Below are positions 1 through 61,847 of a stretch of 61,847 nt of DNA, in pieces. The notes beneath the pieces were generated by a model, which saw nothing but the letters and a program-made list of their open reading frames with translations, was not told the DNA's origin and searched no databases. Location: positions 1 to 61,847 of the IMG/VR virus record IMGVR_UViG_3300027499_000001. The stretch is one strand, 5' to 3'. Numbering within the stretch: the first letter of the stretch is position 1; every line of letters begins with the position of its first letter. The position numbers and the translations under genes are program-made. The stretch is from a virus.

Positions 1-125
1 CGTCGACCCGCTGCCCGTAGGCAACCGGAACGTATCACCCATGGATGTGCCAATCGTCGACCCGCTGCCCGTAGGCAACCGGAACGTATCACCCATGGAT
101 GTGCCAATCGTCGACCCGCTGCCCG
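1..125. repeat. 54-bp tandem repeat, left end
   Basis: Two full copies of a 54-bp unit (1-54 and 55-108) and a 17-base partial third copy. The unit encodes an 18-residue peptide on the minus strand (MGDTFRLPTGSGSTIGTS). The same unit fills the right end of the window, so the assembly was cut inside the array and the true copy number is unknown. Confidence 0.95.
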
Positions 126-513
126 AATTTACTTGTCCTGGCAGGGTTGAAGGCGGAGTGTACGAAGGCGGAGTGTACGAAGGCGGAGTGTACGAAGGCA
201 GAGCTGACGTTCCTGCAGGAATATTTGAATTAACCTGCCCAGGCCGGTTTGAAGTCGGAGCAGGCGTCCTTACAATCGGCGTCCTTACAATCGGCGTCCT
301 TACAATCGGCGTCCTTACAATCGGCGTTTTTGTAATTGGTCTTCTTGCAGTCAAAGCAGCACTTGCTGCATTCCGAGCATCTCTTAAAGCCTTTTCCGCA
401 GCCTGCTGTTGTTGAAAAGCGCGCACAGCAGCATTATTCTGCTCCATCTGTCTACGGGTGCTCTCACTGATCCCCGGAGCATTCATCTCAGCTGTTGAAT
501 ACACTCTGTTCAT
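1..513 (-). CDS. Giant tandem-repeat protein, N-terminal part (runs off the window start)
   Basis: The start ATG at 511-513 has a good ribosome site (GGAG, about 6 bases upstream). The reading frame stays open to base 1 and continues in frame at 61845 once the identical ends are merged, so this and 58018-61847 are one gene of roughly 1,400 codons. The first 60 or so residues are a charged, Gln/Ala-rich segment that may form a helix. Low-complexity repeats follow: four copies of a five-residue unit (TPIVR) at 266-325, three of SYTPP at 151-195, then the 18-residue Gly/Ser/Thr unit. It lies 37 bases after the large terminase gene in the late transcription direction. No family is recognised. The conserved position between terminase and portal suggests a virion or packaging role, which is inference. 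Confidence 0.8.
   Translation of the reverse strand, partial: MNRVYSTAEMNAPGISESTRRQMEQNNAAVRAFQQQQAAEKALRDARNAASAALTARRPITKTPIVRTPIVRTPIVRTPIVRTPAPTSNRPGQVNSNIPAGTSALPSYTPPSYTPPSYTPPSTLPGQVNSGSGSTIGTSMGDTFRLPTGSGSTIGTSMGDTFRLPTGSGST
151..325. repeat. Two 15-bp microrepeat arrays in the giant gene
   Basis: Positions 151-195 hold three copies of a 15-base unit encoding SYTPP on the minus strand. Positions 266-325 hold four copies of another 15-base unit encoding TPIVR. Unit lengths are multiples of three, so copy-number change keeps the frame. The segment between them carries one copy of a LPGQVNS-like phrase also found at the far end of the protein. Confidence 0.9.
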
Positions 514-550
514 ACTGGCTCCTGCCCATAAGTTGCCCCTATTTTACGGC

Positions 551-2014
551 TCAATAGTACTCCGGCACAAGTGTGCCCTCCGCGCTACTGCCCTCGTCCT
601 GATCGTCCGTGTTCAAGCTGATAAAGTTGCCCCGCCGGAACCTGTCCATCGCCATCACCGTGCTGTCCACCATGTCGTCGTTGTCGCCGTTCGGGAACGC
701 CGCACACTCCTCCACCAACAGCTCCGCCCACTCCGTGTCCGGGGCCCAGACCATCCCCGCCTCGAACACCGGCGCAATCGCGTTGGCCCTGGACACCTTG
801 TCCTGGCCCGCGCGCCGCCCACCCGGCGAATACATCGTCACCGGGATGCTCATCTTCCTCAGCTCCTGCTGCAGCGTTGTGCCCGTGGCCTTCGCCTCAA
901 TCAACACGTTGTCCGGCTGCCAAATGTCATACTGCTCCTTCGCAATACGCTTGAGCTCTGGAAAGTCCCAGCGCCCGCGCTTGACATCGAGCAAGATGAT
1001 CGACGCCCCCGCATCCTCGTTCAAATAAAACACGCCCCACGTCGTGATGACAGAATAGTCCGCCGTCTCCTTCTTGGAGTACGCCGTGTCCATAGATTGA
1101 ATAATATAGTTAACAATAGGCGGATCGTCCTTTGGCCAGACTTTCCACCACTCCCTCTTCAGAATGGCACCCTCGTCGTTCGTGGGCTGCTGCTGATACA
1201 TCGCGTTCCACTTCTGGACTGACAAGCTGGCTTTGACACCCTCCAACTCCTCCAGCTTCCAAAACCCCGGCCAAAGTGGTCGGCCAGACGGCAAGATGGC
1301 AGGGAACTCGATCACCTCCCACTGGTCCGCGTTCCGCGATTTCTGCGCCTTGATCAACCTCGCCGTCAAATCCTTCGTCCCCCAGCGCGTCATCACAATC
1401 ACCACCGCACCACCCGGCTGGAGTCGCGTACGCGGGCCAGAGCTGTACCACTCCCAGCAGTTGTCCAACGCCAACTCACTCATCGCGTCCTGCTCCGAAT
1501 GCGGGTCGTCAATGATCAAGACGTTCGCACCACGGCCCGTCATCGCGCCGCCCACACCAACAGCAAAGTATTCCCCGCCCAGGTTCGTGTCCCACCGGCC
1601 AGCCGCCTTGCTGTCCTGCTTCAAGGTCACATCCGGGAACACCTCCTTGTACGTGTCCATGTCCATCAGGTCACGCACCTTGCGGCCAAAGCGCACGGCG
1701 AGCTCGCTGTTGTGCGTCGCCTCAATGGCCTTGGTTCGCGGATCACGGCCCATGAGATACGCCGGCAGCAGATAGGACGCAAACTCAGACTTCGTGTGCC
1801 GAGGCGGCATGTTGATGATCAAGCGCTTCAAAGTGCCGTTGGCAATCCGGTCAAAAGCTTTGGCCATCACGTTGTGGTGCTCACCGATCAAGGCCTGGGG
1901 CCACACGTACCGAACGAAGTCGATGAAGTTGGTCTTGGCCTTTTCTTGCGTTTCAAGCTGCGCGAGCCGGTACTCAAGGCGCAGCCGGTCAGCGTCTACA
2001 TCGTCAGGGATCAT
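551..2014 (-). CDS. Terminase large subunit (packaging ATPase-nuclease)
   Basis: This motor cuts concatemeric DNA and pumps it through the portal. The 487-residue product is usual length. It shows a Walker A-like segment near residues 70-77 (PPRHTKSE), a Walker B followed by acidic residues (VLIIDDPHS), and RNase H-like nuclease acidic residues in SMDTAYS, VLIEAKATG and NDDMVDS. The ATG at 2012-2014 was preferred because the only extension begins at a TTG (2056) and adds residues unlike the family. Neither start has a clear ribosome site. The small subunit is about 5.7 kb away beyond an oppositely oriented operon. The gene is probably first in the late transcript that runs across the window ends to the portal and capsid genes. 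Confidence 0.95.
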   Translation of the reverse strand: MIPDDVDADRLRLEYRLAQLETQEKAKTNFIDFVRYVWPQALIGEHHNVMAKAFDRIANGTLKRLIINMPPRHTKSEFASYLLPAYLMGRDPRTKAIEATHNSELAVRFGRKVRDLMDMDTYKEVFPDVTLKQDSKAAGRWDTNLGGEYFAVGVGGAMTGRGANVLIIDDPHSEQDAMSELALDNCWEWYSSGPRTRLQPGGAVVIVMTRWGTKDLTARLIKAQKSRNADQWEVIEFPAILPSGRPLWPGFWKLEELEGVKASLSVQKWNAMYQQQPTNDEGAILKREWWKVWPKDDPPIVNYIIQSMDTAYSKKETADYSVITTWGVFYLNEDAGASIILLDVKRGRWDFPELKRIAKEQYDIWQPDNVLIEAKATGTTLQQELRKMSIPVTMYSPGGRRAGQDKVSRANAIAPVFEAGMVWAPDTEWAELLVEECAAFPNGDNDDMVDSTVMAMDRFRRGNFISLNTDDQDEGSSAEGTLVPEYY

Positions 2015-2047
2015 GGAAGTCCGTTTCGTTTGAAATTTGCATAAATT

Positions 2048-2072
2048 TTGACACAAGTTGACTTTGTTGACA
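2048..2072. promoter_or_regulatory. Triple TTGAC repeat beside the terminase start
   Basis: TTGACA at 2048-2053, TTGACT at 2058-2063 and TTGACA at 2067-2072 are spaced 10 and 9 bases, close to one helical turn. A similar triad lies at 2545-2568 at the other edge of the region. Helical phasing suggests binding by a multimeric regulator; some copies may also act as -35 elements. This is a visual call with no measured activity. Confidence 0.4.
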
Positions 2073-2105
2073 AAGGGGGCCCTTTTTCCTTTGGGCCTGA
2101 AAAGT

Positions 2106-2121
2106 GTTTCACGTGAAACCT
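2106..2121. promoter_or_regulatory. parS-like ParB binding site
   Basis: TGTTTCACGTGAAACC contains the perfect 14-base palindrome GTTTCACGTGAAAC at 2107-2120. It differs from the widespread bacterial chromosomal parS consensus (TGTTTCACGTGAAACA) only in the last base. It is in noncoding DNA. No ParA or ParB homologue was recognised in the window, so binding by host ParB is the natural hypothesis. A chance match to the 14-base core in 62 kb of uniform random sequence is about 2 in 10,000. Confidence 0.7.
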
Positions 2122-2234
2122 AGCGTGTGAAATCGGGCAAATGCCCGCGCAGCCCGCGACAGGGCCCTTTTTTCTGGCCCCGGGGTGAGTGGGTACTCAC
2201 TTACGCGCCGGGGCGCATGAACCGGGGCCCGCGA

Positions 2235-2440
2235 ACCATGCACCATGCACCATGCACCATGCACCATGAGACGCGAGACACCATGCGTAAACCGCGAACC
2301 GCGAACCGTACGCAAGCCCTCCAGGAATCGCGAACCGGGAGACGCGAACCGCGAACCGGGAGACGCGAAACACGCTACACCATGCGCGAACCGCGAACCA
2401 TGCGCCATGTAACGTGATACACGCCACACACTTCAAAGGT
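2235..2440. repeat. Degenerate heptamer tandem repeats
   Basis: Five 7-base units starting with ACCATGC run from 2235 to 2269. They are followed by looser units around ACCGCGA and GACGCGA up to about 2440. The 7-base period and the core (RCCRYGN-like) match short heptamer doublets seen elsewhere in the window, on one strand or the other. The segment could be iterons of an origin or a spreading short repeat. Confidence 0.7.
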
Positions 2441-2544
2441 GAACCAACCGCGAACCGCGAGACGGGTTTAGAAAAAACCGGGAAGGGAAGGTTATGCAAA
2501 AAACGCATAGTTAGAAAAATTTTCGGATACCCTCACAAAAAGAG

Positions 2545-2568
2545 TTGACAAGTTGACATGAGTTGATT
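2545..2568 (+). promoter_or_regulatory. Candidate early promoter / operator
   Basis: TTGACA occurs at 2545-2550 and again at 2553-2558, followed by TTGATT at 2563. Taking the first as a -35 element, a poor -10 (TTTAAG or TTAAGG) lies 16-17 bases downstream, about 30 bases before the first gene of the plus-strand operon. The repeated TTGAC spacing suggests overlapping operator function. Confidence 0.4.
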
Positions 2569-2601
2569 TAAGGTAGAGGCCTCAACAACAGGAGAACCCT
2601 C

Positions 2602-2892
2602 ATGCTCTACGTAACTATGACCGACAAATTTATGTCTGGTTGGGGCGCTGCCCAATGCAAGACCAATAAATTGATTATTGAATGCGAGACTTGGCAGCAA
2701 GCGGAACAAATTGAACGGGCAGCGCATAGCCGTCCCGAGATGCGTTACATCAACATCCGCACCACTAAACCGCGATATGGGGCCAATGCTGTCGAATCTT
2801 GGAAGTGTGGCGAAACTTACAAGGCCAAAAATCTAACGGTTAACGAATTCATGCGGGAGTATGGATATATCCCGTCTCGCGAACTACGTTAA
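2602..2892 (+). CDS. Conserved phage protein of unknown function, first gene of early plus operon
   Basis: A 96-residue protein with a strong ribosome site (AGGAG, 6 bases before ATG). The N-terminal pattern TDKFMSGWGAA followed by NKL and a central YINIRTTKP resembles a small protein common in many tailed phages. No catalytic motif is evident. As the first gene of the operon it is probably expressed early. Function unknown. Confidence 0.85.
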   Translation: MLYVTMTDKFMSGWGAAQCKTNKLIIECETWQQAEQIERAAHSRPEMRYINIRTTKPRYGANAVESWKCGETYKAKNLTVNEFMREYGYIPSRELR

Positions 2893-2903
2893 AGAGGTAC
2901 GCC

Positions 2904-3176
2904 ATGAATTTTGAAACTGTCAAAGAAGGGCCCCTTATGGGGCAATTGGTTCGCCTTCCATGTAATGGGCCTTCCGTACGGGTTCATGAGTTGGAGTGGC
3001 AAAAAAGGGGCCTGTCCTATACCGCTAGTGGCTATGGGGCAAAGATACCTACACGCTACATGGTGCGAACCATTGACCAAAAATGGCGAAGAGTGTATTG
3101 CGCCATTTTTTCTAACATTGGAACAACGTACGTTGTTCATGGAAACCAGAAAACAATTGTAGAGGTGAACCTATGA
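2904..3176 (+). CDS. Conserved phage protein of unknown function
   Basis: A 90-residue protein with GAGG 6 bases before the ATG. A central GYGAKIPT and a WRRVYCAIFSNIGT segment resemble a small hypothetical protein found in phages of several host groups. The alternative overlapping frame starting at 2911 is less convincing because this frame overlaps the next start by 4 bases, the rule in this operon. Function unknown. Confidence 0.8.
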   Translation: MNFETVKEGPLMGQLVRLPCNGPSVRVHELEWQKRGLSYTASGYGAKIPTRYMVRTIDQKWRRVYCAIFSNIGTTYVVHGNQKTIVEVNL

Positions 3177-3370
3177 GATTCGCATTTATACCTAAGGCCC
3201 AATACAAAATTGGCCAAATCATTCAAGTACACGGGAAAACCGTACGTGTGGAAAGTTACACACACACGGGAAGAAACGTAATTGTGCACACGGTTGATGC
3301 GCCCAAATTTGAACGCATAGTGTGTATCTGTATTGAACCTAACCGATTCATTCAAGGAGTGACATTATGA
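3173..3370 (+). CDS. Small protein of unknown function
   Basis: 65 residues, basic and beta-rich in appearance. It begins at an ATGA overlap with the previous stop, with GAGG about 6 bases upstream. No family is recognised. Tight coupling on both sides supports it as real. Confidence 0.75.
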   Translation: MRFAFIPKAQYKIGQIIQVHGKTVRVESYTHTGRNVIVHTVDAPKFERIVCICIEPNRFIQGVTL

Positions 3371-3627
3371 AAAACATTTTTTATATCGAAGTGACAGACA
3401 CTTTTGGAGACGAAGCAAATTATTCATGGGTAACCCGTTTCAAGGTTCACGCGAAGAGTGAATTAGGGGCTATTCGGAAAGTCTCACGGGAAATGGGCCT
3501 TAGGTTTCGCAAAGACTTTGACACGGGAGACTTGTCAAAGTATAGGGCCTTGAATGCGTGTATTTGTGCGTTTCTATCGGGTTACGAAGACGAAGAAACG
3601 CGGTTTTTTAACGTCAAATCAATTTGA
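3367..3627 (+). CDS. Conserved phage protein of unknown function
   Basis: 86 residues, started at an ATGA overlap with AGGAG 7 bases upstream. The pattern NYSWVTRFKVHAKSELGAIRKV is typical of a small uncharacterised phage family whose members carry a beta strand, then a helix rich in Ala and Ile. No enzyme motif. Confidence 0.8.
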   Translation: MKNIFYIEVTDTFGDEANYSWVTRFKVHAKSELGAIRKVSREMGLRFRKDFDTGDLSKYRALNACICAFLSGYEDEETRFFNVKSI

Positions 3628-3637
3628 GGGGCGCACC

Positions 3638-4114
3638 ATGCGAACAATCGAAACCACAATTTACGCCTTTGATGAATTGCCGGGAGGGGCAAAAGAAAAG
3701 GCTATAGAAAAAATGCGGGAAATAACTAAATACCCTTGGTTTACTGAATGCAAAGACAGTCTAAGGGCTTTTTGTGATGAATTTAACGTAAAAGTTACAG
3801 ACTATTGCCTGTCGAATGACTATCGCGCATTTGTCTCTACAGACGCAACAACAAGACACTTTAGAGGGGTAAAACTGTCTTCATTTGACAGGGAAGCAAT
3901 GCCGACAGGGTTTTGCTTTGATTGTGACCTACGTTACACCTTTTTTAATGAATTCAAAAGGACAGGAGACGCAAATCACGCCTTTGAGACTGCAATTGAA
4001 GCATTTGTGTCAACAGTGTCAAAGGACATTGACTACTACTTTAGTGATGAAGCAATTGTCGAATCAATACGGGCAAATGACTATGAATTTACGGAAGAAG
4101 GAGCATTGACATGA
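3638..4114 (+). CDS. Conserved phage protein with DELPGGAKEKAIEK motif
   Basis: 158 residues. The ATG at 3638 was chosen over upstream codons because GAGGGG lies directly before it and the protein then begins with the conserved segment YAFDELPGGAKEKAIEKMRE. That helix is the hallmark of a widespread uncharacterised phage protein. The rest is mixed alpha/beta with many acidic and aromatic residues. It overlaps the next gene by 4 bases. Function unknown. Confidence 0.85.
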   Translation: MRTIETTIYAFDELPGGAKEKAIEKMREITKYPWFTECKDSLRAFCDEFNVKVTDYCLSNDYRAFVSTDATTRHFRGVKLSSFDREAMPTGFCFDCDLRYTFFNEFKRTGDANHAFETAIEAFVSTVSKDIDYYFSDEAIVESIRANDYEFTEEGALT

Positions 4115-4461
4115 ATGCCGCATACACCATTCAAGACCAAGAACAACTCGCGTATCTAACGGGAGACGTTCGCACGGCTGACCTATTGGCCCAAATTGTG
4201 GAATTGGAAGAAAAGGTTAGAGTACTTGAAGACCAAATTGAAGACACTATGACGCTAGAAGAGTGGGAAAAACGTAATGGGCCCGCGTATGACTATGTAC
4301 AGTTTTTTCAGGAGTGTTTCGAGTGTCTATCAGGACATTATCCCTGTCCAAGTGTGACAAGTGACTATGACAAGTCAATTGTCTTTGATGCAATTGAACG
4401 GGGAGAAGAGGCCAAAAATTGCGCCACTGATGAATCTCGTTCATATGGGCCAAGAGGTTGA
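4111..4461 (+). CDS. Small acidic protein with short coiled coil, unknown function
   Basis: 116 residues. A Leu/Glu-rich helix near residues 24-48 (LLAQIVELEEKVRVLEDQIE) has heptad spacing and could dimerise. The C-terminal half has three Cys residues. It starts at an ATGA overlap with AAGGAG 7 bases upstream. No family is recognised. Confidence 0.8.
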   Translation: MNAAYTIQDQEQLAYLTGDVRTADLLAQIVELEEKVRVLEDQIEDTMTLEEWEKRNGPAYDYVQFFQECFECLSGHYPCPSVTSDYDKSIVFDAIERGEEAKNCATDESRSYGPRG

Positions 4462-4465
4462 CACC

Positions 4466-4696
4466 ATGCGTAAAACAACCATTGACAATCTTTGTGAGAC
4501 TGTTAACACACGTAATAGTGTGTCATACCCTATGAAGGGGTACACGTACTTTGCCGATATACGGGGAGACGGAAGAAACATCAGGCGTGTCTACGTCATA
4601 ACGAATGACAAAGGGGGTGTAACTGCTTGTCATAACGGGAAAACCTATCGTCATACCGCAAAAAACTTACGGGAATTATTGGAGAAGACAGCATGA
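4466..4696 (+). CDS. Small protein of unknown function
   Basis: 76 residues. The start at 4466 has an AGAGG ribosome site; an upstream in-frame ATG at 4361 would lie inside the preceding gene. It contains a beta-rich middle (YTYFADIRGDGRNIRRVYVI) and ends in EKTA, because its stop is part of the recurring GGAGAnnACAGCATGA cassette. Function unknown. Confidence 0.75.
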   Translation: MRKTTIDNLCETVNTRNSVSYPMKGYTYFADIRGDGRNIRRVYVITNDKGGVTACHNGKTYRHTAKNLRELLEKTA

Positions 4697-4989
4697 TAAA
4701 AATTGAAAAATTTAATGTCCGCATTGTCAATACGGGAGACAAGTACGGGCGCAAAGATTGTCTTACAAATGACAGCGCCCCAATGGTGGAGTTCTATGAC
4801 AGCCGCTATGACTTCCCTGACTTTATGGGAAGGGGGCAATTTGTATCTAGATACTATGTTTCTACCCTGACAGAGAATGGGGGATACGGAAGGGGGCTTT
4901 GCCTTGATGGAGGTGTCCCTGAATGGTCAGTGTCTGCTGACGGTATGAAACAGGTTTTGGAATACATTCAATTAGGGGATACAGCATGA
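4693..4989 (+). CDS. Conserved phage protein of unknown function
   Basis: 98 residues. Features are a KYGRKDCLTND segment, a VEFYDSRYDF segment and a Gly-rich YGRGLCLDGGVPEWSVSADGM stretch, together typical of an uncharacterised protein shared by many phages. Start and stop are both in the ATGA overlap cassette. It ends in GDTA. Confidence 0.8.
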   Translation: MIKIEKFNVRIVNTGDKYGRKDCLTNDSAPMVEFYDSRYDFPDFMGRGQFVSRYYVSTLTENGGYGRGLCLDGGVPEWSVSADGMKQVLEYIQLGDTA

Positions 4990-5189
4990 CCTACTTCTTA
5001 TTTTCAGATCACGGAACATGGCATAAAGAGGTCTTAGCGACTACATGGCGGGAGGCCTTACGTCAGGCTAGAGTTAAATTTGGTATTGGCGGGAAACTGC
5101 GTATATGCCGCTATATCAATTGCGAAAGCCGGGATTATCACCTTGACGGGACTAGCTACACATTTTCATTAAGAAAGGTTACATCATGA
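4986..5189 (+). CDS. Small protein of unknown function
   Basis: 67 residues, basic (several Arg and Lys) with a helical segment TWREALRQARVKFGI. The start is in the overlap cassette (GGGGATACAGCATGA). No recognised family. Confidence 0.75.
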   Translation: MTYFLFSDHGTWHKEVLATTWREALRQARVKFGIGGKLRICRYINCESRDYHLDGTSYTFSLRKVTS

Positions 5190-5368
5190 AACAAGAATGG
5201 ATTAACGCACTATACCAAATGCGAGATGCAGGGTTTCTTGTGGTTATCTGGAGTCCTGAAGAACTTCAATATGTCGATAGCAGACACATTGAAGACACTC
5301 TGATTGAACGCGGTAATGACATGATTGAGCAACTCGCGCTGCGCGAACAACGGGGAGAAACAGCATGA
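5186..5368 (+). CDS. Small acidic protein of unknown function
   Basis: 60 residues, with a hydrophobic strand (AGFLVVIWS) then acidic helices. Start overlaps the previous stop (ATGA), with AAAGG upstream. It ends in RGETA because of the downstream junction cassette. Confidence 0.75.
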   Translation: MKQEWINALYQMRDAGFLVVIWSPEELQYVDSRHIEDTLIERGNDMIEQLALREQRGETA

Positions 5369-5565
5369 ACTTAAAAGATGATGATTATGTGTTGGAAGAG
5401 GGAGCAGCATGGTTTGACGTTGAGGGCTTTTCTGTCCGCATACTGTCTGTCAATGAGGGCTTATGGATAGCTGTTTATAAAAATGGGGAAGAGATGGAAG
5501 ACCCTGTTGCAAGCACTTTTGCCTACAATGAAGAGGTGTCAGTTGATAAAGGGGAAACAGCATGA
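5365..5565 (+). CDS. Small acidic protein of unknown function
   Basis: 66 residues, strongly acidic, ending in KGETA. The start is in the cassette GGGGAGAAACAGCATGA. No family is recognised. Highly acidic early phage proteins are sometimes inhibitors or DNA mimics, but nothing specific is visible here. Confidence 0.75.
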   Translation: MNLKDDDYVLEEGAAWFDVEGFSVRILSVNEGLWIAVYKNGEEMEDPVASTFAYNEEVSVDKGETA

Positions 5566-5708
5566 AATATTACAAGCACACCCTCACTATGCGTGAACAG
5601 TTCACTCTGGAACGCAGACAGAAGCGGGCACAAGCCGCCTTTGACTTCATGGTGGCAATTCTGACTACCATCTTCATGTACATCTTGACTATCTGGGCCT
5701 TGTCATGA
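5562..5708 (+). CDS. 48-residue single-pass membrane peptide
   Basis: Short gene starting in the cassette GGGGAAACAGCATGA. The first half is charged (MREQFTLERRQKR). The second half is a membrane-spanning stretch (FMVAILTTIFMYILTIWAL). The positive-inside pattern suggests the N-terminus stays in the cytoplasm. It overlaps the next gene by 4 bases. Confidence 0.7.
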   Translation: MKYYKHTLTMREQFTLERRQKRAQAAFDFMVAILTTIFMYILTIWALS

Positions 5709-5878
5709 CCGAATCAGAACTAATCAATCTTGGCTACCGCTACGAAACAGCCAGGGGGCCCCGTGCCCTAAGGTTGTGGATGACCTTTCACGAAAGTTTA
5801 AAGGGGTTGCAGTCGCAGAAGCGCGAAGACTATGTGCGCCTTTTTGAACAAGGCCGTAAGGAAGGACGGAGTAAATGA
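5705..5878 (+). CDS. 57-residue basic protein of unknown function
   Basis: Begins at an ATGA overlap with no ribosome site of its own, so it is likely translated by coupling. It is helical and basic, ending in EQGRKEGRSK. The stop is shared with the next start. Confidence 0.65.
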   Translation: MTESELINLGYRYETARGPRALRLWMTFHESLKGLQSQKREDYVRLFEQGRKEGRSK

Positions 5879-6054
5879 AAGTACAAGACCTACTCGCTGC
5901 ATTGAGTGCATTGCCCCTTGATGCGAATGTATTTGTTTGGAGTGCAGGCAATAGGCTTGAACTCATCAATGTGGACAATTCGTTTTTGAATGATGAGTTC
6001 CCGTTCGTTGACCTTAACACTGAAGAGGTGTTTAAACAAGGAGAGACAGCATGA
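5875..6054 (+). CDS. 59-residue acidic protein of unknown function
   Basis: Starts at an ATGA overlap with AAGGACGGAG upstream. The N-terminus (KVQDLLAALSALPLDANVFV) resembles small phage and bacterial proteins in which a helix is followed by a strand. It ends in QGETA because of the junction cassette. Confidence 0.7.
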   Translation: MKVQDLLAALSALPLDANVFVWSAGNRLELINVDNSFLNDEFPFVDLNTEEVFKQGETA

Positions 6055-6224
6055 GTAAATACAAAGTTGAAGTGGTGATGTCCTATTGGCAGACCATCGA
6101 GGTGGAGGCCTCAAGCAAAGAAGAGGCGGGGGCCACGGCCCTTGACTGGTTCGACCCAACCCGAGCCTGTGTGCAGTGTGAGGGCGATGTTTGCGACATT
6201 GAACTGATTGAAGAGACAGCATGA
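6051..6224 (+). CDS. 57-residue acidic protein, paralogue of the next gene
   Basis: The pattern 'KYKVEVVMSYWQTIEVEASSKEEA' (strand, strand, helix) is repeated in the following protein, so the two look like a diverged tandem duplication. The start is in the cassette GGAGAGACAGCATGA. Function unknown. Confidence 0.7.
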   Translation: MSKYKVEVVMSYWQTIEVEASSKEEAGATALDWFDPTRACVQCEGDVCDIELIEETA

Positions 6225-6400
6225 AAACTTACCAGATCGAATTGAAGCGCACCTCCTACATCAACCTCACCATTGAGGCCGAGAATGAGGATGAGGCCGA
6301 GGCTTTGGCTTGGAAGCAGGTTGACCAAGACTACTACCGGGATGATGGGGCATGGGACATTGAGTCCATCGAAATAGACACGGAGGCCAACCGTGTTTGA
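6221..6400 (+). CDS. 59-residue acidic protein, paralogue of the previous gene
   Basis: It shares the layout 'YxIExK...SYxxxTIEAENEDEAEALA' with the preceding protein. This beta-beta-alpha pattern with EAxxxxEA is common in small phage proteins. Start is the ATGA overlap with AAGAGACAGC upstream. Confidence 0.7.
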   Translation: MKTYQIELKRTSYINLTIEAENEDEAEALAWKQVDQDYYRDDGAWDIESIEIDTEANRV

Positions 6401-6581
6401 GGTGCAGACCCGATTCATTTATGGGTGGGAAAACGTGTGGACTGAGGACGAAAAGGAATTGACGTTTTCTACTGCCCTACAAGCGCAACAGGGAATTGAC
6501 GACCACTTGCTTGAATGCTCCCGCGCGGGAATAGCCGTAGACCGTAGCGAATTACGCATTAAGCCCGTAATTAAGCAGTAG
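6393..6581 (+). CDS. 62-residue protein of unknown function, last gene of plus operon
   Basis: Starts at GTG (6393), chosen because GGAGG lies 6 bases upstream and the overlap with the preceding gene is 8 bases. The sequence 'FEVQTRFIYGWENVW...FSTALQAQQGIDDHL' is a strand-helix type small phage protein. A terminator follows 27 bases later. Confidence 0.75.
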   Translation: MFEVQTRFIYGWENVWTEDEKELTFSTALQAQQGIDDHLLECSRAGIAVDRSELRIKPVIKQ

Positions 6582-6607
6582 ACAGCCCTAACCCCTGCCT
6601 CAAGTAA

Positions 6608-6632
6608 AACGGCCCCTTCAGGGGCCGTTCTT
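6608..6632. terminator. Bidirectional intrinsic terminator between convergent operons
   Basis: An 8-base perfect GC-rich stem (ACGGCCCC / GGGGCCGT) with a TTCA loop, flanked by short T runs on one side and A runs on the other. It ends the plus-strand operon and also lies just after the last minus-strand gene (stop at 6644), so it can serve both. Confidence 0.85.
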
Positions 6633-6643
6633 ACGTTCAAAAC

Positions 6644-6787
6644 CTATCTATCGCCTCCAAGTAGTTTATGGAACAACCAAAAGCCTAACAGACGAACAAT
6701 CAGACCTTTTTGTGTTTTGTCGTCAGGGGGCTTAGGGGGCGGCTTGTTTAGGGCGCGGTTAAGCGCCAGACGGTCAGACCTTCGCAT
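6644..6787 (-). CDS. 47-residue basic protein, last gene of the early minus block
   Basis: ATG at 6785-6787 with GGAG 4-5 bases upstream, overlapping the end of the DUF2591-like gene. The product is basic, with a proline-rich middle (NKPPPKPPDDK) and a hydrophobic C-terminal helix (GLIVRLLGFWLFHKLLGG) that may bind membrane. It is followed directly by the bidirectional terminator. Confidence 0.65.
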   Translation of the reverse strand: MRRSDRLALNRALNKPPPKPPDDKTQKGLIVRLLGFWLFHKLLGGDR

Positions 6788-7109
6788 CAATCTCCTTTGG
6801 CACATCTACGGTGTCGCCCAGCTTGCTGGCAACGTAGCAGCGCATGGCTGCGATCAGGGGTGTGGGGCCGTATGCTTGCGCCTCTCCTGTTGCTTGATCT
6901 GGTGCGGGTGTCCATGCGCTCCATTGTGGGTTTTTGGCGTAGTTATCCAGATTGATTCCTTCGCGCTCAATGATTGGCCCACCCTGTGCCCAGTTAGTTG
7001 ACGGTGTGTAATCCTCTGTCCACCACGCAAAATCGATGTCTTTGCGAGTGCCCTCACATTGTTGCACCGCCCAATCAAGGGCGGAACCTGATAGTTCTGA
7101 TGTCTTCAT
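6774..7109 (-). CDS. DUF2591 (NinX-like) phage protein
   Basis: 111 residues with the family hallmarks in order: MKTSELSGSALDWAVQQCEG at the N-terminus, WAQGGPIIEREGI in the middle, and TPLIAAMRCYVASKLGDTV near the C-terminus. DUF2591 proteins are common early or accessory proteins in phages of enterobacteria and Burkholderiales; their biochemical role is not established. It overlaps the upstream gene by 4 bases. Confidence 0.9.
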   Translation of the reverse strand: MKTSELSGSALDWAVQQCEGTRKDIDFAWWTEDYTPSTNWAQGGPIIEREGINLDNYAKNPQWSAWTPAPDQATGEAQAYGPTPLIAAMRCYVASKLGDTVDVPKEIDAKV

Positions 7110-7345
7110 TTCGTTGCCCTTTCTTGGAAGAGCAGCGCTTCTACCGCCCGTTCAACAAACAAGGCGGTTTCTTCGTTAGGACAATCGGCAATGCAAGTGA
7201 TCCCCCCCTCTACCATGTGCAGGTAAACGCTCCAATAATGGATGTTGGGGTAATCTCGATCGCATTGCTCAAAGCACTCTATGCCATCTATCACTTCGCG
7301 GGCGACAGGGTGCATTTCAACCCCATCATATTCAGTCAAGTTCAT
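7106..7345 (-). CDS. Small acidic protein of unknown function
   Basis: 79 residues, with four Cys/His-containing patches (IECFEQCDRDYPNIHYW) and a C-terminal helix. A sigma-70-like promoter lies 47-75 bases upstream. It is co-transcribed with the DUF2591-like gene. No family is recognised. Confidence 0.75.
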   Translation of the reverse strand: MNLTEYDGVEMHPVAREVIDGIECFEQCDRDYPNIHYWSVYLHMVEGGITCIADCPNEETALFVERAVEALLFQERATK

Positions 7346-7391
7346 GGTCTTTCTCTCTTTCTATGTTGCCTAGGACGTCTAGGTGTTCATG

Positions 7392-7420
7392 ATCTTAACA
7401 CAACTTTATAGACAAGTCAA
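7392..7420 (-). promoter_or_regulatory. Sigma-70-like promoter upstream of 7345
   Basis: On the minus strand TTGACT is followed, after 17 bases, by TAAGAT. The -35 overlaps the stop codon of the upstream nuclease gene. Another minus-strand promoter at 15901-15928 has the same TAAGAT -10. Confidence 0.6.
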
Positions 7421-7836
7421 CTGTCCACTAAATGTTTTCGCATCTCAGCCCACGACACCCCCGTCCACGGCCAACGGGCCAAGGCCGGGGTGTCAATTCC
7501 TAGCCGCGCTACATCCAAAGCCTGCTCCCCACAATACAGGAGCAACTCGGACTTACTCGCTTGCATAGCCCCCGGCGGGTAATACTGAACCAAGATGTAG
7601 GTCGGACATCTAAGGTCAGCGTGCTTGATATGAAAAGCCACCTGATGGGGTGATAAAGCCACTTTGCGGCCCCGCTTGACGACCTTGAGCTCCACCATCA
7701 CAAACACCCCGTGCGGGAATGCCAACAGGCAGTCCGGGATGCCCAGGTTCACACGGGATTCAATCCGGGTGAAATGGCAGTTTGGGATATTTTCCCTGAC
7801 CCTCTTGTACAGGGTCGCTTCCGGTTTCAGGGCCAT
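7417..7836 (-). CDS. VRR-NUC-like / PD-(D/E)XK nuclease
   Basis: 139 residues. The catalytic pattern is visible: Glu26, then GIPD (Pro34-Asp35), then VELK (Glu49-Lys51), then a Gln in SPHQ at about 65. This matches small VRR-NUC-type endonucleases that may act on branched DNA or in recombination. Its start lies 77 bases inside the end of the small terminase gene, so the two are translationally coupled. Expected role: processing replication or packaging intermediates (inference). Confidence 0.8.
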   Translation of the reverse strand: MALKPEATLYKRVRENIPNCHFTRIESRVNLGIPDCLLAFPHGVFVMVELKVVKRGRKVALSPHQVAFHIKHADLRCPTYILVQYYPPGAMQASKSELLLYCGEQALDVARLGIDTPALARWPWTGVSWAEMRKHLVDS

Positions 7837-8431
7837 CTGGTTCTTCCTCTTCGGGTTCTTCTTCGATCTGCTTGGGGGTCACGTCCACAATGGGCCCGGC
7901 TTGGCCCCCATACAGGCGCTTGATCTCGTCCAACTTGCGCTGCACCTCTTCTTTACTCATGGAGTCAATCGTGCCGTGCCTGATCTCTTTGCGGTCGATG
8001 TAGATCGTGCCCAAAGCCTGCCCTCGGCGGTATTCCGCCTGAACAGCAGCACCATAAGCCCCCGCAGCTAGGGCCTGATCGCGGATGATTTGTAGGTCGC
8101 GCATATGCCGCTCAAACGTGGTGGCATACTTTTCGCCCAATTCCCTGCGCCGTTCTTGAATCGCGGCAACAATGTGTGGACTCTTGTCTGGGTCAGTCAA
8201 CTCCCGTGCGCGGCTCTTGGCCCACGTATCGCCATACCCGGCACGTAGGGCGGCCTCTTTCAGGGTGACATGCCCATCCCCTGCCACAAACTCTTCCACA
8301 AACTTCCACTCCTGCGGCGACAAAGTACGGGGCTTGTAGGGTCTAACCGGGCCAGTGATGCGCTCTTCCACGGACGCCGGGCGGCCTCCAAGACGTTTTC
8401 CCGCCAAAAACTTCTCGTCTAAACTAGCCAT
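7760..8431 (-). CDS. Terminase small subunit
   Basis: 223 residues. The ATG at 8431 shares bases with the previous stop (TGATG) and has GGAGG 8 bases upstream; longer in-frame versions run into the preceding gene. The N-terminal half has the Terminase_2 helix-turn-helix signature (LSPQEWKFVEEFV, ALRAGYG, KSPHIVAAIQERR). The C-terminal tail is acidic (EEEPEEEEPD), which may contact the large subunit. It recognises the packaging site on phage DNA. Unusually it is far from the large subunit gene. Confidence 0.9.
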   Translation of the reverse strand: MASLDEKFLAGKRLGGRPASVEERITGPVRPYKPRTLSPQEWKFVEEFVAGDGHVTLKEAALRAGYGDTWAKSRARELTDPDKSPHIVAAIQERRRELGEKYATTFERHMRDLQIIRDQALAAGAYGAAVQAEYRRGQALGTIYIDRKEIRHGTIDSMSKEEVQRKLDEIKRLYGGQAGPIVDVTPKQIEEEPEEEEPDGPETGSDPVQEGQGKYPKLPFHPD

Positions 8432-8649
8432 CAAGCCACCCTCCACAGCCGCCAGCCTTCGCCATGCCGGCGGCACGTGAACCTGGTGCCAGGATGCCTG
8501 CGCGAGTACATGTACGCCGCGCTGCGCAAATTCTTGATCCACGTAGCGTCTAGCACCAAAAAGCTATCCCCCACGGCCATATCTGGGAAGGGGTAACGCT
8601 CTCGGGGGTCAACGCCACCGGGCAAAGGGATGTTCTTTTCGAGTTTCAT
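8431..8649 (-). CDS. Conserved small phage protein, possible nucleic-acid binder
   Basis: 72 residues starting MKLEKNIPLPGG. The pattern YPFPDMAVGDSFLV followed by a basic C-terminus ending in GWRLWRVA is typical of a small phage protein family of unknown function. The ATG at 8649 was chosen because it matches the usual family start. TGATG overlap with the small terminase gene. Confidence 0.8.
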   Translation of the reverse strand: MKLEKNIPLPGGVDPRERYPFPDMAVGDSFLVLDATWIKNLRSAAYMYSRRHPGTRFTCRRHGEGWRLWRVA

Positions 8650-9031
8650 GGCTACATTGTGCAACAAGTGCACAGTCAACGCAATCAATATGTCAAATTC
8701 AGGGTTTTAGTTAGACTTTTTTAGGGAAGAGTATGTTTTTTTTTTTTCAAAAAAGGTCTGCGCGCGCATTTTATGAGAATTACACTTCTTGACTATGTGT
8801 AATGTACTGTGTTCTCATAACCCATTGATTTCATTGACTTATTACACCATTACGTCTATTACACCAAATCTCACAAAAAAAATAAAAAAAACATGATGAG
8901 TCAAAAAAAGTCTATGTAAATGACGAAATTTGCCCTCGGTCCGTGGTCCGTGGTCCTTTCTATACCCCAAAAGTACAAAAGCCCGTGATCCGTGGACCAC
9001 GAGCCCTTGTCCCATCCGCATGCTCTGCGCT
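8650..9031. other. AT-rich noncoding region with nested inverted repeat
   Basis: About 380 bases without a gene. It holds poly-T and poly-A runs (8740-8760, 8874-8910), a nested inverted repeat with arms 8773-8779/8812-8818 and 8780-8785/8797-8802, and three ATTACAC copies (8779, 8841, 8858). It also has two heptamer doublets (8941-8954, 8983-8996). TTGACT and TTGACA lie on the minus strand at 8674 and 8691. It is the second candidate for a replication origin, or for a promoter region serving the small-terminase genes. Confidence 0.6.
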
Positions 9032-9274
9032 CTATTGCACGCCCATGCTCTCGCTAAAGCCTCCGTCCAGCATTTTGGCGGCGAGGTGGGCGGGCACCAG
9101 TTCGCCGAACTCGATCTCTTGGACGTTTCCGACGTGGATGCCGGCGGTGGGCACGTGGAGCACGGGCCCCAGGAGCACGACTTTGACGCCGTCTATGGTG
9201 AGGCAGACCACTTGGACCATGTGGGTGGTGTTGACCAGCTCGCGCAGGAGGCCTTCGGTGAGTTCGGTCTTCAT
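9032..9274 (-). CDS. Small protein of unknown function
   Basis: 80 residues, beta-rich (VVCLTIDGVKVVLLGPVLHVP), reminiscent of small strand-rich domains. It overlaps the upstream stop by 4 bases (ATGA). It is the last gene before the AT-rich gap. No family is recognised. Confidence 0.75.
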   Translation of the reverse strand: MKTELTEGLLRELVNTTHMVQVVCLTIDGVKVVLLGPVLHVPTAGIHVGNVQEIEFGELVPAHLAAKMLDGGFSESMGVQ

Positions 9275-9498
9275 GAGCTGACGGTTACCCAGCCTACGCC
9301 GGCGCCGCCCTCTTTGATTCCCAGGTCCAGGGCGAGTTTCTCGACCTCGCCTTTGTGGTGCGCGACTTCCTTGGCCAGGGCTTCGAGAAGGTCGTTTTGC
9401 ACTTCGATTCTTCGGCGCAGGCTTTTGACGTACTCGGCCAGTTCGATGTTGTCGATCTGGACTGGGGGGTTTTCTGTTGAGTGTGTTGCGGGTCTCAT
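9271..9498 (-). CDS. Small coiled-coil protein of unknown function
   Basis: 75 residues from the ATG at 9498 (AAGGA about 8 bases upstream). A helix from about residue 18 to 60 with regular Leu/Ile/Val spacing suggests a dimeric coiled coil. No family is recognised. Confidence 0.75.
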   Translation of the reverse strand: MRPATHSTENPPVQIDNIELAEYVKSLRRRIEVQNDLLEALAKEVAHHKGEVEKLALDLGIKEGGAGVGWVTVSS

Positions 9499-9587
9499 TT
9501 GATAATCCTTAGAAAAGCGCCACAGCAGGCGCATTTGTAAATGGGCTGGCCGGAGACGGGCTCCCAGCGGTGTGGACATTCAGGCAT
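9495..9587 (-). CDS. 30-residue Cys-rich micropeptide
   Basis: A tiny gene with a strong ribosome site (AGGAG, 7 bases before ATG), overlapping both neighbours. The peptide has CPH near the N-terminus and YKCACCGAF near the C-terminus, a spacing that could bind one zinc ion as a minimal zinc ribbon. Function unknown. Confidence 0.65.
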   Translation of the reverse strand: MPECPHRWEPVSGQPIYKCACCGAFLRIIK

Positions 9588-9648
9588 AGAGGCTCCTGAT
9601 GGTTAGCAGCGCCAGCATGATGATGATAAAGGTCCAGGCGATTTTCAT
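9580..9648 (-). CDS. 22-residue membrane micropeptide
   Basis: ATG at 9648 overlaps the previous stop (ATGA) and has GAGGGG 6 bases upstream. Nearly the whole peptide (KIAWTFIIIMLALLTI) is one hydrophobic helix. It could tune a membrane protein or be a spacer for translational coupling. Confidence 0.55.
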   Translation of the reverse strand: MKIAWTFIIIMLALLTIRSLYA

Positions 9649-10130
9649 TTTTTGCCCCTCAGTTTGCGCAGCTCCACCGCTGCGTAGAGGTAGTAGTTGT
9701 GGTTGCCGTCTGTGGCGATGTGCATGCCTTCCAGGAGGTCGCAGCAGGCGTTAAGCTCTGCCTGGCGCTCTTCTTCGAGGCGGCCTTTGAATGCCGTGGC
9801 GATCCAGTCGATGAACACCTTGGCAGACTCGGCAGCATCGCCTTCAAAAACCATCTCCGGGCCGTTGAAGTCCATGCGGCCAACTTGCTTGCCAGCGCCG
9901 GAGGTATCGTGGTTGTTGTGGAAGGTGATGTTGTAGTCGGGCTTGAGCGGGCCAAAGGCGTACAGCTGGCCCGTGGGCACCGACAACTGCTCCGTGGTCC
10001 ATGGTTCTTGCAGGAAGTCCTGGACCCGCTGCTCGTAGGGTTTTGGCCCGGTGACCGTGCCACAGCGTGTGCACTTCAGTGCTCCCGTGCCGTGGTCCGT
10101 GAACTGCCAGTTGTGTTTGCAGTCAGTCAT
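9645..10130 (-). CDS. Zinc-ribbon-containing protein of unknown function
   Basis: 161 residues. The N-terminus has CKHNW followed by KCTRCG, a likely zinc knuckle. The middle is beta-rich and the C-terminus helical. The coding sequence contains two heptamer doublets (9992-10005 and 10090-10103), which encode parts of the protein. Similar zinc-ribbon small proteins cluster in phage early regions. Confidence 0.75.
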   Translation of the reverse strand: MTDCKHNWQFTDHGTGALKCTRCGTVTGPKPYEQRVQDFLQEPWTTEQLSVPTGQLYAFGPLKPDYNITFHNNHDTSGAGKQVGRMDFNGPEMVFEGDAAESAKVFIDWIATAFKGRLEEERQAELNACCDLLEGMHIATDGNHNYYLYAAVELRKLRGKK

Positions 10131-10315
10131 GCTAGGTTGTCCTTCAATTCAAAGTCAATGAGTTTGACCATGCGGCTGATTTGTTTCATGTACTCCACGG
10201 CCTTTTTGTCTTCGTTCATGCCAGAGCCCACCAGGGCAGCGGCTTGGATGAAGCGCAGGTCCGTGAGCATGGAGCGCAGCTCTCGCAGGTCGGAGGAGGT
10301 GAGGTTAGAGGTCAT
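10127..10315 (-). CDS. Small helical protein of unknown function
   Basis: 62 residues with GGAG 7 bases before the ATG. Mostly helical (SSDLRELRSMLTDLRFIQAAA), acidic at the C-terminus. ATGA overlap with the next gene. No family is recognised. Confidence 0.75.
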   Translation of the reverse strand: MTSNLTSSDLRELRSMLTDLRFIQAAALVGSGMNEDKKAVEYMKQISRMVKLIDFELKDNLA

Positions 10316-10469
10316 CTTGATTCTCCAGTGAGTCGTTGATCAGTTGCTGCTTCACAAGCTCCAGCACGCCGATGACGGTGGACATGTAAAACGCCTCGTC
10401 GTAGCGGTGAATCACTTCAAGCAATTCGTCCACTAGCCCTTGGGCCAGTTCGCCTTGATTGAGCTTCAT
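10305..10469 (-). CDS. 54-residue acidic helical protein
   Basis: Start ATG at 10469 overlaps the upstream stop (TGATG) and has AAGGAG 8 bases upstream. The product is helical and acidic (LAQGLVDELLEVIHRYDEAF). It overlaps the next gene by 11 bases. No family is recognised. Confidence 0.7.
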   Translation of the reverse strand: MKLNQGELAQGLVDELLEVIHRYDEAFYMSTVIGVLELVKQQLINDSLENQDDL

Positions 10470-11080
10470 CAGAACTTCTCCTTGATGCCGTGGGCGGCTT
10501 CGATGGCTCGGGCAAACACATGGGTGTCTGCCGTCACAAAGTCAGTATTGCTGACTTCACACCACATATCCGAAATCTGCTCATCCGTCAGCGGCTTGCG
10601 CTGTGCTGGCTGCTCCATCGGCAAACCTCCAGCCCTGTGCGCTGTATCTTCTGGAGACCATTGTTCACTGCGGCGCATACGGAACACAGCTTGCAGGTTC
10701 GGGTCGTTCACCATGTCGCAGTCTTCGCGCTCAGTCTCTGACTTGTAGCGCACCACACCAAACTCAGCCTCATGCACCAAGCCGCAGTCACAGCACTTCA
10801 TCAGGTAACCCTTAGGGTCAGGGCACACCCACTCTGACCAGTCGTATGGCTGATCAACGCAGTGCGTAAAGAACTCAGAGTCACGCCGCGCCACGTCATA
10901 CTTCAACGCGTCAATGAAATCAGGCGGTGGCTCCATAAAACGCTCATCTAACTTGGCCTCAAATTCAGCCATCACCTTATGAACGGCACGCACTGCGGCG
11001 TCCTCTACCATTGCCTTTGAGGATTTCTTAATGGCAGCGATGTGCGCCTGGGCGCGGGCCTCGTAGTCTTTGTCGTCCAT
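10469..11080 (-). CDS. Protein with Cys cluster and ARAIEAAHG motif, unknown function
   Basis: 203 residues from the ATG at 11080 (TGATG overlap, AAGGAG upstream). The N-terminal third is helical. A central CPDPKGYLMKCCDCGLVHE segment may bind zinc. The C-terminal LTDEQISDMW ... HVFARAIEAAHGI segment recurs in small proteins of Burkholderiales and other phages. Function unknown. Confidence 0.75.
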   Translation of the reverse strand: MDDKDYEARAQAHIAAIKKSSKAMVEDAAVRAVHKVMAEFEAKLDERFMEPPPDFIDALKYDVARRDSEFFTHCVDQPYDWSEWVCPDPKGYLMKCCDCGLVHEAEFGVVRYKSETEREDCDMVNDPNLQAVFRMRRSEQWSPEDTAHRAGGLPMEQPAQRKPLTDEQISDMWCEVSNTDFVTADTHVFARAIEAAHGIKEKF

Positions 11081-11400
11081 CAAAACTTCTCCTTGTAAAA
11101 CTTGCCGATGACCTCGGCCAGTTCGTAGATGTGAAAGTCCCCACCCTCGCCACCGGCGTCGCTGATCCAGATCATGCCTGGCTGCACGCCAGGGGTGAGG
11201 GTCCAGCCGGCCACCTTGACTTCAAAGCGCTCGCGGCCGTCCTTGAAGCCTTGGTCGTAGGCCACTTGGGCCTTGCATGCCTCTTCGATGGTCATGAGGG
11301 TGTACTTCTGGCATTCCTGCCAGACAAAGAGGGCGTTGTTTTCGCCGATGGCGCGTTGTTCGGGTTTGGTCAATTGGGACCACCATTCTGGGAATGTCAT
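11080..11400 (-). CDS. Small phage protein of unknown function
   Basis: 106 residues from the ATG at 11400. Aromatic N-terminus (MTFPEWWSQLTKPEQRAIG), a helical FVWQECQKYTLMTIEEACKAQ middle, and a Gly-rich C-terminus. No family is recognised with confidence. Confidence 0.75.
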   Translation of the reverse strand: MTFPEWWSQLTKPEQRAIGENNALFVWQECQKYTLMTIEEACKAQVAYDQGFKDGRERFEVKVAGWTLTPGVQPGMIWISDAGGEGGDFHIYELAEVIGKFYKEKF

Positions 11401-11401
11401 G

Positions 11402-11620
11402 TCAATACTCCACCTTTTCAATTTTGAACTCGTGCTCACACTTCTCACAGATCACTTCCCATCCACGCAGCGTGTCCCATGTGTTGGAAAAGATGTGGCG
11501 AGCGATGTCGTGATCCGTGTCGTGCTGTGGGTCTGCCAAATCGTTGGAGCATTCGCACTTCGGACATTCCACATAAAGCGACCATTCAAGCTGTGCCGTC
11601 GGGGTTTCGTGCGTGCTCAT
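11402..11620 (-). CDS. Small zinc-ribbon protein
   Basis: 72 residues. Two CxxC knuckles (ECPKCEC and CEKCEHEF) separated by about 35 residues are expected to bind one zinc ion, as in many DNA- or RNA-polymerase-associated ribbons. Start at 11620, overlapping the previous stop. Target unknown. Confidence 0.75.
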   Translation of the reverse strand: MSTHETPTAQLEWSLYVECPKCECSNDLADPQHDTDHDIARHIFSNTWDTLRGWEVICEKCEHEFKIEKVEY

Positions 11621-11979
11621 TTCTGTTCTCCTGCTTCGCCAATGGCGGCACGGGCACAAGCTCCGGCGTCGTGCGCCATTTCTTTGTGGATGCCGTGGAG
11701 CGGCTGCTCCATGAGCATGAGTGGGCAGCGATCCGCGATCCAATGGAGCGCATTCAACTGCTTCTGACTCGCCTTCTGCAGGTTCATCACCTTCAAGCGC
11801 AGGCCGTAGATTTCCGAGTGCTGGTCATACGCCAGGTTCGTCAGGCGTCGCAGTTCATCTTCCAGCGTCTTCCTTGCCATTTCTGGCGCGGGGTCTTCTG
11901 TTCTTTGGTTCAAGCCTTGCTCAAATGATGCGTCTGCGTAAGCATCAGCCAGCCGCAGTGCTTCTGGTTGTTCACTCAT
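11617..11979 (-). CDS. Helical protein of unknown function
   Basis: 120 residues from the ATG at 11979, chosen for AAGGAG 8 bases upstream and an ATGA overlap; a longer version would lack these. The middle is a predicted long helix (LEDELRRLTNLAYDQHSEIYGLRLKVMNL). No family is recognised. Confidence 0.75.
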   Translation of the reverse strand: MSEQPEALRLADAYADASFEQGLNQRTEDPAPEMARKTLEDELRRLTNLAYDQHSEIYGLRLKVMNLQKASQKQLNALHWIADRCPLMLMEQPLHGIHKEMAHDAGACARAAIGEAGEQK

Positions 11980-12245
11980 TTCTTTTGCTCCTTGAGCCAT
12001 GCTGCCCAGCTCGCGCAGGTGTCGGCGCCAAACGCCTGCCGGAAGTCGGCCTGCAGCTTGACAGCGGCCATGTCCAGGGCGGCGTTCCAGCCAGTGATGT
12101 AGTACTTGTCGGGCGTGAACTGGGCCTCTCGCCTAGAGGCTTTGGCGTCTTCGATGGCGTTGTTGATGTCTATGTAGAAGTCTTCGTAGGAAAGCCCTTC
12201 TTCCCAGCACTCAAACAGGCGGATGAATTCTTCGATGTTGTTCAT
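11976..12245 (-). CDS. Small protein of unknown function
   Basis: 89 residues from the ATG at 12245 (ATGA overlap). It contains a GWNAALDMAAV helix, a phrase seen in several small phage proteins with 'YxxGWNxAL' motifs. Acidic N-terminus, helical C-terminus. Confidence 0.75.
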   Translation of the reverse strand: MNNIEEFIRLFECWEEGLSYEDFYIDINNAIEDAKASRREAQFTPDKYYITGWNAALDMAAVKLQADFRQAFGADTCASWAAWLKEQKK

Positions 12246-12535
12246 ACGTGCCCCTTTGCCCAGTAGCGCAGGGCCGTGATCCATGATCCTTCAATCTTGC
12301 TCAGTATCTCGTGCTGCTCTTCCAGTTGCCCTTGCAGCAGCCCGATCTCTTCGGCCAGCTCACGCATCTTGGGCTCGTAGTAGGCCTTCTGCCCTGCCAG
12401 GACGGCTTCGCGCTCTGCCTGGCGCACCTCTTTAAAGCTGCGGCGCTTGGCGCGGGTGCGGGTCTTCTTGGCTGCGGGCGCGGCCACTTCGGTTACGGCT
12501 TGTACGCCGCTCACGGTTGCTTCAGTAGTCGTCAT
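12242..12535 (-). CDS. Basic coiled-coil protein of unknown function
   Basis: 97 residues. A basic patch (AAKKTRTRAKRRSFKEVRQ) precedes a helical coiled-coil-like region (LAEEIGLLQGQLEEQHEIL). The C-terminal codons (GSWITA) fall on a heptamer doublet (12274-12287). It could bind nucleic acid, which is inference. Confidence 0.75.
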   Translation of the reverse strand: MTTTEATVSGVQAVTEVAAPAAKKTRTRAKRRSFKEVRQAEREAVLAGQKAYYEPKMRELAEEIGLLQGQLEEQHEILSKIEGSWITALRYWAKGHV

Positions 12536-12779
12536 CTAGGTTCTCCATGTGGTTAAAAATTTCCGCGTCGATGCGGTAGCGGTCGTCGTCGGTCATCTTG
12601 CGCTCCAGCCACGCAGCGGGTCGGCCGTTGCGGTCGAGGATTTCCCATTCACCTTCGCCGCCTTCAGCAGGGGCCCAGTTGTCGGGATGGCCAGACAGCC
12701 GGGCAGGCACATAGCCCTCCCAGCTGGTCACGCGGATGATGCAGGGAATGCCGCAGCAGGTGGATTCGAACTCGCTCAT
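12522..12779 (-). CDS. Small acidic protein of unknown function
   Basis: 85 residues with CCGIPC near the N-terminus and a Trp/Gly-rich middle (GEGEWEILDRNGRPAAWLE). It overlaps the next gene by 14 bases. The sequence style matches small phage proteins that pair with the following one. Confidence 0.75.
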   Translation of the reverse strand: MSEFESTCCGIPCIIRVTSWEGYVPARLSGHPDNWAPAEGGEGEWEILDRNGRPAAWLERKMTDDDRYRIDAEIFNHMENLDDDY

Positions 12780-13285
12780 GTCTTCTCCTTGATCTGCTCG
12801 GCCACCCAGTTACGCATCACGCGCCAGCGCTTGTCTGGAGCGTTGTCGTCGTGCATGTGGATAGTCTTGGTGTGTCTGCCGTAGTCGGGGTAATAAGGCC
12901 GTACTGGGCCGCAGATTTCCACGTCCACGAACTTGTAGTCATCGACCACCTCGTCGTTCATCCACATGATCTCTTGGACCAGTGGAGCTGCTACACCAAA
13001 GCGCTCGGCAACCAAGCGCTCGTCGCAACCCTCTTCCGCGTCGCCCAGGTCATCCATCTTTGTGCCGCGAGCCGAGCCCAGTACACCGAGGGTACAGAAC
13101 TCACCATCAGCAGTCGCAAAGTTGTTGGAATACAGCCGCTTGTCGGGCATCGCGTCCAGCGCAGCCAGCAAGTCGCGCAGCATGGCCTGGCCACGCTTGC
13201 CTCGAATCGAGCTGGCCACCCGGCCGCGCCACATGATCAGACGCCAGTTGTCGTCGATGTCGTCGGAGTATCCACTGCGGCTCAC
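12776..13285 (-). CDS. Conserved phage protein (SGYSDD / RGKRGQ family)
   Basis: 169 residues. The N-terminus (SGYSDDIDD...LIMWRGRVASSIRGKRGQ) followed by LLAALDAMPDKRL and a MNDE near the middle is a well-known uncharacterised family in phages and prophages of proteobacteria. Function unknown; conservation suggests an early role. Confidence 0.85.
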   Translation of the reverse strand: MSRSGYSDDIDDNWRLIMWRGRVASSIRGKRGQAMLRDLLAALDAMPDKRLYSNNFATADGEFCTLGVLGSARGTKMDDLGDAEEGCDERLVAERFGVAAPLVQEIMWMNDEVVDDYKFVDVEICGPVRPYYPDYGRHTKTIHMHDDNAPDKRWRVMRNWVAEQIKEKT

Positions 13286-13518
13286 AGCACCACCCCCTTC
13301 GCATCTTGCACCAGCTCACGCACGCGGATGAGGATGTCGGCATGCTTGCCCTGCTTGAACAGGACGAACAGCTCTTCAATAACATCAGCACTGAAGCCAC
13401 CATGCACCAGGCCGCGCTCTTGGCATACTTCCATCAGCTCTTCGTCAGTCAGGTCGTCCGTGTCGATGTCAACGTCCACGTCGACGTTCACCGTGGTGGA
13501 ATAAACGTGCTTGCTCAT
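13282..13518 (-). CDS. Small acidic protein of unknown function
   Basis: 78 residues with an Asp/Val-rich strand (VNVDVDVDIDTDDL) and helical C-terminus. The alternating VDVD pattern suggests an acidic beta hairpin. ATGA overlap with the next gene. Confidence 0.75.
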   Translation of the reverse strand: MSKHVYSTTVNVDVDVDIDTDDLTDEELMEVCQERGLVHGGFSADVIEELFVLFKQGKHADILIRVRELVQDAKGVVL

Positions 13519-13742
13519 GATTTCTCCCTGGTGCGTATGGCCTTTATGACCCTGTTGCGCAACGCTCTTTCCGCGCCAAGCAATGCGGTGTCCGCTTTTG
13601 CCAAACAGGCCTCACGCTCCAGCTCTTGGGCCTTCTCCCACAGCATCACCAGGTGCGGCGTTGAAACAGTCCAGGTGGTGTATTGGCGATTGGCCGCGAT
13701 GATGTCGTGCAGATTGGCCAGTACTTCGTTTTGGTTTGTCAT
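13515..13742 (-). CDS. Small helical protein of unknown function
   Basis: 75 residues from the ATG at 13742, which overlaps the upstream stop; a longer frame (13763) is inside the neighbour. Mostly helical and basic at the C-terminus. No family is recognised. Confidence 0.7.
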   Translation of the reverse strand: MTNQNEVLANLHDIIAANRQYTTWTVSTPHLVMLWEKAQELEREACLAKADTALLGAERALRNRVIKAIRTREKS

Positions 13743-14059
13743 AGTGGCATGTCCCCGTGCCATGGCTCGTCTTCCATGCGCTTTAGGTTAAAGATGAACC
13801 GATACTGCGGATGCACCTTGACGAACAGGCGCGCGTAGAACGCAATGTGGTTGTTGCAAATCTTGAAGTCCTGGCCTGTGGTCTTCATCGCCACTTCCCA
13901 GCGGATGCGGTTGATGATGAGCCAGTGGCTGATCTTCCTGTGACCGTGGTTGATGGCCTCCAGCGTGAAGCGCTCAAAGTATTCCCACACGGCCGGGTTG
14001 GCCGCGTTGAAGGCGTTGAACTCCCGCTGGCGCAGGTGGAACGGCGTGTTCATGCTCAT
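13739..14059 (-). CDS. Conserved phage protein, WEYFERFTLEAINxGHRK family
   Basis: 106 residues. The pattern FNAANPAVWEYFERFTLEAINHGHRKISHWLIINRIRWE is characteristic of a small phage protein family of unknown function, with a basic, aromatic surface. ATGA overlap with the next gene. Confidence 0.8.
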   Translation of the reverse strand: MSMNTPFHLRQREFNAFNAANPAVWEYFERFTLEAINHGHRKISHWLIINRIRWEVAMKTTGQDFKICNNHIAFYARLFVKVHPQYRFIFNLKRMEDEPWHGDMPL

Positions 14060-14157
14060 AGCGGTGCCTCCTCTGCATCAGCTGGATACACAGGCCCACG
14101 CGGGGCCCGTGGCTCTTGATACGGGGGCAGTGGAAAGGGAGGGAATGGCCAGGTCAT
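14056..14157 (-). CDS. 33-residue proline-rich micropeptide
   Basis: Start ATG at 14157 overlaps the previous stop, and its own stop overlaps the next start, the rule in this block. It is rich in Pro (FPPFPLPPYQEP), which could bind an SH3-like or scaffold surface. No family. Confidence 0.5.
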   Translation of the reverse strand: MTWPFPPFPLPPYQEPRAPRGPVYPADAEEAPL

Positions 14158-14360
14158 GACAGCTCCTCTCCGGGCGAGTCCACACGGAACCCGTTCATCG
14201 AGTCCTCCCACTTGTCGCAGCTGTTTTGGGACACCGTGTACTTCAGGTGTTTGGGTGATTCGCGGTTCAGGCACATGGCCTGTACGGGGCCGGAGCCCTC
14301 GCACTTGGCGATCATGTCGGACCAGAACCAGCAGTCCAGGCATTGTCCGACGGCTCTCAT
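14154..14360 (-). CDS. Small Cys-rich protein of unknown function
   Basis: 68 residues from the ATG at 14360 with GAGG upstream. Five cysteines (CLDCWFW, CEGSG, CLNRE, SCDKW) suggest metal binding. Similar Cys-rich small proteins occur in phage early regions. Confidence 0.7.
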   Translation of the reverse strand: MRAVGQCLDCWFWSDMIAKCEGSGPVQAMCLNRESPKHLKYTVSQNSCDKWEDSMNGFRVDSPGEELS

Positions 14361-14554
14361 GCTGCCACCTCTTCTTTTGCCAGGATGGACTGCAGGCCCA
14401 CCAGCATTTGGTGAGCCTCCTTGCGTGTCAGAGGCGTGTGGATGCTTGCGCGATCGTTGCGCACAGAAAACCAAATGCCGCCGCTGTCCCACTCGTCAAT
14501 GTGGATGCGGAAGTCGGTCTCTGTGTACACCGTAACCATGATGTCTTTGTCCAT
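14357..14554 (-). CDS. Small protein of unknown function
   Basis: 65 residues, with aromatic strands (FRIHIDEWDSGGIWFSV) and a helical C-terminus. ATGA overlap with the next gene. Confidence 0.75.
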   Translation of the reverse strand: MDKDIMVTVYTETDFRIHIDEWDSGGIWFSVRNDRASIHTPLTRKEAHQMLVGLQSILAKEEVAA

Positions 14555-14585
14555 GTCATTTCTCTCTTTCTTTAGTGTTAAAGGG

Positions 14586-15134
14586 TTATCGTGCGTTGCC
14601 TTGCAGGCGGTCTGCTATCAGCTTGGCGTAGCCGGCGATGTCGACCCAGTGGTCGACCTTGTCGGGGTTGCCGTTGACGATGCGCGCCATCTTGTGCACG
14701 ATCATTTCCAGGGCTTCCCACTGATCATCGGCGAACGTCTTGTTGTGCCGTAGGGCGTGGTCCGCGAGCAGTCGTTTGATGCCCTGCATCAGCTCGGCGC
14801 CGTCCTTGAACTTGCCGTAGTCCTGGGCGCGGTTGTCCAGGGTCTCGTCCACGTATTTCAAGAAGCCCCCTTCAATGCCACCCTTGACAAAGTCTTGAGG
14901 ACTCAGGCCCAGCTTGGCGGCTATGGCCAGTTGATCTGAAGAGACAATAACTTTGCGGCCTGTCTTTGGCTCAGGCATCGGCACCATCTCAGGGGCCTGA
15001 AACATGCCGTCCAAGACCTGCTTGCGCAGCTTGTAGGTCATGCCCATGGCGGCCTCAAACTTTTCGGCCACCTTGGCCACATCAGCATCGGGGTGCTTGC
15101 GGAAATACTCTCTGATTTTTTCTGACTTGGTCAT
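14586..15134 (-). CDS. DUF6378-like phage protein
   Basis: 182 residues. The N-terminus is helix-turn-helix-like (IREYFRKHPDADVAKVAEKF). The C-terminal half carries the DUF6378 pattern RAQDYGKF ... ALEMIVHKMARIVNGNPDKVDHWVDIAGYAKLI. That family is widespread in phages and shows a helical MazG-like arrangement, but its reaction is not established. The two halves may be a DNA-binding plus enzymatic fusion (inference). Confidence 0.85.
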   Translation of the reverse strand: MTKSEKIREYFRKHPDADVAKVAEKFEAAMGMTYKLRKQVLDGMFQAPEMVPMPEPKTGRKVIVSSDQLAIAAKLGLSPQDFVKGGIEGGFLKYVDETLDNRAQDYGKFKDGAELMQGIKRLLADHALRHNKTFADDQWEALEMIVHKMARIVNGNPDKVDHWVDIAGYAKLIADRLQGNAR

Positions 15135-15616
15135 GCTTCTTCCTTCTTAGTTTGAACAATTGCGCTTGCCTTGCCCTGGGCGATTTCCCGGTAAACAAAG
15201 TCGTGCGCCTTCTCGATGTCGTAAACAGTGGCCTGCGCCAGCTGCTCCTCATGCAGGTCCATCACCAGCTTGAGCTTTTCCCACTCTTTGGCTGTCATGA
15301 TGAACCGCATGCCCCGTGCGACGCCTCTGCGGGAGAGCTCCAGCAGCGCGTCTTGTCCTTGTCTGATCTCGTCCATCCAATCGCTGCCCATGCCGCTCAT
15401 GGCCAGGGCCTCGGTGATGTTGAACGCGCCGATCAGCATGTCAATGTCTTCTTTGACCGCGTGGCCCACTCGGACCTGCTCCAAGGCAGCGCGGTTCTTG
15501 AGCTGTGCGTCCAGGTAAATGCCTGGCAGTTCGCGAACAGGTTTGAAGCCGGAGAGGATGTAGTCCATGGGGCTTTGGAGCACAGGCTTGGGTCGGTACT
15601 TGCTACGCTTTCTCAT
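15131..15616 (-). CDS. Conserved phage protein (RKRSKYRPKxV family)
   Basis: 161 residues from the ATG at 15616. Basic N-terminus MRKRSKYRPKPV, then LSGFKPVRELPG and a long helical body. This is a common uncharacterised family in phages of Burkholderiales and related hosts. ATGA overlap with the preceding gene. Confidence 0.8.
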   Translation of the reverse strand: MRKRSKYRPKPVLQSPMDYILSGFKPVRELPGIYLDAQLKNRAALEQVRVGHAVKEDIDMLIGAFNITEALAMSGMGSDWMDEIRQGQDALLELSRRGVARGMRFIMTAKEWEKLKLVMDLHEEQLAQATVYDIEKAHDFVYREIAQGKASAIVQTKKEEA

Positions 15617-15867
15617 AGGACGTTCGCCACGAGAACGCCTCCAAGAGATGTGATCACAAGAAGGATGTACCCCCATGCGCGGGCCGTGATCCGTGGTTCC
15701 GGCTTCTTGAGGAACGCACCTTGAATGCGCTCCTCATCCCAGGACATTGGACGTGCCCGTGGAACGTAGGAAACACCAATCAACACCTTACCGGTGTTGA
15801 AGTATCTCCCTGTCATAGCAAGGTCTCGGTAGACCATGTCGGACTTATCTGCGTGTAATTCAATCAT
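15613..15867 (-). CDS. Small C-terminal-anchored membrane protein
   Basis: 84 residues. The last 20 or so (WGYILLVITSLGGVLVANVL) form a membrane helix. A heptamer doublet (15684-15697) encodes EPRITA just before it. A promoter lies 34-61 bases upstream. The preceding gene runs through that promoter and ends 8 bases inside this one. Confidence 0.75.
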   Translation of the reverse strand: MIELHADKSDMVYRDLAMTGRYFNTGKVLIGVSYVPRARPMSWDEERIQGAFLKKPEPRITARAWGYILLVITSLGGVLVANVL

Positions 15868-16069
15868 TGCACTCTTTCTCCTTTCTATGTAGACGCGTTG
15901 ATCTTAGCATACTCAATTCACTTGTCAACAACTCTACTATATTTTCTGCTCTTAACCAAGCGGATCGCCATTGACGCTGGTCTTCAATGCGCTGTGCAGC
16001 CTCTTCAAGCAAGTCCGCTATCGCGGGGTAAATCTCTTTAACCGCGCGCAGCTCCTCTCGTAGTTTCAT
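15860..16069 (-). CDS. Small helical protein of unknown function
   Basis: 69 residues from the ATG at 16069 (GAGGAG 5 bases upstream; the GTG at 16075 is less likely). Helical, acidic then basic (LREELRAVKEIYPAIADLLEEAA). The 15901 promoter lies inside this gene. Confidence 0.7.
   Translation of the reverse strand: MKLREELRAVKEIYPAIADLLEEAAQRIEDQRQWRSAWLRAENIVELLTSELSMLRSTRLHRKEKECND
15901..15928 (-). promoter_or_regulatory. Strong sigma-70-like promoter
   Basis: On the minus strand TTGACA is followed after 16 bases by TAAGAT, near-consensus. It lies inside the 15860-16069 gene and about 34 bases upstream of the 15867 start. It shares the TTGAC core and the TAAGAT -10 with 7392-7420. Confidence 0.65.
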
Positions 16070-16071
16070 GG

Positions 16072-16314
16072 TCACTCCTCATCGGTGTCTTCAAAGTAGC
16101 TATCAATAATCTGGTCCTCCCACAGCATGATCTGATCTTCGCTGAAGGTCTTCAAGATGTCCACCTGGCGGGGCTTGCCGCTGGGTCCGACAATGGTGAG
16201 CAGGGCTTTGGTGATGTCCATCTGCACGGGCAGTTCCACGCCTTCCACCACCAGAGGAGGCAGCATCTCAAAAGTGAGTTCGACGGGGAACGTCATCTCT
16301 GTCTGGTATTTCAT
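16072..16314 (-). CDS. Small acidic protein of unknown function
   Basis: 80 residues from the ATG at 16314. Beta-rich N-terminus (TFPVELTFEMLPPLVV) and an acidic C-terminus ending in EDTDEE. Its end overlaps the next start. No family. Confidence 0.75.
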   Translation of the reverse strand: MKYQTEMTFPVELTFEMLPPLVVEGVELPVQMDITKALLTIVGPSGKPRQVDILKTFSEDQIMLWEDQIIDSYFEDTDEE

Positions 16315-16630
16315 TCTTGGCCTTCTTTCTGTTTTCTTCAATGCGTTGCAGCGTTAGGGATTCTTGGTAGGCGTGGTCAAACGCCGGCAGGACCAAGCTG
16401 TAGATGTACACCCCGATGGACACCTTGTAGAAGGTGGACAGTTCCTTGAGGATGTAGTAAGTCTCCTCGTTGACGGAAATGCTTTTGTAGCGCTGTCCCG
16501 TGCGCATGGAAGGTGAAGCGCGATCTGGCTGCTTGTCCAGCTTTGGTCTGCCAACCTTCTTGGGGCGTCCACGCTTACGTCTCTTCTGACGTACATAGGC
16601 CACGGGTGGCGTATCTTCTTCCTCTGACAT
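16268..16630 (-). CDS. AT-hook / ribbon-helix-helix-like DNA-binding protein
   Basis: 120 residues. A basic N-terminus with RKRGRPKKVGRPK contains tandem GRP cores as in AT-hooks. The middle (YKSISVNEETYYILKELSTFYKVSIG) looks like a ribbon-helix-helix strand and first helix. It could be an early regulator or nucleoid-type protein. It is the first gene after the terminator of the replication operon and overlaps the next gene by 47 bases. Confidence 0.65.
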   Translation of the reverse strand: MSEEEDTPPVAYVRQKRRKRGRPKKVGRPKLDKQPDRASPSMRTGQRYKSISVNEETYYILKELSTFYKVSIGVYIYSLVLPAFDHAYQESLTLQRIEENRKKAKNEIPDRDDVPRRTHF

Positions 16631-16665
16631 GTAATTCTCCTTTCTTTGGAACCGATCAGTTTATC

Positions 16666-16695
16666 AAAAAAGGAGCCAGGAGCAGGTCCTGGCTC
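16666..16695 (-). terminator. Intrinsic terminator after the replication operon
   Basis: A 9-base perfect stem (GAGCCAGGA / TCCTGGCTC, arms at 16673-16681 and 16687-16695) with a 5-base loop, then T6 in the minus direction. It lies 49 bases past the DNA polymerase stop and separates the replication operon from the early block. Confidence 0.9.
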
Positions 16696-16743
16696 AATGG
16701 AGTCTCGTCATGATCGGGGCAACTGCGATTGTCCCGTCAAGAA

Positions 16744-18621
16744 TTATGCCGCTGAACCCCAGCTCGGTCCAGTCTCAACGTCCACGCGAGAAGGTACTTC
16801 CAGGCGCACGGCGGTGGCCATGATGTTGGCCGCCTCGCGGGCCTCTTCCTTGTTGCGCACGGACAGTGCAACTTCATCGTGCACCTGCAGCAGCAGGTTA
16901 AAGCCTGCCTTGTGCAGGGCCACCATGCCCGCTTTGGTCTGGTCTGCGGCCGAACCCTGGATCAACCGGTTCAGGCCCTTGTACGTGCCGCTGCGCTTGA
17001 TCCGTGAGCCGTAGGCAATGACTGCCTGCTCGTGCGGCAGCGCCTTGTTGACGCCCCACTCAATCGGCTCCCACAGGGGGAAGCGGCACTTGCGCCCGAG
17101 CAGCGTGCGGATTGACCCGCCAGACGACGGGTGCTCGATGCGCTTCATGACAGCGTCCACGGTGCCCTTCAAGAACGGGACCTTGCTGTGGAAGGTGCCG
17201 ATCAGCTCGCTGGCCTCGTCCACGGGCAGGTCCAGCTGCTGCGCCAGCTTTGCTTTGCCCATGCCGTACATCAGCCCCAGGCCAATGGTCTTGGCAGCTT
17301 TGCGTTTGATGCCGGCCATGTCGGCGACCATCTGGTGGAAGTCGGTGTTGGGGTTGTCGCGGTAGGCCTGAGCCATCTTCTCCGCACCGGGCAGGCCCAG
17401 CAGGGTGGCGTAGTGCACCAAGAGGCGCGGCTCCTGGGAGCTGAAGTCGTTGGCCGCCCACATGTCGCCGTCCTCTGGGAGGAACAAGCCTCGCACCATT
17501 GGCCCGATGATCTCGTGGCGCGCGGGCACCTGCTGGAGGTTGGGGTTGCTGGCCGACAGGCGGCCGGTGACGGTGCCGCCGTCTTCGTTGCGCATTTGGT
17601 TGAAGTGCGTGTGGATGCGTCCGTCCTTAGAGCTGTGCTTGAGGTAGGGCTCCAGGAACGTGCCGTGGGTCTTGTTCAGCTCACGGGCCTCCAGGATCAT
17701 CTTGGCCATGGGGTGCTCGTGCGTGTCCAGAAAGCTCTTGGTAAAGCTCGGCGCGCCAGCGGCGGTCTTGGGGTACTGCACGCCCAGGCGGTCAAACGCT
17801 GCGGCGATGGACTGGGCTGCCCAGATGTCCACCTGCATGCCTGCTTGGCTCTTCAGGAACGCCAGGATTTCTTTTTCCTTGGTGCGCATGTCGCGCATGT
17901 GCGCTTCGCACTTGGCGCGGTCAAAGTTGATGCCCTTGAGCGTGATGTCCACCAGCACCGGCAGCACCTCTGTCTCGAGATCAAAGATGGACTCGACCTC
18001 GTCGCGGGCCAGCAGGGCCTTGAAGTGATGCCAGAGCTTGAGCGTGAGCGCGGCGTCCTGCTCAGCGTAATCGCCCACGTGCATGGCCGGCAGCTTCCAC
18101 AGCTCCTTTTTAGGGTGCACACCAAAGTCGGACGCGGACTCTTTCAAGCCCTGCTCAGACTTGATCTCCTTGAGGTAGTCAAAGCCCAGGCTGTTCAAGC
18201 TGTAGGCAAAGCGGTTCTCGTCCAAGAGAGGCGCGGCCAGCATGGTGTCGTAAATCGTGCCGTTTACTTCGAACCCGGTGGCTCGGAGCCATCCGAGGTC
18301 GTAGGCGGCGTTGTGCATGATCTTGTCTGCCGGCGTTGCGAGAACATCTTTGACCCACCGCTCCACCAGACGCTTGTCAAGATTTCCACCACCAGCATGA
18401 GCAACAGGAAAATAGCCAGCCCAGCCATCCACGGCGATTGCGTACCCAACGATAAAACCGTCGTTGCGAGGCCAGCCAGGACCAAGCGACTCCATGTTCG
18501 GATCACAGGTTTCCAGGTCAATTGCAATCTCCTTTGCTTCGCTCAGGTTAGGGAAAATTTGTGGGGGGAGCCACTCGGAAATCCGAGGGAACATGGACAT
18601 GGTCTTGGTGTCGCGCTTCAT
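16744..18621 (-). CDS. Family A DNA polymerase with 3'-5' exonuclease domain
   Basis: 625 residues, phage PolA size. Exonuclease motifs are visible: AIDLET (33-38), HNAAYDLGW (103-111) and YAEQDA (185-190). Polymerase motif A is DFSSQEPR (392-399), the O-helix is RKAAKTIGLGLMYG (440-453), and motif C is QVHDE (579-583). The residue equivalent to E. coli Phe762 is Leu448, a substitution that tends to mark slower-replicating or temperate phages in virome surveys. The usual Leu of motif A (ELR) is Pro. It starts at an ATGA overlap with the helicase gene, so the operon is tightly coupled. It carries out replicative synthesis and proofreading. Confidence 0.95.
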   Translation of the reverse strand: MKRDTKTMSMFPRISEWLPPQIFPNLSEAKEIAIDLETCDPNMESLGPGWPRNDGFIVGYAIAVDGWAGYFPVAHAGGGNLDKRLVERWVKDVLATPADKIMHNAAYDLGWLRATGFEVNGTIYDTMLAAPLLDENRFAYSLNSLGFDYLKEIKSEQGLKESASDFGVHPKKELWKLPAMHVGDYAEQDAALTLKLWHHFKALLARDEVESIFDLETEVLPVLVDITLKGINFDRAKCEAHMRDMRTKEKEILAFLKSQAGMQVDIWAAQSIAAAFDRLGVQYPKTAAGAPSFTKSFLDTHEHPMAKMILEARELNKTHGTFLEPYLKHSSKDGRIHTHFNQMRNEDGGTVTGRLSASNPNLQQVPARHEIIGPMVRGLFLPEDGDMWAANDFSSQEPRLLVHYATLLGLPGAEKMAQAYRDNPNTDFHQMVADMAGIKRKAAKTIGLGLMYGMGKAKLAQQLDLPVDEASELIGTFHSKVPFLKGTVDAVMKRIEHPSSGGSIRTLLGRKCRFPLWEPIEWGVNKALPHEQAVIAYGSRIKRSGTYKGLNRLIQGSAADQTKAGMVALHKAGFNLLLQVHDEVALSVRNKEEAREAANIMATAVRLEVPSRVDVETGPSWGSAA

Positions 18622-20117
18622 AGTCTGAAGCCTTTCTGTTCATTCTTGGGCAGCACGATATGAAGCGTTTGTTTGGCGCGGGTGATGCCCACGTACAACA
18701 GACGGTTGATGTCGTCTGAGTTCTTGTCGTAGTCTTTGGCAAATTTGGTGGACAGGTCTGAGAGCAGCAGCACGTTGTCTGCCTCGCCGCCCTTGGCCCC
18801 GTGGATCGTGGACAGCTTGATGGGCACGTGGCCCGTGAGCCGTGTGTTGCGCCTCAAGAGCGAGACCAGGTAGTCCCGGCGGTCCTCGCTGATCTTGGTC
18901 AGCGCCTTGTGCCAGATTTCATCTGAAAGAAGTCCGTGCTTTTCTTTCAGCAAAGAAAGTGAGTACATACTTACGGGGTCCGCCGTGCGCAGCATCTTGT
19001 GGCCATGCTTGATGTGGTCACCGTCCATGTACTTGTAGATCATCTTGACCACGGGGAACGGCACTTCGCCGCCCTTGCGCAGCTTCTCCCAGCCCAGCAC
19101 GGCGGTGAGGATGCTCTCGCTGACGCTGCGTTGGCCGTGGCGCTCGAACAGCAGGCCCTGGCTCTTGATCCAGTCGTGCATGTCGGTGAGCATGTAGTTC
19201 GTGCTGGCCAGGATGAGCCAGTTGCCGTGGCTGATGTCGACTTGCTGGAAGTCGTTGTAGTAGTTGATGCTGCCGACCTCTTCGCGCGCCTTCCAGACCT
19301 TGGGCTGGCGGTGCTTGATGCGCTTGACCACACGGTTGGCTAGGTCGTGGATTTTGGCGGGGACCCGGTAGGACTGATCAAGGACCTTGACATCACCCGT
19401 AAACCCCAAGAAGCTCTCGACATCCGCACCCGCCCAGGTGTAGACAGCCTGGTCGTCGTCGCCTGCCAAAAAGCAGCGCTGGGCGCGCAACGCGAGTTGT
19501 TCGACCAGCCTCCATTGCAAACGTGACAGGTCCTGGGCCTCGTCGATGATCAATGCTTCGAGCTTTGGCAGGCGCTCGGGCTCCAGCAGCACGTGCTCCA
19601 AGAGGTCGGTAAAGTCCAGAAGGTTGCGAGATGTCTTGTAGTGGCGGTAGGCGCGCTCGACGTACTCAAAATGGAACCACTCAATGTCCATCTTGGACTG
19701 GTTGTAGTGGGTCTTGAGGTCCATGCCCCGGATGCGGGCGATGTTGATCTCATTCAAGATCGGGTTGTCGGCTTTGACCGCAAACTCTTCCTCGCCGCTC
19801 TCGATGGCCAACTCGATGCCGGCTTCCTGGGCAAACTCTTTGTAGTGCTCGGGCGACATCATGTCCTTGGTGCCGATGCCCAGGCACCGGTAGGCCAGGC
19901 TGTGCAGCGTGCGAAAGAACGGGAAGTCGGTGTCGGGGTTCAGGTGCGGGAACTTCTGGATGGCCCTGTCGCGCGCTTCGGTGGCCGCCTTCTTGGTGAA
20001 CGCAAAGTAGCCGATCTTCATCGGGTGCACGTTGTTGGCCAGCTCGGTCTCAACGATGCTCAAGAGGTAGGTGGTCTTGCCTGACCCAGGTGGGCCGAAC
20101 ACTTTGGTGATGTTCAT
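18618..20117 (-). CDS. UvrD/Rep-type superfamily 1 DNA helicase
   Basis: 499 residues. Walker A GPPGSGKTT (8-16), motif II IIDEAQD (190-196), motif III GDDDQAVYTWAGAD (219-232), motif IV QSYR (248-251) and motif VI near the C-terminus (LLYVGITRAK) match the family. It probably unwinds the fork or displaces proteins ahead of the polymerase. It lies between the primase and polymerase genes, with overlaps of 1 and 4 bases. No DnaB-type replicative helicase was seen. Confidence 0.92.
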   Translation of the reverse strand: MNITKVFGPPGSGKTTYLLSIVETELANNVHPMKIGYFAFTKKAATEARDRAIQKFPHLNPDTDFPFFRTLHSLAYRCLGIGTKDMMSPEHYKEFAQEAGIELAIESGEEEFAVKADNPILNEINIARIRGMDLKTHYNQSKMDIEWFHFEYVERAYRHYKTSRNLLDFTDLLEHVLLEPERLPKLEALIIDEAQDLSRLQWRLVEQLALRAQRCFLAGDDDQAVYTWAGADVESFLGFTGDVKVLDQSYRVPAKIHDLANRVVKRIKHRQPKVWKAREEVGSINYYNDFQQVDISHGNWLILASTNYMLTDMHDWIKSQGLLFERHGQRSVSESILTAVLGWEKLRKGGEVPFPVVKMIYKYMDGDHIKHGHKMLRTADPVSMYSLSLLKEKHGLLSDEIWHKALTKISEDRRDYLVSLLRRNTRLTGHVPIKLSTIHGAKGGEADNVLLLSDLSTKFAKDYDKNSDDINRLLYVGITRAKQTLHIVLPKNEQKGFRL

Positions 20118-21649
20118 CAGAACGGACTCCTTTGTGTGCGCTGCTCTGGCGTCTCAAAGGGGGCGTCCTGGCGGTTGAAGCGAGGGATGCGCCAGCACCG
20201 TGCTGCGCGGTTCTTGAGGAAGAGACTGATGGGCTCGCCGCCCAGGTCTCGCAGTCGTTGTGCCATCTTCGGTGCAGTCATGCCCTTGAAGTTGTTGCGC
20301 ACCAGGTGCGCCTCCAGGTCCTTCATGCGGAAGTAGGTCTTGGCCTCGTCTTCATCCGTCCATGGGCGGCCCATGAGGATTTCGTCGCGGTCCATTGCCT
20401 GCTGCAGGTGCGTGCAAAATTCTTCGAGCAGATCGTTGAAGCGACCGGTGATGCTGGTGTCTTCGCTCGCCTCAGTGATCTGTTCAGTTTCAACCATCTC
20501 CTTGAGCAGCGCATTGAGCAGCTGTTCCCAGTCTTGCTTGCGCAGTGTGGGCGGCAGGAGGTTGAGTTTTTCGACGCAGGCTTTTTGGAAAGCGGCCTGT
20601 GCGAACAGGCTCTCGGTGTCCAGTTCGATCCGCTTGCCGTTGATGTCAAGGAACCACAGTGGTGGCTCGGAGTTGTACTTGGACAGCGATGACATCTGCG
20701 GGGAGTCTGGCCCGTGGGCCCCGATCCCGTGTTTGCGTGTCCTGCAAAGGCCGCTGTTGCAAAAGCTGTTGAGCGGTGCGTCCTTGCACTTGTAGCGATA
20801 GTCTTTCTTGTGCAGCTGCTTGACCAGAATCTGGACTTCGTTGTTGGGCAGCGGCGGCGCTACGTACTTGAGGTTGTGCTCTACCAGGGCGTCGTCCCAG
20901 TGTATGGGGATGACCTTCTTGAGGTAGATGCCGATGTTGAAGAGTGCGTTGTTGCGTGTGCCTTCTGGCACGCCCTGGGCACATAGTGCCTGCAAGCATG
21001 GAGGGCCGTCCTTGATCGGGTGATCCGGCTCCTTGGGCTCTTCGGGAAATTTGAGGTCAGGGTCCTGGACCCACTGGTTGTACAGCTCGTAGAACTCTTC
21101 GAGCGTCGCGGCCGTGCCATCGTCCTTGATGGCGTAGCGCATTGTCTGGTCCCCACCGAAGTACGGCAGGTTCAAGAAGTTGCCCGTGTCGCCACGGTCA
21201 ACCAGGATTTCAGCTTGCTTGGGAAAAATCTCGCGGCCGGCTTCGCCCAGAAGCGCAGCACAGGCCTTGAGAAACCGCTGCATCTCAGCAGCGGGGATGG
21301 GTTCTTTGACGAACAGGAAAACGTGCGCGCCGCCAGACTTGCTGCGGCACACAATCATTGGTAGCTCAAGGCTCCTGACCTTTTTTATGAGGCCAGTGTG
21401 GTCCAGTGGATACTGGTCAATGTCAATACAGCCCCAGATGCAGGAGTTATCCGCCCGGATCGGGATAATTCCCAGACTCGGCTCAACGCCTTCAAGGTGT
21501 TTGACCCACAGGTCGTCAGTCGGTGGCTTGCGCACCACGACGGCCTTGCCTGCCTGTTTCCCGTCTCCTCGGGATGATTCAATTTTGTATGTTCCATAGG
21601 CGATGTCCAGGCCGGAAAAAATCGCTTTGAACCTGGTGATGTCGATCAT
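20117..21649 (-). CDS. Archaeo-eukaryotic-type primase (AEP/PrimPol)
   Basis: 510 residues. The catalytic DxD (IDID, 75-78) and the KSGGAH segment (104-109) are typical of AEP primases, close to the domain seen in TOTE-type and phage PrimPol proteins. A CKDAPLNSFCNSGLC segment downstream resembles the zinc-binding motif of these primases. The remaining C-terminal part is helical and may contact the helicase. It would make RNA or DNA primers for the adjacent PolA. Confidence 0.85.
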   Translation of the reverse strand: MIDITRFKAIFSGLDIAYGTYKIESSRGDGKQAGKAVVVRKPPTDDLWVKHLEGVEPSLGIIPIRADNSCIWGCIDIDQYPLDHTGLIKKVRSLELPMIVCRSKSGGAHVFLFVKEPIPAAEMQRFLKACAALLGEAGREIFPKQAEILVDRGDTGNFLNLPYFGGDQTMRYAIKDDGTAATLEEFYELYNQWVQDPDLKFPEEPKEPDHPIKDGPPCLQALCAQGVPEGTRNNALFNIGIYLKKVIPIHWDDALVEHNLKYVAPPLPNNEVQILVKQLHKKDYRYKCKDAPLNSFCNSGLCRTRKHGIGAHGPDSPQMSSLSKYNSEPPLWFLDINGKRIELDTESLFAQAAFQKACVEKLNLLPPTLRKQDWEQLLNALLKEMVETEQITEASEDTSITGRFNDLLEEFCTHLQQAMDRDEILMGRPWTDEDEAKTYFRMKDLEAHLVRNNFKGMTAPKMAQRLRDLGGEPISLFLKNRAARCWRIPRFNRQDAPFETPEQRTQRSPF

Positions 21650-21768
21650 TTCTTCTTTCTAGTGAGGTGGGGCCTACTCATGCCGAGGCGGGTACCCGTG
21701 TATTGCCTTCCAGGAGCTACCTGGAACGACTCAACTATCAGTTTCCCCTGCACTTTCGGCCCCGAAAA

Positions 21769-22545
21769 TCAAAATGGAGCTGGTCCGTTGCTTGACTCAG
21801 CGCCCTCTGCACTCTCGTGCTTGACTTTCACGTCACCCGCACTGACCGACTGTGCGAATGCCTTGGCTGCGTTGTAGATTTCAGCGCTCTCGACAGGGCC
21901 GATGCGCTCGATTTCCCAGCCAAACCACTTGCCCTTGTCGTTGGACTCGGCCACTGTGGTCAGCATATACAGCTGGCTGTACATCGGAGGCGTGAACAAG
22001 CCGTTCTTGCCCTGGAGCTTAACCGACTGCATCATGGAGTTCCACTTGCGGCTCTTTTTCAGCTGCGTGGACTTCATGGTGATGAGGGCAGGCTCAGGGA
22101 TACCGTTTTCACTCACCAACATCACGTAGTAATTGGCGGTGTTTTCGATGTAGTTGCCGTTGTCCAGGTAATCCTTGTTATCGCCAGGCTCTTTGTGAGT
22201 CTGCGACAGGATGTCGCTGGTAGCAGGGTAGATATGCACAGGTGCACCGCTGCCTTGACCGCGTGGGGCCCACTCGATGTATTGGCGCACATAGGCGCAG
22301 GGCACAACAGTGATACCTTTCTTGCCGTCAAACAGCTCACCTGTCACGGAGTTGAGGATCATGCCTGGGAGGGCACCATCAACTTCGCCGACTTCAGGGC
22401 TGGTGCTGGTGAGCAGGCGCAGGAATGGCAGTGCATAGTCATCCTGCGTCATGCCGTCAAAGCCGGCCCCAGCGTCCTGTTCCAGGTCGCTCATGATTGC
22501 CAGTGCGGTGCTGGCCTTCTGTTCCGCGATTTCGTTCTTAGCCAT
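21769..22545 (-). CDS. Putative single-stranded DNA-binding protein
   Basis: 258 residues. The layout 'LPFLRLLTSTSPEVGEVDGALPGMILNSVTGE' followed by beta-rich segments and a tail ending in SSNGPAPF resembles phage SSB-like proteins of the T7 gp2.5 type, whose acidic tail ends in an aromatic residue. It is located with the primase and polymerase. It could instead be another recombination-associated protein. Confidence 0.55.
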   Translation of the reverse strand: MAKNEIAEQKASTALAIMSDLEQDAGAGFDGMTQDDYALPFLRLLTSTSPEVGEVDGALPGMILNSVTGELFDGKKGITVVPCAYVRQYIEWAPRGQGSGAPVHIYPATSDILSQTHKEPGDNKDYLDNGNYIENTANYYVMLVSENGIPEPALITMKSTQLKKSRKWNSMMQSVKLQGKNGLFTPPMYSQLYMLTTVAESNDKGKWFGWEIERIGPVESAEIYNAAKAFAQSVSAGDVKVKHESAEGAESSNGPAPF

Positions 22546-22562
22546 GATTCGTGTTCCTTGTT

Positions 22563-23117
22563 TCAGTTTGATTTGATGACAGCCTTTTGGCCAATGAATA
22601 CGCCAAAAAGCTCAGTGTCGACGGGCTCACCCTTCTCGACACGTTCCTTAACCCAGGCCTTGAGGGTCTGGGGCTCTATCTTCTGTGCTTGCTCGGCAGG
22701 GTAGCCTTGCGCGCCCAGGAGATTCAGTAGACGAGCAGACAGCTCGTCTTCACCGCGACCGAAGCGGACGCTGATGGTGTTCTTGATGATGTCGTCAAAG
22801 CCGTGATCGCGCAACCACTGGTACGCTTCTGCCTGACGGGCCTTTGGAATGCTCGCTCCGTAGAACGGCTTGATGTCAATGCTACTGCCATCTTCCATGA
22901 CAAACTTTTTCATCCCGGTCTCGGCCATGGCCTCGGGGATGGTCTGTTCTGTCAGCTTGCGGTACTGCTCGTTTCGCTCGGCAAGGACTTGCTCCATGTC
23001 GGCGATTTCCTTCTCGAGCATCTTGGCGCGTTTGGCGAGACCAGCGATACCAGATACCTGGTCGTCTGATACCTTCAATGCACCTGCGTCATCCTCAAAT
23101 AAATTCGTAAGACTCAT
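22563..23117 (-). CDS. Coiled-coil phage protein of unknown function
   Basis: 184 residues with a long helix (LAKRAKMLEKEIADMEQVLAERNEQYRKL) then an alpha/beta C-terminal part. Such proteins sit next to SSB genes in several phage replication operons and may be host-nuclease inhibitors or loaders. This is only context. Confidence 0.7.
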   Translation of the reverse strand: MSLTNLFEDDAGALKVSDDQVSGIAGLAKRAKMLEKEIADMEQVLAERNEQYRKLTEQTIPEAMAETGMKKFVMEDGSSIDIKPFYGASIPKARQAEAYQWLRDHGFDDIIKNTISVRFGRGEDELSARLLNLLGAQGYPAEQAQKIEPQTLKAWVKERVEKGEPVDTELFGVFIGQKAVIKSN

Positions 23118-23439
23118 CTATTTCTCCTTTCTTAAATAAATCAACCTCGAGCGGAATGTAGCGTCTTTCACGCTTGTCCCACTTGAGACACTTGAAGCGG
23201 CCGTGGTTCTTCGCGGCTGCTACTGCACAGGTGATACCTATTGCAGACGGGTCACCAATGAGGAGCAAGAAGTCCTCATCAGTAAATTTTTCCAGCTTGC
23301 GCTGAATGCGGCGGACTGTCGGTACAACAGAGAAAGCAATCTGCGCGTTGGGCGGCAGAATAGTTTCGATCTGGCCATAGTCCAGAGCGCTTGCGATGTT
23401 GTGTTGCGTAGTCTCTGAGACGACGTAAACCTTTGGCAC
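23095..23439 (-). CDS. Conserved phage protein of unknown function
   Basis: 114 residues with a FLLLIGDPSAIGITCAVAAAKNHGRFK segment, a conserved small phage protein. First gene of the replication operon, with a 23-base overlap with the next. Function unknown. Confidence 0.8.
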   Translation of the reverse strand: MPKVYVVSETTQHNIASALDYGQIETILPPNAQIAFSVVPTVRRIQRKLEKFTDEDFLLLIGDPSAIGITCAVAAAKNHGRFKCLKWDKRERRYIPLEVDLFKKGEIDESYEFI

Positions 23440-23523
23440 GTGAATTTCTCCTTTCTGAATTCGAGCGACCAGTGTACACTATCTTTTCAGGTGGTTGCAA
23501 CCCCTGCAAGAAAGAGAGAACAC
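23440..23523. promoter_or_regulatory. Divergent promoter region with GTGTACAC palindrome
   Basis: 84 bases separate the replication operon (minus) from the SNF2-type gene (plus). GTGTACAC near 23471 contains TACACT, usable as a -10 on both strands. On the minus strand TTGCAA lies 18 bases upstream of it; on the plus strand TTCTGA lies 16 bases upstream. Two overlapping promoters would compete. Confidence 0.5.
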
Positions 23524-24975
23524 ATGGACCAATTTTTATCGACCTACCCATTCAAGAACAAGCCCTTCGTACATCAGCAGGCTTACCTTCAGCGCTTCTG
23601 GGACTTCCCAGTGGCAGCGCTGTTCGCCGACATGGGCACAGGCAAGAGCTTCATGCTGATCAACAACGTGGCCATGCTCTATGACAAGGGCAAGATCAAC
23701 GGGTTTTTGATCGTAGCGCCAAAGGGCGTCTACCGCAACTGGTTTGACACCGAAATCCCCAAGCACCTGCCTGACCACATCGTCCACCGCATGGCCATCT
23801 GGTCGCCGTCGCCCAGGAAGGCCGAGCAAAAGGCGATGGACGAGCTGTTCACCGTCACCGAGGACCTCAAAATCCTGGTCATGAACGTTGAGGCGTTCAG
23901 CACTGCCAAGGGCACGGCCTTTGCCAAGCGTTTCTTGCTGGTGCACAACGCCATGATGGCGATCGACGAGAGCACCACCATCAAGACGCACACCTCTGCG
24001 CGCAGCAAAAACACCGAGAAGGTGGGCCGTGGCGCGCGGTACAGGCGCATCCTCACAGGCTCCCCGGTCACCAAAAGCCCGATGGACCTCTACCAGCAGT
24101 GTGCATTCTTGTCTGACGGTTGCCTGAATGTGAGCAGCTTCTACGTGTTCCAGGCCCGCTACTGCGTCACCGTGGAGCGCCAGCTCAACACCCACAGCTT
24201 CAAGCAGGTCGTGGGCTACCGCCGCCTGGACGAGCTTAAGGAAAAGCTCGACCGCTTCGCGTTTCGCGTGAAGAAGGAGGAGTGCCTGGACCTGCCAGAC
24301 AAGCTCTATGTCAAGCGCGAGGTGGACCTGACGCCCGAGCAGATCAAGGCCTACAACGAAATGAAGGCCCTGGCCCTGGCGCAGATTGACGGCGGTATTG
24401 TGAGCACCGTGAACGCCCTCACCCAGATCATGCGCCTGCACCAGATCGTCTGCGGTCACGTGAAGCTCGATGACGGCACTGTGGTGGAGCTGCCCAACAA
24501 GCGCATGGACGAGTTGCTGGCGGTTGTCGAGGAGACGGACGGCAAGATCATCATCTGGGCCAACTACCGCCACGACATCGAGGCCATCAAGCTGGCCCTG
24601 GCCAAGGAGTACGGCATGAACAGTGTGGCCACCTACTACGGCGACACCGAGTCGGAGGAGCGCCAGCGCATCGTCAATGACTTTCAGAATCCTGACAGCG
24701 AGCTGCGCTTCTTTGTCGGCAACCCCAGCACGGGCGGCTACGGCCTGACCCTGACGGCAGCCAGCACGATGGTCTACTACAGCAACAGCTTTGACTTGGA
24801 AAAGCGCCTGCAGTCCGAGGACCGTGCACACCGCATTGGCCAGACCAAGAACGTCACCTACATTGACCTGATCGCCGTGGGCACCGTGGACGAGAAGATC
24901 GTCAAGGCGCTGCGCAGCAAGATCGACATCGCAACCCAGGTGCTGGGAGAGGACTTCAAACAATGGCTCATCTGA
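23524..24975 (+). CDS. SNF2-type superfamily 2 helicase / translocase
   Basis: 483 residues. Walker A (DMGTGKS, 36-42), a DEST box in place of DEAH, LTGSPV as motif III, and SEDRAHRIGQ as motif VI fit the SNF2 family. It would move on double-stranded DNA, for example to clear proteins or remodel forks. The start at 23524 was chosen because the upstream in-frame ATG reads through the promoter region. It is coupled with the PD-(D/E)XK nuclease by overlap. Confidence 0.93.
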   Translation: MDQFLSTYPFKNKPFVHQQAYLQRFWDFPVAALFADMGTGKSFMLINNVAMLYDKGKINGFLIVAPKGVYRNWFDTEIPKHLPDHIVHRMAIWSPSPRKAEQKAMDELFTVTEDLKILVMNVEAFSTAKGTAFAKRFLLVHNAMMAIDESTTIKTHTSARSKNTEKVGRGARYRRILTGSPVTKSPMDLYQQCAFLSDGCLNVSSFYVFQARYCVTVERQLNTHSFKQVVGYRRLDELKEKLDRFAFRVKKEECLDLPDKLYVKREVDLTPEQIKAYNEMKALALAQIDGGIVSTVNALTQIMRLHQIVCGHVKLDDGTVVELPNKRMDELLAVVEETDGKIIIWANYRHDIEAIKLALAKEYGMNSVATYYGDTESEERQRIVNDFQNPDSELRFFVGNPSTGGYGLTLTAASTMVYYSNSFDLEKRLQSEDRAHRIGQTKNVTYIDLIAVGTVDEKIVKALRSKIDIATQVLGEDFKQWLI

Positions 24976-25670
24976 TCCCCTGGTCAAAGAGCTTTGACTA
25001 CAAAAAGCTCGAGCGCATCGACGCGCCCACCGGCCGCATGTACGCACTGCCTGACGGCAGCCGTGTCCCGTCGGTGACAACCATCTTGGACCGCACCAAG
25101 GACAAGGCGGCGCTCAAGGAGTGGGCGGACAGAGTTGGCCAGGCCGAGGCCGATCGGCAAAAAGGGGAAGCAGCGCATGTGGGCACGCACATGCACTTGG
25201 CGCTGGAGCACATCTTGAGCGGCGAGCCGTGGGCCGTGAGCCCTGACTGGCTGGCCTTGAGGGGCTACGAGATGGCCTTTCGCCTGGCCAACCGGTACTT
25301 CGGTGCGATCTCCGCGATCCACGGCTCGGAGGTGTCACTGCATTACGGTCAGCAATATGCTGGCTCCACTGACCTGGTGGCCACGTACCGTGGCAAGCTG
25401 GCCATCGTGGACTTCAAGCAGTCCGTCAAGCCTAAGCGCTACGAGCACATCACCGATTACTTCCACCAGCTCGCGGCTTACGCCACGGCCCATGACTGGA
25501 TGCACGGCACCAACATTGACTTTGGCGCCGTACTGATCGCGGTGCAGGACGGCACCACGCAGGAGTTCACCACCACGGGTCGAGAGTGGCGAAACTTCAA
25601 GACCCAGTGGATGGCAAGACTTACTGCGGCACAGGCGGCTGCTGTGCCTGCTGCGCAGCCAGACCACTAA
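24963..25670 (+). CDS. RecB/Cas4-like PD-(D/E)XK exonuclease
   Basis: 235 residues. Motifs in order are PSVTTIL, GTHMHLALE, GSTDLVATYRGKLAIVDFKQS (the D and FKQ catalytic part) and YFHQLAAYA. This is the arrangement of RecB-like and Cas4-like exonucleases in phage recombination modules. It overlaps the helicase start by 13 bases. It also runs 50 bases into the opposite-strand large virion gene. Confidence 0.85.
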   Translation: MAHLIPWSKSFDYKKLERIDAPTGRMYALPDGSRVPSVTTILDRTKDKAALKEWADRVGQAEADRQKGEAAHVGTHMHLALEHILSGEPWAVSPDWLALRGYEMAFRLANRYFGAISAIHGSEVSLHYGQQYAGSTDLVATYRGKLAIVDFKQSVKPKRYEHITDYFHQLAAYATAHDWMHGTNIDFGAVLIAVQDGTTQEFTTTGREWRNFKTQWMARLTAAQAAAVPAAQPDH

Positions 25671-28600
25671 TGCTGTCATTTGGGAACAGCGCTTGGAACT
25701 GAGACCGCGCGGAAGGGTTTGCAGGGGCGTTGTTTGACGCGGCCGGCTGGCCTGCTGGTTTGGGGGCAAGGTTGAGCCCTGGGACCCCCCGGGTAGACGG
25801 GGCCTGGGGGAGTTGGCGTAGCAGCCGCGCGGCCTGGCCTTGAGTTGTCAGCGGCGATTGGTTGGTGGGAGCGGGCGTGGGTTCAGGCTCTTCGTAGGTG
25901 GCGTAGTTCAGTCCTGCGTTCAGCATGTAGCCATGCAGCTGCCGAGCAATCTGCAGCTTCTCAGTCTCTGTGCGGCCCTTCTTGAGCAGCAGCGCCATGA
26001 AATCAGGGTCCTGTGCGGCCCTTTCCATGATGGTCACGGTACTCATGCTAGGCATTTTGTCAAAGATGGATCGCACGGCTTTGGAGCCTGCGGAAGCCGC
26101 GATCAGCGAGCCTGGTCCACCAGGGGCCGCTGCAGCGCCAATTCGAGCTCCGATAACGCGTTGCACCAACTCTTCAATCGCGTCGCTTCCCGGAACTATT
26201 TCGTCCAACATACGGCCGCTAGTCATAGCGGATTCGATGCGGGCCATCGGGTCTGTAAGGCGCTTGAGATTTTTCATCTCTGTAAGCGTCATAAGACCGT
26301 TGGCGCGCATGACGTTTACGACGGAAGGCTGATTCGGTCCCAAAGGTTTGAAGAAAGCGTCTTCAAAAGCCTGGGGGCTGAACTTGCCGCTAGGGCCGGT
26401 AGCCTTGGTGTAGGCATAGTCATACAGCGAGTGCTTCAGCCCTCGAACAGCTGCTTCTGCGTTGTCAGAATCCGTGGCCATCTTGACCAAATTCTTCATG
26501 TCCCGGACCGGGTTGTTGCCGTTAAGCATGCTTCCAATTGCAATGCTGGGGCGCTCGTTGCCTACCTTGAGAACCTGCCCAAACGCATACTGGTCCGAAG
26601 CGCGCTTCATCAGGGCGCTGTTTTCGCTCTGCACCATGCGGAAAGCGTTCTCTGCCTTGACTGCATCATTCAAATCAGGCGTGATGCCCAACTTGTCCAG
26701 CATAGGTTTGTTTTCTGCCACAAACTTTTTCAGTTTTGTGGTGTTCAGGCGCGTGACTTCACGCCCGGTGGCGGGATCAAAGGTGCTGTCGATCGCAGCC
26801 GCCGCGCCCATGCGAAGAACGCGCTGCTGCGCGTCGGCCATAGAGGCCGCCCCTGCACGCGAAACGTCTGCAGCAGGTTTGAGCGCGGCAGCTTGTGGGC
26901 TGTTCGCGCCAAAGCGGGCTACGGCGCTGTCATATTGAGTCGACATGAACTTGACCGCGTCTTCAAGCTCGTTCATGCGCATGGCCGTCACATCCGCATT
27001 CGCACCAAATGCGCGCTTCACCAGGATTTCAGCGGGCAAGCGCTCTGCGCCGGCGCGGGTGACATCAGCGCTTTCAGACGCTGTTTTTGCAAACGTTCGG
27101 GTGAAGACGTCGTTCAGTGCCTTGGAGAAGGTGCGTGCTTCGTCGAACGCCGGACTTTTGACAGTGTCCAAGTCCCGCATCAGGCTTTGCGCAATAGTGC
27201 TGTAGAAGTTGGCGTTGCTGGCTTCACCCTTGCTTGCTGCCTCACGCGCCATGGTCAGAAGGTTGGAGCGGTAGTTCACCAGCTCAGACAAGTCTAAATC
27301 TTTGGTTTGGGGCAGAAAGCGTGCCGGGATTTGACCGGTGAGAGCAAACTCCTCACTACGACGACCTGCTTTGTACTTCTTGATCGCGTCGGGCGTCACG
27401 CCAAACTTGGACATGATGCTTTTGACGACAGCCGGGGTGTTCTTGTCGAGCACCGCATCGCCGATGCCTGTTGTGTAGTCCAAGAAATCCTTGACCGTGT
27501 TTACGGGTGCAAGCGTTGGGATAGAAACCACGTTTAACGGCACGCCAGGTGGCATGGCCACAGGCTTGCGCGTCATCTGCGACAGGGCGTCTTTCCACAG
27601 GCTCGACTCGTAATCTCGGGCATCGCGTAACGCAAGTTCGGTCTGCTCCTTGATTGTCTCGCCAATAGTCCGGCGGGCCTGAGGAGTGTCTTTGGTAATC
27701 TTGGAAATTTTTAACGCTGCGATCCTGTCAGCATCAGCCAAGCGCCCGTCAATCATTGAGTTAAACCGGACCTCTTGCAACTGCGCGGCCAGGGCCAAGG
27801 AGTCAGGAGTGCCAATGTTTTTCAGCCGGTCCGCCAATAACTGGTAGGCCTGCGCCGCTTGGCGGCCCTGCTCTCGCGCTTCCCCAAGAAACTTCTTGTT
27901 AGTTTGGCCCAGGGCCGATTCCAGAGCAGTCAGGCCCAGGCTGTCTGTCTTCTGTGCAGACGTAGGGGTAAGACGCTTTGCGCCAGGCGAGGACAGCTGG
28001 TCAATCGGCATGTCTGCTTCCAGACGACGGATCAACGTGGGAATGTCTTCCCCAAACTCTTCCAAAATTGTTCTTAGGCGATCTGCAGCGCGGGCCTCAC
28101 GCGAGGCCTCGCTGAAGTTGCCTTTGATCTTCGACAGGCCGTCAATCACGGTCCCCGTTTGGTTGATCAGGAACCGCCCTGGGGAGAGCATGCCGCCAAT
28201 CACTTCTCCAGCAAGGCGTGTACCAGGCGCTCCCGGGTCTTCGCTCTCGGCTACGCCTGCGCCAATGCCCGCACCAAGTGCGCCCATGACCTCGCTGGTC
28301 TTGAACGTCTTGGGGTTGCGCACGGCGGCGTCGCGGATGCTTGTGACAAAGCGACTGACGCGGTTGCCAGTCATCGTGGGCAGATAGGGAACAGCTGCTG
28401 CGAACGGCAGGCTGCCGCCGAAGGTCTTGCCCGCTTCCCGGAAAACCTTTGCATCGGGGCTGCTGGGCTCCGGGAAAAACGACTTGTAAGCGTCCTCCGC
28501 ACTCTGGCCTGCATAGTATCCAGCAATGCCCCCACCGATCATGCCAGCCGCCGCTGTAAATGGGCCAAAGGGGAGGCCCAGCTTTAGTCCGGTCACCGCA

Positions 28601-28791
28601 CCGCCTACTGCTGGAGTGGCGCTTATGAGACCCTGGCCCGCGCCCAAGGCTGCTTGGCCTGCGAGCTCTGACGCAGGACTTGCAACTGGCTCCCAGCCCT
28701 CGGGAAGTGGCTCGGATGTGGGGCTATCTACGGACATGCCGGGACGTGCAACTGGCTCCCAGCCTTCAGGAATCTGATCATTTTTAGACAT
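25621..28791 (-). CDS. Large internal-virion or ejection protein
   Basis: 1,056 residues. The N-terminus has two copies of a short EGWEPVAxP phrase, then a Gly-zipper-like hydrophobic region (GPFTAAAGMIGGGIAGYYAG) that could insert into membrane. The rest is mostly helical. The C-terminus is proline-rich. The location at the end of the late operon with other giant proteins suggests an ejected internal protein, as in P22 or T7. The gene ends 50 bases inside the convergent nuclease gene. Confidence 0.65.
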   Translation of the reverse strand: MSKNDQIPEGWEPVARPGMSVDSPTSEPLPEGWEPVASPASELAGQAALGAGQGLISATPAVGGAVTGLKLGLPFGPFTAAAGMIGGGIAGYYAGQSAEDAYKSFFPEPSSPDAKVFREAGKTFGGSLPFAAAVPYLPTMTGNRVSRFVTSIRDAAVRNPKTFKTSEVMGALGAGIGAGVAESEDPGAPGTRLAGEVIGGMLSPGRFLINQTGTVIDGLSKIKGNFSEASREARAADRLRTILEEFGEDIPTLIRRLEADMPIDQLSSPGAKRLTPTSAQKTDSLGLTALESALGQTNKKFLGEAREQGRQAAQAYQLLADRLKNIGTPDSLALAAQLQEVRFNSMIDGRLADADRIAALKISKITKDTPQARRTIGETIKEQTELALRDARDYESSLWKDALSQMTRKPVAMPPGVPLNVVSIPTLAPVNTVKDFLDYTTGIGDAVLDKNTPAVVKSIMSKFGVTPDAIKKYKAGRRSEEFALTGQIPARFLPQTKDLDLSELVNYRSNLLTMAREAASKGEASNANFYSTIAQSLMRDLDTVKSPAFDEARTFSKALNDVFTRTFAKTASESADVTRAGAERLPAEILVKRAFGANADVTAMRMNELEDAVKFMSTQYDSAVARFGANSPQAAALKPAADVSRAGAASMADAQQRVLRMGAAAAIDSTFDPATGREVTRLNTTKLKKFVAENKPMLDKLGITPDLNDAVKAENAFRMVQSENSALMKRASDQYAFGQVLKVGNERPSIAIGSMLNGNNPVRDMKNLVKMATDSDNAEAAVRGLKHSLYDYAYTKATGPSGKFSPQAFEDAFFKPLGPNQPSVVNVMRANGLMTLTEMKNLKRLTDPMARIESAMTSGRMLDEIVPGSDAIEELVQRVIGARIGAAAAPGGPGSLIAASAGSKAVRSIFDKMPSMSTVTIMERAAQDPDFMALLLKKGRTETEKLQIARQLHGYMLNAGLNYATYEEPEPTPAPTNQSPLTTQGQAARLLRQLPQAPSTRGVPGLNLAPKPAGQPAASNNAPANPSARSQFQALFPNDSISGLAAQQAQQPPVPQ

Positions 28792-28804
28792 GTACGCCCC
28801 TTAG

Positions 28805-30820
28805 TTACCTGCCGCCCGTTACTCTGTTCTGCCGAGTAATGGGGGTTCTGCCTTGCCACAAAACCTCAGTGCCTGGCGGATACTTATCAAGCTCCTCCTG
28901 GCTCATTACGATAGGAGGAAGCCCCAGATTATCGTACTGCTGTCTGAGTGCAGAAGCCCGCTGCCGCGCCTGACCCTTAGCCTCAGGCGTCAGCCCCGAA
29001 TCCGCGCGGCCTTGTGCCTCATATTCTTGGATCATGCTCTGAAGAGTGGAACCCAGTGCAATGAGCTTTGTGCCATAGGCATCCCCGCCAATCACTGCAC
29101 TAGGTTTGATGCCAATTACAGGGGCCAACCGTTCTTGCTCCCTGACACTTCCTGCAGTGCTTTTAAGCAAGGAGTCGACAATGCGTTCAGCTTGTTGGCC
29201 AGCTCTCTGGCGTGCCAAATTAACGTCGGAGAAGGGGTCACCTAGCCCTGGAAGTTGTGTGATTACATCCTTCGCAGCGTTTAATGGCCCAGAAATCTTG
29301 TATCGGTCTTTCCAAAGAGAGATTTCAGGGCCCGCTTCCGGCTCCGCCGATGTCGTTGCCGCGCCAGGCATTGGGGCGGTTGCACCAGGTAGTGGAGGAA
29401 TACTTGGCGACATGGGCATTGGACCACCTTGACCCACCATAGGACCCGCTCCCCCTTGTCCTGGAAGAGGGGTGCCCCCTAGCACAGGCATTGGCCTGCT
29501 CATCATCGTGTATCCCTTAATTTGTTTGTCCACTGGATCAATAATTGGCACAGGGGTGAGCCGCGTGTAATGCTGCGCGGACAAGTTGTAGATTATTTTT
29601 TCCGGCTCTGTGGCGGTTCCAGCTTCAATCTTTGGGCCGATGGTGGCGAATGCGTCCAGAATGCGCCCGTCCAAGCTGTTGCCAAACATGCTGGTGGGCT
29701 TGGTGCCCCCTAGTTTCTTAGCTTCAATCTTGGCCTGCGCGCGCAGCACTTCGTTAAGCAAACTGCCTTTACGATTTTCCAGTGCAGCGTTTTTCGCTTC
29801 AATCTTGTCGACGTCCTTCTCACCCTGTTGCAGAGCCAACATTTTGATCTGCCGATCAATCTGAGTAATCTGTTCAAGCTGTCTGCCCATTGCGGCGGGC
29901 AGTGTTCGGGTAGCCCCGGCCAAGCGAGACATGAAGCTGCCCTTCAATGGGCGACCTGCCTCGTCAGTGTTAGCCGCAAAGCCAAAGGCCCGTTGTCCGA
30001 GGTCAAAAAGCATTTGTGCTTGCATCGCGTTTCTGTCCGGGCCCATCAACTTGTTGAGCAGTGGCAGGCGGGACATGGTCGCTTCTTCAATGCTTGGGGC
30101 CTGAGTGGGCTGCTGGTTAAGCGTGCCCATGGCTTGGCGCTGAGCAGCAGCCACCATCTCCGGGGGAAACATCATCATTCCCGCATCAGAAGGGCCTTGT
30201 TCAGCAGCAGGGGTCACGCCTTCTTCATCAGACCCCGCTTGAAAATTTTGGACAAGCCCGCCACGCGCCATGGCCACTGGAGGCTGGTCAGACGCAGGCA
30301 TACCACCTTGAGCGCCGCCCATGCCGGCCAACAGCTCGGCGATGCCGCCTTGTTGAGGCGGAGGAGGCATGCCCGCGCCTGGAGGCATCGGAGGCATACC
30401 AGGCGGAGGAACGCCCATGTCGGCAGGCACTGGAGGCATGCCAGGAGGGGGCATACCAGGAGCGCCGCCCATCATCGGGGCCTGTGGCCCTTGAGCCAGG
30501 GGCCCTGATTGAGGCAACGCGCCAATGCCGCTCTGCTGCGCCAGTACAGGCTGCAGCATGGCCAACACTGATTCCGGCGTCTCTGTAGCTGCTTGGTAGC
30601 CCACCATGTTGGCCAGTTCATCACGACGCGCTTCAATAGAGCGCATGTCGCCGCGCAGGTTGTTCATCAAGATTTCAGGGGTGTCAGGGCGGCGCTCCAG
30701 CTTCTCCTCTGGATCGCTCTCATCATCGCCTTCGTCCTCGTCGGCCATGGAGTCCATAAAGCCCTGCATGATGCCGACGTTTTCAATGTCGTCGTCCATT
30801 GCCATCATTTTCTTATTCAT
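28805..30820 (-). CDS. Large Pro/Met/Gly-rich internal virion protein
   Basis: 671 residues. The N-terminus is acidic (ADEDEGDDESDPEE). A Pro/Met/Gly-rich linker follows, with an ARGGLVQNFQAG motif. A helical body continues after it. The [K/R]-x-GG motif also occurs in other virion proteins of this phage. Start at 30820 with GAGGTCG upstream. Confidence 0.65.
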   Translation of the reverse strand: MNKKMMAMDDDIENVGIMQGFMDSMADEDEGDDESDPEEKLERRPDTPEILMNNLRGDMRSIEARRDELANMVGYQAATETPESVLAMLQPVLAQQSGIGALPQSGPLAQGPQAPMMGGAPGMPPPGMPPVPADMGVPPPGMPPMPPGAGMPPPPQQGGIAELLAGMGGAQGGMPASDQPPVAMARGGLVQNFQAGSDEEGVTPAAEQGPSDAGMMMFPPEMVAAAQRQAMGTLNQQPTQAPSIEEATMSRLPLLNKLMGPDRNAMQAQMLFDLGQRAFGFAANTDEAGRPLKGSFMSRLAGATRTLPAAMGRQLEQITQIDRQIKMLALQQGEKDVDKIEAKNAALENRKGSLLNEVLRAQAKIEAKKLGGTKPTSMFGNSLDGRILDAFATIGPKIEAGTATEPEKIIYNLSAQHYTRLTPVPIIDPVDKQIKGYTMMSRPMPVLGGTPLPGQGGAGPMVGQGGPMPMSPSIPPLPGATAPMPGAATTSAEPEAGPEISLWKDRYKISGPLNAAKDVITQLPGLGDPFSDVNLARQRAGQQAERIVDSLLKSTAGSVREQERLAPVIGIKPSAVIGGDAYGTKLIALGSTLQSMIQEYEAQGRADSGLTPEAKGQARQRASALRQQYDNLGLPPIVMSQEELDKYPPGTEVLWQGRTPITRQNRVTGGR

Positions 30821-30829
30821 GTCGACCTC

Positions 30830-32413
30830 TTAGAAAAGTTTAAGACCAGCTTTTTGTGCACCTGCTAAGGTGGAGATGGCTCCCAAGCCAACGCCGACGG
30901 CTTGTTGGAAGGGGCTGGCTTGAGGGGTGCTTGAAATGGTAGTCGCCATCTGCGAGCTAGGGGCTCCGCGCTGGATGTCTGACAAGAACCCTGCCTGCTG
31001 GTAAGGCGCATAAACTTGCTGCAGGTTTGTGGCCCGTGTTGCGTCAAGCGCCTGTTGGTTAAGCGCTTGGCGAGCTTGCCCAGTGTTGTACAAGAAGTTG
31101 ATGTCGCTTTGCTGCAGGCCTTGAGCGGTCTGACCCAAAGCAGCCTGCTGCACGCCGAGCTGGCCGAGTTGACCGGCCATCGCACCAAGGCCCTGTGCCT
31201 GCTGCTGGCCAATGCCAAACTGCTGCCCTGCCAAAGAGCCAATGCCCTGGCCTAGTTGCTGGAACTGCTGCCCTTGCTGCCCGTAAATGCCAGCGGCTGT
31301 TTGCGCAGCCTGATTTCGTGCTTGCGCATTTTGCAACAACAAGTTCGAGATGTTTTGGTTGATCGCTGACTCTTGGCCCGCCAGTGCACCGCCCTGCGAG
31401 GCAAAGTTGCCATACTGTTGTCCTGCCTGCAAAAACTGCCCTGCTGCACCTTGGCCCAGTTGAGCTTGTTGTACGCCCAATTGGCCCAAACCTTGTCCTG
31501 CCTGCATTTGACGAGCTTGCTGCTGCTCAAACGCGTTCATGGCTTGAGCTTGAGACTGGTTGTAGCCTTGTGACAAAGCACCTACGATAGCTGCATTTTT
31601 TTGTTCAGCTAACGCACGAGACAGCTCAGCGCGTTGAATACCCTCGCGCTCACCTCCAAAAGCACCCGAACGGATTGCCTGATTTGCTAGGCCTTGCCCT
31701 GCGATCTCTCCTTGACGATCAATTTGGCGTATGGCTTCTTGGATTACCTGCTGTTGATATGGATTGTTAAAGTCCTGAAAACTTTTAGCAGCAAGGCTGG
31801 GGTCGTACCCCCCAACTGCACCACTTAAAAAAGATGTTGCAGGCCTTAAATTGGCTTGACTGGAGCCTGCAGATAGGTTTTGAGCCGTGGACAACGCGCC
31901 AATGCCTGATTGCAAGTCCTGACGAGCAGCACCGAACTGATCGGTGGTGTCGGACTGAGCCGTGCGCCGTGCGGCGCTGTCCAAGTAACTCAGGCCTTCA
32001 TTGATTTGGCCAATACCTGCGGTGATGTTACCGCCTGCCTGCCCTGCCTGCCCCATGGCAGCCTGTGCGTCAAAGAACTGCTCACGGGTGTCCGCACCGC
32101 GCAATACGTCAGCGGCCTCCCCCGTCGTGTCGTAGGCAGCCCCTATCGCAGTATTGGCGTTGTCCATGTAAGGGTTGTATGACCCAATGCCCTGTCTTGC
32201 CGCCGCGTCCAAAGCGGCCTGCTGGGCAGGAGTAAATCCCGCTACGTTATATGCGCCATATTGTTGAAGTTGTGAACCTAGAGTAGGGCGAGTAACTCCT
32301 GCTTTGTTTGGCAGGCCAAAGGCAACTGCTTCTGCCTCATCTAGCAACCGCATCCGAGCATCTTCGATCCTCGGCGATTCCGCCATTATTTGTGTAGTAG
32401 ATTCGGTTGCCAT
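30830..32413 (-). CDS. Large Gln/Ala/Gly-rich internal virion protein
   Basis: 527 residues. Long Gln- and Ala-rich helices with repeated phrases such as GQLGVQQAQLGQ suggest a fibrous or coiled structure. This resembles internal or tail proteins of marine and freshwater podoviruses. It abuts the next gene with no gap. Confidence 0.65.
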   Translation of the reverse strand: MATESTTQIMAESPRIEDARMRLLDEAEAVAFGLPNKAGVTRPTLGSQLQQYGAYNVAGFTPAQQAALDAAARQGIGSYNPYMDNANTAIGAAYDTTGEAADVLRGADTREQFFDAQAAMGQAGQAGGNITAGIGQINEGLSYLDSAARRTAQSDTTDQFGAARQDLQSGIGALSTAQNLSAGSSQANLRPATSFLSGAVGGYDPSLAAKSFQDFNNPYQQQVIQEAIRQIDRQGEIAGQGLANQAIRSGAFGGEREGIQRAELSRALAEQKNAAIVGALSQGYNQSQAQAMNAFEQQQARQMQAGQGLGQLGVQQAQLGQGAAGQFLQAGQQYGNFASQGGALAGQESAINQNISNLLLQNAQARNQAAQTAAGIYGQQGQQFQQLGQGIGSLAGQQFGIGQQQAQGLGAMAGQLGQLGVQQAALGQTAQGLQQSDINFLYNTGQARQALNQQALDATRATNLQQVYAPYQQAGFLSDIQRGAPSSQMATTISSTPQASPFQQAVGVGLGAISTLAGAQKAGLKLF

Positions 32414-34438
32414 TTATTTCCCCTTTACAGGACCGCCTTCAAGCATTTTCATGAGCTTGTACATGCGCGCCGCGCCTTTGCGACGACTTCCGTTCCCAGC
32501 ATTACGCACTGCCTTGGCCGTGAACACAAACTCCCCGTCCGATAGCATAGCGGGGATGTCGTCTGACGTTCCGGTGCCTTGGCCGTTAATTGGCCCTGTT
32601 TTTCGTGGGAAGTTTGTAGGTTTTGGCATGCCCCCTTTGGCCAGCTCTTGAACATTTCCTTGTCCATAAACCAGTGGCACTCCATACATCCCAGCAAGGT
32701 TATACGGCTGTGCTATGCCGCCAGGAGAGCGGGTAATGCCTGTAGGCATTACTACCGAAGTGTCTTGCCTGATAGGAAGCGCCGCTGAGTAATCAGTGGC
32801 CACAATTGGACTGCGTGTGGTAATCGAAGGCATTTCAAGGCCATAACCACCGCCTCTAATAAAGTCGTCGCGTTGTTTTGCTATCTTGAGATTCTCAAAA
32901 TACCGCTCTTTTTCGGCCTCTGAGATCGGATTTACTTCCGTCTTGTCTTTAAAGCCGCCAGCCAGTGCCGAAACTCCAAGGCCAAGGCCAATTTTTGGGA
33001 CTATGCCCGAGAACATACCCCCTGTTGCGGCGGCAGGAGCGGCGGAACCTAGGGCAGCGGCAGCGCCCGGAGCAGCGCCTAGTACGGCAGGAGCCGCAGT
33101 GCCTGCTCCCAAGGCGGCAGAGGAGCCTGGAACAGCGCTCAGCGGGTTAGAAGCCGCAGCGGGAGCAGGGTCGGAGCTGAACATTGACTCGAAAAAGCCC
33201 TTAGGAGCTGCGGGTGCGCCTCCCAGTGGGGACGTATCAAATTGCATCTGCTGGCTGGCCTGAGGCTGCGACGCAAGCAAGCTTTGAGCAGTGCCGTCGT
33301 TTTGTACGCCTGAGAATGGGCTGTCTGTTTGCGGGTTAGACTGCATTTGCGGCTCGGCAGGAGCCTGCTGGCCTTGGAGGGCCTGCATCGCACCGGCGGA
33401 CAAGCCTTGGGTAAGGCCCATCTTCAATGCGTCTTGGGTGCTCATGCCCCCCAGCTTGCCGATACCTGCGCCGACAAGGCCAGTAGCCACGCCTGTGTTG
33501 AGGGCACCGCCTGCAGCCCCTGGCAAGAACGAACCTACGGACTGGATTGGATTAAAGCCACCAATGGTGCCGCCTGCCCCAAAATAACCAGTGGCTCCGG
33601 CAATCAGAGCATCTTTTAGTTTGCCCCCGCTCAACAGTGTGACGCCCCCAGATACAAGCGCAGCAGTGCCTGCTTTGCCCAAGGCGGCTCCAATTGCGGT
33701 AGGGCCCAAAAGGGTGGCAAGGCCCACTGTGGCAACAATCTTTCCAATAGGGCTCTTAACGATCTTCTTGGCTACATCGACCACCTTCTTGAAGAGCTTC
33801 TTGAGAAAGAACTCGGGCAGGCCGGTAACAGGGTTGATCGTGCCAGAGCCACCTCGGGCTCTGAGCATCTGCGCTTCTCCGGGGGTAATGTGCGCAAGCA
33901 TCGTGTCGCCATTGCGCCCTTTAGAAGCCATGTAAGACGCAACATCCGCCAGGCCGCCTTGGGCCATGGCCATTGGCTGGGTCCCATCAAGACCTTGCAT
34001 GGCGTCTTCGCCCTGTACAGGGGGCATGTCCATCATTGGAGCCTGCGCCCCCTCGAACTGCATCAACTGCATTTCATGAAGAGAGATGATTAAGACGCCC
34101 AGAAACTCAAGGTCAAATTGTTCTGGCAAATCTTCAGCATCAATCATGCCGCTGTTGATCAGGTTCTGGCGCAGCTCCGGATACTGCGCCGGATTCTGTG
34201 TCATGTAGACCAGCGCCTCAAGCATCGAAGATATTTCGGCGGCTGAAAGCTCTACATCCGCCAAGTTCTGGCGCAGGGTTTCTTTGAGTACTGCGTACTC
34301 TTGGGGGTTCATCCGCTGAAGCGCTGTTTGCGCAGCGTCATAGGACTCACCGCTTGAAACAGTCATCGGCTCCGCCACAGGCTGCTCGCCCTCCATGGCC
34401 GCGCCTTGTGGCAACGCCATGATTCCTTCATTTTCCAT
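32414..34438 (-). CDS. Large virion protein with HITPGEAQML and LSDGEFVF motifs
   Basis: 674 residues. An acidic helical N-terminus is followed by a LAHITPGEAQMLRARGGSG segment, a Gly/Ala-rich hydrophobic middle (GLATLLGPTAIGAALGKAG), and a C-terminal DDIPAMLSDGEFVFTAKAV segment. The last is a conserved phrase of phage tail and internal proteins. MAQGGL and LAKGGM carry the double-glycine motif. Confidence 0.65.
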   Translation of the reverse strand: MENEGIMALPQGAAMEGEQPVAEPMTVSSGESYDAAQTALQRMNPQEYAVLKETLRQNLADVELSAAEISSMLEALVYMTQNPAQYPELRQNLINSGMIDAEDLPEQFDLEFLGVLIISLHEMQLMQFEGAQAPMMDMPPVQGEDAMQGLDGTQPMAMAQGGLADVASYMASKGRNGDTMLAHITPGEAQMLRARGGSGTINPVTGLPEFFLKKLFKKVVDVAKKIVKSPIGKIVATVGLATLLGPTAIGAALGKAGTAALVSGGVTLLSGGKLKDALIAGATGYFGAGGTIGGFNPIQSVGSFLPGAAGGALNTGVATGLVGAGIGKLGGMSTQDALKMGLTQGLSAGAMQALQGQQAPAEPQMQSNPQTDSPFSGVQNDGTAQSLLASQPQASQQMQFDTSPLGGAPAAPKGFFESMFSSDPAPAAASNPLSAVPGSSAALGAGTAAPAVLGAAPGAAAALGSAAPAAATGGMFSGIVPKIGLGLGVSALAGGFKDKTEVNPISEAEKERYFENLKIAKQRDDFIRGGGYGLEMPSITTRSPIVATDYSAALPIRQDTSVVMPTGITRSPGGIAQPYNLAGMYGVPLVYGQGNVQELAKGGMPKPTNFPRKTGPINGQGTGTSDDIPAMLSDGEFVFTAKAVRNAGNGSRRKGAARMYKLMKMLEGGPVKGK

Positions 34439-34546
34439 GATAGTCCTTTCCAGTTTTTGCCACTAGCCTCGCGTGGGGCTGCGCGCCGGGAAAGGACGCG
34501 GTAATGGCTGAAATTATCCAACAAAAAGTCAAGTTTTGTCCACTCT

Positions 34547-34879
34547 TTACGACCGGTCCACCTCTAAATAGGACATGTGAAAGTCGACAGTTGCCACGCT
34601 GGAGGTGACTTTCAGAATATCTCCGGTCTCCAAAATGCACGGAACGCCGCTAAAAGCGTCCATGGTCTGGTTCGTGGGCAGTGAATAGGTCTTCAACAGG
34701 GCAAAGGCCGTGGCCCCGCCGCTTGGGTAGACGTTGATGGACAACGCCGCTGCGGAAGCGTTGCGGTTGGTCACGCGCAGCGACGACACAACAGCCGTGT
34801 TGGCAGCAGGGACGGTGTAAATCGTCGTCTCCGTGGCGGCTGACGGGGTCAGGTTCTTGCGTAAATACTTGTTTGCCAT
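34547..34879 (-). CDS. Small structural protein
   Basis: 110 residues, Ser/Thr/Ala-rich with beta strands (TTIYTVPAANTAVVSSLRVTNRN), likely a decoration or tail-tip protein. Similar small beta proteins are common in tail modules. Confidence 0.65.
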   Translation of the reverse strand: MANKYLRKNLTPSAATETTIYTVPAANTAVVSSLRVTNRNASAAALSINVYPSGGATAFALLKTYSLPTNQTMDAFSGVPCILETGDILKVTSSVATVDFHMSYLEVDRS

Positions 34880-34881
34880 GA

Positions 34882-35595
34882 TCAGCCCGCTGAAACAAAG
34901 TTGATAGTGAGAATCACCGAGGGAATCTCAGGACGCGTGGGGCTCACCCCTGCGGCGTAGTGTTCCAGGTACACGTCAATGTTGTCGGACCACCATGCGA
35001 TCTGAAGGTAGTTCACCGTGGGGTCGGTGACGGTGAAGATGCCGGTGACAGCGGGCACCACGTGAGACCAAATGGTAGAACTTTTTCGCGCCGGAATGTC
35101 ATAGCGAGTGTTGCTCAACGGGTAATTGACCCCTGTGTCCTTGGCCCATATCTCAAACTCCGCCGCTGTGTTGCTGCGGTTGGTCATCTGTAGCGTGAAC
35201 GTCACCAAGTACTGGCCCGAGCAAGGGACATAAATCTTGCTGTTGTCCACCACACGGATGCCGTTACCCAAGGCCACGGTGTCATAGGTCACCAAGTTTT
35301 CACTGGTGATGCCTGCGCTGGTCTGGTCCGTGTTGGAAATCAGCATGGCGTGAGGCTGCAGCATGCCGTTGGACAGCTGAAACCCCCGAACACCGCCTGC
35401 GAAGCCGCCACCCGCACCGCCACCCATGCCTGCCCACGTGGCTGCGGCTGCAGTGTCTTGGCTGGTGACAGGGGTGTAGGTGTTGTTGAGCTGCAAGATG
35501 ATCTGCTCAAGCGACCGCACCAATTGGTTAAACTGAGCAGGATCGTAACCTGACTGAGTCGCGTTGGGCAGACGGACGTTGGTGATCTTGCTCAT
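34882..35595 (-). CDS. Structural protein with jelly-roll-like domain
   Basis: 237 residues. The C-terminal half (IYVPCSGQYLVTFTLQMTN ... FEIWAKDTG) has the strand pattern of C1q/TNF-like or phage receptor-binding jelly rolls. A Gly-rich linker lies near residue 60. Overlaps the tail hub gene by 4 bases. Confidence 0.6.
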   Translation of the reverse strand: MSKITNVRLPNATQSGYDPAQFNQLVRSLEQIILQLNNTYTPVTSQDTAAAATWAGMGGGAGGGFAGGVRGFQLSNGMLQPHAMLISNTDQTSAGITSENLVTYDTVALGNGIRVVDNSKIYVPCSGQYLVTFTLQMTNRSNTAAEFEIWAKDTGVNYPLSNTRYDIPARKSSTIWSHVVPAVTGIFTVTDPTVNYLQIAWWSDNIDVYLEHYAAGVSPTRPEIPSVILTINFVSAG

Positions 35596-37445
35596 CGGAT
35601 GCCGTCCGGCTGAATGTCAACCCGCATTGTGCCGAAGCGCCAGTTGGTATTTATCTCATCGCTTTCAATGCGCAGTTGAATCTGTCGGCCGCGCGCTCGT
35701 GTGTCCACCTTGTCGGTGGTGGGTGTGATGATGTACGGGTCCAAAGAGCTGGGCGTGGCGCTTGTTTGCGGGTAAAGGCGCAGTAGCAGCCTCACCGTCA
35801 AATTGCCGACCTGGTTCTTAAAGTCAGGAATAAACCGCTTCATGAACAGTACTTGATCGCCGTCGCCGATGTCAAAATATCCAGAGTAAATGTAGGCAGG
35901 AATAGGCGTGCCGTCGTCATTTACCCCTACCTCTTGGTTATACAGAATTGATCGTCCTGGAGTAAGCCCCACAATTGGGGTAAGGCTTGCTTCTGCTGCC
36001 TCAGGATCATATTTTGTGGCCAGTGGCGATGGAAAGGACCCAACGTCGCGCCACGCAGTGCGGGCCAGCGTGCCGATAGACCAGACGTTTTCCAAATAGT
36101 TGTACGTCACCGATCGGTTGACATATGAGCTGTCAGTGGTGGGGTAAAACCATGTTACCTCATTGAACTGAGTGTTGATAGCCACGTTGACTGCGAATCC
36201 CTGTCCAAGGTTGATGTTGTCGTACACATAGTCTTGCACAGAGGAGGGGAGTTTTTTCACTGTACCGTCGAACACAAAGAAAGCATCTTTGCTCATCCAA
36301 TACGCCACGCCGTTGACGTCAGCGCAAGCATGCGGACCAATGATTCCGCAGTTGGCACCAAGTTGTTGAAAGCCGAAAGTGTATGGAGGCCCGATGTACT
36401 GTTGGCCATGTAAGGACGTGTCTGTCCAAATTAAAATCTGACCCCTGGAGCGCAACGCCGAGACGATCTCGTTGCCGTCTGTGAGCCGTTGTCCACCCGC
36501 CGTGTTGGTAGCAGTGGCCACAAACTGGCCAATGTCCTCCTGGCTTGAATACCGAACAAACATCGGGTCCTGGCTGGTGGGATCGCCAAGCACAGACTCT
36601 GTGCCAAAGCAGACCAGGTGCCGGTCAGGCGTGGAGATTATGGCAAAAGCGCTTCGTGTGGGCGCGCCTGCGATGGCCGTGGCCCGTGTTCCAAGACCCG
36701 AGGACGGGGACCACTGGAAAATCTGACCATTAACAAGCTGCATGATCAGGTCTTCACCGTAGTTGTCAAACTGCCAGACACGGGACCCTAGGGCGAGGCC
36801 TAAAACGGTGGGCGGCCGTGGCGTGTTCCAAGTAAAGGTATTCCACGCACCTGTGTTCCAACCGTAATCAAAGAAGCTCACGTCACTGCCGACATTGATT
36901 TGGTACACCGCGTTGGCGGTGCCTGCAGTAGAAGCGGTAGAGGAGGCAGCGGTAGGCGACACGATGGTGTACTGGCTACCACTCAAAACTTGTTGAATCT
37001 CAAACTCCCCAGTCAAGCTGGCATTTGGAATGCCGCCAGGATCGCCGGTAACCGTGTTAAAAGTGACAAAGTCACCGACGACAGCGCCGTGACTTGCATC
37101 ATTGACCGTGACCGTGGTTGAACCGTTCGTTGTGTCAAAAGTGACCGCGTCAGTAGCCCGGATGGGAGTAATGTCCGCCCAATCTCCCCCGTAAAAAACA
37201 TAGACTTTTCGGTTGGTGCCGAGGACCATGTACGGCGTCCCGTCTAGCGCGTTCCACGTAAAGACCTCAGAGACAGCCCCTATGAAATAAACCTGTGGGC
37301 TGTTAAAAGATTCCCAGCCGCCAATCTTCTCTGGCAAGCCGTAACGAAAGCGCACAAAGTCACCGTCCACCCAGCCGCCTTCAGCGCCGTATTCGGTGTT
37401 TTGTTTGTCAATGCCGGGCTTGAGGAAGAGTCGAAGCAGTGGCAT
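35592..37445 (-). CDS. Beta-propeller tail hub (P22 gp10-like)
   Basis: 617 residues. It starts with a basic MPLLRLFLKPGIDKQ strand and has repeated blades rich in Trp and Gly, such as GGDWADITPI and YGWNTGAWNTFTWN. This is typical of the hub or stabilisation protein between the portal/adaptors and fibres of podoviruses. Not repeated elsewhere in the window. Confidence 0.75.
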   Translation of the reverse strand: MPLLRLFLKPGIDKQNTEYGAEGGWVDGDFVRFRYGLPEKIGGWESFNSPQVYFIGAVSEVFTWNALDGTPYMVLGTNRKVYVFYGGDWADITPIRATDAVTFDTTNGSTTVTVNDASHGAVVGDFVTFNTVTGDPGGIPNASLTGEFEIQQVLSGSQYTIVSPTAASSTASTAGTANAVYQINVGSDVSFFDYGWNTGAWNTFTWNTPRPPTVLGLALGSRVWQFDNYGEDLIMQLVNGQIFQWSPSSGLGTRATAIAGAPTRSAFAIISTPDRHLVCFGTESVLGDPTSQDPMFVRYSSQEDIGQFVATATNTAGGQRLTDGNEIVSALRSRGQILIWTDTSLHGQQYIGPPYTFGFQQLGANCGIIGPHACADVNGVAYWMSKDAFFVFDGTVKKLPSSVQDYVYDNINLGQGFAVNVAINTQFNEVTWFYPTTDSSYVNRSVTYNYLENVWSIGTLARTAWRDVGSFPSPLATKYDPEAAEASLTPIVGLTPGRSILYNQEVGVNDDGTPIPAYIYSGYFDIGDGDQVLFMKRFIPDFKNQVGNLTVRLLLRLYPQTSATPSSLDPYIITPTTDKVDTRARGRQIQLRIESDEINTNWRFGTMRVDIQPDGIR

Positions 37446-37447
37446 TT

Positions 37448-37606
37448 TTACCCCTTTGCAGCGCGCATGTTGTCCACCAAATTGGGGTATGGACGACCGG
37501 CCTTCTTGGCGGCGGCCTTCGCAGATGCCTTCTTTGCCGGGGTTAGGGCCTTGGGCTTTCCAATGCTTTTAGGACGTTTTTTCTCCCAAACAGGCGTGGT
37601 TTTCAT
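37448..37606 (-). CDS. 52-residue basic protein
   Basis: Starts at the ATG 37606 with GGAG 6 bases upstream and ends 2 bases before the tail hub start. It is rich in Lys/Ala (PAKKASAKAAAKKAGRP), a histone-like composition that could bind DNA. It is one of several small basic proteins in the late operon. Confidence 0.65.
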   Translation of the reverse strand: MKTTPVWEKKRPKSIGKPKALTPAKKASAKAAAKKAGRPYPNLVDNMRAAKG

Positions 37607-37652
37607 AAAGGCTCCAATCAAAGAAGTTTTGTGGTATGCGACATTTTCGCAC

Positions 37653-38156
37653 TTAACTCAGGAACAGCGCAATCTCAGCCTTGCGTCTGCGCACCAGACC
37701 GGGCAAGACCTTGCTGTCTGCTTTGGACCACATCAGGAAAGCCTCGGCTGCACCTTCCCAGTCTTCCCGCAGAATCTTCTGGCGAATGGTGCTGCGCTGG
37801 AAGTTGCCAGCCCCTACATTGAAGGCCAGAGCGACACAAGCGTCAAACTTGCGCTGATGGCCAGCCAGATTGGGAGCAAGTCGAAGAACACTGCGTTCAA
37901 AAGAAACGAGGTCACCCTTGAATATCTCAACCAGTTCTTCTTTCGACCAGACCCGGTTGTCTTCCGGCTTGAGTTGGTAGTCATCACGGATCATCCCGGT
38001 GTAGTTTTCTTTGCGCACATTCGGCAGGCGGAGCTGATCGCTGTACATTGCATGGCCCCAGCCCACCGTCCAGATTTTTGCACTGCATTTGTAAGGCCGA
38101 TTGCGGTAACCCTCAAACTCGTGCATCAAGTGGATGCCTACGTCAGAAGTTTTCAC
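37653..38156 (-). CDS. Endolysin, lysozyme family (GH24)
   Basis: 167 residues from the GTG at 38156 (GGAG 6 bases upstream, GTGA overlap). The catalytic layout is Glu15, eight residues, Cys24, five residues, Thr30: the T4-lysozyme pattern with Asp replaced by Cys, as seen in some phage lysozymes. There is no signal peptide, so it should depend on the holin. It cleaves the glycan strands of peptidoglycan. Next gene: holin candidate. Confidence 0.9.
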   Translation of the reverse strand: MKTSDVGIHLMHEFEGYRNRPYKCSAKIWTVGWGHAMYSDQLRLPNVRKENYTGMIRDDYQLKPEDNRVWSKEELVEIFKGDLVSFERSVLRLAPNLAGHQRKFDACVALAFNVGAGNFQRSTIRQKILREDWEGAAEAFLMWSKADSKVLPGLVRRRKAEIALFLS

Positions 38157-38677
38157 TTCTTGCTCCAATTACGACTTCCGAACCAAAATCCTATAATTCC
38201 ACCCAACATGGCCATTTCGTCCGGACTGAAAATAATATCTGCATACCTTAATACGTCATCCATATTGGTGATAAGGCCGGGGTTAGACCACAGGTAGTAG
38301 CACAGGAAGGCGTTGATGGCGACCAGCTCGAAGACGAAGATGTACGTCACCGTAGGGCGCACAGTCCCCACATAGTTGGCTACCCATGTGGATGCCTTGG
38401 CAAGCACTGCTTTGTCGTGCTCTTGAGCGCCTTGGACCATGCCAGCTTCGGCTTCTGCCATCTGCGCTTGGGTCTGCATGGCGACCTGCTCGGTGCGGAT
38501 TTCTTCGATCTTTGCCTGCGCAGCGAAGCCTTGAGCGGCCAGTGCCAACTCACGTTCGTTCTGTAGGGTAGCCAGAGCCAGCTCATGGCGCTGGTCGGCT
38601 TTGTTCTGGAAGTGCTCTAGGAGCTTTGGAAGGCCGGAGATCAGCAGACCCCCGAGTGTTGAGATGAGAGACAGCAT
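38153..38677 (-). CDS. Putative holin (GTA_holin_3TM-like)
   Basis: 174 residues. A hydrophobic N-terminus (LISTLGGLLISGL), a long charged helix, and a C-terminal pair of membrane segments (RPTVTYIFVFELVAINAFLCYY and MLGGIIGFWFG) match the 3TM holin pattern. The gene overlaps the endolysin start. It would open the inner membrane for the endolysin. Confidence 0.75.
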   Translation of the reverse strand: MLSLISTLGGLLISGLPKLLEHFQNKADQRHELALATLQNERELALAAQGFAAQAKIEEIRTEQVAMQTQAQMAEAEAGMVQGAQEHDKAVLAKASTWVANYVGTVRPTVTYIFVFELVAINAFLCYYLWSNPGLITNMDDVLRYADIIFSPDEMAMLGGIIGFWFGSRNWSKK

Positions 38678-39108
38678 TACTTTCCTTTCAGTTGACCTAC
38701 TACCCAAACGCCGAGAGCGGCAAGCATCCCCAGCAGTAACACAATGGCAGTCCACATGGCCGTTAGCCATGCCTTTGCAATACGTGCCGCCTTCTTACGG
38801 GCAGCGGCTCGTTCCTCGGATTCACGTCTGTGCTTGGCTTCTTTTTGAAATTTAAGCCAGTCGTCCCACAGCCCTGCGCGACCGTGATAAATCATCATGC
38901 GCTTTAGCTCGGCTTCACTGTTCTTGAGCTGTTCCAATGCAGCGAAAGCCTCCATGTCGTTTCCGCTACTGGCCTTCTTTTGAATCGCGTTTTTGTTGTC
39001 GAAAAAATCAAACAGCTTTTGGCCAGCAGCCATCAGGTCGCCACCGTTTTGGACAGCTTCCTTTATAACACTAAATGCTGCATTTGCTGCTGCCAACTCG
39101 ACCAACAT
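38677..39108 (-). CDS. Lysis-region protein with C-terminal membrane anchor
   Basis: 143 residues. A helical, charged body and a C-terminal membrane segment (WTAIVLLLGMLAALGVWVVG). It is next to the holin candidate. It could be a spanin-like or regulatory lysis protein, but no lipobox is visible. Confidence 0.65.
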   Translation of the reverse strand: MLVELAAANAAFSVIKEAVQNGGDLMAAGQKLFDFFDNKNAIQKKASSGNDMEAFAALEQLKNSEAELKRMMIYHGRAGLWDDWLKFQKEAKHRRESEERAAARKKAARIAKAWLTAMWTAIVLLLGMLAALGVWVVGQLKGK

Positions 39109-39566
39109 TATCTGTCCAATGCAAAAGAAAGATTCTCATGCCGGGGGTACGTGACTACCCGTTCACCCTCGGGACATTTGTATTTGATGATGGCGGTCAG
39201 GGTCGCCTTGCCGGGAGCTACAGGTTCCTTTTCTGACAGCTTGAGCTGGTACATGAAAGTGTCCACTTCGTTACCAGCGGGGCCTGTGAACTTACTGTTC
39301 GAGGGCGTGGCCTCATGCACCATACCTGCTGCATCACGCACTGACGGTGTAAACGCTTCCACCGAGCAGTCGTCGCGCTTCTTGATCCGCGCAACAGTCA
39401 CGTTGATGGGCTCACCAATCTTTGCTGCCGGGATGTTGAAGTGCTGCGGTGACCACTCAAGAATGGCACGATCAAACCAACCAAACTTGTCGGCCAACGT
39501 ATAACTACCTCCCAGTGCGGCAACACTGGCAGCAACAGCCCCAATCGCTTTGGTAAGGTCAATCAT
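39108..39566 (-). CDS. Membrane-anchored protein of the lysis region
   Basis: 152 residues from the ATG at 39566. The N-terminus (AIGAVAASVAALGGSYTL) is a membrane segment, the rest is periplasmic-looking and beta-rich with a Cys pair. Possibly a spanin or anti-holin. Confidence 0.65.
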   Translation of the reverse strand: MIDLTKAIGAVAASVAALGGSYTLADKFGWFDRAILEWSPQHFNIPAAKIGEPINVTVARIKKRDDCSVEAFTPSVRDAAGMVHEATPSNSKFTGPAGNEVDTFMYQLKLSEKEPVAPGKATLTAIIKYKCPEGERVVTYPRHENLSFALDR

Positions 39567-39567
39567 A

Positions 39568-39660
39568 TTATCCCAATGCAAGAATGACGGCCCGCGCCGT
39601 CCAGACAGTCAGCCCGACCAGACTGGCCGCTGCAATAAAAGCAACGAGCCAGTCTCGCAT
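39568..39660 (-). CDS. 30-residue membrane micropeptide of the lysis region
   Basis: ATG at 39660 with GGGG upstream, stop at 39568. One hydrophobic helix (LVAFIAAASLVGLTVW). Small single-pass peptides here may be pinholins or modulators. Not confirmable from sequence alone. Confidence 0.5.
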   Translation of the reverse strand: MRDWLVAFIAAASLVGLTVWTARAVILALG

Positions 39661-39694
39661 GATTAAACCCCACTTGCTTTGTTAACCGTTGCGA

Positions 39695-41059
39695 TCACAC
39701 TGATTCCCCTGCAATAGCTAACGTATTGGAGGCACTTGCCGCAGTTGGAGTTGTTAATGTTTCAGAAAATTGGCTATTGACAGGGCTGTAAGCCGTAATA
39801 ACAAGTCCCCCTGAGAAAGCCGACACGCTGGACTCTGAATAGGTGTACGTCCTACCGTCAAGAACAGCGGAGTTTCCGGCACCCGCGCCACTCCCTGGCA
39901 TTTTAAGAACTAACACCCTGTCCGATAACCCGGACGAAAACTGATCCATAGTTATGTACACATTGTCTAAGGAATCTGTTGCAATGGATCGTACCGTAAG
40001 GCTCGCTGTAGGACATGCTAGTTTTCGCTGCCAAATCAGAGACCCCGTAGCGTCAGCACCATATTTAACAAGAAGAAGCTCCTGACGTAATCCATCAGAA
40101 CTTGTCAAGTTAGCACAGGTGTAGACATGCGTGTTACTGGGGTCCATGGCCAAGCGTACAGGCGCAATAGTTTGATCAGTAGAGAGTTGTCGTTGCCATA
40201 CAAACCCCCCCGCATTTGTGTGCCGTAAAAGCACTTGATCAGACTTGCTACCAGAAGATAACGTTGAAAATGTACGAAGCAAAAAATAACTTATCGTATC
40301 TGCCTCTCCACGGACAACGTCTATGCCCTCTTGCCTGCCCGAACCACTTGAGTCTCTTTGGGTTACTGCACCTATTGTGTCCCCTGTTGAGCGGTCAAGA
40401 ATAAGAAAAGCGGAGTCCAAATTACCAGGTGCGTCAGAGCTTGCAGCTACATTAAACCAATCTGCATTGTTTATTGAAACAGCACTTGCTGATTCAAAAG
40501 GTGAGCCGGTGTCTCCAATGTTTCTTCGAAATTGAAGCGTGCCAGAGGAATCAAGTTTAGAAACATAAATGTCAAAGCGGCTAGGGGAGAAAAAACGAGC
40601 AGCGCCTGCACAGTAAATGTTGTCGCTAGCGTCTATAGTAAGCCCAAAAAAACCACAGTCGGCTTGTACTCGACGCTGCCATTGAACAACTCCACTGCTG
40701 TTAAATTTAACAACGTAGCCTGCATTGAAGTTATTAAAAGTAACAAATTTATAGCCTGCTATAACGGGGTTACCTGCAGAGTCAATTGCAATCTGCCTGG
40801 CCACAGGCACGTCTGCCCCGTCAGTAAGCGCGACTTGCCAGGTAATACTGTCTAATGTGAGCGGGAGACTCAGTGCGGTAAGTTGTGTAACACCGGCTGC
40901 TGAAGTTTGGACAGACGCATTTAGCTGATCGCTCCTTATAGCCAGATTAGAGTTATCAACAGCATTGCCGTTAGGATTACTAATTGAAGCCAAAAAACCC
41001 ACAGGAGCAAACGCCGCGCCAAAACTGGCCCCTAAAATGTTAAGCACAATCCCGCTCAT
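39695..41059 (-). CDS. SBBP beta-propeller tail protein
   Basis: 454 residues. Repeated blades with a W.R...D..G and 'IAxDxxGNxxIAGY' pattern (for example DSAGNPVIAGY, DASDNIYCAGA) suggest a seven-bladed propeller. A hydrophobic N-terminus anchors it. It probably contacts receptor or fibres. Overlaps the next gene by 4 bases. Confidence 0.7.
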   Translation of the reverse strand: MSGIVLNILGASFGAAFAPVGFLASISNPNGNAVDNSNLAIRSDQLNASVQTSAAGVTQLTALSLPLTLDSITWQVALTDGADVPVARQIAIDSAGNPVIAGYKFVTFNNFNAGYVVKFNSSGVVQWQRRVQADCGFFGLTIDASDNIYCAGAARFFSPSRFDIYVSKLDSSGTLQFRRNIGDTGSPFESASAVSINNADWFNVAASSDAPGNLDSAFLILDRSTGDTIGAVTQRDSSGSGRQEGIDVVRGEADTISYFLLRTFSTLSSGSKSDQVLLRHTNAGGFVWQRQLSTDQTIAPVRLAMDPSNTHVYTCANLTSSDGLRQELLLVKYGADATGSLIWQRKLACPTASLTVRSIATDSLDNVYITMDQFSSGLSDRVLVLKMPGSGAGAGNSAVLDGRTYTYSESSVSAFSGGLVITAYSPVNSQFSETLTTPTAASASNTLAIAGESV

Positions 41060-42630
41060 GCCAAGTTCCCCGTTACCACTGCGCGGGTGGCGGTGATGAA
41101 AAGGATGTTGGCCACGCCACGTGTGGTGATGCTGAAGCTGCTAATGTCAGTATCAGTTCCAGCTTTATATACATCGGTGATGGCAGAGCAAGTGCAAGCA
41201 ATGGTTCCGCTGGTGTTGTTGAAGATGCTTACAACGTCCCCCGCCGCAAACACGCCCGCAGGAACAGTAACACTGCCACCAGTTCCCAGCTCAACAAATT
41301 TGCCAACGTCTGCCGCCACCAAGGTGTAACTAGACGTTTTAGTGCCCGAGGGGGGTACGTTGCGATAACCAACCTGGTTAGTGCCGTCTGCCGTGCAGTT
41401 GGTCAGCGCGCCGCTGGCAGGTGTGCCAAGAGCAGGTGTTATCAGGGTGGGGCTGTTGGCGAAGACTGCCGCGCCAGTACCCGTTTCGTCGGTCAAGGCT
41501 GCCGCCAAGTTGGCGGAAGTAAATGACCCCAAAGAAGCCGCGTTGCCGACCGAAGTGACCATGCCCGTCAGGTTGGCGTTGGTTGTCACAGTGCCTGCTG
41601 TCAGGCCTGCCGCTGTGCCCGTAATGTTGGTGCCAACCAGCGTAGTTGGTGTCCCTAAATTAGGTGTGATAAGTGTTGGGGTGTTTGCAAAAACTGCCGC
41701 ACCACTTCCTGTTTCATCAGTCAAAGCCCCAGCCAAATCAGCAGAGGTAAACGAGCCCAAAGAGGTAGCAACGCCTACTGAGGTCACCGCCCCTGTAAGG
41801 TTACCTAATGTGGGTGGTGCTTGAAACGTGGGCAATGCGCCAGGACCATTGCTGGTCAAGACGTGCGTCGCGGTTCCTGGACCGGCAGAGGCCTGGAAAG
41901 CTCCGGTGCTCGTAGTGCCCGAAAATACTACGCTGTAAGCAGTGGCAGTAGTCAGACCGGTGCCGCCCTGCGCCACACTTACCGTGGCCGCTTCTTTAAG
42001 CAATTTGCCTGTAGTGCCATCAAACGCGGCCAATGCACTGTCCGTGGCGGATGCCGGGCCTACAACGTCCCCAGACCCGACTGCGTTAATTGTCTGATTT
42101 GGCCAAGCGCCGGTGATTGTAACGTTGGTCCCTTGTACCAAAGCAGGAGTAGTGGTGCCCGTGCCCCCGCTTGTAACAGGCAGAGCAGCGCCAAGAGTCA
42201 GCGCGCTGAAATGCGACACTGCATCTATGACGTTTACCCCGTCAACATACAGGTGCATCTTTGCGCCATTGGGCACGGTAATGCCCGTGCCCGCCGCCGT
42301 TTTTACAACAATGCTTCGGCCACCTGACGTGTTGTTTTGAACCAGGTATTGCTTCTCAATTGTCGGGACTACTAAATTTCGAGTCGCGGTCAAGGAAACG
42401 CTGGACGTGACGTTTAGGACCAGGGCTCGCGGGACCTGCAAAGCGGGGCCCAGCAAGTCGGTCAGGCTGATTGTTAAATCAGCGTCAGAAGCAAAAACTG
42501 GATTACTTAGACCTGTGATGGCTTGCTCAATAGCGGTGCCAATGTTGGTGTTAGTTGTATTGCCCCAAGTGTTCGACTGCTCGCCGCTGCCGATGATCTC
42601 GAACTTGAGACTTGAAAAGGTGCTTGGCAT
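41056..42630 (-). CDS. Tail fibre protein (long form)
   Basis: 524 residues. The N-terminal 190 residues are closely similar to those of the protein at 45929-46636 (STFSxLKFExIGxGxQ, QxxNWGxTTN, KMHLYVDGVNVIDAV), a shared particle-attachment domain. Then come repeated shaft segments (for example SLGSFTSA and ALTDETGxGAAVFAN). The C-terminal segment resembles the one at 45347-45919. Long fibre that binds the host receptor. Confidence 0.85.
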   Translation of the reverse strand: MPSTFSSLKFEIIGSGEQSNTWGNTTNTNIGTAIEQAITGLSNPVFASDADLTISLTDLLGPALQVPRALVLNVTSSVSLTATRNLVVPTIEKQYLVQNNTSGGRSIVVKTAAGTGITVPNGAKMHLYVDGVNVIDAVSHFSALTLGAALPVTSGGTGTTTPALVQGTNVTITGAWPNQTINAVGSGDVVGPASATDSALAAFDGTTGKLLKEAATVSVAQGGTGLTTATAYSVVFSGTTSTGAFQASAGPGTATHVLTSNGPGALPTFQAPPTLGNLTGAVTSVGVATSLGSFTSADLAGALTDETGSGAAVFANTPTLITPNLGTPTTLVGTNITGTAAGLTAGTVTTNANLTGMVTSVGNAASLGSFTSANLAAALTDETGTGAAVFANSPTLITPALGTPASGALTNCTADGTNQVGYRNVPPSGTKTSSYTLVAADVGKFVELGTGGSVTVPAGVFAAGDVVSIFNNTSGTIACTCSAITDVYKAGTDTDISSFSITTRGVANILFITATRAVVTGNLA

Positions 42631-42632
42631 GA

Positions 42633-43418
42633 TTAAACTCCCATTTCATTACGAATCTTCGTAGCCGAGATGGCATGCGTGGCCTCGTCAAAAGATTCTT
42701 GTTCAATCTTGTAGCCCACGTCTCTGCCATAGGTGATGTTTACTACGTTGGGCACAAGTTGTATTTCGTACTGGCCTTGATACAACGGATCAAGGTCGCG
42801 CTTGATGAACTCTTTAACTTGATTTGCGGCAAAGGGGTTGGAGCCGTTCCAGCCTTGGCAGTCTCTGATCTGGATAACCACTTGACCCGTCTTGGCAATC
42901 GCACGCTCAAACAACGCACGGTGGCCCTTGTGCCACGGCTGCCATCTGCCAAGCATCTGCACGGTTTCTTTCTGCCAGTCAAACACGGAACGGCGGCGGT
43001 TGTCCAAGATGTGCGCAGCTACAAACTCACCCCACTTCTCAGCCTTTTGCTCAGTGATGCGGAAGTCGTACTGCTCCGGCGCGATGAACGCCTTGTTGGT
43101 GTCTTCAAACCGGCCCTGCTCGATGGTGTCCACCCAGACAGTCCAGTCGGCCTTGAAGTTGTTACGCATCTCCACCAGAGGGGCCACGAAGTCGCAGATC
43201 ACGTAATCGGTGGTGTAGCTGTCAGCTAACTCCCGCATGCGCAGGCTCTGGCGGATACGGCCCTCGTGAGAAAAATCCCAGTCGTTGTACTTCTTGCGCA
43301 CGTCATCGGCGTTCAGCCACATGACTGTTTTGCGCTCGTTTTGCAGGTGCTCAAGGATATGCTGAGCCAAAGTTGTTTTGCCGGAACCGGGCAAACCCAT
43401 GACTAAAATGCGCTTCAT
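42633..43418 (-). CDS. APS-kinase-like plus nucleotidyltransferase fusion
   Basis: 261 residues. The ATG at 43418 was preferred because the longer frame runs into the sulfotransferase gene; AAAGG lies upstream. Residues 8-15 are a P-loop (GLPGSGKT), followed by LNADDVR and DFSHEGRIRQ, an adenylylsulfate kinase-type order. Residues 158-166 (GRWQPWHKGH) and 250-256 (ISATKIR) are nucleotidyltransferase HxGH and ISxTxxR motifs, like NMN adenylyltransferases. A kinase plus HxGH fusion recalls PAPS synthetases, but the second domain is short, so NAD-related or sugar activation is an alternative. It is 2 bases downstream of the sulfotransferase gene. Confidence 0.75.
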   Translation of the reverse strand: MKRILVMGLPGSGKTTLAQHILEHLQNERKTVMWLNADDVRKKYNDWDFSHEGRIRQSLRMRELADSYTTDYVICDFVAPLVEMRNNFKADWTVWVDTIEQGRFEDTNKAFIAPEQYDFRITEQKAEKWGEFVAAHILDNRRRSVFDWQKETVQMLGRWQPWHKGHRALFERAIAKTGQVVIQIRDCQGWNGSNPFAANQVKEFIKRDLDPLYQGQYEIQLVPNVVNITYGRDVGYKIEQESFDEATHAISATKIRNEMGV

Positions 43419-43420
43419 GC

Positions 43421-44242
43421 TCAACCTTTGACTTTGTAGAGTGACTTGACGGAGAACTCTGGGGCTGGTTTGCGCCAAAACTCCTTGCCTGAGTACTTCT
43501 CCCACACCGACTTGGGCAGGATTGACGGGCGCTCTTGCCACGAAACTTGCTTGCGAACTGTGTGCAAGCTCTTCATGTTCAGCGCCTTGTCGTACACCTC
43601 GTTATCGTACTCGACGTTCATGTAGTCGTGGTCAAAATATGGCTTGCCGATAAAGCTATACAGCTCCCGCATCACGCTCTCGGGCTGCTTGCACAGCATC
43701 TCATACTCCACCAGCATGATCATGTCGGGGCTTAAGAGCAGGCCTTCTTCCAAGAAATAGTAGGGCTTGACGACCTGGCCTTCCTTTTTAACGTCCATTA
43801 GAGCGTCGCATCGAGTGGTTACCGTTTGGCTGGCTTCATTATCGGTCAGGCTGGCGTTCCACAAGCTGTTTTTAGTTGCAATGCGTTCAAAACTGTCCAG
43901 AATCCATGGCAGGTCCCGCACGCAGCAGATGATCTTGGTCTGTGGGTACAGAGCCTTCAAAAGCGATGTTTTGGATGTCCATCCCCGGCTAGTGTCGAAC
44001 ACGGTAGGCGGCTCAACAGCGTCGTAGTAGGCGTTGAACATGGCACGCAAGATGCTCTTGCGGCGGTCTTCATCAATCAGGTGGTTGCTCTCACTGCCCG
44101 TGATAACATTGATGGTCGATGCCACCAAGCTTTGCACGGGCGAGGAGATGTCTGCGTAGAACTCAGGGTTCTGACGCAGGATAGCCGACAGCAGAGTTGA
44201 CCCCGACCGTGGCAGCCCCGAGATGAAGAAAAACTCCTTCAT
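43421..44242 (-). CDS. Sulfotransferase-family protein
   Basis: 273 residues. The N-terminal PRSGSTLL loop is the 5'-phosphosulfate binding segment. CVRDLPWILDSF, with Arg and Ser correctly spaced, is the 3'-phosphate binding segment. Both fit PAPS-dependent sulfotransferases. Probable substrate: a sugar or polysaccharide, either on the fibre or on host surface glycans (inference). It lies between an unknown 144-residue gene (4-base overlap) and the kinase-nucleotidyltransferase gene. Confidence 0.85.
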   Translation of the reverse strand: MKEFFFISGLPRSGSTLLSAILRQNPEFYADISSPVQSLVASTINVITGSESNHLIDEDRRKSILRAMFNAYYDAVEPPTVFDTSRGWTSKTSLLKALYPQTKIICCVRDLPWILDSFERIATKNSLWNASLTDNEASQTVTTRCDALMDVKKEGQVVKPYYFLEEGLLLSPDMIMLVEYEMLCKQPESVMRELYSFIGKPYFDHDYMNVEYDNEVYDKALNMKSLHTVRKQVSWQERPSILPKSVWEKYSGKEFWRKPAPEFSVKSLYKVKG

Positions 44243-44673
44243 GCTTGAGTTTCCGCTGGCACCCAGTTGACTGTGGCTTCATCCCACTGATAACGCACGT
44301 TGCCGCCGTTCATGATGGCATCTACTGGACGAGCTACGGGGGCGCTCCAGCTCATGGTGTCCAAGTAGCCGATCCACGATGGATAGGGCTTGGTGGCTTC
44401 GTGTTCAGTCACACGGCGCTCGTTCCACTCAGCCTCGGTCAGGACTTCCAACACGCCAGGGATGTTCGTGTCGGCATCGTCATCGCAGGTGCCATAGTAT
44501 TTGGGGGCACGCAGGTATGTGCCTGTGTCGTCTGTGCTGACAGGCCATGTGGACTTATCTGTCCAAATGATCTTTAAGCCTTTAACGGCAGGCATAGAGG
44601 GGCCTGTGCGCTGTGGCTCGACAGTGCAAGGAACGCGGGTTTTGTGGTCAACTTCTGTTACAACGATGTGCAT
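44239..44673 (-). CDS. Tail fibre-associated protein of unknown function
   Basis: 144 residues. The C-terminus (VRYQWDEATVNWVP) is a short phrase common in phage fibre-adjacent proteins. The rest is mixed with several Trp and Pro. It could be a fibre-assembly chaperone. Overlaps the sulfotransferase start by 4 bases. Confidence 0.6.
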   Translation of the reverse strand: MHIVVTEVDHKTRVPCTVEPQRTGPSMPAVKGLKIIWTDKSTWPVSTDDTGTYLRAPKYYGTCDDDADTNIPGVLEVLTEAEWNERRVTEHEATKPYPSWIGYLDTMSWSAPVARPVDAIMNGGNVRYQWDEATVNWVPAETQA

Positions 44674-44688
44674 TGTGATGCTCCTTAA

Positions 44689-45336
44689 TTAAACCGATAC
44701 GCGGCGTATTGCTCGAACACGGGAATTCCCTGATTTACTGGCGTAACCTTGGTAACCATCAAGGAAGTTCTCTTGCCACGCGTACGTAGCAGAATATTGA
44801 GTGCTATTCCAATACGCACCGCCTGCAAATGCCTCTGCGTTGCCTGTTCTGAAAATTACTGCTGAAGTTTGGGCAGGGTTACCTGTGGTGTAGTTTGATG
44901 CCCTTGCAGGTACGGCATTAGGGTTTATACCGAACGCTGTATTGTTTGAAGCTGTGCTTGGTTTTAAATTGTAGTAACACACCTCTAACTCGTTTTTAGC
45001 TGGCAGATACCAATCGCTAAAACCTCCAATTGTCAACCCCTCGCAGAACTGTGCTGCTGGATGACTTGCATCATTCATATTAGCGCTGTTTGCAGGGCCG
45101 TCAATTACCGAGTCTGTCCCTGTTGTTGAGGTGTTTGTAGTTTTCCATCGCAAACTTAAATTTTGCGCAGTAGATAGTGGACCGACTACGAGATTGTGTG
45201 TAGCAACACTATTCGCAGTAGTAGAAATCTGCCCCGCAAAAAACCCTCCCCCATAGGCCTCCCCAACTACAGGGGGAGCAGGTGGTGGCCCAAACGAGCG
45301 CTGATTCATAAACGAAATTTGTTGTGCGCCGCTCAT
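44689..45336 (-). CDS. DUF1566/C-type-lectin-like receptor-binding protein
   Basis: 215 residues. The C-terminal domain contains GGFSDWYLPAKNELEVCYY ... YWNSTQYSATYAWQENF ... SRVRAIRRVSV, the DUF1566-type lectin-like fold seen in variable receptor-binding proteins. This is a good candidate for host-specific recognition. Neighbour of the sulfation cassette. Confidence 0.75.
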   Translation of the reverse strand: MSGAQQISFMNQRSFGPPPAPPVVGEAYGGGFFAGQISTTANSVATHNLVVGPLSTAQNLSLRWKTTNTSTTGTDSVIDGPANSANMNDASHPAAQFCEGLTIGGFSDWYLPAKNELEVCYYNLKPSTASNNTAFGINPNAVPARASNYTTGNPAQTSAVIFRTGNAEAFAGGAYWNSTQYSATYAWQENFLDGYQGYASKSGNSRVRAIRRVSV

Positions 45337-45346
45337 ATTAACGCCT

Positions 45347-45919
45347 TTAAGTCAATCCGCTACCAGAAATCAGCCACTCAGTAGCTGAGATTTTGATACA
45401 CGTTGCCGACCCGTTTGTTGCCAAGGTCCGTGAACCTGTTGTGCCTGCGGAAGACAATATCAGAGTATCTGTTGTAATAGCAATCGTAACGTCCGCCACA
45501 GCCATGTTAATGAACGTGAGCGCGGTGCCAATCGGATAAGCTACCGAGCTGTTTGCTGGGATCGTAAAGGTCCTTGCGTTGTTGTCCGCTGCTGGGTGAA
45601 AAATATGCTTGCCGGCGTCAGCAAGCACAAGAGTGTAAGCCGCGCTTTGGCTGTTTTGCGGGATGTTTCTAAAGCCAACAGCGTCAGTACCGTCGACCGT
45701 GCAAGAAGACAGCGTGCCAGATGACGGGGTGCCCAGTGCTCCGCCAGGGACTACGACAGAGGCAAAACCTAGCACCCCTGATCCGTCTGTCGTCACGGCC
45801 TGTCCGGCCGTTCCATCTGCAACAGGGAGCGTAAGAGAAAAAATACTATTGGTGTTGCCAGATTGCAGCGTTGTAGTTCCCGTACCCAACGCATTTCCTT
45901 GAACTTTTAAATTGCTCAC
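45347..45919 (-). CDS. Tail fibre, C-terminal-type fragment or partner
   Basis: 190 residues starting at GTG (AAGGA 7 bases upstream). The middle (GALGTPSSGTLSSCTVDGTDAVGFRNIP) matches the end part of the long fibre at 41056-42630. Together with the gene at 45929 it looks like the same fibre split into two proteins. Confidence 0.75.
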   Translation of the reverse strand: MSNLKVQGNALGTGTTTLQSGNTNSIFSLTLPVADGTAGQAVTTDGSGVLGFASVVVPGGALGTPSSGTLSSCTVDGTDAVGFRNIPQNSQSAAYTLVLADAGKHIFHPAADNNARTFTIPANSSVAYPIGTALTFINMAVADVTIAITTDTLILSSAGTTGSRTLATNGSATCIKISATEWLISGSGLT

Positions 45920-45928
45920 AATAAGTCC

Positions 45929-46636
45929 TTAGTTAAAAATTAACCATTTTTGATTAGAGCCCACTGTTACAGAATATCCTGTATTAACTGTCACAGGCCC
46001 CACTGCTACAGCATTTTTCCCTGCTCCGATTATAAAATTCTCTGAAATTTCTTGGTTATTCTCTAAAAGTGCTCCACCGCCGCCTCCGCCGCTTGCGGCA
46101 ATTGTCTGATTTGGCCATGCACCCGTGATAGTGACATTGGTTCCGGCCACCAAGCTGGGGGTCGTGGTCCCGGTGCCTCCACTCAAAACAGGTAGTGCAG
46201 CGCCAAGAGTAAGGGAGCTAAAACGCGAAACCGCGTCTATCACGTTTACCCCGTCAACGTACAGGTGCATCTTGCTGCCATTGGGGACCGTGATACCTGT
46301 GCCTGCAGCCGTCTTTACCGTGATGCTTTGAGCGCCTGCAGTGTTGTTTTGAACAATATACTGCTTCTCAATTGTCGGAACAACGAGTTCACGCGTTGCA
46401 GTTAAACTGCCTGTGGACGTGACGTTAAGGACCAAGGCCCGCGCCGTTTGAAGGGCAACAGTGTCAGTAAGGCCAATCGTCAGGCTTGCATCTGTCGTGA
46501 AGATGGGATTGCCAAGGCCTGTTATAGCTTGTTCAATGGCCGTGCCAATGTTGTCATTGGTGGTCTGCCCCCAATTGCCTGCCTGGTCTCCAGTGCCAAT
46601 CAGTTCAAATTTAAGGTCTGAAAAGGTGCTTGCCAT
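45929..46636 (-). CDS. Tail fibre, N-terminal attachment-type protein
   Basis: 235 residues. The first 190 or so residues are nearly the same as in the long fibre. It ends with a short different C-terminus. Duplicated attachment domain with different tips is a way to swap host range. AAGGA ribosome site 7 bases before ATG. Confidence 0.8.
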   Translation of the reverse strand: MASTFSDLKFELIGTGDQAGNWGQTTNDNIGTAIEQAITGLGNPIFTTDASLTIGLTDTVALQTARALVLNVTSTGSLTATRELVVPTIEKQYIVQNNTAGAQSITVKTAAGTGITVPNGSKMHLYVDGVNVIDAVSRFSSLTLGAALPVLSGGTGTTTPSLVAGTNVTITGAWPNQTIAASGGGGGGALLENNQEISENFIIGAGKNAVAVGPVTVNTGYSVTVGSNQKWLIFN

Positions 46637-46645
46637 AATGCGTCC

Positions 46646-47464
46646 TTATGTGAGAATTGTAGACCATGCAACGGCATTACTGTCGTTAACAGGCGTCCAC
46701 GTAACGGTATTATTGTCGTTAACAGCCCCCCATACAAGCACGTTTCCAATCCGCCCTGTCGCCTGTACCCCGATCGGCCGTACAGTTACGTCTACGAACA
46801 CAATGGAACCTACCTCCCCTGCCCCTGTTACTCCGGTAACGGGGGTAGTGGCGAATCCCTGCACAGCGGCCTGACCTACCGCTGTAGTGCTCTGTACCCC
46901 GGTAACAAAGACCGAAGTAGTGGCAGAGGTGTCTATGGTTACTTGACCGACAGAGGAAACAGCAGCTACCCCTGTAACGTCTACCGAAACAGAAGTAAAA
47001 CTCTCAACAGCTACGTTGCCTACCGCAGCCGCCCCCTCCACGCCCGTAACAGCGATATGGGCCGCGCCCTCCACCGCCACTTGACCGACAGAGGAAACAG
47101 CAGCTACCCCTGTAACGTCTACAAGCGTAGCACCTGCCGTTTGTACCGTAACTTGGCCTACCGCAGCCGCCCCCTCCACGCCCGTAACATTAACGGACGT
47201 TAGAGTGTCCACCGCCACTTGACCCGCCGCCCCGACAGCCGATACCCCAGTGACAACAATAAGCGCCGCGCCCTCCACCGCCACTTGACCCGCCGCCCCG
47301 ACAGCCGATACCCCAGTGACAACAACTTCTGCGCCTTGCCCAGACGTAACTGTTCCTACCGCTCCAGTTGCAGCAATATCAAGCGCGCCTTCTCCCCAAG
47401 GCTGTTCCCCCCAGCCTACGCCAGACGCGTTCCATCCGTCAAAGGCAACCGCTGCATTGGCCAT
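46646..47464 (-). CDS. Tail protein with tandem VTGV repeats
   Basis: 272 residues made largely of repeats of about 22 residues (VTGVSAVGAAGQVAVEG-like). At DNA level two 66-base-spaced copies (from about 47209 and 47275) are nearly identical. Repeated short beta solenoid-like units suggest a shaft or spacer protein. Highly variable copy number is expected between strains. Confidence 0.7.
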   Translation of the reverse strand: MANAAVAFDGWNASGVGWGEQPWGEGALDIAATGAVGTVTSGQGAEVVVTGVSAVGAAGQVAVEGAALIVVTGVSAVGAAGQVAVDTLTSVNVTGVEGAAAVGQVTVQTAGATLVDVTGVAAVSSVGQVAVEGAAHIAVTGVEGAAAVGNVAVESFTSVSVDVTGVAAVSSVGQVTIDTSATTSVFVTGVQSTTAVGQAAVQGFATTPVTGVTGAGEVGSIVFVDVTVRPIGVQATGRIGNVLVWGAVNDNNTVTWTPVNDSNAVAWSTILT

Positions 47465-47473
47465 TTACAGCTT

Positions 47474-47911
47474 TTATGCAATTCTGATAATCGCATTTGT
47501 AGCGTCAGCAGTTGGAAAAATGATGGTGAAAGTGCCTGAAGTGGACGTCTTTGCACCCCCAAAATCCAAAACGCACACAGTAGGGTCGCCCGCTGCCGTG
47601 TCGTTGTAAATCAACGCGCCATAAGCGGTGATGGTTGCACTGGTGAAAGACAGGTCAGCAAAGTCTGTAAAAGCGGTTGTGCCGCTAGACGTTGGCGTAA
47701 CATTAGTCAAAGTTCCGCCGCCAGCAGCGTAGGTGCCGGAGTTGGCCACCTCGTTGGTGGCAGTATACGCAGTCGTCGCAGCTGTAAAAGATGCGCTGTT
47801 GTCGTACAAGGCCAGCTTAAACGTGTTGCCGGTGCTTGCTGTGAAGTTATGCACCGCCTGCATCAGCTCTGTCTTAAAGCTTGTGCACATGAAGTTGCCT
47901 GAGAATGCCAT
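47474..47911 (-). CDS. Structural protein of unknown function
   Basis: 145 residues, Thr/Ala-rich beta protein (FKLALYDNSASFTAATTAYTA). A conserved small structural protein in podovirus tail modules. AGGAG upstream. Confidence 0.7.
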   Translation of the reverse strand: MAFSGNFMCTSFKTELMQAVHNFTASTGNTFKLALYDNSASFTAATTAYTATNEVANSGTYAAGGGTLTNVTPTSSGTTAFTDFADLSFTSATITAYGALIYNDTAAGDPTVCVLDFGGAKTSTSGTFTIIFPTADATNAIIRIA

Positions 47912-47913
47912 TT

Positions 47914-48201
47914 TTAATCTCCTAGTAAATGAACTAAGTTAGGGTGCCCAGCTTGAGTAAGTCGAGCTGCAATTGTTGCTCTGTCCTGCTCAATCGCTTC
48001 TTTTAAATAGAACGCCACTACTTGTTTGACGTTCTCTTTGAATGCTCTGGCCTGCGCCTGCACCGCTGGGTGCGACTGGTCGCCGACGTAAATGATTTTG
48101 TCGGCAGCGCGAACAGCTAGCTCTTCTGGAGTCCAGCCTCGTGACTGCGTTGTTTCGACAAAAACGCTTCCTACAAAAGATTGAGCAGGGGAAGTAATCA
48201 T
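47914..48201 (-). CDS. Small structural protein of unknown function
   Basis: 95 residues, helical (TPEELAVRAADKIIYVGDQSHPAVQAQARAF). It overlaps the adaptor gene by 4 bases. Possibly a connector component. Confidence 0.65.
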   Translation of the reverse strand: MITSPAQSFVGSVFVETTQSRGWTPEELAVRAADKIIYVGDQSHPAVQAQARAFKENVKQVVAFYLKEAIEQDRATIAARLTQAGHPNLVHLLGD

Positions 48202-48857
48202 GGTCCGGGTGACTCCGATTTAAGTGGGATACGAAGCATACCATCTCGATATTCGTCACGACGGCGACGACCCTGCTGCTCAGTGCCCAAGCCTTGAATA
48301 GCCTCTTTGTAGGCCGCACGGAAATACTGCATCATGTCCGCTGGCCCCTTAGTGTAACTATAGGCCTGGATCAAGCACGCATACAAGAGCGCCTCTGGCG
48401 CATTGATACTGATCCAAGTCGTTGGATTAGCCGACGACAGCTGCGCTGGACGGTAGATGTAGCCCAGCTCTACGCTGTAGTTTTGATTAGGCGTGGGGGC
48501 AATGTAGAACGTGTTCTGGTCCCACACCGAATAGTATTTAGGAATGCCTTGGGTAGTTCCGTTGGCCCAGTACTCTTTCATAAAAGAGGTGTCCCTAAAA
48601 TCCAAGAAAATTTGCTCCCCGCTAGCTGGTGTCAAAATCATGTAGCGATGTGTAAGCAGGTCCGAAGGGGCACTCAAGAACTTGTTACCCTGAGTCATGT
48701 TGCCCGTGACCTCTAGCTTAAAAACATCGAGGTCTATCTCGCGAAGAATCTGGTTCTCCGCCATCGTGATAAACGTGTTGATCACCGACTCGGTAAAGAC
48801 ATTGCTGCCTACCTCGGTGTAGTTTCGGATGTTGGTGACAAGTTCGTTGTAGTTCAT
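48198..48857 (-). CDS. gp6-type head-tail adaptor / tubular protein
   Basis: 219 residues. The pattern MNYNELVTNIRNYTEVGSNV ... MAENQILREIDL ... YYSVWDQNTFYIAPTP ... GYIYRP is that of the phage adaptor family in podoviruses. It forms a ring joining portal to tail. It ends with a basic tail (RRRRDEYRDG). Confidence 0.75.
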   Translation of the reverse strand: MNYNELVTNIRNYTEVGSNVFTESVINTFITMAENQILREIDLDVFKLEVTGNMTQGNKFLSAPSDLLTHRYMILTPASGEQIFLDFRDTSFMKEYWANGTTQGIPKYYSVWDQNTFYIAPTPNQNYSVELGYIYRPAQLSSANPTTWISINAPEALLYACLIQAYSYTKGPADMMQYFRAAYKEAIQGLGTEQQGRRRRDEYRDGMLRIPLKSESPGP

Positions 48858-49204
48858 GTGATGCTCACAGTCACTTTTCCGACAACACCCTGCGCGATAA
48901 GCGCTTGATCTTGCACATAAGGACGCATGTTAGCCGTGCCCAGGACGCTGCCATAACTTTGAAACGCCGTGAAGCCCGGTGCGCCAACAAAGACTGACAC
49001 AGGCTCGATGCGATCGGGGCGCGGATCGCGCAATGCAATGGCATCACCTCGGTAGCGCAAGGGCTCCAACTGAGGCTCCTTGGGCTCGTAATCATCAGGG
49101 CAGACCATGAACCCGCGCCAGTTCTTACGCAGTATGTTGTACTTGTAGCGCTGGCCACAGTAGTCGCACAATCCGTAAGAATAGATGCCGGTTGCGAAGG
49201 CCAT
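48854..49204 (-). CDS. Zinc-finger-containing structural protein
   Basis: 116 residues from the ATG at 49204. It has CDYCGQRYK and CPDDYEP, a short zinc-binding pattern seen in small phage connector proteins. It lies in the adaptor cluster. Confidence 0.7.
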   Translation of the reverse strand: MAFATGIYSYGLCDYCGQRYKYNILRKNWRGFMVCPDDYEPKEPQLEPLRYRGDAIALRDPRPDRIEPVSVFVGAPGFTAFQSYGSVLGTANMRPYVQDQALIAQGVVGKVTVSIT

Positions 49205-49205
49205 G

Positions 49206-49871
49206 TCATACCCCCATGTCCGGCACAAACTGCACGCTGGCGGTGTCTCGGTCTTCCAATGCAGCGCGCTGGAAGTCTTCTTCGTAGATCGCCTTCAGGG
49301 CCGCAGTCCGGTCAGCCGCAAACTTAAGCGACAGGTAGTAGGCCAGGCCAGAAGCCAAGCACGGCAAGAACCTGAAGTTCACGTCGGCCGTGTTGGTGTA
49401 GCCACCGGCGTCTTGGATGCGGCGGATGCGGTAATACACGAACGTGTACCCGGCAGCCGGGGCAGGGTAAAAGTACACCTTGGGGATGGTGGTGCGCTCG
49501 ACGTAGAACTGCGCAGGGCGGGCCTGCGTGGTCTTGTCGGGCACGTTGAGCCAGTCTTCGCGACTGATGCGCTCAATGTACACGTCCGTGTTGGTGCCCT
49601 GGTTGTTTTGTCGAATGACCGCCTCAAGCACGTTGACAACCGACTCATCCAGCGCGATCTCGTAGACACCAGCGGTCAACGGGATAGACGCCTGCTCGAT
49701 CGTCCACAGGTTCAGCCCGCGATTGGCCCAGTCAAGGAACAGCAAGTTGAGCGAGCGGCGGGCCGAGGTGAGTTGATACCCACTGGTCGCACGCATGCCG
49801 CAGCGCTCAAACGCCTCCTCAACCAGGTCGTCAATCGACAGGTTGAATGTGGTTGTGCCGGATGTGGCCAT
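49206..49871 (-). CDS. P22 gp4-like head-tail adaptor
   Basis: 221 residues. Motifs in order: LVEEAFERCGM, LNLLFLDWANRGLNLWTI, RISREDWLNVPDK, YFYPAPAAGYTFVYYRIRRIQDAGG. They match the gp4-type accessory that closes the portal channel in P22-like podoviruses. First adaptor gene of the tail module. Confidence 0.8.
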   Translation of the reverse strand: MATSGTTTFNLSIDDLVEEAFERCGMRATSGYQLTSARRSLNLLFLDWANRGLNLWTIEQASIPLTAGVYEIALDESVVNVLEAVIRQNNQGTNTDVYIERISREDWLNVPDKTTQARPAQFYVERTTIPKVYFYPAPAAGYTFVYYRIRRIQDAGGYTNTADVNFRFLPCLASGLAYYLSLKFAADRTAALKAIYEEDFQRAALEDRDTASVQFVPDMGV

Positions 49872-50111
49872 TTAGCAGGCTGCTCCGCCTTTTTTGTAGC
49901 CCTTGGCCATCATGCCACCGCCCATTTTGCCAACGGGCTTGCCCATGGCCATGCGCTTGTGCTGATTGATGCCGCCTTTGTTGGCCATGCCACCTTTTTT
50001 CATCATCACGGGACCAGTAGTTTTACTGGGCTCGGACATCACTTTGTTTTTGGGGCCGCTTTCAACAGCACCGCCGCCACGAGTGGCGCAACCCATTCCT
50101 CTTCCAGCCAT
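49872..50111 (-). CDS. Small Lys/Met/Gly-rich protein
   Basis: 79 residues made of phrases such as MKKGGMANKGG and MAMGKPVGKMGGG. Part of a group of small basic proteins between the adaptors and the capsid. The double-glycine motif also occurs in virion proteins. Possibly internal or DNA-condensing. Confidence 0.65.
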   Translation of the reverse strand: MAGRGMGCATRGGGAVESGPKNKVMSEPSKTTGPVMMKKGGMANKGGINQHKRMAMGKPVGKMGGGMMAKGYKKGGAAC

Positions 50112-50112
50112 A

Positions 50113-50331
50113 TCAAGCTCCTTTTTTCATTGCACGGCCTTTAACGTCGGCCGTTTTACGTTTCACGGCACGACCCATCTTGTCGGCCATGTCAGAATCT
50201 TTCATCATCTTGCCGTCGGGCATCTTGTGCATGCCAACAGCGCCGCCTTTTTTCATTTTGCCGACGCCATCAGCAGCAAAAGCGGGCACTGATTTGCCGC
50301 CTTTTTTGACCATTTTCATGGGTGCTTTCAT
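50113..50331 (-). CDS. Small Lys/Met/Gly-rich protein
   Basis: 72 residues (MKMVKKGGKSV, GKMKKGGAVGMHKM, MKKGA at the end), related in composition to the preceding one. Start overlaps the upstream stop. No family. Confidence 0.65.
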   Translation of the reverse strand: MKAPMKMVKKGGKSVPAFAADGVGKMKKGGAVGMHKMPDGKMMKDSDMADKMGRAVKRKTADVKGRAMKKGA

Positions 50332-50579
50332 ATCATCCGTCCTTTTTGCATGTCATCGAGTTTTTGCTCGATGCGGTTGAACCTCTGATCCATGTGAACA
50401 ACGAGTTTCTCAACCCGATCGTCCACTTCCTTGCGGGTGATGTGGTCCCTGGCAACCTCTTCGCGGGTGCGGTTCAGCAAAATGCTAAGCCGCGACAGCT
50501 CATCGAACTTGCCTTTAAGAAGAAAGCCCATGAGACCCACCACAGCGGTTAAGACTATGTTCCATACCATCATCTCCAT
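50328..50579 (-). CDS. Membrane-anchored coiled-coil protein
   Basis: 83 residues with an N-terminal membrane helix (VWNIVLTAVVGLMGFLL) and a C-terminal coiled coil (VDDRVEKLVVHMDQRFNRIEQKLDDM). Resembles small phage membrane proteins near lysis or structural regions. Confidence 0.7.
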   Translation of the reverse strand: MEMMVWNIVLTAVVGLMGFLLKGKFDELSRLSILLNRTREEVARDHITRKEVDDRVEKLVVHMDQRFNRIEQKLDDMQKGRMI

Positions 50580-50867
50580 TTAGCATCTCCAGCGTTTACG
50601 AGCCTGGCGAAGTCTGCTGTCGGGGTCCTTGGCAGCTTCTGGGAACTGTTTCATCTGCCCTTCGGAGCGCGCGCAGTACGATGCACGGCGCTTGGCCTCT
50701 GCCGCAGAGGGCTTGGCCGAGGTCACAGCTGTTTTCAGCTTGCTTCCAGGGTTTGCCTTGCGGTAGGCTTCCACGCCTTTTTTGGTCATGCCGGCACCGG
50801 CCTTGGTCGGGCGGAAATTACCGCTCTTAACCGAGGTTTTAATGCCCATGCCCTTTTTGGTTGCCAT
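50580..50867 (-). CDS. DUF6321-like basic phage protein
   Basis: 95 residues. TKKGVEAYRKANPGSKLKTAV ... RASYCARSEGQMK ... DPDSRLRQARKRWRC matches the small basic family seen in aquatic podoviruses and cyanophages. Function unknown, probably virion-associated. Confidence 0.8.
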   Translation of the reverse strand: MATKKGMGIKTSVKSGNFRPTKAGAGMTKKGVEAYRKANPGSKLKTAVTSAKPSAAEAKRRASYCARSEGQMKQFPEAAKDPDSRLRQARKRWRC

Positions 50868-51166
50868 TACGCAGCCGCTCCGCCTTCGAACAGCAGCGTC
50901 ACACTGGTCACTTCGGCCGAGCCAAAAGTGATGTAGATGCCATCTTCAAACAGAATACCCATGTCTGGGATCAGCAGGTCTTGCGAACCGGCAGCGGCGG
51001 GGGTCACCAAAGACAAACGGGTCGTGCCGCTGCTGCCGCCATCCTTGAGGACGAGGGTAGAAGCGGTGGCCGTGTTTGTGAAATAGACCCCCAGCAGACG
51101 TGTGCGGCCAGAGACGGCCGCCGCAGACGACGTCTTCTGTACCGACTTAATGTTGCTGAAGCTCAT
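50867..51166 (-). CDS. Small beta-rich structural protein
   Basis: 99 residues, Ser/Thr/Gly-rich strands (LLGVYFTNTATASTLVLKDGG). Likely a decoration protein. It overlaps the next start by one base. Confidence 0.65.
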   Translation of the reverse strand: MSFSNIKSVQKTSSAAAVSGRTRLLGVYFTNTATASTLVLKDGGSSGTTRLSLVTPAAAGSQDLLIPDMGILFEDGIYITFGSAEVTSVTLLFEGGAAA

Positions 51167-51178
51167 GGCGGCTCCCTA

Positions 51179-51640
51179 TTAAGCAGTGCGTGTGAACGCG
51201 TACGCTGTGGCACTGGAGAACATGAGGGTAAATCGTGCCAAACCGGTAGCACCGGAAGCCACAGTCAAGTCACCAAAAGAGCCAGCGGTGTCTGCAGCAG
51301 CAGTAGACAAAATCGCATTTGTGTTCACAGCAATGGTCACAGTGTTTGCACCTGCAGTGTTGTCAACGTACAAATCAAACACAGTGCCGCGTGCCGCGCC
51401 AATGGCAGCGCCAAGAGCCGTGCCTGTTGGCAGTGTGATGGTGGTGGCAGCGGCCGAAGTGGATGTGATGTAGCCGGTGGCAACTTCAGCAGCAGTAGCC
51501 GTAGCAGTTGCGTTGATCGCGGAAGTTGTGGCGTGGGTGATTCTTGCGGTGCCTGCAATATTGCCTGTGATATTGCCTATCAAAGCGCCAATAAAGCCGT
51601 TTTGAGATGTGACTGGTCCGGAGAAGGTGGTATTTGCCAT
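51179..51640 (-). CDS. Ala/Thr-rich structural protein
   Basis: 153 residues with Ala/Thr-rich shaft-like strands (TATATAAEVATGYITSTSAAATTITLP). Likely a decoration or fibre protein. GTAAGGA upstream of the start. It is the first gene after the capsid terminator. Confidence 0.65.
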   Translation of the reverse strand: MANTTFSGPVTSQNGFIGALIGNITGNIAGTARITHATTSAINATATATAAEVATGYITSTSAAATTITLPTGTALGAAIGAARGTVFDLYVDNTAGANTVTIAVNTNAILSTAAADTAGSFGDLTVASGATGLARFTLMFSSATAYAFTRTA

Positions 51641-51754
51641 GGTATGTTCCTTACATGCAAGTTAGGCACATCCGTCTGCATGTCGTCAGCCGGGACTGTC
51701 AGATGTGCCGGAAAAGCCCGGAATGGGCTCAATATAACCTATTTGCAAGAAAAG

Positions 51755-51779
51755 AAAAAGGGGCACAAGGCCCCTTTTT
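51755..51779. terminator. Intrinsic terminator after the capsid gene
   Basis: GGGGC/GCCCC stem with a 5-base loop, flanked by A5 and T5. It lies 18 bases past the capsid stop and would cut most late transcripts there, keeping capsid expression high relative to downstream tail genes. Confidence 0.85.
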
Positions 51780-51796
51780 CTCGTTTTTCCAACCGC

Positions 51797-52705
51797 TTAT
51801 GCAGCGCCGGGAGAACCGAAGATGCCGCGTGGGTCGCTGAAGCCGAAGCTGTAGCGCTCACGAGCCTTGTAACGGACGTTGCCGGTGTCGAAGTCGCCTT
51901 CAAAACCTGTCTTCAAGGGCACGCGCTCGAACATCTTCATGCCGTTAGGAGCGTCAGTCTTGATGAAGAACGCGTCTGGGTCGGTCAGGAAGTTGTTGAC
52001 GGTGTAGCCCTGAGAGACCATGCCCATGTTGCGGATCGAGTTGATGTCGTTGTCTGCAGTACCAGGACGCAGAGTGGACTTCAAAATACGATCAGCAGTG
52101 AACTGCAGCTCTTTGGGGATGATCAACTTCAGGCCCTGAACAGCGATCTTCAAACCACGTTCGTCGGTGAACGCTTGGATGTCGATCAGAGCTTGTTCCA
52201 AGGAAGTCTCGGACAAGTCAGCGGCTGTTGCCAGGGTGTTGGACAGGTTAGGACCCTGCAGTGTGGGGTGCGAGGTGGAGCACAGAACCACGCCGTCGCC
52301 ACCGATGGAGGTGGTGAAAGCGCCGTTCAGCACGGCCGCAGCCTTGATCTGCTTGGTCTGAGCCATCGAGCGGGCCAGGGCCTTGGTGTAGCGGGCCGAC
52401 AGACGGTCGTAGAGGTTGTCCTCAACGGCTTCTTCGGTCAGCGAGAACGCCAGGGCGATGGTCTCGTGGGTGTAACGAGCTGTGTAGACTTCCTGCGCCT
52501 GGTCGTATGCAACGCCAGCGCCTTCGGTCTTCACAGGGGCTTCACCAAAACCCGATTCCATCACTTCCTCTTCAAACGCGCGGTCCGAAGATTCGATGGT
52601 GTAAATCTGAGTGTGTTGGTTCTCGTAGTTTTTGTACTCAAGGCCGAACAGAGCGTTGAGACCTGGCTCAAGTTCCTTGACCAGTTGTGCGCGTGAAATT
52701 GCCAT
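51797..52705 (-). CDS. Major capsid protein
   Basis: 302 residues. Features fit an HK97-fold capsid: long helical N-terminal arm, a central A-domain (LKIAVQGLKLIIPKELQFTADRIL), and a C-terminal strand-rich part (KTGFEGDFDTGNVRYKARERYSFGF). AAGGAG upstream of ATG. Position after the scaffold and before a terminator fits high expression. The closest family by eye is that of aquatic podovirus capsids. Confidence 0.85.
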   Translation of the reverse strand: MAISRAQLVKELEPGLNALFGLEYKNYENQHTQIYTIESSDRAFEEEVMESGFGEAPVKTEGAGVAYDQAQEVYTARYTHETIALAFSLTEEAVEDNLYDRLSARYTKALARSMAQTKQIKAAAVLNGAFTTSIGGDGVVLCSTSHPTLQGPNLSNTLATAADLSETSLEQALIDIQAFTDERGLKIAVQGLKLIIPKELQFTADRILKSTLRPGTADNDINSIRNMGMVSQGYTVNNFLTDPDAFFIKTDAPNGMKMFERVPLKTGFEGDFDTGNVRYKARERYSFGFSDPRGIFGSPGAA

Positions 52706-52707
52706 GA

Positions 52708-53289
52708 TTAAGCTCCTTGACCTGCAACACCAGCACTGCCGTACAGGTGTTCATTGATTTTCACTACCACCACGGCATTGGTGCCAAAAGAATTGCCTGG
52801 TACGTCAAACAGACCAACAATCTTCAGGTTCAGTGCAGCAGTTTTTGCGATAGTGGACGAGTCCAGTTCCATGGTGGAAACACCGGTAGTGGTGCTGCCG
52901 CCAGTGCCCACGACGTCAGCGTTAAAGCCGACTTGGGTCTGGGCCACGGACTCATCTACCTGGATCAAGAACAGCTGAGCTGGATCGTCGATCACGTCGG
53001 CAACGATCTTGCCAGCGGTGATGTTGACCGAACCAGGGTAGTAGTTCTTCCAAGTGGGTTTGCCTGTGGTGGGGTCAATGTAGTTGCAGCCGTTAAACAC
53101 GCCGACAGCTGCGGTGTGGGTGGCGGGTGCGAACTTGACCAAGTAGCCATCATAAATGGTGACGAGGTCGCCTTGGTAAATTGCTCCGGACTGGTTATCA
53201 GCAATTTCGTAGCCGTACTGAGCTTGAGCACCAGTGGCCGAGAGATTGCCCATAGGACGCAGACCGAAGGCTTTGTCGATGTTAGCCAT
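52708..53289 (-). CDS. Capsid decoration or vertex protein
   Basis: 193 residues, beta-rich, starting MANIDKAFGLRPMGNLSATGA. Such proteins directly upstream of the capsid gene are typical decorators in podoviruses. It is 2 bases from the capsid start region, AAGGA upstream. Confidence 0.7.
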   Translation of the reverse strand: MANIDKAFGLRPMGNLSATGAQAQYGYEIADNQSGAIYQGDLVTIYDGYLVKFAPATHTAAVGVFNGCNYIDPTTGKPTWKNYYPGSVNITAGKIVADVIDDPAQLFLIQVDESVAQTQVGFNADVVGTGGSTTTGVSTMELDSSTIAKTAALNLKIVGLFDVPGNSFGTNAVVVVKINEHLYGSAGVAGQGA

Positions 53290-53318
53290 TTGTCATTTCC
53301 TTAAAAAGATGAATTTCG

Positions 53319-53798
53319 TCAGCTCTTAGTGGAGCCGCCGAACGATACGCGGGACTGGCGAGTCGGACGCTGAATAGTCATGCTGTTGTGAGCATTGGCC
53401 TTCATCAGTTCGTTATCAGCCGCCTGCAGTTGGTCATTCGCTCGATCGCGGTAATACGCATTGCGCTCTGCAACTGTCTCATTTGGAATACGGGCTAGAA
53501 GAAGACCTCCCACGCTGATCACGCCAGCATGTCGGCCATCGTCTACTGTTGGGACGTGATAGTCGGGGTACTCGTCCCCACGAACCAGCTCATACCCCTC
53601 ACGGAGCTTTCCAGAGATGTTCGTGCGGTCGTCAAAACCACCGGCTTCAGCTCGAATCCAACGGTGCTTGTATCCAGGAGGCGCAGGAGGCGCATCCAGA
53701 CGTGAAGGAGGTGCCCAAGGCTTACGTCGCGCATCTTTCTCCCGGGATTCGGCCCCACGAGAAGTGCGATTGAGGGTAGGTAATTTAACGTCTGACAT
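53319..53798 (-). CDS. Conserved head-region protein
   Basis: 159 residues. Basic N-terminus (SRGAESREKDARRKPWAPPSRL) followed by RWIRAEAGGFDDRTNISGKLREGYELVR, a pattern common in head regions of aquatic podoviruses. Function unknown. Confidence 0.75.
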   Translation of the reverse strand: MSDVKLPTLNRTSRGAESREKDARRKPWAPPSRLDAPPAPPGYKHRWIRAEAGGFDDRTNISGKLREGYELVRGDEYPDYHVPTVDDGRHAGVISVGGLLLARIPNETVAERNAYYRDRANDQLQAADNELMKANAHNSMTIQRPTRQSRVSFGGSTKS

Positions 53799-53801
53799 GG
53801 T

Positions 53802-54725
53802 TCAATCCTTTACGTATTTAGCGTATTCCTCAAGAGGAACACCTAATCTTTTGGCAATTGCAACTTGACTTGGGGTCAGTTTGACAGTGCGGCGTGCGTT
53901 GTTAATACCCGATGATCGGGATGCAGGTGCCACCGTTTGCACGTTTCGGGTGGCTCTGTTAGTTTGCGCTTCGGCAGACCTTCCCAGTTTTTGAGGGAAG
54001 GCCTGTTTTAGGCGGTTGTCTAGTTCATCATAATACTCATTGCTCGCGGGGTCAAATCCCTCCACTTGGATAAGTTGACGGTGTATGCCCCACGCAGCAT
54101 GAGTCATGGCGGTATCTCGGCCGTACCAAGGATTGCGTTCGGCCCAATCCTCTACTCGAGGATCAATCTCCTGCTGCACTTGCGCCTGTGGCTGCTGTGC
54201 GGCCTGTTGAGCGGCAACTTGCTGCTGGTAGTTCCACTCCTGTTGCTGCTGTTCCCGCTGTTGCGTAGCAGCTGTGACCTGGCTTTGCTCAAAAGTCAAC
54301 GCTGATAGACGCTGTTGCGCATCCGTCTCAGTATCAATGTCGCCCTCTTCTCGAGCCTTGCGAATGATCTGCTTAAGTGCGACTACTTGCGTCTGAATGC
54401 GGCCATTGGCCTCGCCCAGCCGCTCACTGTCCACGGACATGTACTGCTGCTCAAGCTGCGTGGCACGTGCTTGGACATTCTTGGCGTACTCCAACGCCGC
54501 CTGTTCGCGGCGCTGAGTCTCGCGCAGGCGCGCGGTCAACTTGTCGATGCGTTTTTTGACGCCCTCGCTGTACTGATCCAGCTCGCTGCTTGTTTGGGCA
54601 GTAGAGGTCTGTTCTACAAGAGGCGCTTCCGGTTTGTCCAGCACTTCAGCAGCACCGTCCTCCCCAATGGATACAGTGGCCGGACTCTCGTCCTCGCCTA
54701 CTTTAAATTGCAGCTCGTCATTCAT
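53802..54725 (-). CDS. Scaffolding-like coiled-coil protein
   Basis: 307 residues. Acidic N-terminus, long Gln/Glu/Arg helices (IDKLTARLRETQRREQAALEYAKNVQ), and a basic C-terminus (RRTVKLTPSQVAIAKRLG), the usual scaffold layout. Location before the capsid fits. It would guide prohead assembly and be lost or degraded. Confidence 0.8.
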   Translation of the reverse strand: MNDELQFKVGEDESPATVSIGEDGAAEVLDKPEAPLVEQTSTAQTSSELDQYSEGVKKRIDKLTARLRETQRREQAALEYAKNVQARATQLEQQYMSVDSERLGEANGRIQTQVVALKQIIRKAREEGDIDTETDAQQRLSALTFEQSQVTAATQQREQQQQEWNYQQQVAAQQAAQQPQAQVQQEIDPRVEDWAERNPWYGRDTAMTHAAWGIHRQLIQVEGFDPASNEYYDELDNRLKQAFPQKLGRSAEAQTNRATRNVQTVAPASRSSGINNARRTVKLTPSQVAIAKRLGVPLEEYAKYVKD

Positions 54726-54737
54726 GCTTTTGCTCCT

Positions 54738-55208
54738 TTACATGTGCAGAATATCTTCAGGACTGTTTACGACAGCCAACACTTCGTCGTCATTCAACAA
54801 ACGAATCTCACCCCCGTCGATTGGGATGCGAGCACCCGCATATCGGCCGAAAATGATCCAGTCACCTGCCTTGCACCACGGGCCGTTTGGAAATTTACTT
54901 CCGTCGGCGTAGGCAAGGTCCCCCACTTTCAAAACATACCCGCACGTGGTGCCAAGCTGTGTCTTGCGCTGCGTTTCCTCGGCCAAGACGATGCCGCCTT
55001 TGGTCTTTTCCGCGCCGCGATAGGGGAGGATGGCAATGCGCCACCCAGAGGGTGTTGGAATGGTGTCGATGACCGACTGTTCGAGCTTTTCCGGATCAAA
55101 TCCGAGCTCGGTGTAGGCGTCTTCAAGAGCAGGCGGCTTGTTGGCTGCCTCCTCGGCCCACTTACGCTCTAAGGCGGTCATGTTGATTTCAGGGATTGCG
55201 GTTTCCAT
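54738..55208 (-). CDS. groES: GroES-like co-chaperonin
   Basis: 156 residues from the ATG at 55208. After a 50-residue extension, residues match GroES: SGWRIAILPYRG, the mobile loop EKTKGGIVLAEETQRKTQ, then GDWIIFGRYAG and LLNDDEVLAVV. The mobile loop contacts GroEL. T4 gp31 does the same for capsid folding. Within the capsid operon it probably adapts host GroEL to fold this capsid. The extension is unlike host GroES, which is about 97 residues. Confidence 0.9.
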   Translation of the reverse strand: METAIPEINMTALERKWAEEAANKPPALEDAYTELGFDPEKLEQSVIDTIPTPSGWRIAILPYRGAEKTKGGIVLAEETQRKTQLGTTCGYVLKVGDLAYADGSKFPNGPWCKAGDWIIFGRYAGARIPIDGGEIRLLNDDEVLAVVNSPEDILHM

Positions 55209-55218
55209 GGTCTTCCTT

Positions 55219-55434
55219 TCACTTGAGAAAATCGTCGACATCGTCAGTTACTTTTTTGAGCAACTCTTTCACGGAGTCTTCAACCATTCTCAAACCCTCA
55301 AGGCGACCCATCATGAAGCGATAGCGCTCCATGTCTGTGATGGTTCCGTTCAGGACAATCTGTTTGGATTGATCCTGGAGTTTCCTGATTTCCTTCAGAA
55401 CTGCTTCTGCAAATTCAAGCATGGTGGTTTCCAT
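55219..55434 (-). CDS. Small helical protein of unknown function
   Basis: 71 residues, all helical (EFAEAVLKEIRKLQDQSKQIV ... LEGLRMVEDSVKELLKKVTD). The start at 55434 has no clear ribosome site; the ATG at 55422 is an alternative. Located in the head operon, possibly an assembly cofactor. Confidence 0.6.
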   Translation of the reverse strand: METTMLEFAEAVLKEIRKLQDQSKQIVLNGTITDMERYRFMMGRLEGLRMVEDSVKELLKKVTDDVDDFLK

Positions 55435-55481
55435 GAAAAGCAGGCGGCTTAAAGCCCCGCCCGATAGCGTTCACTGACATT

Positions 55482-55631
55482 TCAGTATATCTTAACCGGG
55501 CGGTTGCCGTCTCGTTTCTTGACAATCATGCTAGGGCCTTGCACGCCCGGGGGCGTTTTTGGCATACCAGGCTTGACGCCCTTGGGTTGCTTGGTCTTCC
55601 CTGGCTTGAGTGGAATCTCTTTAAGCGGCAT
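55482..55631 (-). CDS. 49-residue basic proline-rich protein
   Basis: ATG at 55631 with GGAGG 5 bases upstream, overlapping the portal stop by 11 bases. Basic and Pro-rich (LKPGKTKQPKGVKPGMPKTPPG). It is typical of small basic proteins near portals. Function unknown. Confidence 0.7.
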   Translation of the reverse strand: MPLKEIPLKPGKTKQPKGVKPGMPKTPPGVQGPSMIVKKRDGNRPVKIY

Positions 55632-57960
55632 ATTGGCCTCCGGGCTGATTAAGCTTAGCCTGCTGCAGTTGCAGCTTCTGGCGGTTAATTTGCATGTTCT
55701 CTTGCTGCTTTTGTTGATCCAAAGTCAGGCGCTGCTGGTCAATAGCAATCTTGGCTTGGTCATTTTGGGCACGTTGTTGAATCTCAGCCTCTTTGAGCTT
55801 GACCAACGGATCAGGTCCCTCGTCGCCCCCAGCCAGTGTCTCCTGCATTGTGCGAACTTCTTGCATATACACCGCGATCTTAATCGCAACCATGCCTTCC
55901 TTCTGGATAGCAGACACCATTTGATCTGGATCGGTGCCATAAGTCTTGAACAACTCGGCTTCCACGTCTTCCTCCGCTTTCAAGCGAACATGATCCAAAA
56001 TGTGCTTCTGCAATTCCGCCGCTGCCATTGGGTTGGCATGCAGGATGGGCGACAGGCCCATCATCAGGTGCGTTGCGATGTGCGCGTCGTGCTGTTGTCC
56101 GGCAAAGGCCTTGAGCTTCATCCCGTTGAGCACGTCACTGTTCTCCGACGCTGGGTCGCGAGGCGAATTGGTGTTCTGTGCCAACAGCACGCCGTCGATG
56201 TCGCGGATGTTGAGCGCTGCATACATGCGGTAGTAGGCCTCGTACATGTTGTGCATGTTTGGAGCGCTTTGGGCCAACTGCAACTGCATCTGCGCGATTT
56301 GAATACGCTGTGCGGAGCTAAAAATGTTAGGGTCAGCAACAGGCTGCACGCTGACCATGGTGTTGAAGTCCGCCTTCTTGATCTTGCGGCTGGCGCCGGG
56401 GACCTCGTAGGGGTACTCGTCAGGCATGTACTCGCCAAACCCCTCAAACAGCAGGCGGAACTCCAACGTCTGTGCGTAATGCAGTCGTTTGTGGATGCTG
56501 GACATGACCATGGAGCCGCGCTCGAGCAGTGCCAAGGTCGTTCCCACCTGTGCGTACTGGTTGCCGTCGCCCACCTGCATGTCTGCAGTACTGGACAAGC
56601 GCTTACCAGAGTCAACCAGGAAGCCCATCAGCGCAAACAGCACCTGGCTAGGCTCTTTGTACGGCAATGGCAGCAGCGAAGCAGAAAGTTCCGCACCACC
56701 GGCGTCAATGTCTCGCCATTCACCCGGTTGGATGGGGTCGGAGTCGTCCGCGATCCGTGCTCCTTTGGCTTTGAAGCCTGCAGGCAGGTTGGCGAGCGTT
56801 CCGGCGTCAATCAACTGGCGCAAAGCGCTTGTTGCGGCCTTGCCGAGGCCCCCGATGAGGTGCACAAAGCCCAAACCATAGGCTCCAGGGCCTTCGACAA
56901 GCACGTAGTGCACGTAATAGTTGCGTCGCAGGCGCTTTTCGTCGTTTTCTTTCCAATTTCGACGGATTCCGACGACTTTTAAGCTGTCTTCTACCAGTGT
57001 GACGACGTATGGGAGCTTCACACCTGTTGGTTTGCCGTCTTCGTCCGTATCTTCAAAGCCTGGAATGTCTAAATCGACCAGTTGCTCCAGCAAAAACACC
57101 TCGCCCACGTCCGTGGTGGGCTGAATGCCGGTGATTTTGTCCACTGCGGCCTGAATTTGGCTTGGATCGGTAGGCGTAGCATACGTATCCGCCACCACAT
57201 CCAGGTATTCGCCGGCCACCGCGCGTTTTTTGTACTCGTTGGAGTCCATTGCGATGCGGTGCGTGAGCCGTGGGCACTGGGACACGACGCTTGAGCCGTT
57301 GTACGGGATGTAAACGTCGTCTGCCAGGCACAATTTGGACACCATGCGGCCCAATTGGTAGTCGTAGTAGACCTTCTTGAAGGTCGACCCACCGTAGCCA
57401 GTGTAGAAAAGCTGCTGGTCGAACTCCGGCGTGTACTCTTCCATCACCGTGGTGATCTGGTAGTTCATGAAATCCTGCACGCGACCGGCTTGCTGGAACT
57501 TTTCCACCGTTTCCTTGCCCATGATCTGGCTGCGAACAGGGCCGCCAGCGGGCATGAGCTCCTTAAAAGCCTGTGCCTGGAACTGGATGATGGCTTCAGT
57601 CAGCATGGGGTGCGTTGCACCGGCCGCGCCACGGAAGGGTTTGGTGCGCTCTTCCATGCGAAAGCCCAAAAGGTCCAGGCCCTTGGCGTACATGGACTCC
57701 CAGTCGGAGCGCGAGCCCTTGTCAGCTTCGAACAAGGCTGATACTTCAAGGCCCACGCCGACCAATTCGTCCGGGTCAATGACCTCCGCCAGGTTGGCGT
57801 AGAAGTCTACTTCCTCGGCGTCCTTCTCGCCCATCTCCACAGTGGCACCGCCATCCTCTTCGATGATGATTTCGATGTCGGACTGAGGCGCTGGAATGCC
57901 CCCGCCGCCGATGACCACCTCGAGCATGGGCAGTTGGTTCATTGCTTTTTCGATTGCCAT
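55621..57960 (-). CDS. Portal protein (P22 gp1-like)
   Basis: 779 residues, large as in P22-type portals. It has the segments FGRVQDFMNYQ-like (GRVQDFMNYQITTVMEEY), YTGYGGSTFKKVYYD, and a Gln-rich helical C-terminal barrel (LDQQKQQENMQINRQKLQLQ). A dodecameric ring forms the packaging channel. GTAAGGA 6 bases before ATG. It comes directly after the giant repeat gene in transcription order. Confidence 0.93.
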   Translation of the reverse strand: MAIEKAMNQLPMLEVVIGGGGIPAPQSDIEIIIEEDGGATVEMGEKDAEEVDFYANLAEVIDPDELVGVGLEVSALFEADKGSRSDWESMYAKGLDLLGFRMEERTKPFRGAAGATHPMLTEAIIQFQAQAFKELMPAGGPVRSQIMGKETVEKFQQAGRVQDFMNYQITTVMEEYTPEFDQQLFYTGYGGSTFKKVYYDYQLGRMVSKLCLADDVYIPYNGSSVVSQCPRLTHRIAMDSNEYKKRAVAGEYLDVVADTYATPTDPSQIQAAVDKITGIQPTTDVGEVFLLEQLVDLDIPGFEDTDEDGKPTGVKLPYVVTLVEDSLKVVGIRRNWKENDEKRLRRNYYVHYVLVEGPGAYGLGFVHLIGGLGKAATSALRQLIDAGTLANLPAGFKAKGARIADDSDPIQPGEWRDIDAGGAELSASLLPLPYKEPSQVLFALMGFLVDSGKRLSSTADMQVGDGNQYAQVGTTLALLERGSMVMSSIHKRLHYAQTLEFRLLFEGFGEYMPDEYPYEVPGASRKIKKADFNTMVSVQPVADPNIFSSAQRIQIAQMQLQLAQSAPNMHNMYEAYYRMYAALNIRDIDGVLLAQNTNSPRDPASENSDVLNGMKLKAFAGQQHDAHIATHLMMGLSPILHANPMAAAELQKHILDHVRLKAEEDVEAELFKTYGTDPDQMVSAIQKEGMVAIKIAVYMQEVRTMQETLAGGDEGPDPLVKLKEAEIQQRAQNDQAKIAIDQQRLTLDQQKQQENMQINRQKLQLQQAKLNQPGGQYAA

Positions 57961-58017
57961 GTGTGTTCCTTACGCTTGCAGCTGTATATTATTCAACAAA
58001 TCAACTGTCGACGTGGT

Positions 58018-61847
<3,830 letters not shown>

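Follow-up and report, generated by a model that had tools for sequence, protein, structure and literature searches.

Organization of the locus

The DNA analysed here, hereafter the window, is a virus record from IMG/VR, 61,847 bases in length. It contains matches to phage primase, helicase and DNA polymerase. Its portal protein has 72% identity to the portal of DSL-LC04, a sequenced phage for which Gammaproteobacteria are recorded as host and lake water as source. An operon of 17 small genes (48–158 aa), delimited by gene calling, extends on the plus strand from 2602 to 6581 and is putatively early, as judged from its position and the small size of its genes. Most of its proteins have no known family in family searches, and a DNA search of the operon against 50,697 phage records, DSL-LC04 included, gave no match. 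An Rfam search of the window returned no match, and promoter-like and terminator-like sites are not above those in shuffled sequences. Tandem repeats occur at 1–327 (a 54-base unit present 2.3 times and 15-base units present 3.7 and 4.3 times), where the record may have been cut within a repeat-rich gene, and at 2235–2369 (ACCATGC present 4.9 times and a 21-base GAACCGCGAACCGGGAGACGC unit present 2.1 times), just upstream of the operon, between it and an opposite-strand ORF at 551–2056.

Twelve genes of the operon begin on the stop codon of the preceding gene through a four-base ATGA overlap. Overlaps of this kind with a Shine–Dalgarno run upstream, by which translationally coupled stop–start overlaps are recognized, are found in the operon, and its junctions are predicted to act as translation-coupling sites. 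At six of the 12 overlaps the same word, ACAGCATGA, recurs (at 4688, 4981, 5360, 5557, 6046 and 6216), each copy being the four-base stop–start overlap of two small ORFs. The genes that start there are designated, as all genes below, by their first base: 4693, 4986, 5365, 5562, 6051 and 6221. All on the plus strand, the six ACAGC junctions lie at 4682–4696 (junction 1, GAGAAGACAGCATGA), 4975–4989 (junction 2, GGGGATACAGCATGA), 5354–5368 (junction 3, GGAGAAACAGCATGA), 5551–5565 (junction 4, GGGGAAACAGCATGA), 6040–6054 (junction 5, GGAGAGACAGCATGA) and 6210–6224 (junction 6, GAAGAGACAGCATGA). Their invariant part is ACAGCATGA; the other four differ from GGGGAnACAGCATGA, found exactly at junctions 2 and 4 only, by one or two mismatches in the Shine–Dalgarno part, and no two of the six share a string longer than 13 bases, a length reached by 5365/5562 and by 6051/6221.

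The remaining six ATGA overlaps, at the starts of genes 3173, 3367, 4111, 5186, 5705 and 5875, do not carry ACAGC. The first three are upstream of the six copies, while the last three lie among them, with the words ACATC (5186), TTGTC (5705) and GTAAA (5875). Since these overlaps of the same operon use other spacers, the ACAGC spacer is not required for the overlap. An earlier note on this DNA had described at least six consecutive and nearly identical junctions: the repeat is real and concerns half of the overlaps, but the copies are not consecutive and only two match GGGGAnACAGCATGA exactly. The same note had the genes ending in Glu/Lys-Thr-Ala or Asp-Thr-Ala, and the upstream genes do end, in order, in EKTA, GDTA, GETA, GETA, GETA and EETA.

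Recurrence of the ACAGC junction

On the two strands of the window, ACAGCATGA is present in 8 copies, against 0.61 expected and a maximum of 3 in 100 shuffles. As a background, 120 unrelated viral loci (1.10 Mb) were drawn by an arbitrary 14-base pattern. None of their 179 distinct ATGA junctions bearing a Shine–Dalgarno run contains ACAGC; the comparison of 6/12 with 0/179 gives p = 1.5e-8 (Fisher), the junctions of one operon not being independent draws. Identical junction words on one record strand reach a maximum of 2 in these loci, in 3 of the 120. Among 829 record strands, which are not independent as some near-copies (e.g. L227/L230 and L259/L260) are retained, the window operon tops the count of identical junction words, its own near-copies having been dropped. 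In bacteria, where the ribosome site of lacZ is similar to the ACAGC junction, GGRGANACAGCATGA occurs 4 times in 94 genomes from the class of a Gammaproteobacteria MAG, which may not be the class of the host, against 1 occurrence of the reversed control; the 62-kb window alone contains 4 occurrences.

The uniformity beyond chance that had been noticed from the letters is thus upheld by the excess of ACAGCATGA and by its absence from the 179 unrelated junctions. The latter result, together with the 4 matches in the 94 genomes (whose class may differ from that of the host), argues against the objection, foreseen in the earlier note, that this is just a common ribosome site. A further objection, that relatives have varied junctions, is true of DSL-LC04, in which the operon is absent, the coding strand has no ACAGCATGA over the 30.3 kb covered, and a small-gene operon of its own has varied junctions; it is false for L284 and for the other arrays described below. 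The repeated junction of the operon was not seen in 80 portal-relative loci.

Gene content in close relatives

Record L284 (6,252 bases) is ∼97% identical to the window operon in the best shared stretches (92–99%), and the alignment allows the two to be compared gene by gene. The 98-aa gene 4693 (4693–4989) is missing in L284 exactly between two ACAGCATGA copies: the left copy, in junction 1, which forms the left edge of the missing cassette, runs directly into the right copy, in junction 2. The next gene, of 67 aa (4986–5189), is retained, and is followed by a variant junction (5175–5189, ending in ACATCATGA) that forms the left edge of a second missing cassette, the 60-aa gene at 5186–5368; here, ACATCATGAA runs into ACAGCATGAA, at junction 3. 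The 66-aa gene at 5365–5565 is retained. Junction 4, at its end, is the site of an extra gene in L284 (91 aa, L284 2822–3097), which lies between two ACAGCATGAA copies. The ∼90 bases that follow the extra gene, corresponding to the 5′ part of the 48-aa gene at 5562–5708, are more diverged from the window than the remainder of that gene, which suggests an imported block.

Further to the right, the 57-aa gene at 5705–5878, with no ACAGC at either flanking junction, is retained in L284. The 59-aa gene at 5875–6054 is reduced (L284 3407–3448) to a 13-codon remnant, MKVQDLIKQGETA, which retains the tail KQGETA and so preserves the ribosome-site tail for the next gene. Between junctions 5 and 6, the 57-aa gene at 6051–6224, weakly DpnD/PcfM-like, is swapped in L284 for a different gene, which ends in a junction of another kind. 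Junction 6 leads into the 59-aa gene at 6221–6400, which is weakly ChaB-like and DpnD/PcfM-like. A different gene also stands at the head of the operon in L284 (window 2602–2892; L284 299–625), the breaks falling on the ATG and close to the stop, where there is no ACAGC. L285, from another metagenome, agrees with L284 wherever it is covered, for both losses and for the extra gene. Altogether, the six ACAGC junctions all border a difference in gene content between the window and L284, versus 3 of the 11 other starts (2602, 2904 and 5186; Fisher 0.0068), or 4 of 11 if 5875 is counted (Fisher 0.017).

Arrays and gene order in other phages

Homologues of gene 4693 occur in 78 viral loci, 47 of which were tabulated, and many of them end in ACAGCATGA with differing right-hand genes. 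Where the gene on the left keeps its position but the one on its right changes, the same 9-mer is conserved in 48 of 79 ACAGC cases, versus 44 of 221 for other ATGA words. The junction also occurs in L218, L220, L221, L222 and L283, whose portal proteins are 41–44% identical to that of the window: each has between two and five ACAGC junctions, with gene tails like KAQEQTA, and L283 differs from L220 by one additional 44-aa gene located between AGGAGCARACAGCATGA copies.

Loci found through gene 6221 contain exact GGAGAGACAGCATGA arrays, with four copies in a row in L432 (the same array being present in L433 and L434) and three copies each in L431 and L448. Comparison of L437 with L432 shows a single-gene difference between two exact copies of the 15-base GGAGAGACAGCATGA and a three-gene difference at GGAGARACAGCATG. 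Order changes as well, since the cassette MRYTVTITF comes after MKTYQ in L431 and before MKTYQ in L432. Parts of the window itself are held in common with these loci: its DNA is shared over 6038–6214 with L432, over 6212–6373 with L431, over 6039–6313 with L436–L438 and over 4986–5192 with L448/L449, so that the shared stretches of genes 6051, 6221 and 4986 begin at a junction or a few bases from it. The 15-mer of junction 5 is identical to that of the L431, L432 and L448 arrays. Presence or absence of a single gene at repeats is seen in the window/L284, L437/L432 and L220/L283 comparisons.

Other words recur in the same manner: ACATC three times in a row in L428, after genes ending in GETS, AACAC three times in L210 and AGCAA three times in L379. 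In a separate analysis by raw offset, L272 and L265 were seen to differ by a 210-base indel with an exact 20-base flanking repeat, AATATAAACAACGGAGGAAA; repeat lengths at breakpoints obtained by raw offset are unreliable, as internal gaps shift the register.

Shared 3′ tails

Genes with unlike bodies and at least 21 of 24 identical tail bases form 71 pairs in 15 groups among 1,625 ATGA junctions bearing a Shine–Dalgarno run (376 records, the pattern-chosen loci retained and the portal loci and, to some extent, exact or near copies of one phage left out). Of two control segments, one internal to the genes gives 6 pairs (3 groups) and one following the start gives 30 pairs (9 groups). In one group, window gene 5875 and a gene of L431 have the 3′ tail in common, their bodies being unlike; the largest group (16 members, from the pattern-chosen loci) is apparently one gene family plus one unlike gene. 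In the ADAMLKAREA, KLKEKNT and AIRARG groups the peptide is constant despite synonymous changes, and these tails may be real protein motifs rather than relics of recombination. In L210, L224, L289, L439, L459, L475 and L428, unlike small genes end in AKLKEKNT or something close to it, and the tail DNA includes a ribosome site ahead of ATGA; ADAMLKAREA, or a near variant, ends unlike small genes in L087, L210, L240, L289 and L427, with mostly synonymous differences.

For tails in -TA*, the threonine codon is ACA in 69 of 77 cases, as compared with 52 of 164 in gene bodies (pattern-chosen loci excluded), and the constraint there consequently acts on nucleotides. Within records, the copies of a recurrent word resemble one another in the preceding 10 bases more than they resemble other junctions in 17 of 18 records (0.65 vs 0.42). 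The window shows hardly any such difference, with a likeness over the 10 bases before the spacer of 0.49 among ACAGC copies and of 0.44 to other junctions.

Turnover at ACAGC and at other junctions

Exact or near copies of the same phage (L206, L285, L426, L430 and others) were dropped from most of the following counts, to differing extents, and the adjacency and recurrence sets retain near-copies (e.g. L227/L230 and L259/L260), so that their counts are not independent. In the 4693/3638 loci, adjacency between related records is broken in 0.64 of comparisons across ACAGC junctions versus 0.37 across other ATGA junctions of the same loci (p = 0.0012, within-locus permutation). With a Shine–Dalgarno filter the values are 0.62 and 0.39 (p = 0.03), and with this filter and the window and L284 removed p rises to 0.27. 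A first form of the test on these loci had given p = 3.5e-5, a signal that weakened or vanished under within-locus permutation and with a larger set. The pattern-chosen loci show the opposite trend (0.40 broken for ACAGC vs 0.60 for other words), partly because they were selected for sharing that junction.

For ACAGC, lability accompanies recurrence. Where ACAGC recurs in a record, the broken fraction is 0.74, versus 0.41 for the remaining ATGA junctions of those records (p = 0.0002; 39 junctions, 15 record strands). Singleton ACAGC junctions are not labile (0.35 vs 0.52), and no excess is seen for other recurrent words (0.42 vs 0.44). Collapsed to lineages, ACAGC is higher in 4 of 7, equal in 2 and lower in 1 (p = 0.06). 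Recurrence accompanies turnover, most strongly in the window's own lineage, and the independent lineages are few.

Events were also considered irrespective of the word. Among 58 distinct gene-size indels, in a set that retains L206 and L285, the stretch over which the two alignments overlap at the break contains ATGA in 33 and ACAGCATGA in 4, 2 of the 4 being the window or L206 versus L284. The presence of ATGA at indel breaks means that the breaks are at gene starts, which selection alone could give. Coupled gain or loss, in which two coupled genes are neighbours in one record but have one to three coupled genes between them elsewhere, was found in 46 distinct events in a set without the portal loci and the random loci. 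The junctions flanking these events (45 with controls) are no more alike than other Shine–Dalgarno-bearing junctions of the same record, either in identity (0.44 vs 0.41, p = 0.15) or in exact run (2.0 vs 1.1, p = 0.36), which indicates that the repeat is not needed for most single-gene turnover. Clear repeats are seen in a minority of the events (window/L284, L283, L218, L432, L126 and a few more). In ACAGC arrays, the breaks fall at the repeats.

The proposal that genes move as cassettes with this junction is supported by L284 and L285, which lack two window genes and have one extra, cut exactly at ATGA junctions. Capture or loss of genes at a common junction, of which capture had been proposed in the earlier note, is supported directly by the window–L284 comparison, by three other phage comparisons and by the homologues of gene 4693, but not as a general rule, the 46 events showing that the repeat is not generally required.

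Possible mechanism and alternative explanations

The comparisons show the ACAGC junction to be a cassette border. On balance it seems likely, if by no wide measure assured, that the predicted coupling site at the 3′ end of a small gene doubles as a boundary for the exchange of single genes, probably by short-homology recombination between its copies; for ACAGC arrays, recombination between ACAGC copies as the driver of exchange would be the best reading of the alignments. The 3′ end of a small gene would supply the gene that follows with a Shine–Dalgarno run and a five-base spacer; as the ATG of that gene forms ATGA with the stop, translation of the two would be coupled. At this junction, single genes, each with its own tail, are gained, lost, replaced and reordered, as the comparisons show. 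The copies, as direct repeats of 9–15 bp in the same frame, could recombine within a genome or between co-infecting phages, and such recombination would remove or add one gene without disturbing the genes on either side or their coupling. The same word would then recur as a result of the movement of cassettes from a common pool of genes. The enzyme is assumed to be one of general or annealing recombination, from phage or host; family searches of the window found no member of the RecT, ERF or YqaJ families.

A possible explanation of another kind, to which limited weight is given, is that selection for translation acts alone: GGAGAnACAGC-ATGA would be a favoured coupling signal in the hosts, illegitimate recombination followed by selection would operate at any gene border, and the word would be convergent. 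The unlike flanking junctions of most coupled gain and loss events fit this explanation, as does the recurrence of ACAGC across lineages down to 41% portal identity, and selection on the nucleotides of the ribosome site would also yield the threonine codon bias. A favoured signal is nevertheless hard to reconcile with 0 ACAGC in 179 unrelated phage junctions and with 4 matches versus 1 for the reversed control in the 94 bacterial genomes, which may not be of the host's class. Other phages reuse other words alike (ACATC in L428, AACAC in L210, AGCAA in L379), the labile ACAGC copies are the recurrent ones and not the singletons, and the changes of order and the exact 15-bp flanks in L431, L432 and L437 also speak against convergence. 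A tag at the protein level, formed by the conserved C-terminal peptide (e.g. GETA) and entailing the DNA identity, is improbable: the constant peptides and synonymous variation of the ADAMLKAREA, AIRARG and KLKEKNT groups are what a tag would give, but the threonine of -TA* tails is nearly always ACA (69/77 vs 52/164 in bodies), and junctions of this type are also found after genes with other ends, TS and NT among them.

Tandem duplication, in which the genes would be diverged paralogues with inherited ends, is very improbable; genes 6051 and 6221 are both weakly DpnD/PcfM-like, but the remaining proteins match different families or none and visibly differ, and the 71 tail-sharing pairs have, by construction of the test, unlike bodies. 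A site-specific cassette system, e.g. an integron or an attC cluster, is hardly credible. Single genes arrayed with a site at every 3′ end would indeed fit it, and attC clusters without integrase are reported in virulent phages (excerpt of PMC9892861), but Phage_integrase (PF00589) was found in 0 of 1 in the window, against 14 of 14 in the control, and four-base gene overlaps, as judged from the sequence, would leave no intergenic room for an attC hairpin. Short-homology recombination between junction copies remains the preferred explanation for the ACAGC arrays.

Relation to known systems and significance

The PeSL of T4-type phages are promoter and stem-loop elements located between genes. 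These mobile regulatory cassettes resemble the present arrays in that a repeated element lies among small genes and is proposed to aid modular shuffling; unlike PeSL, the genes overlap here, and promoter-like and terminator-like sites are not above shuffles. The lambdoid boundary sequences are likewise short conserved borders of modules with a proposed role in exchange (Susskind and Botstein 1978; Clark et al. 2001, both as cited in an excerpt of PMC3029335), whereas here the border is within coding sequence, is the stop–start overlap itself, and delimits one gene per module. In Cluster K mycobacteriophages, Start-Associated Sequences, based on the 13-bp word GGGATAGGAGCCC, are explained by their authors through translation, the excerpt considered making no claim that genes move at this word (PMC3203893). 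They share with the window a repeated AGGAG-bearing word just upstream of the starts of many non-structural genes of different families, while the letters of the window junction differ from GGGATAGGAGCCC.

The closest precedent for ACAGC junctions as cassette borders, in the excerpt of PMC3029335 considered, is the indel of Island3 gene 68 relative to Brujita in Cluster I mycobacteriophages, for which the authors infer recombination between like 3′ ends. There too, one small gene is present or absent and the DNA of its 3′ end resembles that of the upstream neighbour. That case is one event with repeats of ∼50 bp; here, the repeats are of 9–15 bp, contain a ribosome site and an ATGA overlap, follow one another along an operon, occur in several lineages and with several words, and are accompanied by reordering. 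In the open-licence literature, at the level of titles and abstract openings, no earlier description of recurring ATGA junctions as cassette borders was found.

It has long been asked whether the mosaicism of phages is steered by short boundary sequences or results from random exchange filtered by selection. In this operon a boundary word is present, recurrent, well placed and coincident with the ribosome site, which makes the question directly testable in one operon and in populations. The finding also suggests that arrays of accessory genes in phages may be located by their tails instead of by homology. A broader view, put forward tentatively, is that of an integrase-free cassette system in lake-phage pools, in which a common ribosome-site tail would serve both as expression signal and as exchange homology, each pool having its own tail word (ACAGC/GETA, ACATC/GETS and AACAC/KEKNT). 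If so, any gene with the right tail could be inserted, removed or reordered, and the tail word of a pool would define which phages exchange genes.

Follow-up and report, generated by a model that had tools for sequence, protein, structure and literature searches.

Why would a tailed phage encode a sulfotransferase and an APS-kinase-like enzyme among its tail fibre genes, and what would these enzymes sulfate? A sequence-only reading of the genome described a sulfotransferase, a kinase/nucleotidyltransferase fusion, an unknown gene, and a lectin between two fibre loci. It proposed that these genes form a swap-in cassette that might sulfate glycans on the fibre or alter the host's surface polysaccharide. 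The window that we analysed is the whole of one virus record (61,847 bases). It represents a tailed phage with genes for a portal, a major head protein, and a phage-type polymerase, helicase, and primase; a named relative is Phage DSL-LC04, whose primase is 79% identical. No lysogeny genes were noticed in this phage.

All of the genes that had been named are present on the minus strand where they were expected, and both their positions and Pfam confirm the described arrangement (Table 1). The order of transcription is fibA, fib190, Lcl, u144, ST (the sulfotransferase), kinase-nucleotidyltransferase, fibB, and the beta-propeller-repeat protein. The cassette genes are closely packed: u144 and ST overlap by a few bases, and the kinase gene directly follows ST. 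The kinase most likely starts at the ATG at 43418, which corrects an earlier start at the GTG at 43541, because the extra 41 residues would overlap the ST gene and the relatives are 261-264 aa long.

Table 1. Features of the cassette and its borders, with positions in the window
Feature	Position	Strand	Description
fibA	45929..46636	-	Fibre gene (235 aa) whose N-terminal part is the anchor domain; marks the cassette's upstream border; phrog_31104 (6e-15), phrog_12796 tail fiber (2e-13)
fib190	45347..45919	-	Short fibre/shaft protein; lies before the lectin, as do its homologues in many cassettes
Lcl	44689..45336	-	Lcl_C (DUF1566) C-type-lectin-like receptor-binding protein, 215 aa; PF07603 (1.2e-12); 122 distinct homologues aligned
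Lcl hypervariable C-terminal region	44704..44829	-	Shares homology with the VR of cassettes that have a retroelement
u144	44239..44673	-	144 aa; occupies the slot for tail-fibre assembly; phrog_7759-like C-terminus; close linkage to ST
ST	43421..44242	-	Predicted PAPS-dependent sulfotransferase (PF13469, 7e-19), 273 aa
Kinase-nucleotidyltransferase fusion	42633..43418	-	261 aa; APS-kinase-like N-terminal part and NMNAT-like C-terminal part (HxGH/ISxTxIR); phrog_10255 (8e-52)
fibB	41056..42630	-	Second fibre (524 aa), with an anchor domain homologous to that of fibA and a repeat shaft; marks the downstream border
Beta-propeller-repeat protein (SBBP repeat)	39695..41059	-	454 aa; after fibB, also in siblings with other cargo

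A mobile cassette in a receptor-cargo slot

FibA and FibB share an N-terminal anchor domain that is 79% identical over 187 amino acids (76% over 300 nt). The two anchors are clearly homologous in a proper alignment, but at this level of identity they are not "near-identical," as they had been called. A second short region is common to fib190 and fibB (55% over 47 aa).

Sibling phages were found by scanning with a conserved neighbour gene, g219. In one contig (loci L312 and L396), g219 is 100% identical to the window's copy and fibA is 92% identical, and then other genes follow. In L397, L394, and L400, both anchors are well conserved (89-92% for fibA and 69-85% for fibB) and other receptor genes lie in between. 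For instance, the slot in L397/L398 (fibA 92%, fibB 85%) is occupied by a repeat protein of 700 aa, another protein of 84 aa, a glycosyltransferase-like protein (phrog_34859, 2.7e-4 in L397), and a tail-fibre-assembly protein. L394, L327, and L400 have still other kinds of cargo. The receptor cargo between the two anchors is thus wholly different in the nearest siblings, which shows that fibA and fibB flank a slot whose contents differ. We conclude that the anchors bracket a site of receptor-cargo exchange.

The cassette itself is found far beyond these siblings. Searches that started from the kinase, ST, or u144 identified the order Lcl (1-3 copies), u144, ST, kinase in dozens of other viral contigs with differing flanks. 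Also, ST is present in 169 of the 171 locus records that contain u144, some of which share one contig. Across the 52 loci that allowed a comparison of outside genes, ST has a median identity of 87.5% to the window's copy, versus a median of 34% for 127 genes outside the cassette; several of these loci come from the same contig or from related samples, so they should not be counted as independent events. The conservation of gene order is far above chance. Lcl, u144, ST, and the kinase travel as one unit between distantly related phages. The different cargo in the siblings, together with the presence of the cassette in phages whose other genes are about 28-43% identical, strongly supports the proposal of a swap-in cassette. 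Both enzymes appear to be under purifying selection, as judged from dN/dS values of about 0.04 (ST) and 0.03 (kinase), with dS saturated for most pairs.

The sulfotransferase and its predicted donor pathway

ST belongs to the sulfotransferase family PF13469 (69.4 bits, as compared to a cut-off of 27). Its predicted PAPS-binding sites, which are the loop for the 5' phosphosulfate (PRSGST) and the site for the 3' phosphate (VR.......S), are intact: R12, S13, G14, S15, T16, R109, and S117 are invariant across 23 sequences. The structure models of ST and the kinase rest on 21-23 sequences and have mean pLDDT of 79 and 74. The best 13 Foldseek matches for the model of ST are all tyrosylprotein sulfotransferases (E = 5e-10 to 2e-8, TM about 0.5), and glycan sulfotransferases are among the next nearest. 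A profile search found the tyrosylprotein sulfotransferase family as well, along with a CurM-type domain. Both the conserved sites and the predicted fold support PAPS as the probable donor for ST.

The human enzymes TPST1/2 are among these best fold matches, and their PAPS loop is similar (PRSGTT). However, they are just 16-20% identical to ST, which has no visible membrane anchor. Furthermore, Ser33 of ST aligns with the catalytic glutamate of tyrosylprotein sulfotransferases, which lies in their GEETR motif. We therefore do not consider ST to be a canonical tyrosylprotein sulfotransferase, and its substrate class cannot be read from its family. ST also shares PF13469 with the sulfotransferases of cyanophages and OM43 phages (about 24-32% identity), which are viewed as metabolic genes. 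The function of phage sulfotransferases is stated to be unclear (PMC10580990). Sulfotransferases have repeatedly been listed as viral metabolic genes; here, one lies in a conserved mobile cassette with an apparent donor-making enzyme.

That enzyme, the kinase-nucleotidyltransferase, matches APS_kinase (PF01583) at 2.5e-11 and, weakly, CTP_transf_like (6e-4). The profile search found APS kinases at 2e-13, and the 50 best matches of its model among solved structures are all APS kinases or PAPS synthetases. The P-loop (G8, G13, K14, and T15) is invariant across 21 sequences, as are R41, F49, and R54, which align with the APS-binding Arg, Phe, and Arg of APS kinases. The fused kinase scores 34.8 bits against the equivalog model TIGR00455 and stand-alone relatives score 57 bits, both below the cut-off of 138.7. 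Together, the motifs and the model support the prediction that the kinase domain phosphorylates APS to PAPS. The sulfation chemistry proposed from the sequence is, in this sense, well supported by the predicted structures of both enzymes.

The C-terminal nucleotidyltransferase has intact and invariant HxGH and ISxTxIR motifs and resembles NMN adenylyltransferase; the last part of its model is poor (pLDDT below 50). The fusion recalls bifunctional PAPS synthetase (APS kinase and ATP sulfurylase), which also joins a kinase to an HxGH-type nucleotidyltransferase, but the domain in the phage is small (about 110 aa) and NMNAT-like. Family and profile searches gave no match to an ATP-sulfurylase family, so we rejected this identification. 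The domain may make APS or may serve another pathway.

Do the kinase and ST act together? For 23 of the 71 ST sequences that were classified, ST is followed by a gene for a stand-alone APS-kinase-like protein (PF01583, 1e-15; apsK, 2e-15) instead of the fusion. The fused and stand-alone types alternate on the tree of ST, with at least 10 switches, four of which are forced by supported branches. Conversely, the same fused kinase is found, beside RCC1-repeat proteins, with another ST that is 25-29% identical. In a sample of kinase loci that was chosen blind to ST, an ST was nearby in 49 of 80, as compared to 0 of 150 background loci. These pairings in both directions, one ST with different kinases and one kinase with different STs, are good evidence that the two enzymes belong to one pathway, even though the other 31 of the 80 loci have no ST nearby.

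Alternatively, the fusion could be a general phage enzyme for cofactors or nucleotides that has nothing to do with sulfate and is merely parked beside ST. Besides the NMNAT-like domain, the distribution of the fusion fits this idea: it is found in Stenotrophomonas/Xanthomonas phages and, at 83-86% identity, in larger phages where we found no ST from PF13469. When we re-checked 23 records with the kinase, only 5 had any match to PF13469, and just 2 of these were above the cut-off. We can thus reject the idea that every phage with the kinase has an ST, and the fusion does more than supply an ST. But the replacement of the fusion by stand-alone APS-kinase-like genes after ST, and its pairing with a second ST, speak against this alternative, which we consider improbable. 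A phosphoramidate kinase/cytidylyltransferase of the Campylobacter kind is a further candidate reading of the fusion.

The lectin and a diversity-generating retroelement

Lcl belongs to the Lcl_C family (PF07603, 48.6 bits, as compared to a cut-off of 34.9); a search of its sequence against PDB gave no significant match. The 122 distinct copies differ from one another mostly at residues 171-206, and T or C is the last base of many variable codons. Two related cassettes, L088 and L124, contain a complete diversity-generating retroelement between Lcl and u144. It comprises avd (PF22296, bAvd, 1e-12), TR, and RT (PF00078, 5e-15). L088 is one of four contigs with the same genes (L088-L091) and an ST that is 96% identical to the window's; the ST of L124 is 87% identical. 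The mismatches between TR and VR are at adenines of TR in 20 of 21 cases in L088 and L124's 23 of 23. With adenine-specific differences, RT, and avd, both are diversity-generating retroelements. The lectin target with its VR, avd, TR, and RT are all shared with phage retroelements of the BPP-1 type; what differs is the presence, in the cassette, of genes for a sulfotransferase and an APS-kinase-like enzyme.

The window's lectin is a member of the same family as these targets, in which related cassettes use a retroelement to diversify the tip. The window itself does not contain a retroelement: RT (RVT_1), avd, and TR are all missing from the 61,847-base record, and the gap between Lcl and u144 is only 15 nt. 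This suggests that the tip of the window's lectin is a frozen variant. When we compared it to the templates of L088 and L124, differences at adenine sites were more common than expected (p of about 0.03, or 0.005 for codon positions 1-2), which is a modest signal. A family search found RT in 1 of 36 cassette contigs (L124 was outside of that set), so most copies of the cassette appear to be frozen as well. The sequence-only reading had missed both the link to the retroelement and the interchangeability of the kinase.

The proposed target of sulfation

With moderate confidence, we propose that this is an exchangeable receptor-recognition cassette with its own sulfation machinery, and that ST sulfates a virion protein that the cassette encodes, or a glycan on it. 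APS would be made by the host's ATP sulfurylase or by the fused nucleotidyltransferase, and the kinase would convert it to PAPS. ST would then act in the cytoplasm during virion assembly, moving sulfate to the virion protein before the tail is built. The candidate substrates are Lcl, fib190, u144, or a fibre, which might be modified on tyrosine or another hydroxyl, or on a glycan that is already there. The sulfate might tune receptor binding, stability, or assembly.

Relatives of ST in bacteria bear on this proposal. In one genome scan, proteins about 42% identical to ST were found in Pseudomonas, Rheinheimera, Cellvibrio, Acidovorax, Gracilimonas, and others. The bacterial ST is directly upstream of a giant protein of the DUF4347 and cadherin/Ig-repeat kind (as checked on one representative) in 49 of 72 loci, which include non-independent loci from Pseudomonas. 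In Rheinheimera, Gilvimarinus, and Cellvibrio, three tail-collar genes lie in front of ST on the same strand. These neighbours suggest that STs of this lineage go with surface proteins and not with polysaccharide loci. We favour a protein target because the enzymes are in a late structural operon, no leader sequence is seen on ST, u144 and Lcl are tightly linked to it, and the bacterial neighbours are DUF4347 or tail-collar proteins.

Instead, the enzymes might sulfate the host's surface polysaccharide or a lipid-linked precursor, which could keep progeny from re-adsorbing to the cell or to debris, or could fit the receptor to the lectin. The Lcl protein of Legionella, which has the same Lcl_C domain, binds sulphated glycosaminoglycans (PMC11162425), so the lectin and the sulfation could concern the same glycan. 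Also, the best NCBIfam match of ST is the nodulation protein NoeE (far below its cut-off), and sugar-nucleotide genes (CTP_transf, PfkB, and epimerase) are present in some kinase loci, such as L046. However, the window's cassette has no glycan-processing gene, its enzymes lie among late structural genes in a phage where lysogeny genes were not noticed, and the linkage is to u144 and Lcl and, in bacteria, to giant secreted proteins. We think that modification of the host is unlikely, albeit the leading alternative.

A glycan on the fibre could be the target if a glycosyltransferase decorates the fibre proteins and ST sulfates the sugar. In a second class of cassettes, ST is fused to a domain of about 320 aa with a very weak glycosyltransferase-9 signal, beside sugar-nucleotide genes, and the slot of L397 has the glycosyltransferase-like gene mentioned above. 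But the glycosyltransferase-9 match is not significant (E = 0.2), and we rejected it; furthermore, neither the window's cassette nor its close copies contain a glycosyltransferase. We therefore doubt this pathway strongly. Overall, the sulfation chemistry of the original proposal holds up, while the evidence on the target leans towards virion proteins, and nothing points specifically to the blocking of superinfection.

Does the cassette resemble any known system? RaxP and RaxQ are the PAPS-making proteins of the Rax system of Xanthomonas. In its gene make-up, the cassette is like the tyrosine-sulfation cluster RaxX-RaxST of these bacteria: both combine a small protein, a sulfotransferase, and a supply of PAPS (PMC6637879). 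But the cassette has no secretion genes and is phage-borne, within tail genes. In the openly licensed literature, we did not find an earlier report of a sulfotransferase and APS-kinase-like pair with a retroelement lectin, nor a description of phage tail sulfation, of a diversity-generating retroelement with a sulfotransferase, or of tail collar, sulfotransferase, and adhesin together.

More tentatively, we suggest that the virus sulfates its own receptor-binding apparatus, with a retroelement-diversified lectin, a protein sulfotransferase, and a PAPS enzyme forming a plug-in module across freshwater phages, and that the bacterial counterpart modifies giant surface proteins. If virion sulfation does occur, it would add a new layer to phage-host recognition, joined to the targeted hypermutation of the lectin's tip, and the linkage to giant DUF4347 proteins in bacteria would point to protein sulfation as a general system in surface adhesion.

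The cassette places ST beside the receptor-binding proteins, which we regard as its likeliest substrates. One of the candidates, u144, takes the place of a tail-fibre-assembly protein (phrog_4912) in the siblings. It contains a highly conserved acidic stretch, YYgTCDdDAD, which includes Tyr59 and Tyr60 and looks like an acidic context for tyrosine sulfation, although this resemblance is only suggestive.

Sulfotransferase and fused kinase in other phages

Large phage contigs of 60-101 kb (L058, L062, L077 and others) encode a fused kinase-nucleotidyltransferase that is 84-86% identical to the window's, and none of these contigs had a match to PF13469 (sulfotransferase) above the cut-off. In some of them, the kinase adjoins genes resembling GTP cyclohydrolase I and 6-pyruvoyl-tetrahydropterin synthase.

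The second class of sulfotransferase cassette contains RCC1-repeat proteins (up to four per locus), and its sulfotransferase is fused to an unknown domain of ~320 amino acids. This fusion is followed by a 136-amino-acid protein and then by the same fused kinase as in the window. Downstream of the kinase are cytidylyltransferase-like, cupin, PfkB, and epimerase genes, which possibly form a sugar-nucleotide pathway.

Fibre cargo and the neighbouring repeat protein

In the comparable region of Phage DSL-LC04, a named relative, the gene for a putative lectin is accompanied by genes for a 2OG-Fe(II) oxygenase and for a ConA-like lectin/glucanase annotated at about 1,365 amino acids. This region hints that a modifying enzyme is often part of the fibre cargo.

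The protein upstream of fibA has tandem repeats spaced 66/138 nt. Its conservation among siblings of the window phage is about 42-57%, versus about 85-100% for its neighbours g219 and g145.

Bacterial loci

The bacterial clusters L250, L248, and L264 each have three tail-collar proteins; in L264 and L295, the sulfotransferase's stop overlaps the start of the next gene. In about 20 loci, a PMT_2-type gene immediately precedes the sulfotransferase.

Coordinates of features (L-numbers are locus records)
Feature	Position	Remark
272-aa tandem-repeat protein	window 46646-47464	just upstream of fibA
Second cassette class	L046:1179-10956	similar loci L034-L049
Glycosyltransferase-like gene (phrog_1574)	L397:3825-4508	cargo slot of a sibling of the window phage
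Comparable region of DSL-LC04	L007:20164-28257	
Bacterial cluster: tail-collar proteins, sulfotransferase, giant DUF4347/cadherin-type protein	L250:6167-16771	also L248, L264, L295
PMT_2-type membrane mannosyltransferase gene	L239:6253-7854	also other Pseudomonas loci
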